Shown in pieces: positions 1 through 64,000 of a DNA stretch of 64,000 bases; the first letter of the stretch is position 1, and each line of letters starts with the position of its first letter. Origin of the DNA: Verpa conica (taxonomy: Eukaryota; Ascomycota; Pezizomycetes; Pezizales; Morchellaceae); NCBI GenBank assembly GCA_033030425.1, contig JAUFSD010000012.1:310001-374000 (forward strand), given 5' to 3'. A program made the translations under genes and the position numbers. Under the pieces are notes generated by a model that was not told where the DNA came from, ran no database searches, and was given only the letters and a program-made list of their open reading frames with translations.

Positions 1-2
1 GA

Positions 3-161
3 CCGAGCGGCGATTTGGACGTTTCTGGTATATACTCCACTCGGGGGGTCTATGTTGAGACACAGAATGGTTATCAGAGAACATGCGGGGTGCCTTTTGA
101 ATGTAGGTATCCGGGAGTGCTTAATACACAGCTGATATTTTACGAGTGTTATAACAGGTGA
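3..161 (+). CDS. 3' end of an unidentified protein-coding gene, cut by the window edge
   Basis: An open frame runs from base 3 to a TGA at 159-161 and reads as an ordinary mixed protein sequence with four cysteines. I do not recognise the family. A GTGAGA splice donor lies at 158, just before the stop. An acceptor at about 271 (TTTTACAG, with an upstream GCTAAG) would instead continue the frame through 272-356 and end at a TAG, adding about 28 residues. Both endings are possible. The 5' part lies outside the window, so function cannot be judged. The frame could also be chance, but 50 codons without a stop joined to a consensus donor favours a real exon. Confidence 0.4.
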   Translation, partial: PSGDLDVSGIYSTRGVYVETQNGYQRTCGVPFECRYPGVLNTQLIFYECYNR

Positions 162-356
162 GAAGTCTACCATCTTGGAGGAGGTGTTTGAGGTGAGGAA
201 AATGAGTCATGAATGGTCACCCACTGGGGATTGTCGGGCCGGATGCTCGACGTCTCGCTAAGCTTTTACAGTATTCTTCCGAGAGAGTACACTATGCAGA
301 CATATATACCAACAATAACCCTCTATCTAGAAAAGAAAGTATTAGATATAGTATAG

Positions 357-1652
357 ACTTACCTGGCATCAATACTGTCCGGTAAAAAAAAAAAAATTAA
401 TATCTCAACCAGGGTGCTGGGACTCTCTTGATTTGTGATCAGCCTGTAGGTGCTTAAACTGTAAAGCAACAACCTTGCGGCCTGCCGGGGTGCAGAGTTT
501 TTACTATTCTAGATAGCAATGATAAAGCACAGGGTATAGAAGGAGGCAGTGGAGGAGGAGGGGGGGAAATAGGTCATAAATCTTATTAAAAACTCCACGC
601 CGCTGTTTTCTCAACTCTTGACCTCGACTTCTCTTCAGCCAGGTCATGTAACGTCACTCGCCAACTTAATTCATTGCCGGCCTCGGCTTCACGTTTCAGT
701 GCTCGTAGTACCTCAGCATATACATTTATTCCATGTCTTGGCCGGCAACTCTTATCTCGGTAAATCACAATATTCCGCCAACGTGTACCAGAACTCGGGC
801 GAATCGGATTGTATGGAACCCGGGGACATCAATTGGCATGTGAGTGACTTCACGTCACGCCATTCTACGGACTACAGACTTCTAGCAACCATCGTTGTAA
901 TCTTTCCCCCGAACAACTACACGACACCGTCATCACAATTCTGGATAGGTCAGAGTAGTTGATCAACAGGTTTCTCCAAATTATCATCTATTTCTCGGAG
1001 TTCGGATTCACTTCATTCCGACGGATCCGGCCTGCCTATACATATACCGTCCTGCAGTGGTTACGCCACACAGCCCCACAACCCCGCATTAAGTACAGCT
1101 GTCGGGTGATATATGACTTGTACGATATATATAAGCTTCACAGAAACCGTATTTATCATATCGTAACGCCCATCAATTCCTGCCTTCATTTTCCCAACTA
1201 TCCAGAACAGAGCCACCTCGACGCGGGCAGCACGCAATAACCATGATCTGTATCTTGCCATCACCATTCCCAACGCCATAATGCAACAAAAGAAAAAAGA
1301 AGAAAACTACTACAAAAACTACAATAAAGAAATAGGAGTATGAAGGGCCACAAGGAAATAAAGGAGAAAAACAAGATTTACAAGTCCGGAAGAGGCAGCA
1401 GACGAACGATACCAACCAGCGCACAGGTTTTTCTAAATAAAAAATAAAATAGCAGCAAACAATTCGGCGGGCATACTCAACCCTAAAACCGAAAAAGTTT
1501 GAGAATGCTGAGAATACCGACATAAAAGGATATGAGAACAGGAAGGGGAAGCCCCCATCACTGGATTACTCAGTTGCATTCCGCCCCAAAACCCCCTGCC
1601 TAAATGGATCCAAAAAAACAGACAAAAAAGAATACCTCCCTATACTTATAAA
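357..1652. other. Gap without a supportable gene; 3' flank of the ubiquitin protease gene
   Basis: Several overlapping open frames of 60-116 codons lie on both strands at 586-1523, but none has a recognisable domain, a splice pattern or a better strand. The stretch at 1270-1640 is A-rich on the + strand and probably includes the 3' untranslated region of the minus-strand gene ending at 1653. Confidence 0.5.
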
Positions 1653-4490
1653 TTATTCATGCCCACCTGCATTCAACGCAATCGATGCTTTCTTTCGTAG
1701 CCCAAAGAAGCTCGTTCTGTGTTTGGCTTTCGTCTCTTTTTCCTTTTTCTTGTCCGCCTTTTCCTTCTTATCCCTCTTATCCTCCTTAGTTTCCTTCGGG
1801 TCCTCTTTGACGGGGTGCTCCTCTTTCCCATTCCCGTTTTCGAGTTTCTCTTCCTTCTCAAGCTCCTTTACCCTCTCGTTCTCTGGCTCATCTAACTTAT
1901 TTAGACCACCATTCGTCCCATTCGTCCCATTCGTCCCATTAAATTCCTGGCTCTCATCTGTTGGTGGTAGTCCTGGAGGCAAAAACACTACTGGGGTATT
2001 GGGTAGCCCTGGAGTGGGTGGTAGAGGGGGCAAATCTCCACTCTCGTGGGAAAACGAAGCATTCCGTTCCTTATCTTTCTTCCCCTTACCATCACCTCCT
2101 AGCCATTTCGGTGGCCCTCGAAGACTTTTACTGGTTTGACGGAATCGGCTCATACCGCCGTGATGACTAGTGTCTCCCTTATCCTTCTTGTCTGCCTTCT
2201 CGCGCTCTTTCTCTTCTCGCTTCTCCTTCTCCTTCTCCTTCTTTGATTTGAGCGTGCCAGGGGTCATTGGCTCAAGCTGCTCAATGAGAGATCTCCGATT
2301 GTGGTCAGTAGGAGCCTCCGTCTTTGCCGGAGCAGAACTCGAGATATTCAGAGGAGGTAGAGAAGCCTCCTTTGGTTCTGCGCCAAACCCCTTGTTAACG
2401 TGTCCGTTCATATAAGCGGCCCCGTTTGGTGATTTATTTCTTGCCGAATCCGTCTTTGCTGCGTCGGCTGCTGCCCGGGCGGCTTCCTCCTCCTGCTGCT
2501 CATCCGCCCACATTTCCCTTTGGACAGCCTCCAGAGTTGTCTCTTGGTAAAACAAAACGTACGCACACGCCATCCCTGGACGCTCACCAAAGAAATTTCT
2601 CACATAGGCTTTATCTACCGGTTCAACGAGCTCATCGTCAAATAGTAACCAGCCTTTATCCTCGGTCTTGACTATGGCAACGTAATGACCATGATATGGA
2701 CCACCACCAATATGTACTACCACGGCGTATAGCTCGTACAGCCTATCCGGATCGTCTGCATCGTCTGTTGTGTTGAATAGCCTTAGGTGGTAGGGATACA
2801 GCACTCGATAGTGTAGCTTCTCGAACCGGCCTAAATGTTCCATAAACTTGAAACGCTTCAAGTGTAGAGCAAGAACCTTCGGTAGCCGCTTTATTTTCAT
2901 CCGCTTCTCCGCTTCTTGGAGTCCTCCGCAGGTGTCACAGTGGAATTTATTGCGTTCACACAGCATTTCCGAGGCTGAAAAGTTCCTCAGACATGATGTT
3001 ACAGAGGAATTCTTCTCCAAATCAATCGACAGGTCGAGAAACTGCTCGTCTCGCCGTGACACGTTCTCACAAGTGAGACACTTGGTTTCGGAACTGAGAA
3101 GGCCTTCGAATAGCTCATGGATCCAGCCAGTAGCGGATGCGGAGGTCATAGATGCTGTTGATGCAGCGGAAGAGGAATTTACAGGTGTCAAGGAACCGGA
3201 AGACTGGGACTGGGAAGGCATCACTAGATTTCCGCTTCCATTCCTTAGCCCATGCTTCTTTTGATAGTCCTCAACGTTCTCTATAACCTGGTTCAAGACA
3301 TAGTTTAGGAATTCGTGAGCATCTTGGTGCTGCTGGCCGCTGAACATATCATTCTCCCTCCTCAGGATCTCTAGAAATTTAGTGGGGCTGACGACTCCCG
3401 TCCGTGACTCCTGTCCCATAATAGCCTCAAATACATCCTTTAGGCCAGAAAATAAGTTCTCCTCCATGCCGTATGCTGCATTGTTTGCTTGATCAATGTT
3501 CAAGACAGGGCCTGTCAATAGTGCTTGCTTCTTTTTTGCCTCAGGCGTGTCCTTGTTGTCCTGTCCCAGGGGGTTATTCATCAAACTAGCTGTTAAGGGC
3601 AAAGGTTTCTGTTTCTTTAGGTCCTCTTTTGTTGCAGCGGTAGGCTTTGGTATATTATTTCTGAGAATTCCAGTTGGAGATACTGGAGTTTGTGATGATA
3701 CTGTAGGCTCGGTGCTTATCCTCGCAAGCTGTCGCGCATTAGGCCCATTGGTCAAGAGCGCTGTGCTGCCATTGGTCTGACCGGGGAGCTGTGCCCTGTG
3801 CGGGAAGTTGACGACGTTTTCTCGGAACGGTTTTGAGTAGTAAAGACACTGTAAAATTGAGTTGCAATAGCTGCACCCGGAGAATTAGCTATAAGCACAA
3901 ACCAAGCTGTAATGCTTATAAAAATCATTTATTGCCCTCCTAGAATGGCCTACCAAGTATTTCCAAACTGCGACCAAAAAAAAAAGCCAAATTAGAGTTT
4001 GTTAGCCAAAAAGGCGCATCGGAGGAGTGGGGCATACGCCAACTACATTCTCCATCCCAAAGAACTTGTCGCTACCATCAAGTCTAGGGGGTCCATCTTC
4101 TACAAGAGCTTGTAATCCTGTTGGCGGAGGCTCAATCTTCTGCTTCGTAGGTGAATTTAACGCGGGTTGATGCGAGGAGGTCTGTAGGCGCACATGGGGT
4201 GGGGGGGTCGTGTCAGCACTTTGCGCGGCACAAACAGAGAGCCTTCTTTCTGTCCTCCCCTCCTCCCATCAGCCCCACAGCCTTCTTTCCAAGCTTCACC
4301 AAGCCTTCCTGTTTCCCAGGTTCGGGGTACAGATGTGATTGCTGGAACTGGAGGGGTGCGTGTGAGGTAAGGTAGGGGGGGGGAGAGTAAATGAATTCCG
4401 GGGAAGGAATCAAAATCAAATAAGAAGACCAGAAAAAAGAGGACTAACCGCGCGATCCATCCACGATATGTTTCTGAAGGAGCTCAACAT
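1653..4490 (-). CDS. creB: Ubiquitin carboxyl-terminal hydrolase, CreB / Ubp9-Ubp13 / USP12-46 type
   Basis: Cysteine protease that removes ubiquitin from target proteins. In Aspergillus, CreB works with the WD40 partner CreC in carbon catabolite repression. Four exons fit in phase: 4449-4490, 4047-4181, a 14-nt exon 3954-3967, and 1653-3870, giving 802 residues. The short N terminus ([14 protein letters not shown]) leads into [11 protein letters not shown], then FGNTC with catalytic Cys64 and [18 protein letters not shown]. The last exon carries [10 protein letters not shown], zinc-binding CLTC and CDTC pairs (about 328-331 and 375-378), the His box YHGHYVAIV (His459) and FDDELVEPV. After about residue 505 the protein is a lysine/glutamate- and proline-rich tail with an NGT repeat, longer than in yeast homologues. 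I chose the ATG at 4490 because it gives a phase-0 first exon ending in GTTAGT. The orthologue name is inferred from domain order; exon 1 is the least certain part. Confidence 0.9.
3954..3967 (-). other. creB: 14-nt microexon encoding FGNT and two bases of the catalytic cysteine codon
   Basis: Read on the minus strand, TTTGGAAATACTTG lies between an acceptor (pyrimidine tract then GGTCGCAG) and a donor (GTAGGC). Its introns span 3968-4046 (79 nt) and 3871-3953 (83 nt). Without it the protein jumps from GMEN to YCNS and loses the FGNTC Cys box that every active member of this peptidase family needs. With it, phase and sequence match the family exactly. Automated gene calls would probably miss it. 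Confidence 0.9.
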
Positions 4491-7400
4491 TTTTGAGCGG
4501 TGATGTCTACCTAAGATGGTAGTGTTTTGTTGGTGTGTGCGTGTGTGGGGGGGGTGAAGGTTGGATGGTGGAGGAACGTTTGTCGTTTACTGTACTCTCT
4601 CTCGGGAAGAACTCTTCAATTTTTTTTTCTTTTCCCTAGTAGTGTTGAGGGAAAGGAAATAGGAAAAAAAGAAAAAAGAAAAGAAAGGTCTTGGAATGGG
4701 GGAGAGGAGGGAGGGGGGGGGGAAGGAAGGTAGAAGGAAAGAAAAGGAATCCGATGGTGAGAGTGGAAGAATCTCTCTTTTTTTTCACGCTCAGTTGTTC
4801 AAGAATGGGTTTCGGGTTTGGTGGAGGGCTTGATGTCTTGCGCAGGTTTCGCGGCAGTAAACTGGGGAAAGGTTTTGGAGTAGGCAGCAGGCAGTAGGGG
4901 GGGGGGGGAGACAGAGTGGGAGGGGGAGTGGGGGCGGCAGCGGGCGAGCAGTTAGGAAGGTCGGACAGCCGCAAGTCCGTGGGTAGGTATTGGCAATCTA
5001 TCTACAGCAGGAGCCACTTTGTCTTGCTTTGGGGCGAGTGACGGATGACAGGTAAACTCTTGTCTGAGAATTCCGAATGGGATGGATGTGCAATGCAGAG
5101 GAGGGGGGGAGGGGGATGACGGTGATGCGAGAGAGGGAGAGGTTGAGAGTGGATGGGGGACAGTTGAAGAGGAGGAGGAGGAGGAACTCGGTGGTGGTGA
5201 CGGGTTCCCTAACGGAAGTACCGAGTGTGTTTTCGCCGGTGATGCACGCCGTGTGTACCGTCAACCAGTCGCGGGCTGCTGCCAGCTGCTGTTTTGCGGG
5301 GATAGGGGGTATGTATACTGGCAATTGGTGATGCCGCGCTGGGGATTGTAGCTCAATGGCCTCCGAGTCCTTGCCCGCTACCTTACCCTATTCTATTCTA
5401 TTCTATTCGCAACACCCTCCACAGCCCACATACCCGGGCAAGGCCACTGCTTGGCTTACATGTAAGCAACTCGTAGATGTGCCTGGCTCTTGTGATATAT
5501 GACCCTTGATATGGCCCTCTCTCTGCCTCCTACCCTGAGTATCACAATATGCTATGTATACATTCTTACGGTGGGACCCGAAGAACATCAGCCTGGTCTT
5601 TAGGAATTCCATAATTAGCACTCCTCTCGTGTGAACCCGTACCAGAGTGGAGAAACGAGCATGACCTTTGTTTCGGGGAGGGTAGTTTTATGGATCTGGG
5701 GGGGGGAGGGTGGGAGAGCCCCAGCCGCTCGGAACTCCGCCTCAACCCACAAACCCACAACCCAACCCACACGCCAACGTTGCGTATCTTGTCTCAGGGC
5801 TTAGGTTTTTTTTACAAAAAAGAGTTTCCCACAAAGCTAGGCGCACGTTTAGGCTGATCCTGCCCGTTTTCTAACCAACTGGATTTGCGGAGGATAACTC
5901 GCGTGGCGTTGACAGGACAAGACTCGACCCTGGTCCTCCAAGGGTATTACACGCACTGCAGCAGGATCTAAAGGGACCCTTTCATTTGCGCGCGCAACCA
6001 CGAAAAGGTAAAGGAAAAAAGAAAAACATCGCGAGAGAGGCTTTTTGTTTACCCTTTTTTGCCTGTGGATGTATGGGGGGGGAGGGTGTCATCTGTTCTC
6101 GGCGTCTAACTTCTGTAGTACTCGCTTGATAAAAAAAACCCTCCACCACCCCCTTCATGAACTCTGTTGTACAAAAAAAAAAAAAGGATTTACCTTACAT
6201 TTAACGCATTATTAGCCCCCAGAGTTTGTAGATATTAAAACTTTGTTCTCTCGCTCTGTTGATTGTCTCCTGATATATGTGTGTGTGTCAATCAGCCTCA
6301 GCAATAAATCATTTTCAAGGATTATCCATACCCTCCCCCATCCGTTTCGTTAATGGTTCTTCAACCTTCTAGCGTCCCCTCAGGGATCCATCTCACATCT
6401 ACACGTGCCATCGCAGGTATGTGACGTCGTTTACACTTGAATTAGCCGATTACCGGGCGGTGGGGAAGGGGGGGAATATCATCTCACGGATAAGCAAGGT
6501 ATCTATCGTTAAAATCTGGGGAGGTAAGAAAGGGGGGACGGGTGGGGGAAGAGCGGTTGGTTCGCAGTCATCGCTATTCTCGAAGAAGTCTGAGGCTCAG
6601 GTTTGTACCTGTCTCTTATGCTAGGCTACTCCACATATGATTTCAGGTACATCGAAGGAACCTGCATCTTGCAGTAGTAGGGGAGGGGAGGGGGGGGGGG
6701 AGGCACACCCGAACGGATCTGGATACCGGCTTTTATAGAGAACACTTTTACATAAACCTCATTTATATCCTTTTTTTTTCCGTCGTAATTCCTCTCAAGG
6801 TTTTTTTTTAAACAAACACCAGGGAAAGTCGTATGTGTGTGATTTTGTTTTTTACCCCTGCCAACACCCCATCTATCATCTCCCCACCCTCCTCCCCTCA
6901 ACAAAAAAAGAAAAGAAAAAAACAATAGACGCCACAACACACACGTCTCCGGGGTAATCACCCCGCAGACCCGAAGCGAAGCGGCGGACCGTGCTTTTTT
7001 TTTTTTCGCGGCTGTTGATATGGCTAAAGAAAGAGCTAGCGAGAGGTATTTTGATTTTTCGTATAGGACATACCCGAGGGACTGGAAAACACACAAAATC
7101 GAATATAATCTACGGAATTCCGGGTACTTTTATTATGTGATTGGAAAGCAACACTCTGATATTCGTTAATGATAAGTTCCGGTGAGAATGGGGGGGGGGG
7201 GGGGGGAGAATGATAGACGATGGATGATCCCAACGATCATCAAGCCACGAGATCTACTATAAACCTACCAAAACAAAACTTACCAGCTTCCGATAAGGTT
7301 GTTGTAGAAACATGGGGTTTGAGATCTGTAGAGTTTATTGGTCTCGGCGAAGGTTGTAGTAGTGATTGACCACAGTACTTGCTCACCAACTCTGTTTTCT

Positions 7401-10400
7401 GTAGTCTTGCACTAGAGGACTGTAACCAACCATTAAGATGAACCGTTAAGGTTGATGACTCCCATAGCCGTGGAGCTAGTAATATATTACCCTTTTTTCT
7501 ACATTTACCTCTAGGAAAGTATAAGGCGGGTGGTGTTTCCACCCATCAAAGGAAGCTAAGGAAGAGATTAAAAAGTCCCTCGCCTGTTAATATGAACGCC
7601 GGAACAAAGCGGGGTAACAGGGTCAAAATCCTGGGGAATCTCTAGAACATCGAGTTATTTTATCGATATACCCTAGTTATTATTTATTTATTTATTTATT
7701 AAGCGAAAATTAATTTAATGAAATAAATAAATAAAAAAACGGTGGACGGGTTTGATCGTACATCTCCACATGTATACTATAGCCCCCATCGTAGATATGC
7801 GTCTACATAGTTGTGGCACTCGGATTACTATACCGAAGTATTTATTAGTTTTTTTTTCTTATTTGTAATTATTTGCGGGGGGGGGAGGTTTGTTCCTGAA
7901 TGTATAGTGATTCATCTTTTTTTTTTTCTCGTGGTCACGGATCATCGATGCGCTATAAGGCAGATGCACGAGTAACGTGGAATGAGTCGGAGCATCACGA
8001 TATCCCCCCATCTTGGTACGTAGCCACAGCGGAATCAGGTTATCCATACTAATCTCCAGAGCGAGAGAGAGAGAAACAGCCATATACCCGCACCAATGTA
8101 GCATCACGCGAGAACCAGGGGAGGTGGGCGGTGATCTAGGATATAATACATTACTCTCAGCTCCCTTCATCCTCTCACAATCACGTCAGTTCGTCGTTGC
8201 AGCATTTCTACTGGCTAGACACTATCAACACACACCCTCTAATCCTCGCGCATAAAAAAACCCTTTCTGGGGAGTTACCGAGAACGGTAGACAAGGCAAG
8301 AACAAGGCATATGGTCCTGGTTATCGGGCTGAACTTTGGTGCAAGAGATGTTAGTGTGACCACAACCCCTAACCCAAGGTAGCTACTCGGGTGTAGTTCG
8401 GGTCCTTGTACTCTATAGAAATGTCGTATCTTGAAAAAAAAAACTTGCTTAATCGTAGCATATCTACATGTCTGGGGTGCATATAATGCAGCTTGTTTTT
8501 AGCCGCCTTAGTTAGAGATAAGGATGATGTGGGTTGTTAGGGGGGGTCTGACGACGGGCGGGAACTACGATGGTGTTTTTTTGCACTACGAGGAATCGTT
8601 CTGTGTTTCTAGCTCTACGGAGATCTGCGGAAAGTTTATTTCGACCTCCTTAGCTATTACTGTGCTATGGTTATTGGTCTATGAGATCTCGGATCCTATG
8701 TGTTGAGACAGTGTTTCTAGGCTTAGGTGTTTGCCTTGCTCGTAGTGGGGGTTCGGGCTGAACATCTAGTTGGATGGGCGTGTTAAGGTTGCCGCTAAGG
8801 CCCCTTGGGGGCGTTGGTTCTCGTGGAAATAAGCTATGCCCTTTGGGGTCTTGAAGTGACCGTTTTAGCACTTTTAAGTGCGGAAGATATTGGGACGTTT
8901 ACATAATATAGGCTTACAGGTGTAAAGTATATAAGCTAATAAATATAAGATGAATTGGTCTAATAAAATAGGAGGAGGGGAATTCGTGCCAACATAAGTA
9001 CATGCTACCTAGGTCAAAGAAACATGGAAACATGCTGTATCAGGGTAGGAAATGAAACAACCCAATCAAATAGGCTCTAGTCAAAATCCCGGAAATGATA
9101 GAATGAAGATGAAATTTTATCATTAAAGGGAGGGCAAGATTTACTACTCTTTAAGGTTCTGGTTTTCTTGGAGTTATTAACTTTCTTTCCCTTAAGCCGG
9201 GCGTCGAGTACCCTGCCATTTACGCACCACTTGAAGCGGTACTCCTCTCGGGGAAACCTTCTAGTAGCTTTTCTATACACTCAATCCTTTCTCTCTTCGT
9301 CTTCTACTTATTGAGCACCTGGGTAGGACTTGTATTGCCATTTCGTTTTCTAGGTCGTAGTAATATGTTTTATCGGTCAAGCCCTCTGGCGAGGTTAATA
9401 TCAGCTTCTAATGAGTGACATTCAAGCGCACATAACCTGGTGGTATGTGAGACAGTGATAAGTTACGAGTGATGCCGAAACGCCTTTTTTTTCTAATCGT
9501 AAGCGAGTGGACTGGTGAGTTTCTGTATGTACATATCGGAGTATGATAACATGTACCTCGGAATTACTTTTGTTGCTGGAACTTTTTTTTAGTCTGAATG
9601 TGTGTAGAGTAATTGGAGGTTGTCTTTTCGACCTTTTTTTGTTTAGCTGCCTTCTCGTTGTCCTTTAGTCTGTATAGTAGTGCGCTGCTTTTTCTATTGG
9701 TCGTTTCCCTTACTAGAGCCTATTGTCGGTATCGAGGGCTAGAAGGGTGTCTGTTGGCGTTAAGGTTTACTTGAAGCGTGGGTTTCAGCTCTAGAAGTTT
9801 TGAGAGTAGTCGGAGTATTCGTGTAGATTATCAGTGTCCTGTATTATACATGCTTCTTCCGCAAATAGGGATACTGGGGGCGTTTGAATCATCTATGGAA
9901 AAGGCACTAGTAAGGAAAATCAGGTAGGTGGATACAGCTGACTAACTAGTTAAGAGGGAAAACAAAATGGTAATCTGCTTGTTTGACGCTAGTTTTATCA
10001 TTGGCTCGTAATATATTTCATCTATTCATCTGGTGTAGGCTCTGATATAAAAGTGCCGTATCCGAGATCTAACTAAAGGAGGATTATAGCTTCTATGACC
10101 CCCTTAATAGGTGTATCTACTATTAATAATTTTTGTATAGGTATAACATGACTTCTGGGACTCTAGGTCTAAACTTCACGGCTCTTCTTTTATCCAAGTC
10201 GTCAACTGCCTTTACCCTTCAACGTTGATTGTTGGAGCGACCCTATCTCAAACCCCTTTTCTTATATAGTGGTGATTCAAGAATACTCATAGGTAGTCTT
10301 AAATGGCCAGAGAAGTACTCCTAGCTATACAAGGAACTCTTTTATTACACATCCTGAGTTGCTTCCTTACCATGACTTACCTAATGGCAAAGAAAGCCTT

Positions 10401-11719
10401 AATAAGTCGGCGATTACCATAACCAGCATTGACGACTATGCAATAACTTTCGAGGCTTTATGTATGTGGTTAATTCACCCATTAACGGGCTAGAAAGACC
10501 TTATTTATGTATTGTAGATCTTCCTAGATAATCCGAGTCTGTTCCTGGAGTAATTCCGGCGGAATATTCATAGTGGGCCAATATAGTGGATATCTAGTAG
10601 TAGGAGCATGCCCCTCGGGCGTTCAATTGGTTATCGTGATCCTAATGTTCCATATTATAGTTAAGCCAAGACGCGAGTGATACATCGTGATGCGAATATC
10701 AACAACCAATGAATGAATTAATTAATCATAAATACATGGAGCCCTAAGGCTAAGTTATTCGCATACAGCTAATCATATTAATTATGATTTCCGGATTCCC
10801 TTGCAATGTCTAAGAATCTTAAAGTTGAGTTAGTTTATTATAGACTAGTTGTTTAGGGTATAGTAATTTGTTTTGTAAACTATAGTTCGCAATTCTGCCA
10901 AGTATAGGTTTCATTTCATGTATTTCTACGTACAATCGAATCCATCATAGTGTATTTACGCCTAAGTTGGCAGCGCTTGTAGTGAAGGCATAGATATATT
11001 GGAGGCACGCGCCTACTCTAAGAGATGATATAAAGATTCTTAGGGTCGTAACTACGAGCGGAACACTAAATAGTAGATGTTGATCTTGTTATATACACCC
11101 TGTCCTAATGGCATCAAATGGACTAAAAATGGTAGTCCCGTAGGTGATTTTATGCCAAGTCTCTAATAGGGCTAGTAATAGTATAACTGTTAGGTGAACA
11201 AGTCTAAGATTCGTATCATATTATGCATCACGTGACCTATGAGATCTTAACCGAATCTATCTGAACTAGAGCTAAATAGTAAAGAAATAATAAGGAGGGA
11301 TTCTTGTCCCTGAGGAATCCTCCTTGAAATAAATGTAATTGGGCGTAGGATAAAATTAATCTAATTGGTTGACCTATGTGAGTCTTGTAAAGTGATAGTT
11401 TATAGTTGAAAGGCTGTATATACTTAATAGGTTTATGATATAAATATATATGTGATATTCTTATAGCTAAATGTAATAAATTCTGATCAAAAAAAGGAAA
11501 CAGTATTATTAATCATAACTTATCACTCGGCCCCCACACAGTTGGAACAAGCAATATTATATTCCGAGTATATGCATAGAAGCCCCACAAATCCACATAA
11601 CTCCGGTAAGCAATCCTACCCTACACACAGCTATCTACATGTCATAGATATTCACAAGCCAACAGAATGATCATTAGCGCAACTCAAACACATAAGGCCA
11701 TAAATAGCCTTCAACCTCT
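4491..11719. other. Long spacer without a supportable gene
   Basis: 4500-5340 is a GA/GGGGGA-rich low-complexity stretch, probably promoter and 5' leader of the deubiquitinase gene. A TTCTA microsatellite lies at about 5391-5407. Many G and A/T homopolymers sit between 6000 and 8000. An ATTT/AAAT inverted repeat is at 7677-7737. From about 8.5 to 11.6 kb the DNA is AT-rich with frequent stops on both strands and no open frame over about 70 codons. It has the look of decayed repeat DNA, but I recognise no element. Confidence 0.5.
7677..7737. repeat. ATTT/AAAT inverted simple repeat
   Basis: A run of TTAT/TTTA units is followed about 20 bases later by its reverse complement (AAATAAATAAATAAAA). 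It can fold as a weak AT hairpin. This may be two back-to-back microsatellites or the end of an element; no function is visible. Confidence 0.5.
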
Positions 11720-14704
11720 CTACACAACCTCCACCCCCACCGCACAAAGCACCCTCTCCTCTTCCTCCTCCCCGTCTTCCCCCTGAGCCCACTCCCACTC
11801 CACACCCGCCATACCCTCTATCAATCCCTCCTCCCCATGCTCCTCCGCAATTCCCAACATCCAACTCTTCACTATCGCCCCCATTACATTTACATCATCC
11901 CACTCTTTACTCTCACAGAAAAATATCCCTTCATCTTCATTTTCTCCCCCTTCGCCATCGCCCCCAAAAGCAGCAGCAGTCCCACCAACATATGCATCAC
12001 TCTCGCGTAATCCCTTAAACATATCCCGCAGCCCTCCTCCAGTGACTAGATCCACTGATTTCCGTAGCATGTGTGTTTGAAGAACGACATCGGGTACGAT
12101 GTCGAGTGGTAAGAGTGTCTTTGTGCGGCGACGTTTAGACTTGGTTTTTGCAGCTGGGGGTGGGAGAGATGGTGGGTCATCAGTTAATGTCAACACCCCT
12201 CGCGACGATCCTGCTTCGGAGCGAGAAGCAGGTGGGTTGAGTGCGGCTGTAGCAGCAAGGAATCGGTTCCTGTGGGGCGAGGATTTAGATGGTCCAGGTA
12301 TAATCTCTAGATCATCGTCGCTATCATGGGTATCTTGGTTTATGGCTTTGAACCCATTGTTTTGCTCTTTATTAAGGCGACGACGTTTCGGTGCTTCTTT
12401 TGGTGTAGGCTTGGCGCGTTTTGTGTATTGTTTGGCTGGCCGCTGATGCTGCTCATCTTCGTCCTCATCTTCGTTGAGACGGTCTTTGTACACTCTGGCT
12501 GCGGATACAAACCCTTTCCTTGCAGCTGGAGGACTTGCTTCATCCTCGTCGTCATCCTCATCTTCAGCGTCCCTCCTCGGAGTCCTCGAAATCCAGGAAT
12601 TCATTGTCCATTCCTCTCCATTTTTCTCTTTGTTCACATCCCTAACTCTTCTCACGGCCGAGCCTCGGTTCTCATTAAACATACCACTATTCACTGGCGG
12701 CGAACTCGGACTCGGGGTTATCAATGTATTTGTTCTAATATTTCGTGTTATTCTTGTATTATCAGGGGAAGGCGGGGAGGAATTATTCTGCTGCGTAGAG
12801 AAAGGTGGTTTAAACGGTTTCCGCACTTGATGCTGAGGTAACAATGGGGAGCCTGCAGGTGAAGAAGAGCGGAGTGGAGCATTCATTTTTGCCGTAGTCC
12901 ACGGGTTGGAGATGGTTATATCCTTGCGGGCCGATTCTTCGTTGTCTGCGTTTACTGTCAGCTGTAGGAAGCAAAAAAGGAATTATTAAAGTTACCCGAG
13001 GGATGCTGTTCCATAGGCTCGTCGTCGTCGTTATCATCTTCATCTTCAATTCCCCCAGCCATATTAAAACCCCAATTTGTTGATTTACATCGTGGGGTTA
13101 CTAATGCAGAAGCTGAGGCACCGCCCGTATCCACAACTGAGGTTATTTCATCAGATGGCCCAGCTGTCTCCCCGGTATCTTCAACTACCTCAATCGGCTC
13201 TAAATTTACTATGGGAGAAAAAGGTAACACCTTCCTTTGCGGCGAATCTAAAGTCCCTGGATCACCTGCATCTATAACCATATCCATCTCCCTTGCTGCA
13301 AGTTCCTCTTCATCTTCATTCACATTATCGTAGTCCATAGTCTCTGGCGGTCTGAAATAGGGTAGATTCTTTCTTGCAGCACTTGCAGCACTTGTAGCCC
13401 TGGGAGTATCAGCTGGCACCGAGGGCTTTGGCTTCCTTGCCAACAATAACTCGAATCCATTTAAAATGGGCTCTTTCGCTTTTCCTTTATTATTATCTTC
13501 AATTTTAAGCTCTCCATAGAAACGTTTTAGCATCTTCTCGATAGCCTCGATAACGGCATTGGCATCGTGGAACATGACGTCATCTTTGGCAGGTTCAATG
13601 TTAGGGTCATAAGAGCCTGTGGGACAGCGTATGTTGAGGTATATAAACGGGTCCGAGATACCAGGTGTAGAGATTGCAGATTTGAGATAAGATTTGTAGA
13701 GTGTATGGATCTGCTTTAGGGCTCCACGGGTGCATGATACAGGGCGAGAGTCAATGAAGATGAAGCTTGTGCATTGTGGTTTTTTGGATATAACGGCTGG
13801 GTCGGCTGAGGGCTTTGGTAGGAAAGCTTCTAGGATTAACCTCTCTTGATCCTCCTCTTCGTTTCCTATATCATCTTCCGTCAAAGCTTCTGCGTATGCC
13901 TCGGAGGAGGTATCGATCCATTTACAGGCAGCTGCGACTTCTTTCCCGACTGCTTTTTGGACAGCTTCTTGGAGCGTTTTACTCGGAGCATAGATTATAT
14001 CTTCACTACGCCCTTTCCCACTCTTTTGTGGAAAAGGTAGAATCCGGAGCGAGAACCGACACCGGAAGTGCGAGAGGTAGTATCTTTGCACTAATGCTCG
14101 TAATCGCGAAAGCGATTTCGCCGCACTTTTCAAAGCGTTCTACCTTTCCGTACCGAGATTAGATGTAGTCCTCTAAACCTCGTAATTCAAAAAAAGAAAA
14201 AGAAAAAGAAAAGCACATACATACCTCTCGTCTGACTGGTAAATGCTTAAAGAACCCTTCAACCCTCACCGTTGTCCCCACGGGCGCACTTACCGCCTTC
14301 TTCTCCACCACAGCACCCCCCCTATTAATCGTACAAGCACTCGCAACCTTCTCCCCCTCAGACCTAGTGGTAATCACCAACGCCCCCGCCAACTCTGCTG
14401 CACTCGCCAACGCCTCCCCACGGAACCCTAAAGATCGACAGTCCTGGATATCCCCAAAGTCCCGGATCTTACTTGTGCAGTAGCGGAGTGCCATTGCATC
14501 TCGGTCTTCTTCAGGGATACCATGGCCGTTGTCTTTGACTTGGATTAGGTCGAGTGCGTTTTGGGAGACTTCGATCGAGATCTGGGTTGCAGAGGCGTCG
14601 AGCGAGTTGTCGATGAGCTCTTTCACGAGAGCGAGAGAGTCGGTGAGGGCTTGGCCGGAGCCGAGTGCACGGACAGAGGTGGCGGGGAGAGCTTTGATTG
14701 ACAT
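11720..14704 (-). CDS. MLH2: MutL-family mismatch-repair protein, Mlh2 / human PMS1 type
   Basis: Subunit of a MutL heterodimer (with Mlh1) acting in DNA mismatch repair and control of meiotic gene conversion tracts. Three exons join in phase: 14225-14704, 12996-14139 and 11720-12954, giving 952 residues. The N-terminal GHKL ATPase motifs are clear: ELIDNSLDA (Glu29, Asn33), DNGHGIP (58-63), TSKI and GFRGEAL (93-99), then PVGTTVRV and HLPVRRE at the first donor. Exon 2 carries the transducer domain with SRPVSCTRG and SYDPNIEPAKDDVMF. Exon 3 opens before NPWTTAKMNAP. The C-terminal third is acidic and low in complexity, and I see no DQHAxxExxxE endonuclease motif, which separates Mlh2/PMS1 from Pms1/PMS2 and Mlh3. 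I chose the ATG at 14704 because MSIKALP is the conserved MutL start. Intron 1 is 85 nt; intron 2 is only 41 nt and is the weakest junction. Confidence 0.9.
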
Positions 14705-16090
14705 TGTGCCCACCCGAATAGAGGTGTTATAGACAGGAAGATATGGAGAGGCTCGGTTGGTAGTATTGTTGTGAGCTCTGGGCATTAACAAGTTGTGTAA
14801 TGTGGCTGAGGAACGGGGCGGGAAGATGCATGACAAATCATGTGTGGCTGGAAGCACATGTAATGGTCCCACCAGTGCAGACGTCGCGAGTGATATTCTG
14901 TGCCTGGTTTATGTGAGCGGGTGCCTAAAAGGAGAGATTAGGAATCACTCTTGTGTGTATGAGATTAACCTTCCTAGTACTACGCCTGTGGGGGGTAAGT
15001 CTCGGACATCTGGCTGTGGTGGCACAGGCTTTGCCTAGGAAACAACCAATAATTTCGCGTGAGACCTACGCACAAGTGATGGTGATTCGCTTAGGTAAGC
15101 GCCTCTTTTAGGCAGCTGCTGCAAAATAAGTAGCGAGTTTCTCAAGAGCACCTCAATATATAGCCACAAAACTCAATATACCCAGAGCAATGGTGCCCCT
15201 AGTATGATTGAAAATAAGTTATAGAGAAAATACAAAATACCCAACACTTAATGCCTTGTACTAAAAAATAATATGTTTCGCTGAATAGGCACTTTTCCTG
15301 GCAGAGAAATCACCCCAAACAGAGACCAATATGGAACCAGACCTTTAATTTTTTGTGCTGAGAACTTAGGGTGCTGAAGGGCCCAAATGATAAAATTTAC
15401 TCAAATATGTGAAAAATCCCGCCAAGCCCATACAAATCTGGCATAGCAACCAATCTCCCTTGTTATAGGGGCACTCTTTCTAGTCTTGGAAGGTTGTTGT
15501 TCTACATGTATTTTACATGCCCGGAGGCCTTATATCTGACGGGCTAGTCACGCCAAGACATTTATTTTATACCTTGCCCTTAGTTCTCCCCCTCCCAGAC
15601 TATTCTGGGTGTGGGGCACACTTGCGCGTAGGAACTGTATTCTTACCATATAAGACTTATGCACACTTTGAGGCTGAGGCCAAAGTATACCGGTCTAGAT
15701 GCCATATAGCAAAATTTCATTGGGTTGTTTCCCTGCGTAGTCGTAAAACCTGCATATGTATGTTATGCTAAGTTCACCTGTATGATGTGCCAGCACTTGC
15801 CAATGTGTTAACGGCCGTGGTAGATTCCTATTCTTTCGGCAAGTAGGCACAATGTTGGCCTTTTTATTTTGCGTTTTGGATGTCTCGGTTTCGGATTTGA
15901 TCCCTCGGTTTGCGTTGTCGCTGTTCACGACCTGCCAATCAAAGCTCGCTAGACTCCCGCCTTGTTCGCTTGGTATGAAGGGGTGGGCGGGATTACGATT
16001 TGTATGGTAGGGCAGTAGACTCACTAATATCGCTACAGCTGGGAGTAAATATCTATATTATTGACGAAACTAGTAGTCACCTATTCCACC
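14705..16090. other. Spacer without a supportable gene
   Basis: Promoter side of the MLH2 gene followed by AT-rich DNA. Open frames at 15517-15771 (+) and 15695-16024 (-) overlap each other and match nothing I recognise. Confidence 0.5.
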
Positions 16091-16095
16091 TAGCC

Positions 16096-16107
16096 TAAAT
16101 ATAACAC
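16096..16107 (+). promoter_or_regulatory. TATA-like box of small-gene family copy 1
   Basis: CTAAATATAACA lies 201 nt before the ATG at 16297. Similar boxes lie about 208 nt before copy 2 (CTAAATAAATA), 159 nt before copy 3 (GATAAATAG) and 205 nt before copy 5 (TATATAAATAACA). The repeated position in otherwise diverged flanks suggests a real core promoter. Confidence 0.5.
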
Positions 16108-16296
16108 CCCTCACAGCACGATAAATCTTCATAGAAATAACGCTCTTTTTCTGCTACAGAAAGGAAGGATAAAGGCAATAGGTAAGCTTGCGACCCTGAT
16201 CTTGGTTCGTTAATCGTGTTGTCAAAATTAACTCATTTTAACGTTTAAAGACTCTAGAACCTGAAAAACGATCCTGATCGGAAACCAGCAATCTCC

Positions 16297-16482
16297 ATGC
16301 TCCCTATCCATCTTCATCTTTTTACTTGCGCTTGTGACTCGGTGCGAGTCTTTTGTTGCCTGACTAGCAAAGAGGTCTCAACTATGCCAGACTTGAATGG
16401 AAAGCCCGTCCTGGTACAGCCAGGAAGAACTACTATGCGTTATCCGGCAATCGAAGGAGCTGGAGTATTGGGGGGGTCCTAG
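16297..16482 (+). CDS. Small Cys-motif protein, dispersed family copy 1
   Basis: Sixty-one codons, function unknown. The protein starts MLPIHLHLFTCACDS and continues VRVFCCLTSKE, then a Pro/Ser-rich linker, and ends with a motif of the form QPxRxxMRYPAIE. Four cysteines sit as CxC and CC. No signal peptide is evident, although residues 1-22 are moderately hydrophobic. Copies at 18551, 19841, 22291 and 34546 share this layout, and differences between copies fall mainly at silent codon positions. A GTAAGC donor at about 16185 and a CCAG acceptor at about 16288 suggest a 5'-leader intron ending just before the ATG. I do not recognise the family. Confidence 0.6.
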   Translation: MLPIHLHLFTCACDSVRVFCCLTSKEVSTMPDLNGKPVLVQPGRTTMRYPAIEGAGVLGGS

Positions 16483-17094
16483 TTTATGGTGTTACTACAT
16501 ATACTGTATGCTCCTTATTTCCTAGGCTCACTTCCCCCGGCTTGCCTAGTCTTTATGTCTAACGATCTATAATTTAGGATAAGAATAGGTAGTTGGAGTT
16601 TGGGAAGCTGGCTTTGGATGTGGCGGGTCTATTTTGTGGATGGTTTTTTTATTTATTTAGTATTTTATGAATCTCATTGGGACTAAGCCTTGGAATTTTA
16701 TTTAAGAAAAAAATATATCAATATATCAATTACTATCACTTTATTCTTTACACACTACTAGATGCGTATACCGGTTTTAGCGGGGGGGGGGGGAAACATG
16801 GCTAGGTAAGTAGTCGTTAGGGAAAAAATGTTATGATTTTAAGCGATGTCCAGACCCATCAGCCTCAGTCGAACCCTACAGATGAAGATGAAGATGCCCC
16901 GCACACGCTTTAACAGCGTGACAATGTTTATTAGTCCCGGGAAACTACTAGTCTAATCCCTTGTCTAATCAGGTCATAGTTTCTACTGCATACCAGATTT
17001 TGTACCCAGAACAATAAAATCACTTGATATAAAATAAGATAAAACAATCCCCTTGTCTAATCAGGCCATCTGATAGCATTATCAGATGCTGACT

Positions 17095-17215
17095 AACCGA
17101 TCCTATAGCAATGCTTGAGCGAGTCGCCGATCCTGGTGTAGAAAGTGCATGCGCTATCCAGGAATCGAAGTATCTGAAATTTTCACTGTATGATGTATGT
17201 ACTTCTTACTAAAGA
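17095..17215 (+). pseudogene. Truncated relic of the small Cys-motif family (copy 6)
   Basis: ATGCGCTATCCAGGAATCG at about 17149 matches the MRYPAIE-coding tail of copy 1, about 22 of 28 bases by eye, and is followed by a similar 3' flank (GTATGATGTATGTACTTCTTA). The cysteine-coding half is not visible, so this is probably a decayed fragment. Confidence 0.45.
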
Positions 17216-18339
17216 CCCCTCATGGAGTTATGATTCTCTTTTTTAGGAGGGGGTAGATACATGTAGTTTGTGGGATGGGTATATGCAGTATCGCTCTTTC
17301 TCCTTAGGTTAATTTATTTAGTATATACGTATGATGTGTCACCTAGAAGTAGTTCTTAAGATTCAGCTGGTGATAAATTCTTCTGTTGATTGAGATACAT
17401 GGTAATAATGATGATGAGTGACGGTGATATAATCCTTTTTAAGCAACTGCCAAGGCTTGCCAGTCATCACGTGATGTTGCACCTACTTAGAGAAAATCAA
17501 AGGCTTCCTATAAGAATTAAACCTTTAGGCTTAGACCTACATACCTAGCTTAAATAGGGTGGTGATCGTAGTTTTGAAACATAGCGGACTAAAGAATTGA
17601 TCTGGTAAAGGGACCCTTCTGTAGTATATTATTTACGGTTATGCGGGTTAAAACTTCACGAGACCTTTATCTCGCTAAATGGATTATTGGCGAGAGGTAA
17701 ACTGTACTAGTCAGGAAAGCAGGTCTGCGCTGAGTATACATCATAAAGTGTGTTCTTAATTTTATAGACTATAGCTAATAACTTATCTCACTAAAACCTC
17801 GACATTCAGGCATGGTTTCTTTCGTGTAGGGCTGTGAAACCCTATTCTCATGGGTTTTAACGCACCCACTGTGTACTTATGCTTCACCATGTTCCCCTGT
17901 GTGATCTGTTTAGTGAAACTTTTGCACTATGTGCATAAAGAAAATTATTTCTGGGGCTTTAAAGACTACCCACTAGTACCTACTACATGCATAGGTACCC
18001 AATACTATACAGGTGTATGAACTGAGTGACGCACGTCGGGTAGATAGTAAAGTGCGCCCTGCCCCTATGAGAGTGGGCAGACTATGAAACACAAGCTCTG
18101 ACCTGTAGTCATTCGCAGTTACCCAACACATATGAACAGGGGCCAAGCTAAGCTACCAGATGCACAGATAGCCCAGCTGTAAAGGGGTGAAAGCCAATTA
18201 GGAATCAAGCTAGGGGACAGTGATCCTTGGTATCTCTCAATTCAGATGTTCCGTCTGCACCCTCGACTCGCTAATCTACCCTACTTGCTGGGGCTACCAC
18301 TGGCCATAGCGATTTATATTGATGATCTAAGGCGTTAGC
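17216..18339. other. Spacer between family copies
   Basis: AT-rich sequence with frequent stops on both strands. I see no gene, RNA gene or clear repeat. Confidence 0.5.
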
Positions 18340-18550
18340 AAGACTAAATAAATACCGCCAAAAATCCGGAGAATCTTCACTGGAACAGTCGTCTTCCTCT
18401 ATTATAGTTAAGAATGATATAATACAATAGGTGAGTTTACGACTCTAGTCTCAATTCCGTTGCTTAGTCTTTTTTTTATTACCGAGGTTAGTAATCGATT
18501 AATCTTAATTAGACTTTGTCAAAAAAACGATCAGAAATTAGTCATCCCCC

Positions 18551-18730
18551 ATGCTTCCTATCCACCTCCACCTTTTTACTTGTATATACGACTCTGTAAG
18601 GGTATTTTGTTGCCTTACTACCAAAGAAGTCTCATCTACGGCGCCGGACTTGGACAGGAGACCGATTCGGATGCAGCCTATGAAGACTACTATGCACTAT
18701 CCAGCAATTGAAGCAGCCAGCGCACTATGA
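18551..18730 (+). CDS. Small Cys-motif protein, dispersed family copy 2
   Basis: Intact 59-codon frame in a different frame from the longer open frame that overlaps it. It begins MLPIHLHLFTC and then reads IYDSVRVFCCLTTKEVS, so the second cysteine of the CxC pair is replaced by tyrosine. It ends with MHYPAIEAAS. Compared with copy 1, the aligned stretch from IHLH to KEVS differs at many third positions but at only a handful of amino acids. A GTGAGT donor at about 18431 and a TTAG acceptor near 18540 repeat the leader-intron layout. The 3' flank also matches copy 1 (TTATAATTTAGGATAA, about 18825), so copies 1 and 2 look like roughly 750-bp duplicates. Function unknown. Confidence 0.6.
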   Translation: MLPIHLHLFTCIYDSVRVFCCLTTKEVSSTAPDLDRRPIRMQPMKTTMHYPAIEAASAL

Positions 18731-19038
18731 GGGCCCTAGTTTATGACATTACTACATATTGTATGCTCCTTGTTGCCTAAATTCACTTCTCCTTGGTTTC
18801 CTTAGTCTTTATGTCTAATGATTTATAATTTAGGATAAAGATAGGTGGAGTTTAGGAAGTTGGCTTTGGGTGTAGATTTTAGGAGTCTATTTGACGAGTG
18901 TCTTTTCTTTCTTTTTAGCATGCTAAGGATCTCGTCGGGACCGTATAAACCTTGGAGCTTTTCAATAAATTTGCTGCTGATTTTACTATTTCGCATTAGG
19001 ACCGAGTGTTGTAGAAAGTCTCGGGGTATTCTTAAGCG

Positions 19039-19519
19039 TGCCTCTCGAGCGAACGTTTAATATACCATGAAAGACGGGTCCAAGTTTCCTTTACCATGTC
19101 GTGCCATGTCTAACTACCGAAACCTGAACATAAATGCATACAAACAGTGCATACTAACTAGCTTGCAGAGTCAGTCCACTGCCACATTCGCTCTCAATAC
19201 TGTTATTAAAATCACATGATCTCAAGTACTGAAACTGACTAAACCCCTCTCTCTAATAGGCTACACCCTAGGGGCTTTATAGAGGCAATTGACTTCCTGA
19301 GCACGCATGTTAGCAAATGGTCTATTGCTGCGACGCGTGTTTTTTGGGGGGGAGGGGCTATAGCGTGGTATCTATGGGCCTTTGCAGCTTCAGGAGAGGG
19401 AATACGCACATTTTCTATGCACTTATGTTCGGGTTTTTGTAGAGAGACATAGTATGACATGGTAAAAGGAACTTAGACCCCTGTCGGTCATGGTATAACA
19501 AACGTTCGCTCGTGCCTCT
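19039..19519. mobile_element. Short TIR element with target-site duplication (MITE-like)
   Basis: The element 19046-19512 (467 bp) has inverted repeats of about 70 bp. CGAGCGAACGTTT at 19046 is mirrored by AAACGTTCGCTCG ending at 19512, and similarity continues through TATACCATGA, GGTC, AAGTT and TTTACCATGTC with scattered mismatches. Both sides carry TGCCTCT (19039-19045 and 19513-19519), a 7-bp or, with the preceding G, 8-bp target duplication. It holds no transposase and is presumably mobilised in trans. An 8-bp duplication would suit the hAT superfamily, but the ends alone do not settle this. A related end lies at about 33258. Confidence 0.8.
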
Positions 19520-19840
19520 ATGCATGCGTGGCCATATATATGTGATCGTTTCCGCACACTCGAACACACACTACATGTAGTATGCCAAGTTTCCCGTACA
19601 CTCAACTACACACCAATATAAATATATGCCAATATGCTAAACTGACTTTGATGCTACAGGAACAATGCAGCGTTGGAAACAGATAAATAGCCCCTCAAAA
19701 CCCGAAGAATATCTGCACAAACAATACCCTCCCTCTATTTTAGAAAGAATAGGTTATAGACACCAGGTGAGCTTACGACGCCGGTCTCAGTTGGTTAACT
19801 GATCAGATTTCCAAGGCTAACCCATTTAGTACATGTACCT

Positions 19841-20011
19841 ATGTATCATATCCACCTTCATCTTTTCACTTGTACGTGCGACTTGATAAGAGTCTTTTGT
19901 TGCCTTACCAGTAAAGAGGTCCCATCTACAGCTCCAAACTCTAAAAGAAAGCCTGTTTTGACCCAGCCAGAGAGGACGACTATGGTATATCCAGCGATTG
20001 AAGGGGCTTAA
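19841..20011 (+). CDS. Small Cys-motif protein, dispersed family copy 3
   Basis: Intact 56-codon frame with the family layout: HIHLHLFTCTCD near the start, VFCCLTSKE, a short linker, then QPERTTMVYPAIEGA before TAA. It is six codons shorter than copies 4 and 5 at the C terminus. A GTGAGC donor at about 19766 matches the leader donors of copies 1 and 2, including the bases after it (TTACGAC). The gene lies about 330 bp downstream of the TIR element. Function unknown. Confidence 0.55.
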   Translation: MYHIHLHLFTCTCDLIRVFCCLTSKEVPSTAPNSKRKPVLTQPERTTMVYPAIEGA

Positions 20012-20757
20012 ATGCTAGTATATTTCTAATTGATGACGTTACTATATATATGTATGATACGCTCCTTATTACCTAGACATATTCTTTTCTGATTTTAGTT
20101 TATTTAGGGGAGGTATCGATGGTAGTTTGGGTTTAGGAAATTGGGTTTGGGTATTTGGGTGTGAAGTTTAAGGGGCTATTTGATGGGTACTTTTTTAAAA
20201 AATTATTTATAGGGGAAAAATACAAAAATTACTTATTTCGCATATCGATTAGGCTTATGGGTGCTGTAATGCACTACTGTATAATCTTATTAAATCCGGC
20301 CCGCTTTGATAGGGGTGGGTGCACGTTAATAGGTGCTGGAAAAGTTGAAGTGATGGATATTCCTGGCATTAGGATAAGAAAAGTACAGGTACTGGTATCT
20401 TTTTCAGGAGCCTGGGTCATCTCCGAAAAAAAGCCAATGGTTACATAATCCTCATGTGATAGATACTGAAAGGATTTCTGTGATAACTATTGAGCAAAAT
20501 CGCATCTTACCCTCGAGTTACACGGTACAGCCTGATCGAACCCAGACTCTAGCCTTTACACAGTGGCGCCCGCCCAAACTTTAGCAAGGTACCCACGATA
20601 ACGTCATACCCCAGGCCTCTATCCCGCCCCTCCAGCGTGCTTGCTGTAAGTCGACGTTTAGTGTGAGTCTTAATTACTCGAAGACTGCTGCTCAGATCCT
20701 TACCTACTTATGTTATCTACTCGCCCGCTCAGTCCTGTAAATATTTCTGCGTACATA

Positions 20758-21278
20758 CAGTCACTAGGCAGATATGTTCGTGATGTGGTTTCAGATGACG
20801 AAATACGGCTCGGCAGGAATCTTTATATATTTAAAAATTTATTATAAATCTAGAAGAAAAGATAAAAATCTCCTTTAAATTTCCAATAAATCTCTACTAC
20901 TCTGAGTACCTAATAACTCTATGAAGGATTTTTCACATATGTATCTATCTCATGGTGAATTTTTAAAGTTTTCTAAAAGTGCTTTAACTGGTGCTTTGGC
21001 CTTTTAGATGGTGTGGAAATTAGTCTCGGCGGAAGAATTGGCAATTTTAGGTATAGTTCAGTAATTCTTCAAAAATCAGTCAGACAAGGTAAAATCTTGC
21101 AAATCATTTCTAAAAATATTTGATAATCTCAAGTATCTACCTCTTAAATCTGAATTTTTTTATATCTATCCTTGTTTTTCAGCAGATTTTCAAAGTTTTG
21201 TGAATTTTGGGTTCTCCTCCAGGAACCGTGCGCTGTCTCACCTGAAACCGCATCACGAACATATCTGCCTAGTGGCTG
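20758..21278. mobile_element. Short TIR element with TA flanks (mariner-like MITE)
   Basis: Terminal inverted repeats of about 40 bp: CAGTCACTAGGCAGATATG from 20758 pairs with CATATCTGCCTAGTGGCTG ending at 21278, and similarity continues through TTCGTGATG and GGTTTCAG with two or three mismatches. Both outer flanks are TA, as expected for Tc1/mariner insertion. The 521-bp element has a very AT-rich centre with no transposase frame, so it is non-autonomous. Confidence 0.8.
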
Positions 21279-22080
21279 TATATAAACCCACCTATAATTC
21301 GCTGCCGTGGCTGGTCAGCATAGTTTTTCTTTATCGCCTACAAGTACAGGCTTAGCCAAAAATAGGACCATATAAGTCAACTAAGAAGTGGGGTGATTAA
21401 ACCTAACCCTGATTTTTGTTGCTTTCATTACTAGGTGTGTTTACTCTATACTGAAGTCTACTAGAGTATTTAAGGTTTAAAGATCTCACCAGGACCCAAA
21501 TCTACCGCAAAATCTAGCACCCCCATATGGTCACATACAATATCCGCCACGTCCCTCGCTACTATCTAATAGATATTTATTATCACAGACTTGTTCACCC
21601 GCTCGCGACAAGCACTGTATGACGGCAAGTACCATCAGGGGCAAGGACCATGTGGTGAAAAGCATATTATAAGCAAAGGAAAAGCCAAGCCGAGTAGATA
21701 CTTTGTCGCCTATTGGCTCAAGATGAAAGCCCCATGGGGACAGTTGTCTGCACACAACCTCAATTACGCTTGTGTACCTTTGATATTGGCCGGTAGCGGT
21801 CAATCACATTAACATGCAGGGTATAAGTGATCGACCCTCCTCCGATGCGTTAACCTAAGGATCCCTTTTCTTGCGAGAGGGGCGCAGCATGTATGTATGT
21901 TTTCGAATTTCTGTTCTGCTCAGAAGGCGGTAACTGGCTGCATGTACTTGCCAAGATATATTGCAACCAATAATTTTCGCCATTTATAAGCTAGGTGTAC
22001 AGTTTGGCATCGCGAGGCACGAGCCTTGGCGCCAAGTTCAACAAAGGCTGGACACGAGACAGGGCCTCCGGGTGGATATC
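21279..22080. other. Spacer without a supportable gene
   Basis: Overlapping frames at 21531-21803 (-) and 21591-21812 (+) code on opposite strands over the same bases. Neither resembles a known family, so I assign neither. Confidence 0.45.
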
Positions 22081-22290
22081 TTACTATATCTGATCTGTAG
22101 AGCTACTTAAGTCACTCTTATACACTGTGTAGAGTCCCTTTAGAAAGAAACCCCTCATTGTTTACTACTACAGCATAACCTGATTACGGCCCAGGCATAT
22201 CTCGACTTTAATTCATTTAACAGACCATTCAAATTTCAGATCAGCAAAGCAATGAAGAGGGTCGCGGTCGGTTTACACGCACAATCGTCA

Positions 22291-22479
22291 ATGCTTCATA
22301 TTCACTTCCACCTTTTTACTTGCGCGTGCGATTCGATAAGGGTCCTCTGCTGCCTCAATACCACAGAGATTTCGCCTTCTCCAGCCCCGAACTCGAATGA
22401 AACGCTTATTCAACCCGAGAGGGCGGCCAGCATGCGTTATCCAGCTATCCAAGCAGCTGAGAGACTAGCCGAGTCCTAG
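22291..22479 (+). CDS. Small Cys-motif protein, dispersed family copy 4
   Basis: Sixty-two codons from the ATG that aligns with the other copies. An in-frame ATG 39 bases upstream (22252) would add 13 residues absent from copies 1-3. The protein reads MLHIHFHLFTCACDSIRVLCC, then a Ser/Pro linker, QPERAASMRYPAIQAAE and a final AES before TAG. Its C terminus matches copy 5. The upstream region is more diverged and the leader donor is not clear here. Function unknown. Confidence 0.55.
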   Translation: MLHIHFHLFTCACDSIRVLCCLNTTEISPSPAPNSNETLIQPERAASMRYPAIQAAERLAES

Positions 22480-24385
22480 ATTATGTGTCTACATCATGGT
22501 ATAGCTTCTTATTGAAATTATCTACCTCAAATAAAGTTTTCTGATTCCTACCCAGATAGAAACCAGGGCGAGAACTATGGCAACTAGGGATCTGGGAGAT
22601 TGAGGTTTGGGTTAGAGGAGGGGGGATTTCCTTTATGTTTCTTTATGTACTTGAGTACTTTACGTAGCTTACGAGGAATATATCTGATTATAGAAACCTG
22701 TCCTAGGCGTTTATTATCTAGGTATAGATTAGTATGTGACCTGAAGCATGATTGCGGAGCACGATGGTGAGGCGAAATGAAATATTCCCTAGTAAGGGTA
22801 TGATTCAAATATTACGTGATGTTCACGTGACAAGCGGACTATCTACACGTCCAACCAGATTTTAAGCATCTGCTTTGGAGTGTTCTAGTCTTGCTTGTGG
22901 GTGGGTGAAGTAGTTAGCACCCACCACATTATCTATAAAAGTCTGTCACGTGAAGATTACGTAAATACTTAGTCATGCGTCAGATTCATCGCGAAGTTAC
23001 CGTTCTAGCTAGTGAATGTGTCTTAGGGATTGTACCCAGGCATTACAGTCTCACTCACTAGATGTGGAGGGAGTGCTCACTGCTGGAGCTTCCCTTGGGA
23101 ACGTTAAAACTAATGAATGCGCTGGATTACGACTCTCTTAGCAAACCTTGTTCAGTGTTCAGATGCGGTTATGGACTCTAGAATACCTGCAAAGTTGAGC
23201 AATGGGGAAATCGCTACTAGATATCTTAGTAATAGTGTATTATATGTGTCTGCTATAGCAAATATTTCCAACAGGCTGTCATAAATCTATGAATTTTGTT
23301 CGGATGGCTTTAATTAATGGGTTGCGAAGCCAAGTTAGGCCCATGCTATCATGGTACATGTACCTTATATTTATTACTTTTGTGACTAACTTGCAAAGTT
23401 GAAAAATAATCAGAAGCTCAAGTATGAGTGATGCACTATATATGTGGGGAAAGTATTATATAGGGGCACGTGCATGTACTATATCTAATAGAGGCTTAGA
23501 TGTAGCTAGTACATAGGCTTCTACTAAATACCTAAATACGTACTTTAGATCCTACATAGTTACTCGCTCTATAATCAATATTATCTTAGCTGAAAAGCTA
23601 TATATATTTCACTGGTTAAATAAAAAAAAGTCTCAAGTGTTATTGCCGGCCATGCATGAGTTATCACTCGTTACTATCTATTTGAGTATAGGCATAGCGT
23701 AGGTACAAGTAGGTTCTAGGTTTACTGTTATATGAGAGCATATGTAGAGATCGAGAGCAAAGGCACTCTTAAGCCTACAATCTATCTACTATTGTTACCC
23801 CCTCTATATGTTTTTTTGGCATTAACGCGCTTGTTATTTAATACAACAGGGATCAACTATAGTTTTGCTAATATAATTTAGCGACCCCACGACGGATCTA
23901 GATAGGGTATGTATATGTTGTTTTTTAGAATTGAGAGTAGAGAAACGCTTGATTGGTGGTCTAGGGGAGGGCCTTTGGTCCTTTCATTGGTTCTTTTCTG
24001 TACGTGTCCGGAATTCTATACCTATATATGCATAGTATATATCTCATTAGGAAGAACTCGCTCAACGTCATTAAGTACATGTATGATCATACGAGTGACA
24101 ATTTAATTTTAACTCTTCAAAAATAAACCACAACCTTTTAAGACTTCTCTCTCCAACGGGAGGAATAAATGAATGAATGAGTTAATCATAAATAGATAGC
24201 CAAATAAGTAGCCAATGGGAAGGATGTTAATTTAGGCTCCACTAATTATAGTTAAAAAACCCCCTAATCGAGTTATCTGGAAATTAATGACTCTACCAAT
24301 AATTCATTTTCGGGTTTATGATTTTGTAGTTACATAATCCACCTAAAAGTACCATATCTAACTAGAAATGGTATTTATATACTTC
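22480..24385. other. AT-rich spacer without a supportable gene
   Basis: Stops are frequent in all frames. A TGAATGAATGA...TTAATCATAAATA motif at about 24166-24195 recurs at about 10708-10734 and, inverted, at about 28993-29033; it may be the edge of an old repeat. No RNA gene is recognisable. Confidence 0.5.
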
Positions 24386-25668
24386 TTACAATTTTCCATT
24401 GTCGACATCCATTGTATAGTGGCCTAGTCCTAATTCGATTAGCGAAGAACTTTTTACTGCATTAACAAGAAACTGAAGGGGTAGAAGGACCTGTTCTATG
24501 TAGAGAGAGTTACTGGGTAGTATAGTAAATGCCTTGTAACATTCAATCCTATTCAGATTCATCGCTACGTCATTAAAAACTAAGGTGAGCCCCTTGACTG
24601 CAACATCAACTTCCCTCATCGGGTTGTTGACCCTAGTTATAATTTAGCGAGTTCCTAGCCAGTATAGCTTCTAACTTATATGCTCTCTTTACGACTTGAA
24701 TATAGAAGGGTGGACGTACTGCTCTAGCCGTTCCTTCATCTTACTTGCTGCATCTAATTCTGCACGATATTTAACTAGGAGATTTTTGATCTGTATATGT
24801 ATATTAGTAAGGGTTCTTCGGTAGGCAGGTATAGGTGATGGGACTTGCATTGTATCCATCAACTCCGTGTTTGATACCGGAGGACAAAAGCGCTGCCCCC
24901 CCTCCACCTAATAGCGACACGGCCAAGGGTCCTATAGGGATGAGCGGCTATACATTTAAACAAATAGTTTGAGCTGATGTTTCTGGGATGGGAGTCTTAC
25001 CACCGGGCACAAAGAAGCTTGCGGTAAAGAGCGCGGATGCTCCGAGTAGTTCAAGAACTGCTAACAGCTGTAGATTTCCTTTTTCTTTGGACTCTGTTTG
25101 TTTATCTTGAAGAAGATCTCTTTTTTCGTTGAAGGTCTATAATAAGCGTTAGCCCACTGCTTGATCTGCTGCATGATTTATTCAACTTCATAAGGTTTGG
25201 AAGTAATAGACACTTACAATTATGGCGGCATTGATAGCATTCCCGAGGTTTACTTGTGCACTACCCCAATCATCGCTGAAACTACTGTACTTCGAGTACA
25301 GTTTTGCTGTCTTCTCTTTGTATTTTTCAATCGTACTGCCATTCACTTCCAGGTATTCAGTAATACTAAGATTTTGATCCTTCAGCTGCGGAAGCAGGAC
25401 CAATTGCATCATGGAGTAGCTGACTAGGTTCCGGACCATTTCCACTGACTCTCGTTGTAATTCTTGGTATAGCTGTAAGTTTCCAGGTTAACTTGATGTA
25501 GTGAGTTATAGATAGATCTCTTACCTTTTTGTATCGAATCACCAAGCTTCGGATATCAATATAGTTTGGATCATCGGAGGGGTCGATGACTTTTAGGGTA
25601 TTGAGGTGCGGCTGCTTAAGGATATCATCGAAGGTTTTCAAGATGACCGTGCACCTCTCATTCAGCAT
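24386..25668 (-). CDS. Helix-rich protein with a central hydrophobic hairpin; possibly broken gene
   Basis: Not assigned to a named family. Good splice signals define exons 25525-25668, 25218-25472, 25001-25136, about 24693-24931 and 24386-24632; donors are GTAAGA, GTAAGT, GTAAGA and GTAAAG. The conceptual product is about 340 residues and almost wholly helical. It has amphipathic N-terminal helices (ILKTFDDILKQ), a segment ending in DDWGSAQVNLGNAINAA, a charged helix, then two hydrophobic stretches (LLAVLELLGASALF and, after an intron, AVSLLGGG), followed by more helices. That order resembles alpha-helical pore-forming proteins of the ClyA or XaxAB kind, but also other membrane-inserting bundles. 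One apparent break is a frame change at a run of seven Gs (24896-24902). A second possible break lies upstream of 25668, where a well-formed frame reaching back to at least 25833 is out of phase. Pseudogene, homopolymer error or mis-modelled start are all possible. Confidence 0.5.
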
Positions 25669-27236
25669 CTCGATAGAAAGATTAACATCAGCAGGCGGCC
25701 TTCATACTAGCTTTATTAGCTTCAGGCCTAAAACCTAGGGGGATGAAAGGAAAGAAAGTAGGTGCCATATACAGAAGTGCCTGAAGGGGGTTCCCTCCGT
25801 CCTGTCCAGCTCGAGTTCCCATGCTAAGCGAAATCACTCTAGTTGTACCTAGTAATAAGGCGGGAGGGTAGAGCAAAAGATTGGTCCGATATATCTCTAC
25901 TCAAAGCGTATAGTTGAGGATACTAGTCTTTGATTATCGAGGCCACAATATGTGGACGGGGAGTTCACTGCGGGGGGAAATGTATTATATAAACTGGGCT
26001 AAGTAAGGTCTAGTAACCTTACCACAACGGAACTCGTAAGCCCAAGGTTCGTAAAATGTAGAAATATCAACACATTGATATGTCTAGATCGAGGCCAGTC
26101 CCAAATAGAAAAGCATAAGGAGGTTGGGATAGCTGGTTAATATAAGTATAACGGTTTGTTTCGCAGGCAAGGTTCGACCCCCTAGCCAATCACCCACGGC
26201 ATTTGCTGGTAAAGGGAGTTGCAATAATCAAAGTAGCAAGATATCAATAGTCATTCTTCCAATAAAGTTTCTCTTCCCGCAATACTTGTATGTATGGTTA
26301 TATAATTATATTTCTTTTCCTACCCCGAGTACATCTAGGCAACCTCAACTTGGCCACGGCTATCGGTATTTATGTGGGGATCAGCCGATCTAAGCCAAGA
26401 TTCTATGTGCAAAGGGCATTCAATTTAAACATTACTGAGCGTGATAAGATATGTAATGCTAGGGCAACAATATATCTATAACACAAGGTTATTAGTTACC
26501 ACGCCAGCTAGCTCATGCATATGCGATCAACATAGTAATAGATTAGCAGCGGGCTCAGCAAGTGTAAGCCTACTCATTGGCACAACGTGCATACCGACGT
26601 CATGTAGCTATGTCGACGACCGTTTTTAGGTGGATATCCTAGCTAACTTCATAGCCAAAAAAATCACTACGGGGGCGTGATTTGGAAATGTTTAGCTTTC
26701 GATGCCCTAAGTGGATTAAGACATAATTATACTTCCTTGACTAATATTTAGTTCTTTTTATTTCATAGTAATAATTATAAGCGGTAGGTAGCGATACAGC
26801 ATGATCTCTCATGGGGCCGGTACAGTATCGATCGGTTAGATGATCTGCTTTATCTTTTTTAGGCGTCAACTATTAGGATGTTTTATTGGGCTTATGTGCA
26901 TGAGTCTCACAAAAGGCGGGGAAAAGGAGGTGTCATAAATTCTTGGCTACTGAAAATATGACATCTTGAAATGATTTGGGTGAAATTTTATGTGTTCCTA
27001 CGGGCGATACCTAATAGCACCAGCTACAGTTGAGTAGCGAAAGATAACCTGCATCTCTATCATCCCTCCGTGAAGTAATAACAGAGGTGTACGCGGGGCC
27101 GAGAGACAAGGTATTAGTATTCTAAGATGTCTTTTATGCCAAGCCATATCCATGCCATCATATATAACCGATCACCAAGACCTCTCTAATAGTAGTTCTA
27201 ATTTCCGAGAATTTGGACTCCCCTAGAGCTTTTAAG
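25669..27236. other. Divergent spacer between two helix-rich genes
   Basis: Holds the possible N-terminal extension of the minus-strand gene (25688-25833, out of phase by one base at about 25690) and about 1.3 kb of AT-rich DNA with no supportable gene. A GGTTCGACCCC string at about 26170 recalls a tRNA T-arm, but no cloverleaf forms. Confidence 0.4.
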
Positions 27237-28243
27237 ATGGTTAAAATTCTAGCACCAGTAACCAAAGACCTCCCTTTATACGGCCAGCCATTTAACGCAG
27301 TCGTGGAGCATGCACTTCCAGCAATAGCGACTAGCACAGATAAGATCATAGAAATTTTTGACAAGCTCTTACAGATTCCCTGTGGAAAGTTTGTATTCGC
27401 CTTTTAGACTTTACCGAATCATAGGCGAAAAGACAGCTGACTGGGGGGAAAGCTCTCTCATATTAACGGACAAACTAGGTTTTGAAGTCAATGTACGCGC
27501 TACTTTAGTTAGTATGAAGAGGAAATGCAAAGACTTGCAGCTTTTAGTGGCCACAGTTGGTAGGGATTTGTCTGCCTACTCGGAAATGCAGTTGGTACAA
27601 ATCTCACTATTTATCTAGTCCCCTCCTCTAATGCCCAGCCCGTAGCTAACACCTAGAGTATTTTTGTATTAGACCCTTAGTTCTCTTATTGGCCAAGAAG
27701 GTGGCATCACGTGTAGCGATTACCATGCTGTAAGCGACATACTAGTTGAGGTGGGTTCCAGCGCGAAACTTAACTCGTACCACGTTAAAACTCTTGATAG
27801 AAATACTGCAGCCCCAGAACTGAAATACAAGTGCGTACCGATGATCTGCGGAGTGAGTTCGATAGCTTTCTGGGTCTCTTGGTGGCGGAACTTGGGGATA
27901 TCAAGCAGCACATTCATAGACTAGAAAAGGAACTTTCTGATATGAGAAAATACACAGGTCTGTATTTAGATCCTCTCCGGTTTTTTTGTGGTGATTTAAG
28001 TTCTGGAGTTTTGCGTTGAGTTTTCTTTTAGTACGTGGTTATAAATAATTTGACAAAATAGAAGTCCCCCAGCTAGTACCTCAATGCCTTGCACCGTTGG
28101 TCCCCATAGCTTTTGCAGTCTCTAGTCCAGCCGTCAGTATCGCCAGCATCTGTACTGCTATTGTTACCAACGCAATGTTAGATGTCAACTCAGGGCATGA
28201 ATTCCCTAAAAATTCTGCGGAAGCAGACAAATCAGCTGAGTGA
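27237..28243 (+). pseudogene. Broken helix-rich gene with C-terminal hydrophobic segment
   Basis: Coding-like blocks occur in order on the + strand: 27237-27370 (amphipathic, ALPAIATSTDKIIEIFDKLL), about 27412-27594 (charged helix with GEKTADWGE), 27831-27957 (helix with LGDIKQHIHRLEKELSDM) and 28073-28243 (a hydrophobic stretch of about 30 residues, then an acidic tail and TGA). Two joins need single-base frame changes that introns do not explain, near 27370-27410 and at about 27830, so I call it a pseudogene. The plan, helices plus a hydrophobic hairpin, parallels the minus-strand gene 1.6 kb away, but I could not align the two reliably. Not assigned to a family. Confidence 0.4.
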
Positions 28244-29657
28244 GAACCCAATTTATATCTTCACGGGGCCAGGAGTCTATACTAATATTTTTATGTAAAA
28301 AAAGAATTAACGAATGTCAAAAAAGAAAAGAAGGCCTTGAGGAGATCATTCCATTGATACACTCTATCTTGTACCTTTCCGGTAGTGTAGCCGGATCAGA
28401 CAAATGTTAGATCTATACTGGTATAAGAGAATGTAGTTATTATGGAAACCTATTCGTGGAAATAGGTCTTAATGATGAATCTCACCCTGTGCTGGGGAAG
28501 CCACCGATGTCAAATCAGGTTAGAATTATCCTAAAATATAGTTACAAGTAGATAAATACTATAAATAAAAGTAACTGTCCATCCTGACTTGAGAAGCCCG
28601 TTGATGTACGTTCTAGTACAGGGGTATGTGCAATTGAAGACTACATGTAGTCTAGTCTGTTTGCGGTAGTAGAGAGCCTCAAGGACCTATTCTCTTGGCA
28701 AACCTTGTAGTACAACACCAAGCTCAGTTCAAGGAACCATTTAACGTAAGACCGCACTACAGGTTAAGTAGAATTCAATGATAACATGTACATACCCGGC
28801 AAGAGATTGCGCAAAAAGTCTTTGTATGTATGTTGACGTTTCCCTTACTATTTAAAGTAGTCGGGGGTATATAAAACAAGCTGCTAATAATGGTGTATAA
28901 GAATATAGAACTAGAATATATATACCTAGGTATAGTTAAGGCAACTATCCGGGTTGGTATATACCAACTGAGAAGACCTAACTCCTATGTATTATGATTA
29001 ATATATAATTAATTAATTAATTAATTCATTCATACCTAACTCCTATATCTATATTTAGTCAAGTTTCTAGGATCCAATAGCAAGAACCCTAACCCTATTC
29101 TAAGGTTTTGGGGTGCTTAGCTTACACGAGCGCTGTCTCTGCAGTAGGAAGTAAGGGCTTTAACTGCCTCCAGATGACTGCCACATATGACCAGCTTGGG
29201 AAGTGTCACTGCATCAGCTGATCTGAAGCTGTTTCTCAGGAAAGCTGGCACTGCCTTCGAGGGAGTAGCTTATCAGCTATATATATTTACTATATATAGT
29301 AGCCCTACACTTTCAGTCCATTATGTACCTGATAAAAATCCGCTAATTCATATTCACCCTACGGATAATATGCATCCTTTTAGCTAACCAATAATCCTAT
29401 CTTTCCTAATGGGATACACGGGACCTAACCTAAGGTCTACGGTAGGGATTGAAAATAGAACCTAAGAACATTGATTTAGTGAATAGAAATCAGAAACGTT
29501 AAGAAAAGAAAGAGAGAAGGAAAGAGAAAGAAAGAAAGAAAGAAAGAGGATAAATTCTCATCCATAAGCAACTTTAAGAAACGAAGAAGATAGGAACAAG
29601 CCGAAAATGATAGAAAAGAGGTAAGCAGTACATGCAAAAAGCTGGAATAAGAAACTG
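28244..29657. other. Spacer without a supportable gene
   Basis: Contains an ATTA-rich palindromic stretch at about 28993-29033 and a GAAA-rich purine tract at about 29500-29550. The purine tract lies in the 3' flank of the minus-strand GTPase gene. No gene is seen. Confidence 0.5.
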
Positions 29658-31043
29658 CTACAAAGAATCTGGCTGAACTTGCTGTGGTAGGCTTTGACTA
29701 TGTTTCTTTTTGACTTCACAAGTGACCTCATCTATGAGGTCTACCTCGTCGATGATTTTCTCCCGGATATTTTTGTCGCCCTTCACGTAACCTAGGAGTA
29801 CCTTTCTAGATATAATATAAACGTCTTGCTGAGGGAGACCGGCACTCTCTAAAAGAATCTCAAATTCTTTGTATGTGTCCCGAATGAATTTACTTTGAGC
29901 CTTGGCGAAACTCTCTTTGTCATTTTCATCGCTGTCGTCATCCTCCTCCATAATGTTCCGGATATGTTGATCTGCCTTTGAACGGACAACAAATGCGGGG
30001 ATATCGAAACGTCCGCAATCAAAGAGGATATCCAGGTCTATCTTGGTGAAGCGGCTGTCGATTACGATGATAATGGCATCAAAGATATACAAGCCTTGGT
30101 TGTTGAAATATTGCCAACTAGGAACCTGGAGGGTGCCAGCGCCAGGAACATCGTACCAAATCAACCACGGTATGACAGGATCACAGTATCTTTGAGTGGT
30201 CCTGGTTGTTTCGCTAGTCCCAGTTCTGGCGATATCCGGATCGTCATCCTTATTGGTATTCGAATCATTTTCCTTATTGGTATTCGAATCATTTTCCTTA
30301 TTGGTATTCGAATCGTTTTCCTTATTTGTATTCGAAACCCCACGAAAAGCATTTACTAGTGAAGATTTCCCACTACCAGATCCGCCGGTTATGGCGAGAT
30401 GCACATTGCCCTCTTTGTACTGGAGCCTATTTCTGGTAGCCGTAATTTCCTCTGCTGTGGGGTATTCGACTGGGGGAATTCCATCTTTCAAGTTTCTCTC
30501 CGCCTTCTCTCGTAAGTAATCCGCGTCCTTAACTCTTTTTTCCGACTCTTCTTTGATCTTTTTTGCTAAGGCAGTCATTTTCTTCTCTTCGTCCGCCCTT
30601 CTAAGGCGCTCCTCAAGTTCTTGGTTCGCCACCTGTACCCTGTGATACTCCTCTAGCTGTTCCTTCTCTTTCTTCACTCGCTCTAATTCCTTTTCACTGG
30701 CTTCTGTTTTCATCCGGAGATTTTCGACCAGGGCATCCTTCTTCTCCTGTTGAACCCTACTCTTTTGCGCTAACGCCTTCTTCTTTTCCTTTTGGATCTT
30801 ATTCTTCTCTGCCTGAATCTTGTCCCTGTCCTGCTGGACCTTATTCATCTCTGCCCGAAGCTTGTTCATTTCCTCCTGTCGGACTCTTGTTCTCTCTTCG
30901 GCCGCATCGGCTTCCCTCCGCATCCTTTCCATCGTCTCCTGGGAGTCCCGAAACTCCTTCTCGTACTATTACATCTTGTTAGCGAATGATTCCGTATAAG
31001 AGACTTTAGGGTAGGGTGAGATTACCGAATGACCAGAGCCCAT
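29658..31043 (-). CDS. IRG-like (interferon-inducible GTPase family) protein with N-terminal coiled coil
   Basis: Two exons, 31026-31043 (18 nt) and 29658-30965, with a 60-nt GTAATC...TAATAG intron (GCTAAC branch site), give 441 residues. The first exon encodes MGSGHS, which fits the N-myristoylation pattern MGxxxS, as in vertebrate IRG proteins that attach to vacuole membranes. Residues 18-165 form a charged coiled coil. The GTPase domain follows: P-loop GGSGSGKS (200-207), ARTGTSETT as the switch I Thr region, DVPGAG (278-283) as G3, RSKAD (334-338) as G4. YFNNQGLYIFDAIIIVIDSRF matches the IRG pattern after G3. An asparagine-rich octapeptide repeat sits between P-loop and switch I. The role in fungi is not established; membrane-linked defence or trafficking is inference. 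The family call rests on motif order and could be wrong in favour of another dynamin-like or septin-like clade. Confidence 0.75.
30249..30341. repeat. 24-bp minisatellite inside the GTPase coding sequence
   Basis: About 3.8 copies of a 24-bp unit lie head to tail (+ strand CTTATTGGTATTCGAATCAT plus TTTC). On the coding strand each unit adds the octapeptide SNTNKEND, so copy-number changes keep the frame. The copies differ by only one or two bases, which points to recent expansion. Confidence 0.9.
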
Positions 31044-32264
31044 CTTGAGTCAAGCGTATGTTTGTTACAAGCCGTTGGCCGGAGGTGGTACGCACACAGT
31101 TCTTGTAAAACTATTGAATGTTAGTCATACATCTTAGATAAATAAAATAAAAAGTGTTATAGAATTACCAGTGTTTTCTGCTGAAAAAATTTTGTTTTCC
31201 GAACTGTCGAAGCTCGAGTATAACAGAACACTGGAATAAAAACAATGAGGGGCTAACCATAATAATATAGCAACAACTACGTGTTCAGGCAACCCACCCA
31301 GTAGCCGCAACGCCACCGTACGGCGAGGTTAGGCTCCTGCAGGAATCCTGCCGACATAAGAATCACTTCAGCTCTTATAGTTAGTTATACTAAACAAGTA
31401 AAATACCATCTGACAAATAGGGTGAGCCCATGGACTTATATTGAGGGGAGATCCGACGATCTTTGTACATGGCTGAACCGATCATTCCCAGTTCTGTCAG
31501 TCAGTACATGCCTACATGAGCGAGTGGGTGAAGCGAGACATCATGACTCACTCGATCTAGGTAGCGGTATTCCTTATCAGATGAGATAAAATCGCCTATA
31601 TTGTCTTTAACTGCTAAGCCACATGTCTTAGACATCTACGTAATCCTTCACATTTAGCTAGATAGGGTAAAGTGTTGATTGGACTAGTGTATATATGCCA
31701 ATATCAAATCCTTTAAACTACATGTATTGATATAATTAGGTTATGTTAATTCCTCTACTTGTAATTGTATCCATATACAGCTTACTGTCTTTAACCTCTA
31801 GGACTCGATTTTTAGTTTTCTACTTACAAAAACCAATACTGGGATCCCTAGCTAGAACAATGATACTTAATAGAGAGTCTTTTTGAGGGCTCTGGGATAT
31901 ATGAAAGGTAGAGCACTATCTGAGGATTAAAATAGGCCCCTATACAACATAATTAAGTAATATCTAGGGTAGTGGCTGACTTTCTTCTATATTTATAGAT
32001 AGGCTTAAGGTAGTTCCCCAGCTTTATGGGTATATATCATTATTGGGGAGAATCGAGGAAAGTCGGGGAGAGATCTCAGGGTTGCCCACATAGATGGAAA
32101 TCATACTAATACAGAGGTAATAGGACCATAGGGGGGTGGTCTGTATTAGGTGGCTAGATATTGCGCTGGTGGGGTCGGAAATTCACACCACCTATAGTGC
32201 GGGGTTGATCACGTTGTGATAGGCCATAGGATAGTAGTTACGACGGTTTTTTCTATGCCAAGCT
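31044..32264. other. Spacer upstream of the IRG-like gene
   Basis: Promoter side of the GTPase gene, then AT-rich DNA. A short hydrophobic frame at 31134-31316 (-) has no other support. No gene is seen. Confidence 0.45.
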
Positions 32265-32271
32265 GTGTGCC

Positions 32272-32375
32272 CTGAACGAAGTGCCCTGAACGAAGTGAAA
32301 GGGTTATGGGGTGCAAGGCCTAGCGGGTTTCCGATTGGTTGCTTCGTGAAGGGGATGTGACGCCCCACTGGCCAA
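32272..32375. repeat. Dispersed ~100-bp repeat, copy 1 (GAACGAAGTG family)
   Basis: A doubled CCTGAACGAAGTG is followed by AAGGGTTATGGG, CTAGCGG, GGTTGCTTCGTGAAGGG and ATGTGACGCC. The same order of blocks recurs at 35512-35622, and part of it at 34076-34112. The ends (GAACGAAGTG and CTTCGTGAAG) are partly complementary, so the unit may be a small inverted-repeat element. Confidence 0.6.
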
Positions 32376-34340
32376 AGGTCTCTTGGGCGCTGGCGGGCGT
32401 CGTCTCCAGTTAAGGGCTTCTGATGTGGGAAAAGGGTATAGCGAACTTTTCATTGGTTGCCAATTCGTCTAGGGCATGCGGAGCCTCTTGAGGCGAAGGC
32501 ATCACATACCCTATTACTTAAGTAGTGAAAAAGATGTCGGATACGACTAGAGGTATAATTAGCAGAGTGAAGGGATATGGCTTGCCGATTGGGGTACAGT
32601 TTGGGGTACAGTTATACTAGAGGGTGATCTGTCGTCCTCTTTGTATACTGATAATGAACTGTTGAATAATCCATAACTTGCGGCTAACTGACAGATCCCA
32701 TCTATGTCTACCAATAATCCTTTAGCCGGATCTCACCAGGGCTAAGGTGTGATTACATGTTGTTGACTGCAGAGTAGGTATGAGTACTTCGCTCTTGATA
32801 ATGTACCTGACCTGTCGTCTGGAAACTAGACCCTCCGAAAAGATTGTTGTCAATGCATAACTGGTCAAATGTTTCTGGCAGCGAAGTATGTATAGCAAGG
32901 ATCTTAAATTCTATATAGGACCGGATAGACGTTAGAAATCGGATGTAAGGGTGTTGGAATGATGTAATTGGCATCTTGCAATTCTACTTGCAAGTAGTGT
33001 TCTACATGTCCTCCAGGTCCTCCAGGTCACAATTTATATGGTGCACAACACACCATACAAAATTGACGTACCCCCCTAGCTGTTTTCTGGTTCTTTCCCT
33101 GGTAGTAACTAAGTACCGAAAGCTCGGTCTCTGTGGGGTGAGAATATGCGGGCGCCACAAGAGGGACCCAATAGTGCCTACCCACATATGCACAATTTTT
33201 TATGGGGAGTACCAAGTTGTGTTGCCTAGCCTGGGCTTCACCATTTTGTTGACCCTTTCGAGCGAACGTTTACTATATTGAGAAAGACGGGGATACGTAC
33301 AACACAACCCCAGTGGCACATAGATTTCCACAGTAAAGTGCTTGTAGATATTTGCTAGAAATTGACTACTTAGAAAAGCTAGAGATGGCTGAATAAACTG
33401 CAAGATTTTCCAGGCTTTTTTTTCCCTGTTAGAAAAGGTTGGGTTTCACTTTCCCTCGCCCTCAAAGTACATTAAGAAACAGTCTAATTATTGGTGTACT
33501 TACAGAATGACACAAGCGTTTCTCAGCACAACCCGAATTACCATAGTAGTAAAAAATTTGAAAAAATTATGCGAGTCTGAGAGAGCCCTCCCCTATTTTT
33601 TGCGACCGTAAAATTATTATTTTTATATTTATTCTGCCTTCGCCCGTATTTGGGAGGCCGGTACGTCCCGTGGTACATGTTTCACTACCAGATCTTTCTG
33701 TAGCATGGTATAGGGATAGCGGGCACAATTCACAGAGGGTGGATTCACAGGAAGATGTATTTGTGGATAGAAAATGAACTCAGGCGTTAGGTAACGAAAA
33801 AAACGCACCCGCCAGGAACTTTGTTGGCATTAGAAAAGCGGTGACCCTTAAGAATAAGCCATCTCAAGCGAGCCTATCCCACAAACACGAGACGACATGC
33901 AACCGCCAGTGCCAGAAATCAAGATCTTCACCGAAGAACATCTTACGATGGCTACCACCAGGAAGTAATGAACCGAGTGGATCAGCGCATTTACACATCA
34001 ATTAACGGCGGACTAGACCTACCACATAGATCGAAGACAGCCTGTGAAAAGTCCACTAGGCCCTTCCCACGCCCCCCTTCACAAGTGAAGGGCACTTCGT
34101 GAAGGGTGTTCTGCCAGACTATATGGGCCATCCACAGAAATGTGCAAAAAAGTGCATGTATGGATGCGTACGTGGTTGGGGGCCATCGAAGGGCAGTCCC
34201 ACAAACAAAGTATGTATGTTTCGTGTGCGGGCTGCATGTAGCAATTGAGCATTGTCTCGGATCCAGCTAGCCAGTTATCAATTATAGGACGAGTGATGGT
34301 TTATGACTACATTCATAAGCCTCAGAGCTCAGTACCCCCC
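32376..34340. other. Spacer without a supportable gene
   Basis: Contains a relic end of the 467-bp TIR element at about 33258 (TCGAGCGAACGTTTA then AGAAAGACGGGG) and a diverged repeat at about 33041-33180 that resembles sequence at 56608-56720. Open frames at 32976-33403 overlap on both strands and show no recognisable family. Confidence 0.45.
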
Positions 34341-34545
34341 ATATATAAATAACACGCATAGCCCAAAAGGATTCACAGAGCCTAGTCCATTTTTATAGTA
34401 AAAAAGTCATCAGCTATATATAAGCGAGTTTACAGCTAAGGCTATACCGACCCGAGACATTGCTCCTTCAGCAGGTCATCCAAGCCCCGAATTTATGAGC
34501 AAACGACCCGAACGGAAAAAATTACAATTATCTACCTACCCACCA

Positions 34546-34734
34546 ATGTTTCAAATTCACTTTCACCTTTTTACCTGCGTATGCGACTCGGTAAAAGTCT
34601 TTTGCTGCCTCACTAGCAAAGAGGCCTCACCTTCTCCGGCCCTAGACTCGGATAGAATTTCTGTTCCACCAGAGAGAACTTCTATGTGCTACACGGCTGC
34701 AGTTGAAGCGGCTCAGATATCAGCCGAGTCATAG
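34546..34734 (+). CDS. Small Cys-motif protein, dispersed family copy 5
   Basis: Sixty-two codons from the ATG aligned with the other copies; an in-frame ATG at 34495 would add 17 residues. The protein reads MFQIHFHLFTCVCDSVKVFCC, continues LTSKEASPSPA, and ends with PERTSMCYTAAVEAAQISAES before TAG. This copy lies 12 kb from the others, and its tail changes YPAIE to YTAAV. A TATATAAATAACA box lies about 205 nt upstream, and a diverged leader donor-like site (GCGAGTTTACAGC) at about 34422. Its open frame, despite distance and divergence, supports selection on the protein. Function unknown. Confidence 0.6.
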   Translation: MFQIHFHLFTCVCDSVKVFCCLTSKEASPSPALDSDRISVPPERTSMCYTAAVEAAQISAES

Positions 34735-35511
34735 ATTATATATGGCCTGTATAATGTATCCCCTGATTATAAATGAATCATCTAAAAAAACATTTTTTCT
34801 AACCTATCTAGTCTACTACAATACAAGACACGAACTATGGCAACACTGGTTATAGTGTACGGGATTTGAGCTTAGATATGGAGTTTAGGAGTTGGACGCA
34901 TTCTCAATCAAGAGCTTTCTTTAGGTTTTGTTACTTGATGTACGGATATTGGTGTAATCAACACCTATTTCTTATTTTCTCCTTCGTAGTATACAGCTAT
35001 CGCTCTTTATTTTATTATGTTAGTTTAATGGCTACCTCAAATAGTAGATAAAAAAATATTTAATGTGCTCCCAGGTATGCACACCCAACATTAGAGTATA
35101 TAAACTAGTCTAAAATACAGCTACATTACGTACCAGCTAATACAAATTTGTGAGGCTGAGCTACCAATTGCCCCTTGGTCGGGAAGAGTGCACAGCGGTG
35201 TAGGCAAAGGTGTTGAAAAACCATCACATCCTCCTTCGAGACATCGGAGATGTGAGGTATTTGGGTTGATAACTTCATGCGTAAGGTTCCGAGGATATTG
35301 CGGTATATTTCAGGTAGTCAAGCCCCATCCCACCCAAGACATCATTAGGAAATAGAGATAGTGAGGATTGGGGAATTAATGTGATGTACAGGTGTTACCT
35401 ATACGAGACCAAGCGATTTAATTCCTACGCAACTTCGTCGCAAGCCTAGGTGATAACTTCATATATTAGGTGGCAATTTTTTAGAATATCTAAAAAGCAA
35501 TATTATATTGC

Positions 35512-35622
35512 CCGAACGAAGTGTGCCCAAACGAAGTGAAGGGATATGGGCGTGGGCGAATGGTCTAGCGGAATTTTGTTTGGCTGCTTCGTGAAGGGCA
35601 TGTATGTAACGCCTCACTTGTC
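35512..35622. repeat. Dispersed ~100-bp repeat, copy 2 (GAACGAAGTG family)
   Basis: CGAACGAAGTGTGCCC, AAACGAAGTGAAGGGATATGG, GGTCTAGCGG, GGCTGCTTCGTGAAGGGCAT and AACGCCTCACT align in order with 32272-32375. Identity is roughly 70-75 percent by eye. Confidence 0.6.
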
Positions 35623-37019
35623 GTGATGAGCGAAAAATCCTAGAAAGACTGTCGTTTCTTGGCCTAGAAGTATATCTTTCTCGTCTCGATTTCTTTCTTC
35701 TCGTTGGTACAAACCCTGGGCCCCTCCCCATCCTCCATCACCACTTCTTGCACCTATAGGCCTAAGCCAATAACCATACTACACTCTCCGTGTTTCAAGC
35801 AACAGTCGTACATTATTGGGTACCCTCTGCCGCGCTGTCATGCAGGAGAGTATAATCGGCTATTCAATATTCAAGACATGCATGGTCAGGCTTAGGGTTT
35901 CTATTAGGCTTTCCGTCCTGAACCGTGGGTGATGCCTTGGCTTGGCTGCCTATTTGACGGTTGGCTTTCACGAATCTTTGGTAGTGGCCCCTGTTAACCT
36001 GGCCCCGCCTTCTTGGTCTTGTTGGAAACTGCGCCCACTACCTTGAGCTAGCTCTCGCTTATCTTGGTGGGGAAGTGCTTCTACCATACTCCTGGGAGTG
36101 ATTTGGAAGACCTGACTCTTTATCTCTGCCTGCATCACACAGGTAAGTGCATACCCGTATGGTTCTAGCGTCCAAGCGGGTACACCTGCCCCGCCGCTCT
36201 GTGTCATCCCCCCCCCCGCACCAGCAAAGCATGTTCCGAAAAGGTGGTGGAATTTTTATCTCGCAGAAATTATGGCCTCCAATCAGTGACAGTGACGTTG
36301 ATTGGGGGCCTCAAGCTTTATATTGGGCCTCAATCATCAGGACACCCGGTACCCCAGAAAGGGAGATAAGATAGTTACACGGATAGGAATCTTAATTAGG
36401 CAAAGTAGAAAGAACTACTATTAATAAGCTCCGATTGGACTTAGTAAACAGTTGGTCTTGGCCTAAGCTCTCTAATATAATACAGCAAAACAGTGGCAGG
36501 AACTTGAAGTACGTACGTACTGTGGCTACCTGAATCCGTGACACCCTGGTAAGTCCGAATACTTTAACCCTGAAAAAAGTGCATGTATGTAGCTGCTAGA
36601 TCTCAGTACTAAAATCTTATTATCCCATAATCTGGTAAAGCTGCCCTAGTGGGGTCAACATTACAATATTCTGCATTAGCTAGCTCTAGTCCACAAAGCT
36701 GCTATTCTGTGTTGATCCACTGCCACTTTGGGGGGGGAGGAGAGTATTTTTAACAGCTTATTAGATACCTTAACAGATTCGCAGTTCCACCATATACCCA
36801 CTATATGTTCCAGCAGGTAAAAAGATGGTCTCAAGGTTCCCCTACGCTTATATATCCTCTACTTCTTCTATAGACTGTAATATGCTTATAGGCTGGCACT
36901 ACAAATCTAAGGTCAACTACTTCCTTTGCTAGGATTAATAAGTACTTCGTATCCCATAAATCTCAATGCTTAAGAAAAGAGGTTCTTTGATACTTATTGG
37001 AATGCCTGGGGGTAGTGAT

Positions 37020-37530
37020 ACCAGTCGGGCAGTCCGTCCGGTCCTAGTACGAGGACCAGACGGACGGTGAGCCGTAGGGCAAATATTTATGGAAACCGGA
37101 CGCCCTAGGGCAGAAGGATGAAGGACTGCAGACTACAGTCTTCCATGCAGGGACGGCGTAGTACGAAGACTGTGGGGGATCATGTGGGACAGCAGAAGAC
37201 GATTGCTTTAAAGTAAAAACTACAAAAAAGAAGTAATGACATCTAACACCTCTCTTCAGGCTCTAATCCATAGAGCCCTGTAGGGCCCTCCATAAACTGA
37301 CGTTACCTGTAAGGCCCTGTGGGGCGCACGAATAAACCCCGATAATACTCGGGCCCTCCAGAGCCCCATAAAGTATCGGGCCCTGTGGAGTCCCTGTGGT
37401 CCTGTAGTCAAAAATAAATTGGCCCTGGACGGACTATAGCGTATGGTCAGTCCGGTCCTGACAATGTTGTAGAGCCCCCGCAGGGCCCTGCGCTCCGCCC
37501 CGGACGACTCCCAACACTGCCTGGGGTAGC
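37020..37530. repeat. GC-rich island with a strong hairpin and GGGCCCT repeats
   Basis: At 37031-37065, GTCCGTCCGGTCCT and AGGACCAGACGGAC form a 14-bp stem with one mismatch and a six-base loop. From 37260 to 37510 the motif GGGCCCT or GGCCCTGTGG recurs about seven times within degenerate tandem units, and a second CAGTCCGGTCCTG lies at about 37447. The block stands out sharply from its AT-rich surroundings. No open frame or RNA family is recognised; it may be a repeat-element fragment or a structured RNA. Confidence 0.55.
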
Positions 37531-40500
37531 GCCCTCCCCTTATCTCAAGAAATTAGCTTAGTGACAGGATGCAACGAATACATATCAAACATAGCCAAGA
37601 GGCCTCTACAGTAGACTTCAAATACCTTAAGATGCTCATGTATGGCATTTTGGTACGATATAAAGAAGGCACGAACCAATGGTGCAGTGTGAATTTTGAA
37701 TTTTACTCTTATACTACATCTGAACGGTCACAGTCCCTCTTAGAACGCCCCCCCCCCCCGATACCTGGGACACCTTTTGCATAACACCGACCTCAATCTA
37801 GTCCGATTCTGGTAAAATAAACTGTATATATGCCTGGGTCTCTGTAGAAATTTAGTAACTACTTTGGGAGCCGTAGAGCTTGGGGTAGATGGTGCTGGAA
37901 TAAATTACATAAATGCTAAATTATTAGTTTTCCGGATTAAGCGACAAAGCTTAGGGACATCAGATACAGACCTCTGTAGAATCGCATTTTCTACTTCCCC
38001 TAACAATTACATCGTCCAAGTGAACCTCTTCAATGTTTTAGTAATTTCCTGAGTCTTAGTTCGAGACCAATGTATCTGAGAGACTTCGTGTGAGTAATCC
38101 ACCTATAGAAGTAGTGAGAGTAGGAGACGGTATAGTAGGTCTTTAAAAACTTGTGAATAAGCCTTCTGGTCTTCTGGTCCATTTGTCTAGAGCCGTAGCT
38201 CGTAGAGATAGGTTTGCCTAATTATAGCTTCTTGAATTTAAATGTCCTGAGATGTTAGACAAACCCCAAAGTCCCTCCTGAACAAAACCAGTAAAGGCTA
38301 GTAATTAATCCGAAATCAACAAGATATTCTCTTTAACCACACTATCAAAGTAATGTATTGATATAGTGATACTCTTTATAACGTGTATAACTAAGTCCCA
38401 TTAGTAATTCAATTGAGTAACAATAATTTGTAGTACTAAATTATCTCAATACCTTTACCACTCAACAACCAGCTAGAAGTGACTGTTCTAATAGAGTATT
38501 CACAAAGGCCCTTGCTAATATAATGTCGCGTATCAAAAGCACTCTGTAAACCCTGGTATTAACGAGTGGAGTAGTCACATGTACTAAGACTATCAGCTCA
38601 GGGACCAGGAATCAAAGGAATAAATTTAACAATCACTTACATGCTATTTACCAGCATTGTGCTAGAGTCATTTCATCTACCAGGGAGACGTGAGGTATTC
38701 TTCTATTTCATTCTCAGAGCATACATGACGGTCCCAGAATTCGTACTAAAATAAGCTCATGCCAGCTATTACTCCTAGAATCTCGCATGTGAATAAGTTG
38801 CTGCTATTTTCCACCTTGACATCTAGGGTGAAATACAATGTAGCCATCCTGTTGGAATATATACGACTTTGCAAGATCTATTGCAATATAAAGAACTTCG
38901 GTCAGTCCTCTGAAAGCTTTCTAGATGTGATTCCATAATCCGTTAGGAAGAGTACTAGCTGTGATTGTTCATCTGAATCATTCTAGGCGCTCTAGAAGTC
39001 AAATCGTCAGTGGCAAGTACATTTCGTATGATGACTAAAGATATGCAACACCACGAGTCGTGATTCAGAATGGTACTTGATGAAATATGTCGTGTATCTT
39101 CGGATACTGCCAATGATGGTCAATACGGACCAATGTGCTCCCAATATAATCTTCATCACTTGTAGCATGACATTGTAGATGTTATACCTCCATCAGAATA
39201 ACTCTGTGCTATGGTGAAAATTTAGCTGCGCCCATTGATCCCAGAGAATAGTACACCATGTATACCTCCTTCTCAGTAGTCATATGTAATACCCTTTCTT
39301 GAAAGCTAAGATTTGACACGCCAAAATCTTGAGAGATTTTCCTGGCTGGTATAAGCCTTATAGCTCCATACCCCCTCTATGTTATCCCTCAACAGAAAGA
39401 ATCGTGGAAATTGATACCTAAATATCATAAATATACAGAATTCTTCCATTTTGATACCTTTTCCCCCCTAAGTACCGCTCGTTTATCAATAAGCTTGAAG
39501 TTGATTCATATGGCAGGCCGAAAAACCCACCCCACTCTGGTGCGTAACTCAAATATCCACCTGTGTATTCCCAAAATATACATCGTCAGGTATCTTCTAT
39601 AGTCTCTTTGACCTGTAGCTTTCCCTACATCTAGCCATTAGATTGTAGCTGACTTTGAGCCTTTATATTTATGGTGATATATATCGTTTCTAATTATTAG
39701 AGGGATAATATAAGCCAAGATCCGGGACTGCTCTATATACACCTACTAAAATTCAGTAACGTATAGTTTTTTTTAGCGAGATTCTATCTGTCGCCTATAG
39801 TAACAGTATGCAGATCTATGTAATGCTTAGTGAGCTTAATGTATAACTGCTTGTGAACAGAGCGTTCTGTTGAATATAAGCAATGAGATGTTTATTGTCG
39901 ATATTGATGGATTAAAAACGTTCGGTTTGTTATGTATGCACCCAAATAAGTAGCCTTGTCTACCAAGCCAGAACATGCAAACCAACTTTTTGGGTCTGGT
40001 AGAGTACCGAGGTAGACTAATAGCAAGGAGCTACAAAAGATGACACTATGAGATCTCGAATGATGATAGATCGTAATTGGATTTCTTCTTCGGTGGTGAG
40101 AGGACTTGGTGAATTATGTTATTGATAAGCTGAAAGGCCATGAGAAACTCTTTAGTATATGGTGCGATGAATATGGAATGATTCAGAACTCCCGGGAAAT
40201 AACTGACCCAACTCCCTCATCTGGTTCGGTCTTGTTCCGGCTAATACAGTCACTCTTTAGAGCTGGCCCGTGTAATGTTTAGCTTTGTTTTTTTCTGACT
40301 TTGGAACTTATAAGGAATCTTTGTGGGTCGGGAACTTTGTATGTCTAGAGGAGAAAGCCTTCCGACGTTAGAGAACCCAAGTTATTGAGAAACACCAAGA
40401 GCCCCCCCCAAGTGCCCTGGGATTGGTAAGATAGAGAAAATTCTCGTAGACCCTACATACCCTAAAACAAAGAAACAGGGAGAGAGTTTCTTGTCCCTAC

Positions 40501-40844
40501 CTGATTGTCTTTAGCTTAGAAAACTTTGACTGGCTTGGTTGATCCAGAACGAGTGATGGGATATGATTAAGTGCAAGATATTTGAATAAAAGCAGCATTC
40601 CTAGCACGAATCCAAGGATATACTCTCTTAGTCACTCTAAGATTAAGAACCTTTCATAGAAGCCCGATAGATGATTGAGCAGACATCCAGCTGCTGCCTC
40701 TAATTCCCAATACCAGCCACAGAAACCCCAGCCACTACACTAGCCACCACTCTCGCCTACAGAGTAGGGACCAGCAACAGCAACGAAGCTTCAACCCCGC
40801 CACGACCAGAGCAACATCTCCAATCTCCCCAAAGGGCCCTCAAG

Positions 40845-42501
40845 ATGTCGTCCAAATACGCTGCTCTCCCTGATCTTGTAAGTTCCATCTCTCAAGCTAT
40901 CGATTGAACTTCCAGACCGCTAATTGCTCGTTTCCCGCATACAGGACTCGTCCCAAGACATCTATGAGACCCCCGACCTTACAGACGATGTATCTACTCT
41001 TCCGGTTTGTTCGTTTTTATTTTTTACTATACCCACAACAACTCCATGTGCCGAGCTTTCTGGGGGATCCTAATAGCAGTGTTTTAGACATCCGTCAGTG
41101 CTGTACCTCGCTCAGTCTCGGACGATAATGACGACGACTATGATTCAGTGGACGGCAGTGGCATCAACCATGAGCATATTCGTCCCGATAATGCTCGTGG
41201 TAGGTTTAAACACTCCCAGATTGATGCTCGTGGGGTTGATTTCTCAGATCGAATTTCTGGAAAGCGGAAGAGCTACAGAGCATCCTCACGGCGTCGGAGA
41301 CATCGTGCTGGAGAGGTATATGGAGATGAGCTTGAAGATGAAGAGTATGATAGTGAAGAGCTATACGGTGAGGAGACCATTGAGCGGAAATTAGCAAGGC
41401 TTCGGAGGGAGGTTGAGGAATTGAGGAATGAGGTTGCTGCTAGGGAAGAGGAAGCAGGCGCAGAGGAGGGAAGTGGTGGGGAGGTAGAGGAAGGGGAGGA
41501 AGAGCCGGAAGAGGGATTAGATGCAAATAGGCTTTTGAGACTGGGGATTGATGACTTGAGTGATGCGCTTGAGGGGCTACAGACTGTTAGTCCTGAGGAG
41601 AGGGGTGCTCAGGCGAAGTTAGCAAAGAAGTTAGCAACAAGCTTGAGTGTTACTCCTAGTAATGTTCCCGATCAGGCTGCTACTACTGCTACTGAGGGAG
41701 CCCCTGATGTAGAGGTGAGATTTATTGACCCAATTACATAAAGGATGGGTTACTAAGAGATTATAGGCCCCTACAGCTATAGGTGGGAATACAGTAACAT
41801 ATACAGTAACCTATTCCCCCGCATTCAAAAAATCCCATGCTCTCGCCAAGGCCGCCGACTTCGACAGCCGTCTTACAGTGCTCGAGAAAGTTCTGGGAAT
41901 GTCTTCCTCTGCTCTTGCCAACCTTGACAGAGCGCTCCCCTCCTCAGCCATGATTCCCACTCTCGATGAGCTATCTAGGCAGATGTCTGTACTCACCAAC
42001 TCCTCCACCTCTTCTCTCGACGCTGCTAGTCGTCGTGTCAGGCAGCTCACTCAGGAGGCTGAAAAGCTTACCGAAGCACGAAAGGCTGCCAAGGCTGCTG
42101 CAGATGCGAGAAGGGATGCTGCTAGTGATTCAGAGCTATCACCCGGTGCTCCGAGTGGAGAAGGCAATAGTGAACGAGATGCAAAGATTAATGCGTTATA
42201 TGGATCATTGCCAACTATTGAGAAGCTTGGGCCGTTGTTACCAGCAGTGTTAGATAGGCTAAGAAGTTTAAGAACCATCCATGCGGATGCTGGAAGAGCG
42301 GTCGAGAGCCTAAATAAAGTTGAGAGACGACAAGAAGAGATGGGTGGGGAGATTGCCCGGTGGAGAGAGGCATTAGAGAAGGTCGAGGGTGTGATGAAGG
42401 AGAGTGAAGGGACTATTAAAGCGAATATGGCACAGGTTGAGGGGTGGGTTAAAGAGTTGGAGATAAAGTGTAAGATGGCTGAAGAGATGGAGGCGGTATA
42501 G
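40845..42501 (+). CDS. jnm1: Dynactin subunit 2 (p50 / dynamitin)
   Basis: Structural subunit of the dynactin shoulder, which links cytoplasmic dynein to cargo and in filamentous fungi supports nuclear and vesicle movement. Four exons fit in phase 0: 40845-40877, 40945-41004, 41088-41714 and 41767-42501, giving 484 residues. The start MSSKYAALPDL and then SSQDIYETPDL are the conserved dynamitin N terminus, split by the first intron. A coiled coil (IERKLARLRREVEELRNEV) precedes an acidic stretch. The last exon resumes at TYSPAFKKSHALAKAADFD, then LTVLEKVLG, typical of the family, and ends in heptad-rich helices. Introns are 67, 83 and 52 nt; the last contains TTACTAAG before its AG. The stop falls after MEAV. 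Length is close to fungal homologues. Confidence 0.9.
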
Positions 42502-43857
42502 AAGGGGATGTATTGTGTGAATACTATAGGTGAGAAGGATAGTTTTTTTGTTACTCTCATTTGAAATGACGTTTTCCCGTTGCATGAACGGGGGTGTTTG
42601 AAGAGGGCTCAGGTATACCATAGATCCAGTCATTACGCAGATAGTCTACTATATTTGCGCAGTCACATCTATTAATCCAACTATTACGAAAACAGTTTGT
42701 TCCTTAGTTTGGTGTCATGTTTTTGTCAACTGCCTAAAGGGTTTCTCTTAAGGATGTCCTAGCCATCATCATATGTAAAAATGCATTCCAATCAAAGGTA
42801 TAGGCCAGCAGCACGGGCTATCTGAACTTATGACTCACTAAATTATATTCTGTAAGCTTCATGGGTTGCAATTGCAATCGCAATCTGAGTATTCTACAAG
42901 ATTCTCTCTCGACCAAATCACGCCATCGACAGTGTTAGGCCTTGGAGTAAACGGATGGGTAATCTAATAGTTATAGGACTTTGTGCTTTTATCCCGGCTG
43001 TTGTATAAATAATCTCACTGAGGTTCCCATCCCACATCTAAACTCGAGGGTCTGACTGGATACATCCATCCACCTGCATGCACGACCCAATCCTTGGGTA
43101 CTGAGGATCCTGAAAGTCACACACACACGAACCATTTGATGAGGCCTGAAGAAAAGCAAGGACAAGTGTGCTGGCGTGCCCAATGGATACACAGGCCAGG
43201 CACTCACTTCAACAAAACCCAGTGTTAACTTGTCTCGAGTGTCAACCTCAGGCTTCCCACCTCCCCCCCACTCATCCCATCCAACAAAAGGACACCCGGG
43301 CTCTTTCTCTGCCCGTTCACCCATGCCTATAGGCATCCGCTATTCATCACTATTACTTATCAATCACATCGCTGGAGTAGCCTATAAATATAATAAAAAA
43401 TAAAAATAAAAAGGTCTCGTCGTTCGGTTCACAGGCAGGTCATCAATTTCATTACTCTCGCCCTCTTCTCTACCCCAACTTGTATCCACAACCCCTGCAA
43501 AGAGGCTGATCACAGCCAACGGGTGGGTGCGTAACCAGACACAACTCCCCCAACAGCACCCAAACAAACCCATTCATTGCCCTCCCATTACATAGCCTAT
43601 TCCGCTGGAGTATCGTCGCCTTCCCCAGCCCACCCACTCGTACTCCTGGAGATCTCACTCCCTGATCAATCCCTACCTCCCCTCACCTACTGGCAGATTT
43701 CCCACACACGTGGTCAAACGCGTTCTCCTTCCCCCCCACACCACCCCCCCTCATCGTCATCAACGACTGGCGCACTACAGTTCCTTACGGTTGACAACTA
43801 TAGAGGTGGAGTCCACCCCCCCTCCTCATTCAATTTCGCAACCATCTTAAATCAACA
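42502..43857. other. Intergenic region between dynamitin and BAH-PHD genes
   Basis: Overlapping frames on both strands at 42989-43658 have no domain and look like chance frames in C-rich DNA. The final 200 bases, rich in C and CA, are probably the promoter and leader of the next gene. Confidence 0.5.
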
Positions 43858-45571
43858 ATGGCTGGCAAACGTAAAAGGTCTAGCAATGTCCCCGAGCATG
43901 GTGATGACCGCGACGTGGCCGAAGGTGCCGACCACACGGAGATGGAGGAGGCTCCCGTAGCGCCGATCTCGGATTGTCCGTTCACTATCGAGTACAAGCA
44001 ACCCCAGGCGAAGAAGTCGAGTCAGGCTGCGAACAAGGCAAAGAAGGCGAAACAGGCGAAGCAGTCACAGGCGAAAAGGCAGAAGGTTGGGAAGGTTGCT
44101 GCTGGGCCGCCGCCGAAGCAGACGTTGGATCAGACGGTACCTGAGGATATGCCTACGACGTTGTTTACAATCAATCCGAAGAAGAAGTGGGATGAGTTGA
44201 AGAAGTATCGGAATTTTGTTGGTATGTGGGGGCTCCCTCGAATCGTGTTTTTTTCTTCCCCCCCCTCCCTCCCCTCTTTCCCTAGTTAAACACATCTTCC
44301 CTTAATACGGAAATAAAGTGGCGCTATATGGATAAAGACTTTGATATTGATTTTGTGGCGTAGTGGGAACCGAGAACTTTGCTCTCCAGGAGTACATCTT
44401 TGTAAACCACGATAACATACCACACGGTATCGACATCCTAAACGTAGATGATCACAAGTTCTGGGTGGCGCGCGTTCTGGAGATCAGGGCCGTCGATGAA
44501 GCTCACGTGTATCTCCGCGTTTACTGGTTATATTGGCCCGAAGAACTACCAGGTGGAAGGGAACCATACCATGGCTCAAAAGAGCTAATTGCAAGCAACC
44601 ATATGGAGATCATTGACGCGATGACGGTCAGTGGACGGGCAAATGTCAAACATTGGTTGGAGCTCGACGAAGAAGAGGAATTGTCAGATTTGTTCTGGAG
44701 ACAAAAGTTTGATTTCCCAACATCGACGCTAATGGTTCGTTACGATTTTTATATTTTTTTTATCACCCTGGATAATAATACCCTGGAGAGTACTTGGTTG
44801 TATAACCATCGAGGAAGAAAAGGAGAAGAGAGTTTGCGTGCGAAGAAAGAGTATTGTACTTGTAAACTTCTACCTTGGAGAAGCAGGGCACGATACCTAA
44901 CCTACGCATACAGGACCTGGGGGTATCATAACTTTCCACACAGCCCATTTCCTCGGCCTTTTTTTCCTTTTTTATTATTGCGTACCCTTACAAAAATACG
45001 TTTTCAAGAAAAAAGTCCTAAACCCACTGACGTCCTCTGATTACAGGAAGTACGTGAACACTGCAAATGCCACGGTTACTACAACCCCGATAAAATGATG
45101 CTTGGCTGTCTTCATTGTAAAACCTGGCTGCATGAGGAATGTATAATCGACGCTGTCAAGCAGAATATCCAGACTCGACTCACCGCTGGCGAGGACCCAA
45201 TGGCTTCAAATACTCAGCTTACTGCCGTGCCTGCTGCACAAGCTGCTGAACCGGAGGCTGAACCAACTGAGCCAGTTCCAAAGAAAGGACGTGGTCGTAA
45301 AACCTTAATTTCATCTGCTGTTGAAGCCGCAACACTAGCAGCGCCACCACCACCACAAACTCCAGCGACAAATGGGAAAAAGGGTAAAGGTGCTGGGAAG
45401 GCTGGGAAGGGTAGTGGTACTAAGTTGTTGAAGGAGGTGGACGATTCGTTTGAGGTAACCATTAGCTCCGAATCAGGGAGTCCCAAGGTTATAATTAAGG
45501 ACCTAAGGAAGAACGGGGGGACTCGGGAAGAGGATGTGATATGTCTATTATGCGAGGAGATTGTGGCTTAA
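43858..45571 (+). CDS. BAH and PHD domain chromatin protein (EPR-1-like candidate)
   Basis: Exons 43858-44221, 44364-44734 and 45047-45571 give 419 residues. The N terminus is lysine-rich with a likely nuclear signal (KKAKQAKQ). A BAH domain follows from about residue 115 (KKWDELKKYRNFV, then FALQEYIFVNHD, RVYWLYWPEELPGG, ELIASNHMEIIDAMTV). The zinc ligands are C251 and C253, C266 and C269, H274 and C277, which is a PHD finger lacking its last pair. That pair (CLLC, 411-414) appears only after about 133 residues rich in Ala, Pro and Lys. BAH-PHD order matches fungal readers of H3K27 methylation such as Neurospora EPR-1 and plant EBS/SHL; orthology is inferred, not shown. Introns are 142 and 312 nt; a further small exon within the second cannot be excluded. 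Confidence 0.8.
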
Positions 45572-48533
45572 AGCGTTCACGAATTGGTGTATTGCAGGGC
45601 TTTCTTTTACTCTTTGTATCATGCGCATGAAGGAGCTTTTTTTTTCATTTTCTCATTTTATTTTCTCAACTTGGGTTTCATTTGAACATCTTTGACCTTT
45701 TCTTTCTTTTTTTCCTTTCCTTTCTAGCCGAATAGTGTTTTATTCCCCTGTCATCTTACTTTCTTCTCCTGCCTCTTTCTTAGTCAGCTCTATGGTTTCT
45801 CCTCTGTCCTTTTCTATTTCCTTGGTTTGGTTGGCGGAAGGACTGGTGTCAACGAGACAATCTCAATAGTGTGCAGGAGAGGGGAGAGATGAGAGAAAAG
45901 TTCAAGGCTCAACCGATTGACTGACTGTTACGTTTGGTAAATACTACAGCTACTAGTCAAAACTAAACAAAATAAGTTTAAAGTTTAATGATGAGGATTT
46001 AGGTGCTGTTGGAGGGTGATAGGTAATTCCCGCAGGTAATGATAATGAGACTTTACTGCTTGGTATGAATCGTAGTTTCAATATTCTCTCCCTTTAAAAT
46101 TGCACTCGGTTTCTGAAACAAGATACTGATCATATCCATGGAATATCACTCGTCGTCTGCAGAATGTCAACGAGCGGGAAGGGGCTCGGCCTAAATCCAG
46201 GGTTGCAAATCTAATCAAAATATGAAGATATGTTTCTACAAAGGTCTCTCAGGCGAGCTGGGCCTTTCAGGCCTTGATATAGAAGGTGGTTCGCCTGCCC
46301 TGGAAATTGGCACGCTCTGAGTCAATATCTGCGTGAGGGCATTGGCCGAGTGCCAAGTGACGTCAGAGAAATGATAGGTTGTCGATTGAGCATCTATCGA
46401 GGGGGGGAGATGCGGTCGCAGATTGGATAAAACTTAGAAACAGATACGTGTTTCTGCATCCAGAAACGCTTGATGACTTACCGGCCTTCATCGCATCTAT
46501 CTGACGGTCTATTAATGTGACTCGGCTTTTCGTAGGCGTGGCACTTCTTCGTGACCTGGCAGTCAGTAGTAGCACGTGTACAACTTACAATAGCATTCCC
46601 CCCTTACAATTTCTCCTCCCCCCCCGAGGACGAAACGTGCTGTGGCGCTTTAGGCCCCTTGTCACGGTAATGGAATGTTCGTCTCATCCAAGAGATGAGA
46701 ACCCTAGTGGTTCTGTTTCATTATACACTTAGCTTACCGGCTTTTACCCCCCCCCTCACAAATCCTAGTGATCAGCCAAAAAGTCTTTACTGTAGGTACA
46801 GAGACGGCGGCAGATGGCGGCAGACGTGGCTTAAATACTCCTTCATATTGGCAATTTCAACCTATCCAGCTTCTAAAAGACCCTAGGTATGTGATAATAT
46901 GTAAGATATCCTAGAAGTAAAATGGCGCCATGGAATATGCAGTTAGAAAAAATAAATATACCTACTACTTGCCTACTTGGGCCTATTTCTGGTGAGCTGG
47001 CTGCACTGAAACTTTGCTCTACCATCGATGAAAGAGAAGAATATAACGGGGGTTGTAGTTAATTGCCGGCATCAAACCACCCGGTCTAGCTAGTTATCTA
47101 TATACCTGGATAATCGATAACTTGGAGATATTATTGTGACTAGTTCTTTTAGTTTAGTGCCCTATGAGACATAATACTGAGATCCCCTTCCTTCATAGAC
47201 AATCACTCGCCACGTGGTCTCGGCGGACAGGGTTGTTTCTCTTTAGAGACTGGTTATGTATTTATCTCAAACGCGCATTATCTAGAACTATTGAGGGAGT
47301 TTATTTAATAAAAATAATAATGGTTCTATTATTTGTATAGATCGGTTCACTACTAGATCCTTGTCAAACAAAAAACATGTCTGTATACTTTACAGCGAAC
47401 GGTAGGAGAAAAAAAAGATCAAGACAAGAGATTCTAGACTTTTTTTTTTTTATTCGCTCTTTAAGGGTTCCTGATAAAGATCCCAAAAGTTTGATTGGTT
47501 ATAAAACCCCGTTAGTAAACCCTTATCTCTCTTCCTTTCTGCCGTACGCTGTATGCTGTACTGAGCATGTTTCTGACTGAATGGATCCTAGATCCTAGAA
47601 GATGAGTTATCAATTGGTCCCTCCTCCTCCCCCCTCCCCCCAGAACGACAACGAAACGTGATAAGGCTGGTGTTATAGAAATATGTGGAACTAAGATATG
47701 AGGTGATTATATTCATCCTAACTCAGTCAGTCAAGTCAAGCTCGCCAGGCTGGTTCCGCAGGCTCGGTTTATAATCACGCACTGTGGAGGGAGAGGGAAG
47801 ATCTTTGCCTGACTGCGGTCTATACATGTAGTCATAGCTAAACTCGCGTATCATTGATATGGCTAGTTAGTGCCACCATAGAAGTCTGATTAGTAGGTAA
47901 TGCGTTAGCACGTGGGAGGAGGGTTTGCCACCGTAGGGGTGGGTCAAGGCCGAGCTGTTAGTGAGCTTTTCGCTTTTTTTAAACAAAGGTGGATAGCAGA
48001 AGAGTCATTTTTCTTCATATTTTACTAGCACTTAAAGAAGGGTTTGATAATGTTGTTCATCAAGTAGTGGGGGGTGGACTTCAATTGCTGTACAAAAAAA
48101 AAAACTTTAAAATGCCACCGATATCCTTTTCGATCGAGTATGCGATGTAGCTGAAATCGATCCTTTATATGGAACCTTATTCGAGCTCTCTATTTGTCTC
48201 TTGCTCAGGTTTGCTTATTCTGAGGTCACTAGCGTACCTTACTATCTCCTCCACGTCAATGATTTCTCGTGGGTCCTATAGAAACGGTGGACCAAACCAC
48301 TGTGGCAACACGCAAAAAAAAAAGAAAAAGATATCTAATTTTTTTTTAGAAACTCTGTATCCCATGGTTCATACCACGCGCAACAAAAAAAAAGAACAGT
48401 ATGCTCTGTAATTTATTACATGCAGGTACCACACGAATTCAACCACGTCACATTTTTTTTTGTTGTTGCAATTCCACATATAATATGCACACAAAACAAA
48501 AAAGTTACAAGAGAAAGAAGTGGGACAGCGAGC
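45572..48533. other. Intergenic spacer without a supportable gene
   Basis: Starts with T-rich sequence likely to be the 3' untranslated region of the BAH-PHD gene. Short frames at 46363-46886 and 48169-48411 have no family resemblance. The segment contains A and T homopolymers. Confidence 0.5.
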
Positions 48534-49822
48534 TTATTCCGCAGACGCTGCAGCACCAGTAATAATCTCGACCAACTCTCCAGTAATGACAGCCTGTCGA
48601 GTACGATTGAAGAGAATCTGGAACCTGTTGATCATGTCACCAGCGTTCTTGGAGGCGTTGTCCATGGCGTTACGACGGGAACTTTGCTCGCAGGCGTGGC
48701 CTTCGGCAAGGGCCTGTTTTGGGTGGTGCGTTAGAGGTCATGTTGATGAAAGATGTTCAAGGTGCATAATAGGCGTGGAAGTGCGAGAGGATAGAGCTTA
48801 CCCAGTAGAGTGTGTTGGCTAGGGCAAACTCGCGGAGATTGCCAAGCTGCTCATCCTCAACCTCAAAGGAGCTAATGTTGGCTGTGGATGACGTAAGCAG
48901 TTGGATTAAAGTTGAGGATATCGAAAATGCATGAAATTATGGGCCGGGTAAAGCCGGGAGAAGGGAATCTCAGAAGGAAGGCAACGGAAAATATCCACAT
49001 GGTTTTGCGCTCTCGGATAACAATATAGTGTTTTTACATCCGAAAATTCTTCATCATTGAATGGGAGGGACCACAAGTGATACAAGAGATTAAGGACTCA
49101 CCAGAGGCCATAATGGCTTCCTCAGAATAGGCCTCGATGCTCTCAGGCTCGTAAGAGATGGCAGACTTGAAGGTGTTGTAGATGACATCGATGTTATCAT
49201 AAGTCTTCCCGAGCTGGAAAATCTTGTCGGCAATGGTCTGGGCCTCCACGAAACTCGGGATGTCCTTGCCGACATTGGCGAAACTCATAACAATGTTCTT
49301 AGCCGAGGATCTACCTAATTGCGCCTTGGACTTTTCTCCAAGAATGACAAGGTCGGTATCCGGGTTCTCGATGAGCTTCCTGCGAACAGCCTTGGTAAGA
49401 CCGGAATGGATACCACCGCACAGGCCCTTGTCGGAGGAGCAAACGATGATAAGATTCTTTCCGCCCTCTAAGGTCTTTGTCTCGGCATTGCTGAAGACCT
49501 TGTTGGAGGTCTCACCATAGACCCGAGAGTCACGCATTGCACGCTGAGCACGGGCAAGCTTTGTGGAAGCGACAATCTTCATGGTGTTTGTGATTTTCTC
49601 AATGTTCTTGATTGATTTAAGACGGCCCTCGATTTCACGAAGGGTAGCATAGTTGTTGCTCAGGGCTGGCCTGCGAACGGACGATGACGATGAAGCGAGA
49701 TGTTAGCGAAGGATGATCTCTGACATACATGAAATAGTGGGGGCCATCAATTGAACAATCCTTTACCTTGTAGTAGCAACCGCGGCCCTCTGGAGAACAG
49801 GTCTGGCTGCCCGAGAAAACAT
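48534..49822 (-). CDS. ATP3: Mitochondrial ATP synthase subunit gamma
   Basis: Central rotor shaft of F1-ATPase, coupling proton flow to ATP synthesis at the inner mitochondrial membrane. Exons 49767-49822, 49102-49670, 48802-48881 and 48534-48713 give 294 residues, normal for the family. The start [19 protein letters not shown] is an arginine-rich, acid-free presequence. Conserved blocks follow: [64 protein letters not shown] and [21 protein letters not shown]. The C-terminal signature [15 protein letters not shown] runs on to [16 protein letters not shown]. Splice phases agree throughout (introns 96, 220 and 88 nt). The gene is divergent from topoisomerase I with about 1 kb between the start codons. 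Confidence 0.96.
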
Positions 49823-50842
49823 CGTGAATAAAAAAAAGATTGATATAAAATTGATGTGTGGGTCAGGGTTGGAGGGGGGGGGCAGAGAGGGGAGTGGAGA
49901 GGGGGGGGTGGTTCACTGCAGCGATGGATAGACACTTCGGAATGATGGATGGAGACCGTCGATTTCCTTTTCCCGGCGTGGGATCTGGAACCAGCAGGGC
50001 ACAGGATCGGGCAAGGCCAGGACCAAGAACGAAGGTCTTTTTTTCTTCGTCTATGTAACAACTGAGTCAGCGCCAGAGAATCACGCTCCGACCAATGATA
50101 TTGAGTACTCACCCGGCTTTAGTGGTTTCGACTTCTGGTGTTCTTCTTTTTCTCCCTCCCTCGCACTCGATTGACAGCCGACACGATCTCTCTCTTTCTC
50201 TTCTGACTTTCGCTGTTCGTCTCGCCCCCTCGCTCTCTCACCCACCCTTTCGTCACCTCCGCCAGCCTTCGGCTCGCCTCCAACCCCCTTCGCCTACCCG
50301 CCCTTGCACCGTACCGTGCTTGTTGCGTTCCAGCACCCAGAACAGTCCCGTCCCGGCGTCCAGCGTGTCGGCATCTAGTCTGGCAGCAGAATCCACCGCA
50401 CTCCTTGCTGCTGCCTGCTGCCTGCTGCCGGTGTTGCTCGCGCGTCTCCCCCCCCCACCCCCTTCTGCTTTCCCGTTAGCTGCTGCTCTGTTGCTCCTGC
50501 TCTCTACCAACAACACTCACGGCCCTGTTTTGTCGCCTTAGCCTAACAGTCCCACCGTCACCTCCTCCTACTCTTTCGCTCCTCCTCCTGCTTCCACCAC
50601 TCACCTACTAAAATCTGCAATCTTTATCCATCCTCAGTGAATTTCAATTGCCCCGTATCATCTTTTCAAGTATCATCAACGCCTGCTCGTCTCGCATTGT
50701 ATTGAACACACAACCCATCTCTAAACGGGCTTTAAAGGGCATATCCCGCCTGCCTTCAAAGCCCTTCACCACCTGTACACCAAATTTCGCGTATCCAATA
50801 CACACCTCTAAAGTACAAAATCTCACACCCATATCGACCCTA
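49823..50842. promoter_or_regulatory. Divergent promoter region between ATP3 and TOP1
   Basis: About 1 kb separates the two ATGs. Next to ATP3 lies a G-rich stretch (49870-49910). Towards TOP1 lies a long C/T-rich tract (50140-50640), typical of fungal housekeeping promoters and leaders. The open frames across 50095-50541 are low-complexity and not believable as genes. Confidence 0.55.
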
Positions 50843-53800
50843 ATGTCCTCCTCCGAAGACGACCTTCCACTTGCCGCCATGAACGGCCGGGGTCGCACTA
50901 ATGGTAATTCCCCCCCTTCTTTGTCAATTTTCTATCCTGCCAGCAAATTCTTGTACAACAAAACGCCTGGAATGCCACTCCTTGCTTTTTTCATCATCAC
51001 GTGGGACGGATTTATTTCTGTAGAGCAGCGAGTTCTCGAATATTTAGCATCTCATTCCAAATCGTATTTCCCGCTGACATTTCCGTCTGCTTAGGCACGT
51101 CCTCCGCAACCTCTGCATCTACCAACGGGAAAGGCCCCATTTTGCCAGTCAGGGTTCCCAAGGCTCTGGACAAAAAGCTCGACAAGGAGTTTGATAAAGC
51201 GGCTGCAAATTACCCTGTTAAGCCAGAAGCCATGGCTGGTGTATCGATTACAAATGTTTCAGTTAAGGAGGAAATGGAAAATGGGAGAGCAAAGAGGAAA
51301 GGACGAAAGCCTGCAATTAAGGAAGAGAGTAGTGATGATAGTGATACTCCATTGGTGAGTTCATTCCTAACCGTCAAGTCGAAGCTTTTAAATAAAGTCA
51401 CGGTCTTGTGCACTCGTGCACACCCATCTGACTCTATTGCTGACATTGTGACATCTAAAGACAAAACGCCGTAGGACAAGCAATGGCGTTAAAGCAAGCG
51501 TAGCTATCGAGTCATCGGATGACGACGTCCCCTTGGCCAAGAGGGCACAAAAGAACCGCAACCCTCCGACTAAAACTATCATCAAGGGAAAGAAGCCGCC
51601 TGTTACTATGGGCAAGGATGACTCATCAGATTCCGATATTCCTCTGGCTACTGTAAAGCTCGCCAAGGAAAAGAGAAACATCGAAAAGAAGGCCGAGAAA
51701 ACGGCAAAGGAGATTAGGGCGGAGGATAAGAAACTCGCTGCCAAGGCAAACGGGAAGAAACGAAAAGCTACAGCGGTAAAGGAGGAAAGTGACAGCGATA
51801 CTCCAATGAAGGCTAAGAGGAAGTCCACTGGAAAATCAAACGGTGTTAAGGAAGAATCCTCAGATGACGATGTTCCTTTGTCAAAGAAAGCTAAAGCTGT
51901 CCCTAAGAAGGCTGCTGCTGTCAAGAAGGAGTCCAAAAAAGAGCCAGTACCCGATACCAAAAAGGCAAAGGGAAAAGGGAAAGCTATTAAAGAGGATACC
52001 CCTGCTGATGCCGAGACCGCCGAGGAGGAGTACAAATGGTGGGAGAATCAGGCAGAGACAGATGGAACTCAGAAATGGACTACTTTGGAGCATAATGGTG
52101 TTCTATTCCCACCAGCGTATGAGCCACTACCAAAGAATATCAAGCTTAAGTATGACGGGGTTCCCGTTACTCTTTCTATCGAGGCAGAGGAGGTTGCCGG
52201 ATTCTTTGGTCATATGATAAATACCCCTCATGCTGCAAACCCTACATTCACCGCAAATTTTTTCAAGGATTTTCAAAAAATCTTGAAGGAGACAGGGGGA
52301 GCCAAAGATTCTTCTGGCAAGGTTTGTATAGCACCCCCCTTGTTGTGGTGATTAATACTGACATTACCTCCAGAAAGTTAACATCAAAGAATTTGGCAAA
52401 TGTGATTTTACCGATATGCACAATTATTTCACTGCTGAGGCGGATGCAAAGAGAAGTCTGAGCTCTGCTGAAAAGAAAGCGCTTAAAGCCGAAAAGGATA
52501 AACTTGAGGAAAAGCACCTGTATTGTTTGCTTGATGGGCGGAAGGAAAAGGTTGGCAATTTCCGCATTGAACCTCCTGGGCTATTCCGTGGTCGTGGGGA
52601 GCACCCGAAGACTGGTATGGTCAAACAGAGGGTTCAACCAGAACAAGTCACAATCAATATCGGCAAAGGTGCTACAGTACCCTCTCCGCCACCAGGGCAT
52701 AAGTGGGCCGATGTCATCAATGATAATACTGTCACCTGGTTGGCCACCTGGAAAGAAAATATCAATGGTAACATCAAATACGTCATGTTGGCAGCTACAA
52801 GTAGCTTGAAGGGAATGAGCGATTTCAAGAAGTTTGAGAAGGCGAGAGAACTCAAGGTATTTCATGATTTTAAGATTGCTTATCATAAGTAAAATTCTAA
52901 CACATGTTGATAGAAACACATTGATCGCATTCGTACTGACTATAACCGCGATCTTAAATCTGACCTCATGGCCGATCGTCAACGTGCTACTGCGATGTAC
53001 CTTATTGATAAATTCGCTCTCAGAGCTGGTAACGAGAAGGGTGATGATGAAGCTGATACAGTTGGCTGTTGTTCGCTCCGATATGAACATGTCACTTTAG
53101 AAGCACCTCACTTTATTCTTTTCGATTTTCTGGGTAAGGACTCTATCCGGTTCTCCCAGCGAGTTGCTGTTACCCCTCAGGTGTTCAAGAATATGAGGAT
53201 TTTCAAAAAGGCGCCTAAGACCACAGGTGACATGATCTTTGATAGATTAGATGTAAGCTACCTTACCCCGAGGTCTATTTTTCGGGTGCTAATTATTTCC
53301 AAAGACTACTCTATTAAATAAGCATCTCCAAAATTATATGCCAGGGCTCTCGGCCAAGGTCTTCCGTACCTATAATGCGTCTTGGACCATGCAGCAGGAA
53401 TTGGCAAAAATTCCTAATGAAGGTTCTGTTCACGATAAGTACGCTGCTTATAACGAAGCGAATAAGGCTGTAGCTGTTCTTTGCAACCATCAACGTACCG
53501 TTAGCACAAATCACGAATCGATGATGCAAAAAGCTGAAGAAAAGGTGTGTTTATATATAATCTTACTAGCTGGTGGCCTTTACCCCATGATAACTAATTT
53601 ATCCTATAGATCAAAGGCCTTCGGTACCAGAAGCTCCGCCTGAAAAGACAAATTCTCTTCCTTCAGCCTGAACTGAAGAAGAAAAAGCCAGCTTTCTTCA
53701 AACCAGATCCCGAGATCGACGATAAAAGTTGGATCTTGGAACATCAGCAGTCCCTCATCGAGCAAGAGAAGGAGAAAATTCGCAAAAAGTTCGAGAAGGA

Positions 53801-54269
53801 GAACGAGAAAGCTGTTGAGAACGGTGAGAAGGAGCAGAAACCTAGCGAATTGAAGGAACGACTTAAGGTCGTTGATGAGATGGAAGCCGAATTCAAAATA
53901 GAGAACAAGACTGGTACTGTGGAGCCGAAAACAAAGGGAGCCACTGTGGAAAAACTTGAATCCCAGATTGAGAAGATGGATGAGAAGATTCTGAAGCAGG
54001 AAACTGAGGCTAAACTCCGTGAGGATAATAAGACTGTTGCCTTGGGAACCAGTAAAATTGTATGTCCACATTTACTCTTTTTCTATACTTGGTTTTATTT
54101 CCTGATATACGTTGCGATACTAATGAGTGTTTAGAACTATATCGACCCTCGGCTGTCAGTCATGTTCTGCAAGAAGTTCGATGTCTCTATCGAAAAAGTT
54201 TTTCCTAAAACCCTCCGCGAGAAGTTCAAGTGGGCTCTCGAATCGGCGGACGAGGACTGGGAATTCTAA
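50843..54269 (+). CDS. TOP1: DNA topoisomerase I (type IB)
   Basis: Nuclear enzyme that relaxes supercoils by transient single-strand cleavage through a 3'-phosphotyrosine. Eight exons join in phase: 50843-50903, 51095-51354, 51461-52321, 52374-52856, 52914-53252, 53323-53544, 53610-54059 and 54135-54269, giving 936 residues. Residues 1-295 are a charged tail with repeated SSDDD-VPL and SDSDTP motifs between lysine-rich blocks. The core starts at about 298 (YKWWE) and carries the catalytic set: [15 protein letters not shown] (Arg), FLGKDSIRF (Lys), [15 protein letters not shown] (Arg) and VLCNHQRT (His). A coiled linker (about 770-870) leads to SKINYIDPRL with active-site Tyr894, then the tail ending DWEF. 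The ATG at 50843 sits in an acidic [10 protein letters not shown] start. The junction at 51354/51461 was set by phase; acceptors just downstream would break the frame. Confidence 0.96.
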
Positions 54270-57200
54270 ACGAACAAATACTTTTTATCAAAAAAAATCT
54301 TTACCTATCATTTGGTTTAGATATACTACAATCCAATAGAATGTCGACAATAATTTTGGGGATGAGAATACAGTGAATGATTACGAAAATGAAACCATCT
54401 GATTATGGGGCTATAAAAACAAACATGGCGAATATGGGGTCTCCGCCACGGGTATTAATTTCCGGCACTTCTTTTTGTGACCTTTTCTTATATCCTAACC
54501 ATATCCTACGCCTCCCGTCTTGTCTTATTTCTTATTTGTGCTAAGTCTTGTGTTTGTATCTTCGCTTCTTGTGTGTAAACTTTGTCAATATGCTTTTTTT
54601 TCTCTTCCTCGAGGCGTGCTTGGATTTTCACCTTTACTTTTTTGTAAACTTTTATTTTATCTTTTTTAACAAATCCCCAAAAGTTTACGCGGCGTACACA
54701 ACAGCCTGGGGAAGGCCCCGGTGTGTACTTGGTGTTGAAGATGGCCAAGTTCGAGGGAGTGAACTGGCAGCTGGATGTATTCTGGAGCGTTCTTCAGGAG
54801 CCAGGAGGAAACTGTATATTGAATAGGAGACTGGGACAGGTGTTGCCTTACTATCATTTCCAAAAAGTGGGCAGATTCTCTGTATTTTAGCCTGTTTGTA
54901 CTTATGGTCGATTGGAGCCTTTTGAGCCTGGTCATAAGAGTAATCCTTTTTAACGTCTTCTTTTCTTTCAGCTTGTCATGGGGAGTATGGGTTAGTTTCT
55001 TTTTTATATATCATAGAACTAAGTAGTTCCAGCGATTTTGTCCTGTCTTTCCTTGTACGTTTGTCTTCCCTGTATTTATACTTTTTGTGCGCCCTTGCTT
55101 CTTTTTAGTTCTCAGTATTTTTTTATCCTGTATTTTTGTTTGTATCGTGGTCCTGTAGTATATTTTTTCTTTCTTTGTTAGGTAGAATGGGCAAGGGCGA
55201 AATGTTAAGAGGGCAGATTTAAAATACATATGGAATCACTCGTCTTTTATGATCATGAGGGGTGGGAGGGGAGGGGGTACTGGGAAAAAAATTTGTTTAA
55301 CTTATAGAGGGGTACTGGGAGGTGATGCACATTATAGAGAAAACCTTCGGCTCATAGCTATACATATAAATGATTAATTGGCGTGGGGGAAATTTTAAGT
55401 TAATGTAGATCCTGGTCCTAGAACTTTACAATTAGGGATTGATTGGCTATCGTTACTTCAGAAGGTAATATTAGGTACTCCATTCTGATATTATAAAAAG
55501 GAAAAATACCCAGCCGTATATGTAGGCATAGCACAAGTATATATTACATTCACATAAAACAATAGAGTAGGGCAAATGGGGGGGGGGAGGTTATAATATA
55601 GGGATAAGTTATATCTCCTATAAAATCATTCACTATAGACACGTGACTTCCAAAGGGGGGGGGGTGGGGGGCTCAGAGGATTAAATAGCATAAACCTTTA
55701 TTAGCCCCGATAGAATATTCAAATAGTTATTTAGTGTACTAGGTTCATTACGCCACGAGTCCCTTTGAAAATCAGGCGAGGGATAAGGTTTTGTTGTTCG
55801 ATCCGCGTAAGATTTCTTTTTTTTTTCCCCCCCTTCTTCTTGGTCTAAAGAGATATGGAAACTATGTAGCTTGGTCTTCCATGCTCTGAAGTTTTTATAT
55901 GCACATATAATGTAGTCCATAGCTGTGCCTTATTAAATGTATGTATGTATGACTGACTGACTGACTGACCAGATGCCTTTTGCCTTAATCCTCGGACTTC
56001 GGGATATGGAAAATGATGGTTGTGGTCTTCTACCATGGACTGCCAAAAAGAGGAAGTATAATCAGTATGATATTGATACCGTATTCTAAAATAAAAATCC
56101 GGAACTAAATTAGTTGTATTACATAATTCCTTAGAGAATACGGTAATCCCAGGCCGAGCCAGTCTATGTCTACATTTTTTTTTTCTTTCTTTTTTTTTAA
56201 CGTGGCAGCAATTCCACCCTCCGCCCCGAGCCTCCTGGTTCGCTCGTATCTGTACTTGAGGTATAGTAAACCATTAATAGGTTAAAGTCTTAGCTAAGTT
56301 TTATGATCCCCTTAGTTTTTTTTTTTTAATTAGTGCGAATTTATATTTCTAAAAAGGGGAAGAGTAGATTATAGTATGACTACATGTACTAATACTTTCT
56401 AATTATTATTTGGTAATGTGGAGAGACGCAACTGCAGGACCTGATTGTCTAGCTTACATAAGTGCCGTAGATCCTAATCCATTACCCCACCACCCTCGGC
56501 GGTTTCTCCGATACAGGGCTCCAATGATAATGCACACATGTCGATTATACATTGTCCACTGGGGGGTATGAACCAGAAAACCGGGGTGGTAAAAAAAAAT
56601 TTATGGTAAAATATCTGTGCACGACGCCACACTATACCACCCTGTTTTTCTGGTTCTTACCCAGGAGTACAAGTAACTCAATGCTTAGCCCAGTTCTGCT
56701 TGGGGGTCAATGCAGTTCATTGGCTCTAGTAGTTACCACGCTATGTCGTCATATCTTCATTCCATTTTTAGAAAGCCATCAGTATAGCGTTGAATAACCG
56801 TGGAACGCACGGAAGAACATCTTACTAGTACGCTTAAATAGTCCCAAGGGTATCGGGCACTCCGAGCGGAACGCTGGAACAGACATAAGCCGAGTATTCT
56901 CGGGTCTCGGGCAGTAAGGGAAACTTTATGCTTATTTGGAAGTAAGCGGGCGAAAGGGAAAAAAATCATACCTTGAGCCAGGTGAAGTAATTAGGTAAAA
57001 ATAATACAGAGCAAGCAAGCCTATATTTCTTGTAAAAATTAGAATTGAACTAAGACACTTAAACATTCGAGCCTTTTGAGGGTAGTTGCGGGATTAAGGC
57101 TCGATTAGGTTATAAAGAGCATGAGACAGGACTACTGTTACGAAGAATATTTTGCTTGGGTTAGAGTCTCGAAGGTTCCTGGAGTTAGTACCCGGTAACA

Positions 57201-59745
57201 TAACCTTAGCATATGTAGGGCCGAGACAGCCGAGTCAGGACTCAAGCGAGTTGCCGATTAGGGGGAGAGGCTGATCTCGCTTGACGGTTTCATCTTATTA
57301 TTGTGGGGGATACTATTACTGGTTTCTGCTGAAAGTTTGTCAATATGTGTGGAATCCTCTTGGTGTGTAGCATTAAATGCGCCCTGTCCGCCTCTGAATG
57401 GTCATTGTGTCTCAGCCTTTGTATTGTTCCATCGGCAGGGGCTTCTTTGTTTGCTGTCAGGCCATTCTCTTATGAGAATTCTCGTAGTTGGTTTCATTGT
57501 GTTCGAGGAGCCAGAACAGGCTTATAAGGATCTTCAAAGGAGTAAGAAACATGTGGTATAGTTAGAGTAGTACAGCACAGAATATCAGCCGAGTGATACG
57601 CCATGACCAGTCTTCCCTGTTCGGGGGGTTCCGATCCTATGTCACATAGCAGCCTAGGCTTCTAGGGCATTCAAAAGATAAATTGTTCATCTAAAAGCCT
57701 CTGTCGCTAAAGGAGAGTAGGAAGGTAGGGGGGGAACTGACTCAGACACCGTGCGCCAGGTTATGGTATTGAACCGAAGACCGTTTGACAGTTGTTAAAG
57801 TAGTTTTTACAAGCATTTTAGTTCTCCTGTTTGCAAGGTATAGCTTGTATAGGTATATATGGGTTCCATCGGATCTTATATATATCCATCCCGCAGAGAT
57901 CCGAGGCCAGGAGGTATTAAGCTTTGGGGTAGGTAGGGATAGTAACTCTTAACTTCCCTGGCCAAGAGTTAATTAAATACCTACATGTAGTACTGGCAGA
58001 CTAATCAACATGTGATATTCACGCCCAAGTGTTGATCGCCGAGGATATGTATGCACCATTCATGTGGGGGAGCTGTAGGCGAAATAAGGTCACCAAACAT
58101 CACTCACCAGACCATTATTGAATCCCTCTCTCCCTTTCACCGACAGCCCATGTAAAGTGTACTAAAAAGATCTACATCGAATTTAATTCGTGCTTGAAGG
58201 AGCTGGTTTGAAAAGGCCTCTAGAGCGAGCTTTACTAGTTGACGTAACTCAAAACCTGGTGTGCTGTACTTGTCCGTGCAATCTGATATATCATATCACA
58301 CTTTATTTCAACGTCTTTCACACATGATAAAGAGTTATCCCGGAGCCTAGAGTAGCCCGGAGGGACGTGTATAACTTGGCCGAAAGGTATAGCTTATCCA
58401 ACTTTCGGGTACTGAAACAGGTGTATCCTGCGGATGCATGCACGCCCCCTCAGTACTTCTTTTTCACTTTTTTTTGTTGCTCGATCTTGGGAATAGAAGG
58501 AAAGTCCATATGTAGTAAAGAATATTTTATGTATTCACCATCACATTACGTGACGGTGCCTGCAGAAATGGCCTAATGAATCCAGGGGTAGCATCAAAAA
58601 CGGTCATAATCGTATGTTCATGCAACCTCGTTTATCAGTCGCGCGTTGGCCTTGTGCTACCATAAACCCAGCAGCAAAAATATTCTACGCGCACTTAGGG
58701 GATCGAGCGCGTTCGAGAAAAAAAAGCTTAGCAGCAACGTAAGCGGAGCAATCAGAATTATAATTCCGTGCCTTCAATTGGTATATTTCTCTGTCGGGGC
58801 ACTCACTACCGGTGCAAAAAAAAAAAGAAAAAAAGTAAGCAGCCACGTTGGGGTTGTAATTTCCTATCCCTTCTAGAACCAGAATCTGTTGCCCTACGAA
58901 GACGGTGGCGAAACGCATGTCAAGTTTGTATGCATAATCAACAGTGACCGCTATCTTCCCTTATACCGGTATCGGTACGTAACCGAAGGAGTGGTCTAAT
59001 ATGACGTTTTAGGGGTAAGAGTCCCTACAAATGGTTCGAGAAACCAACGCCAATAACCACAGGGGTAATGATCGCATGACGGAGTAGGTAGAATTTAGGC
59101 ATACATAATTCCCAGATAGTCCAATGCGGCGTAAGCTGTAGCCCTATTTAGTAGGTAAGGGTTTCGGTACTCTAGGTAAAGTGGGTAATTACGTTTGTAG
59201 AGTCAATCAGTAGTGGACGGATACCACAACCCGTGTCCAATAAATCTTAAGCTACTCCGGAGTCTCGGGGTCCATTAAGCCGGATATCAAGTAACAAGAT
59301 AGACTATATGCACTTTCATGTGCGGGAACGGCGGTAGATACTGGTTACGCGCTGTGTGCATATTTCCACGATATGTAGGAATGTATATTCCTCTTTATCA
59401 CGCTTGTATTATGCAGGCAGGATAAGCTAGATACATGCGCTCCGCTGATAAAAAGGGACCGGAAAAATTAATAAGAATTAATAATAGAAAAAGCAAGTCC
59501 AAGATTTCGCGAGATCTCTGGGGACGCTAGCTAGAGCTTGTGGCTTAGACACCATAGAGTCCGAACCCATGGAACGGTGTGAATTGTTGTGGATTAGACA
59601 GGGGTCCTTCGTAGAATTCACTCCGTTAAGAAACAGGTCAAGGCGTTTGTTTCGTAAATCGACAATCTCCAACTTTTATTATTACCAAAAACTCAACCCT
59701 CAAAACCTTAATGAAACCCCCCCCATCCTACTAGCCATTCCCAGA
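54270..59745. other. Spacer without a supportable gene
   Basis: T-rich 3' flank of TOP1, then AT-rich DNA. A TATG/ACTG microsatellite lies at 55938-55969 and a 95-bp inverted-repeat hairpin at 56564-56662. A frame at 57301-57561 (+) encodes a hydrophobic 86-codon product with no other support. Nothing resembles an RNA gene. Confidence 0.5.
56564..56662. repeat. Inverted repeat, ~28-bp arms
   Basis: GGGTATGAACCAGAAAACC at the left pairs with GGTTCTTACCC and preceding bases at the right (CCACCCTGTTTTTCTGG), with about four mismatches, around a loop of about 42 bases. The right arm and following bases resemble 33090-33140, so it may belong to a dispersed repeat. Confidence 0.55.
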
Positions 59746-61312
59746 TTATTCCTCCGTTTTTGAATCCATTTCGATTGGTGGCCACCAGTTCAGTCTCTTG
59801 TAGCTCTCAATAATATCCAACAACACTTCCTCTGTGACTTTAGGGACCTTGTACTCGAAACCTGTGACTGCCTCGAATCTGCTACCGTCCATGCTGAAAT
59901 CATCATCTTTGACCATTTCGTTTTCTAGATAAGGATTTATAGGTCCTGGTCTGGTAATGCCTGCTTCCTGAAGTAGATCACCCCAAGGCTGTAGGACTTC
60001 GTCGTTTTCTTCATCAACTGCTGAGTTGAGATTGAGACGTGCAAAAGTTGACACTATAGTACCATGGAAGCCTGTTTTGATGCCGAATATCTTGGAAATG
60101 TGTTTTTGCAAGTCTCCTTGAGCTAGGGTTTAGGTATAGTTTGTTAGTTTTTGTAAGGGGTTCTTTTTAGGGAGTAGGGTAAGCTACATGTGTCACCATG
60201 GTCAACGATGTTGAATATTGGTACGCTTCCCCATGATGGGTCCCAATTCTTTTTTCCGTGGGTATACCAGTCTGCTGCCTGCCATAAAGCTCTCGCGGCG
60301 TCGGTAACATGGAGAGTATGAGATCGTAACTCTTTAGTCCATAACCATTTCATCTCTTCCTTCAAGTATGAATATACCCTCGCCATGCAAAACAATGTAG
60401 CGATGAGCTTGTTGCCATATTCCCCGTAGACATTCGCCAACCTCAAAATAACCAAATTCAACCTAATCCCACATCAGCACATCTCCAAAGACCTTCCTTT
60501 CAGAATAGCTCCAACCACCCCTGCGAACTCTTATAATTACGCACCCTTCAATTTTTGAGAGCTCCTCCTCAGCCTGGAGTTTGTATGTTGCCAGTTTTAA
60601 CCACGGCTTCAATTTATCGTTCTCCTTGCTCGGCTCCCGGCTACTCTTGTAAACTGTTCCTGTACTGAGCTCGACCCAACATTTTACCCCTTTCCTTGCC
60701 GCTACTTTTGCTGCGGTGGTGGAAAGTTTCAAGTTTCGTTGTCGGTAGATCTCGTCGTCTTGAGACAACCGAGTGTCGCCCCCACAATTGAACACATAAT
60801 CCCAAGTGGAACCATCAGGTCGAGCAAAGACCTTTTCGCATGTATCTGTTATTTTTTGATATTGAGTTTAGTAAACTGACCAATGGAGCGAGAATAATAA
60901 GAAAATAATAGCGATCAAAAAATATGTTACGATTGAAGGGGGGAGGGGGGGGACACGGTGATTGGGAGGACCAGAGTAGAAAGAAAGGTAGTCCTCACGT
61001 TCGCGTGACATGTCACCCTGGTAAAATCGCTCCAAAGTGCAAACATCAGCAAATTCAGGTGCTAGCCATGCCAGCTGTGGAAGTTGCTTGTCAACTATTC
61101 GAATCTCTGATGCGAGGTTATTTGTATGAATGTATTTGGCGATGAAACGTCCAATGAAACCTGTTTTTAGTCCACTCAAGTAAATATGGTTGCCAGAGAG
61201 AAGCTGTTTACACTTCTCAAATACTTTGGCCTTACGGTAGCGACTGGCACAAGAGCTACTAACCTAGGCCTCCTATGATCAGAACACTGGGTTTGGGTGA
61301 TTCTTCAGCCAT
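59746..61312 (-). CDS. Atypical short-chain dehydrogenase / NAD-dependent epimerase-dehydratase family protein
   Basis: Five exons, 61264-61312, 60999-61160, 60545-60845, 60188-60462 and 59746-60122, give 387 residues with matching phases. The N terminus MAEESPKPSVLIIGGLGFIGR contains the Rossmann NAD(P) motif GGLGFIG (14-20), split by intron 1. Later blocks include VFNCGGDTRLSQDDEIY, WVELSTGTVY (Ser131), KIEGLNLVILRLANVYGEYG, KELRSHTLHVTDAARALW, then the C-terminal SKIFGIKTGF. This is the extended SDR pattern. The expected YxxxK active site reads LATYK (155-159), with leucine where the catalytic tyrosine should be, so activity may be altered. Substrate unknown. Introns are 103, 153, 82 and 65 nt; the third uses a GTGCGT donor and is the least certain. 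Confidence 0.85.
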
Positions 61313-64000
61313 CGCGAATACTGATTAACTCGATATGAATATTCTCTGTGGGAGTTGGTGGGAGCTGGGAGTGCAGTGCAGTGCAGTAGTAACGATGAGC
61401 AGCAGCAGACTATTTAGGGTGGGGGGGGGATGGGCAGTGACGGATGATTCTGGAAGTCAAGCTGGCGCAGGGGAGGGGAGGGGGTTTTTACAAAAGGGAA
61501 GGATGAGAGGGGCCACGAGCGAGGTGGGGTTCACTCCCCGTCCACTCCTGGCTGTGCAACAGTGGAGTTGAGAACGGGAGTCGCGGGGGAGTCGGAGACA
61601 GCGGCGGGGGGAGCGGACGGGGGGAGTGGCCAGCGAAGCTACATCCATTCATGTACATACCAAGCATTCCCACTCATGTGCCAGATACTAAGCACGAGCG
61701 AGTCGAGTGGGCACAAGCGGGGCCACGGGTGAAGCCGAAACGACGGAATAAGAAACAGATAAACGGCATTCGTGTCAAGCGGCACAAAAAGCAACCCAGG
61801 TAGAAAGGGAATTAAAAAAAATAAAAAATAAAAATAAAAAAATAAAAAAAAAGAGAGACGATGGAATCAGGAAAGTCTACGATGATAACACTCTACGGAT
61901 AGAGTATGGACTGGGCGTACCTACATACAGCAAGCACTCTTTGGCCGTTTCTTCGGTGCCTTTGCATACGTCTCCTAGTGTCCTGTCCAGTAGAGAGATC
62001 TGGGACGGGCATGCCAATTGTTAGTACTCATGCACTTCTGCAGATACCAGCCAGTTGTGACTTGCCGTCGCCATTACCAACGAAATTGTCTTTACTAACC
62101 CAGATGCGAACGCGTGCGCGGAAGGGAGAGATTTTGCCGGCACTGCGGCATCGAGCCAGGGTGGTTCTGTAAGACGGAGATGAGAGGTGCTGCGGGGGCG
62201 AAGACTATCAGTGGTTTCGAGATAACTACTGAGCCCAAGCCTAGTAGGTAGCATCCAAGATCTAGCACGCCTCATCACAGGAAGGTTAGCTACAGAGCCC
62301 CACCGAAGAGAGAGAAAAAAAATAGTTTTTTTTACCGCTCGGGGGCGCTAATAATCTCGGATAATACCGAAAGTCAGCGAGCTAGGATCAATACTAGTTT
62401 TAACCTTGTATCTGTTGGGTATTGTTTTTGAAGCATTGTTGACAAAAGATCATAGGGGTTCTTGGTAGTACCCAGCCTCTTGTGAAATTTACCAACCTGC
62501 GTTTTTGGGTCGTACCATCGATTCAGCACTTACCAAGAGAGGGAAAAAGGGCGTTACTCAGAACACCGTACCGCCCTGTTAGTACTGCAGTGACCATGTG
62601 CGAATCATGGGTACTGAACACGCTAAATAGCTAGAGTATATGACGAGTGCTGCCCGCGACTAAGGGGATATGGGATGGTTGCAACCCGGGTTAGATTTTG
62701 ACAAGGCCTCCTTATGTATAATATAAGCGGGTGATATCAAACTAGCTATATAGATCCACCTCAGCTGGACGATTAAAGGACGTGGTAGAAATAGTAGAGC
62801 GCGCCATCGGATTGGTAGATGATGGTTTGGTATTATGTATGGTAGAAGAGATCGAGAAACAAGGGTAGTGGACAAGGGTTCACAGGCCAATACTACTTCC
62901 AGGTCTCCACCGAGATCGAACGTAAAGGACCAATCAAGGCCCCGAATCTAGGGTTCCACGTTTTTTGTCCTTATATTACCAGAGGCTGTATTCAGCATAA
63001 GCTGGCATTAAGACATCACCGCGTCATAAAAGGGAGGGTTCTATACAGTGTCTTTGAGGTCAAACCCCCCTTGATGTATTTATTAATATAGAGTGTGTAG
63101 GTTAATAAAACGTTGAGCCATATGCAGCGCTGGGTAGATTTGATATAATCCAGAACCAGCTTACCCGGCAAACAAATAACCTAGTCATAAGATGCGGTGA
63201 ACGCGCCGAAATCCCCGTCTTACCACAGGCATGCCATTGATTGTGGGCATACATCATTTAGACGAGCAACCTCCTGATTACTATGTCACTAAGAAGCTCT
63301 AACGGCTTCTAATGGGTACAAAGGTTAAATGTACATACTCAGTATCTACCCTTAATAGGAGTGCACTAGATCTTAGTGCTATACTACCGGTGATAAGTAG
63401 GGTTTGAGGCATTCACCGCTCCGTAGTCCGAGGAAATCCGAGCTTCAAACATCGGGAATCACTAATAGCATTGATATTTTAAGAAGGAGGCACTGCGTTG
63501 GTGATTTATTTAGCGAGATAGTCATTGGAGGCGCTCAAGAGCCGTAACACAGGATATAGTTATAGTATGGTACTCTTACCGTCCCTGAGGATCCAAATGT
63601 ACGAGCCCGTGGGAAGCCTCCCTAAGAGCATTAGTACTCCCTTTCTCAGTTTCTACACTCTCTGCCTATTTTATGACCTATGACTGTGTTTTTAGTCGCT
63701 AGAACAAAATATCTTTATTATGAAGGTTCGGAGTAGGTCACCATAGATAGTTCCACAGAACCTCCCCTAGTAACGGTTACTGTCACCGTAAGATATTTTT
63801 TTAGGGAATCGAGAGCGTTGAAGGCTAAATTGAGTTTCTGAAGGTCCATATTAAAGTTTAATGGCTATAGCCCGTTAATAGGCGCCAGGCAATAGTTGGG
63901 TTTTACGTTAGGATTTTGCAATGTAATAAATTATTATTATAAAGCAGACTAGTATTAGTGATCTGCGTAGGACTAGGGTGAACTATATGTAGAAGGTGTA
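61313..64000. other. Promoter of the dehydrogenase gene and terminal spacer
   Basis: 61313-61640 is G-rich low-complexity leader or promoter. An almost pure A tract lies at about 61813-61853. Overlapping frames at 61906-62278 on both strands resemble nothing known. The remaining 1.7 kb is AT-rich with frequent stops. Confidence 0.5.

Follow-up and report, generated by a model that had tools for sequence, protein, structure and literature searches.

Five small paralogous genes, very probably protein-coding, at a single locus of Verpa conica

Five intact ATG frames of 56 to 62 codons each lie on the + strand at one locus of the Verpa conica genome (assembly GCA_033030425.1), and comparison of the copies at codon level indicates that they are almost certainly protein-coding genes under selection. 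The window, that is, the whole stretch of DNA that was analysed, comprises 64,000 nucleotides (positions 310,001 to 374,000 of contig JAUFSD010000012.1), and all coordinates given here are those of the window. An earlier reading of the same letters, made without database searches and referred to here as the sequence-only reading, had placed five small frames on the + strand, and all of them were found intact at those positions (Table 1). The overall best explanation, given a little better than even odds, is a selected family that is confined to this locus, grew by local duplication and would encode a small intracellular protein with a lineage-specific role.

Table 1 Features of the five-copy locus
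Feature	Position	Strand	Description and basis
Copy 1 duplication unit	16092..16699	+	Promoter-like stretch, CDS and 3' flank; aligned with 18341-18961 of copy 2
Copy 1 CDS	16297..16482	+	61 aa; frame list, alignment, gap and codon-model tests
Copy 1 3' flank, likely conversion tract	16483..16602	+	Unusually like the copy 2 flank
Probable relic, 3' half of a sixth copy	17141..17210	+	nhmmer E 0.0071, hmmsearch E 0.32; weak
TATA-like ATAAATA, copy 2	18348..18354	+	Consensus match, without chance control
Splice-donor-like GTGAGT, copy 2	18431..18436	+	Putative 5'-leader intron, inferred from sequence
Copy 2 CDS	18551..18730	+	59 aa; C13 replaced by Y; alignment, gap and codon-model tests
Copy 3 CDS	19841..20011	+	56 aa; alignment, gap and codon-model tests
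Copy 4 CDS	22291..22479	+	62 aa from the shared ATG; 75 aa if from the in-frame ATG at 22252
Copy 5 CDS	34546..34734	+	62 aa from the shared ATG; 79 aa if from the in-frame ATG at 34495

The full-length alignment of the five copies contains 21 invariant residues, and identity to copy 1 ranges from 56 to 76 %. A relic near 17149, also proposed in the sequence-only reading, is plausible, but its scores are weak in the two profile searches (Table 1) and in tblastn (E 0.72, with copy 4 as the sole matching query). The description of the region as gene-poor was fair within the stretch covered, since only one of the 13 ORFs scanned with Pfam between 15 and 41 kb (including 29658-30965, 25366-25701 and 24386-24619) passed the curated cut-off, namely an IRG-type GTPase at 29658-30965 on the - strand. 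A described structured RNA at the locus was considered and rejected: Rfam at gathering cut-offs matched nothing there, its single match in the window being a snoRNA at 48966-49063, and no tRNA was found by ARAGORN. The TTAGGG x4 pattern was not found in the genome.

The coding status of the frames was assessed by several features of their divergence. The codon model proposed as a check in the sequence-only reading gave an omega of 0.238 across the five copies, not near 1, and omega = 1 was rejected (2dlnL 54.4, p = 1.6e-13); the core (0.20) and the tail (0.23) each rejected omega = 1 separately, and pairwise pN was 0.14-0.28 against pS of 0.53-0.78. The purifying selection indicated by these values is an average over the whole frame. 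Gap lengths were divisible by 3 in 22 of 22 cases in the coding part, against 19 of 67 in the upstream flank and 12 of 74 in the downstream one (pairwise counts, which are not independent). The earlier claim that most changes in the core are silent held up in the gap-free core, where the synonymous share of changed codons was 0.55 in this frame and 0.11 and 0.19 in the other + frames, and none of 1000 column shuffles matched the in-frame share. The frame is open in all five copies, an outcome reached in 0.08-4% of neutral simulation runs depending on the divergence assumed. An excess of third-position changes was significant at 0.05 in six of the ten pairs and not in the other four. Codon usage exceeded random synonymous choice in none of the five copies, which neither supports nor opposes coding.

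TATA-like sequences were found upstream of further copies (ATAAATA at 19683 for copy 3 and at 34345 for copy 5, CTAAATA at 16095 for copy 1), with additional matches within one mismatch upstream of copies 1, 3 and 5, and donor-like sites occur in copy 1 (GTAAGC at 16182), copy 3 (GTGAGC at 19767) and copy 5 (GCGAGT at 34424). Copy 4 has no donor-like site and no TATA-like box within one mismatch. Because four copies carry both signals at matching places, separate mRNAs are probable, each copy forming a transcription unit of its own, and the mRNAs of some copies would carry a short leader intron.

Conservation is strongest in the first 27-30 residues. H5, H7, C11, C20 and C21 are invariant across the five copies and C13 is present in four of them. 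The motif given in the sequence-only reading, a shared core followed by a shared tail, was borne out in outline, but both parts have exceptions from copy to copy: in the core, copy 2 reads TCIYDS, without the second Cys, copy 3 reads CDL and copy 4 VLCCL; in the tail, PER occurs in three of five copies (PGR in copy 1, PMK in copy 2) and YPAIE likewise in three (YPAIQ in copy 4, YTAAVE in copy 5). In copies 1-3 the C-terminal motif may be written [RK]xxMxYxA[IV]; it is one residue longer in copies 4 and 5. The core is hydrophobic (GRAVY 0.77-0.93) and the tail polar. Core amphipathicity reached 0.05 in one of five copies as a helix, in one of five as a 180-degree strand and in none as a 170-degree strand. 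AlphaFold predicted a beta-hairpin for copy 1 (mean pLDDT 55), whereas copy 5 in its long form was modelled as a helix (mean pLDDT 61, with 76-78 in the core blocks); the two models are of low mean confidence and disagree, so no fold is supported for the family.

No homologue was found by word-based searches of protein collections or among viral contigs and prokaryote genomes, and there was no match in a profile search of the PDB up to E 10, to Pfam up to E 1 (three of five members scanned) or to NCBIfam up to E 1 (all five members). The family motif strings gave no match in a literature text search, and literature on small, orphan or restricted genes of Pezizales, Pezizomycetes and Morchella gave no lead on the family. 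The suggestion of a new small-protein family has survived these searches, and it is likely that the family matches no described one, the search for eukaryotic relatives having covered protein collections.

Genes this short are often left unannotated and are easily discarded by gene finders. A less probable but substantial reading, given about one chance in three, is that of an old protein family overlooked by annotation, in which the HxH-CxC-CC core would be a new functional module unlike those described. Annotation would miss such a family on account of its short genes of about 60 codons, and since synonymous sites are near saturation while the protein sequence has been held, orthologues would be expected in related Pezizomycetes.

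A family of secreted, small, Cys-containing effectors or antimicrobial peptides would likewise be small, Cys-bearing, locally duplicated and devoid of detected homologues. This is unlikely, however, as the N terminus lacks signal-peptide-like features when judged by eye, the three or four Cys of copies 1-4 lie inside one hydrophobic stretch (copy 5 has an additional Cys in its tail), and the whole-frame average shows purifying selection. The concentration of conservation at the N terminus could also mean that the frames are N-terminal fragments of a larger known protein, which is quite unlikely given the lack of matches in Pfam (three of five members scanned), NCBIfam and the PDB and the finding that copy 5 matched no further place in the whole genome up to E 10.

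The short frame behind a likely leader intron and its conserved peptide would suit a conserved leader peptide or upstream ORF that controls a main ORF further downstream. When frames of at least 25 residues within 700 nt downstream of the five copies were compared by eye, none was shared, and 62 of the 74 downstream pairwise gaps are not multiples of 3; with no common downstream frame and mostly frame-breaking gaps, this very improbable explanation was rejected.

Mating pheromone precursors of ascomycetes, encoded by clustered small genes for secreted peptides that are often present in several copies, resemble the family in being small, multicopy and clustered, and STE2 and STE3 receptors are both present in the genome, which points to an ascomycete; basidiomycetes are not known to have STE2-type receptors. 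Unlike such precursors, none of the five copies has a CaaX box at the C terminus (GGS, SAL, EGA, AES and AES in copies 1-5), no signal-peptide-like start or repeated mature peptides were seen by eye in any copy, the N terminus is the most conserved part, and the receptor matches are on contigs C4 and C5, not on C12. PMC3778014 describes pheromone genes as weakly conserved in ascomycetes, a point in favour of this reading, but the C termini without CaaX and the receptor matches on other contigs led to rejection of a pheromone cluster as highly improbable.

That the copies are a repeat or non-autonomous mobile element with accidentally open frames, as their multicopy state and two MITE-like repeats between them might suggest, is extremely improbable, since the gap, omega and shuffle tests oppose a non-coding repeat and the family was found at only five places in the 45.8-Mb genome, all within 18.5 kb, whereas MITE-like elements from this stretch are present in many copies. 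A transposon, the origin that the sequence-only reading had named as counting against a gene family, or a decaying repeat was rejected on the basis of this single locus and the omega of 0.24.

The preferred family of duplicated, selected genes would have grown through ancient duplication, within the locus, of a unit spanning at least 0.6 kb, as seen for copies 1 and 2, whose units are 68.5% identical by blastn over 632 columns. In the 3' flank these two copies differ at 18 of 114 aligned sites, whereas 30 of their 62 third positions differ (Fisher p 6.6e-6), and this identity, odd beside saturated synonymous sites, is likely to mark a conversion tract. Repeat-induced mutation is a candidate for having hastened the divergence of the copies.

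The encoded protein would, by a weaker inference, be intracellular. The first 27 residues, with H5, H7, C11, C20 and C21, may form one module that touches the membrane (S-acylated) or binds metal, a tentative assignment given roughly one chance in four; the loss of C13 in copy 2 weakens the reading as a four-Cys site. The variable linker would join this module to the short C-terminal motif, which would bind a partner. Fungal metallothioneins are similarly small intracellular Cys proteins that could bind metal, as is tentatively proposed for the family, which differs in having only three invariant Cys, set in a hydrophobic stretch, and in lacking a Pfam match for the three of five members scanned.

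The setting would be lineage-specific biology, for example sexual development. In Pyronema confluens, median peptide length is shortest for orphan genes, over 20% of which are upregulated during sexual development (PMC3778014); the same paper cautions that artefacts of annotation may account for some of the short orphan peptides. Given this enrichment of short orphan genes in a Pezizomycete, lineage-specific biology of this kind is the likeliest setting, although a role in sexual development itself, drawn by analogy, is doubtful. The genes described here resemble those orphan genes in being short, in that no homologue was found in the collections searched, and in coming from a filamentous ascomycete, probably of the same class; in contrast, the Pyronema analysis excluded genes in families with unclear orthologues, and its passages on orphan genes describe no five-copy locus with codon-level selection.

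The paralogues themselves are the selection test, and because they supply it a single genome is enough to recognise a probable microprotein family, with neither transcripts nor homologues needed. The puzzle that synonymous divergence is near-saturated, yet no homologue was found, has two outcomes: relatives may carry unannotated orthologues, or the locus may have evolved unusually fast.

The five small genes of about 60 codons, designated copies 1 to 5 in their order along the window, code for protein. Their intact forward-strand frames begin where the sequence-only reading had placed them, and an end-to-end protein alignment contains 21 invariant residues, with 56-76 % identity to copy 1. The N-terminal additions from the upstream ATGs of copies 4 and 5 are basic in both. 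The relic proposed near 17149 was recovered as a partial sixth copy, although weakly supported (nhmmer E 0.0071, hmmsearch E 0.32, tblastn E 0.72).

Small genes and other features of the window; TATA-like, donor-like and acceptor sites are sequence matches, in bases before the start codon common to all five copies
Feature	Position	Strand	Description	TATA-like box	Donor-like site	TAG acceptor
Copy 1	16297-16482	+	intact frame	CTAAATA -202	GTRAGY -115	-42
Copy 2	18551-18730	+	intact frame	ATAAATA (exact) -203	GTRAGY -120	-41
Copy 3	19841-20011	+	intact frame	ATAAATA (exact) -158, -223	GTRAGY -74	-14
Copy 4	22291-22479	+	intact frame; upstream in-frame ATG at 22252 gives 75 residues	none found	none found	
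Copy 5	34546-34734	+	intact frame; upstream in-frame ATG at 34495 gives 79 residues	ATAAATA (exact) -201	GCGAGT -122	
MITE-like element	19046-19513		about 470 bases, long inverted arms			
MITE-like element	20752-21284		about 530 bases			
Several frames	24386-25701	-	four scanned, no Pfam match			
IRG-type gene	29658-30932	-	interferon-inducible GTPase family			
snoRNA	48966-49063	-	snoZ13/snr52, C/D-box			

Pairwise pN among the copies was 0.14-0.28 and pS 0.53-0.78, with synonymous sites diverged beyond correction in 3 of 10 pairs. A maximum-likelihood codon model gave an omega of 0.238, not near 1 (omega = 1 rejected, 2dlnL 54.4, p 1.6e-13), and 0.238-0.242 across the three groupings of copies 1-3 tried; the conserved hydrophobic N-terminal core (0.20) and the C-terminal tail (0.23), which are joined by a variable linker, each reject 1 on their own. 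The earlier observation, made on copies 1 and 2, that core changes are mostly silent was borne out across the copies: 80 of 146 changed codon pairs in the gap-free core are synonymous in the coding frame (0.55), a share matched in 0 of 1000 column shuffles, and the other two forward frames give 0.11 and 0.19. In the DNA alignment of the copies, gaps in multiples of 3 made up 22/22 in the coding region, 19/67 upstream and 12/74 downstream (300 columns each side), these counts being pairwise and hence not independent. Open frames by themselves are modest evidence for coding: neutral simulations that assumed pairwise divergences of 0.20, 0.33 and 0.45 kept all five open in 4 %, 0.5 % and 0.08 % of runs, respectively. 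The excess of third-position differences reached the 0.05 significance level in 6 of 10 pairs but not in the other 4, and codon usage beat random synonymous choice in none of the five copies.

As far as these searches see, the family is restricted to one locus within the window, C12:310001-374000 of a 45.8-Mb genome of 25 contigs. Queried with copy 1 at an E limit of 0.001 and with copy 5 at a limit of 10, the genome gave the identical five places and no others; to the extent of these searches the family is not a transposon, the possibility that had been raised against a gene family. A degenerate core pattern matched exactly at the five copies and with two mismatches at six more places, the total of 11 not exceeding the reversed-pattern control (14). 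DNA searches of the genome returned copy 1 alone with its upstream 297 bases, and copies 1 and 2 alone with its 3' flank; this flank search is insensitive, having failed to pick up the sequence upstream of copy 2 that blastn does align to copy 1.

By blastn, copies 1 and 2 align at 68.5 % (16092-16699 vs 18341-18961), and the start of this duplicated unit adjoins the TATA-like box. The donor-like sites followed by TAG acceptors nearer the ATG suggest a leader intron in copies 1-3. The first 120 bases past the stop show 18 differences between copies 1 and 2 in 114 aligned sites, against 30 in 62 for their third codon positions; the low 3' flank divergence is best read as local conversion. Elsewhere, divergence is high both in the flanks and at synonymous sites, and the duplications therefore look old, although faster mutation at this locus would give the same picture.

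The element between copies 3 and 4 has 47-base inverted ends (91 % complementary) and was probably active recently, because seven near-full copies elsewhere in the genome are 95-99 % identical; that between copies 2 and 3 also has seven (93-94 %). The frames at 24386-25701 may belong, as exons, to a single spliced gene. The genome has eight IIGP matches. For the IRG-type GTPase, basidiomycete proteins take the top scores; among the best 120 of 429 matches, the closest named ones of at least 90 % coverage are from Morchella (41-45 %), basidiomycete proteins at that coverage are 36-38 % alike and unnamed metagenome proteins up to 51 %. The gene contains a 24-base tandem repeat encoding SNTNKEND units, and nothing in this analysis linked it to the small genes. 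The frame adjoining the snoRNA resembles, we presume, ATP synthase gamma. STE3 and STE2 matches lie on contigs C4 and C5, respectively, and indicate an ascomycete; with the Morchella resemblance of the GTPase, a Pezizomycete is likely.

Residues 1-27 of the small proteins are hydrophobic (GRAVY 0.77-0.93), with H5, H7, C11, D14, C20 and C21 invariant, and the remainder is polar. AlphaFold modelled copy 1 as a hairpin (mean pLDDT 55) and the long form of copy 5 as a helix (mean 61, core blocks 76-78), and moment tests favoured neither. Our best guess is an intracellular module that would contact membranes via acylated cysteines, or bind metal via His and Cys; a short motif at the C terminus would bind a partner. 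A role in sexual development is a guess by analogy with Pyronema confluens, in which orphan genes are reported to have the shortest median peptides, with over 20 % of them upregulated during sexual development; the authors warn that faulty annotation may account for some of the short peptides (PMC3778014).

The family matches nothing in the protein, profile, structure, viral and prokaryote searches made. Among proteins sharing 5-residue words and similar length, 91 candidates gave none at E up to 1, and the longer frame of copy 5 gave none sharing three words. There was no match in PDB (E up to 10), Pfam (the three of five members scanned) or NCBIfam (all five), and of the stretches that fitted the pattern, 230 in viral and 28 in prokaryote genome contigs, none was confirmed as a relative. 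No description was found among open-licence papers. Short gene families restricted to a lineage are already a known kind; new here is one for which a single genome supplies unusually clear evidence of selection.
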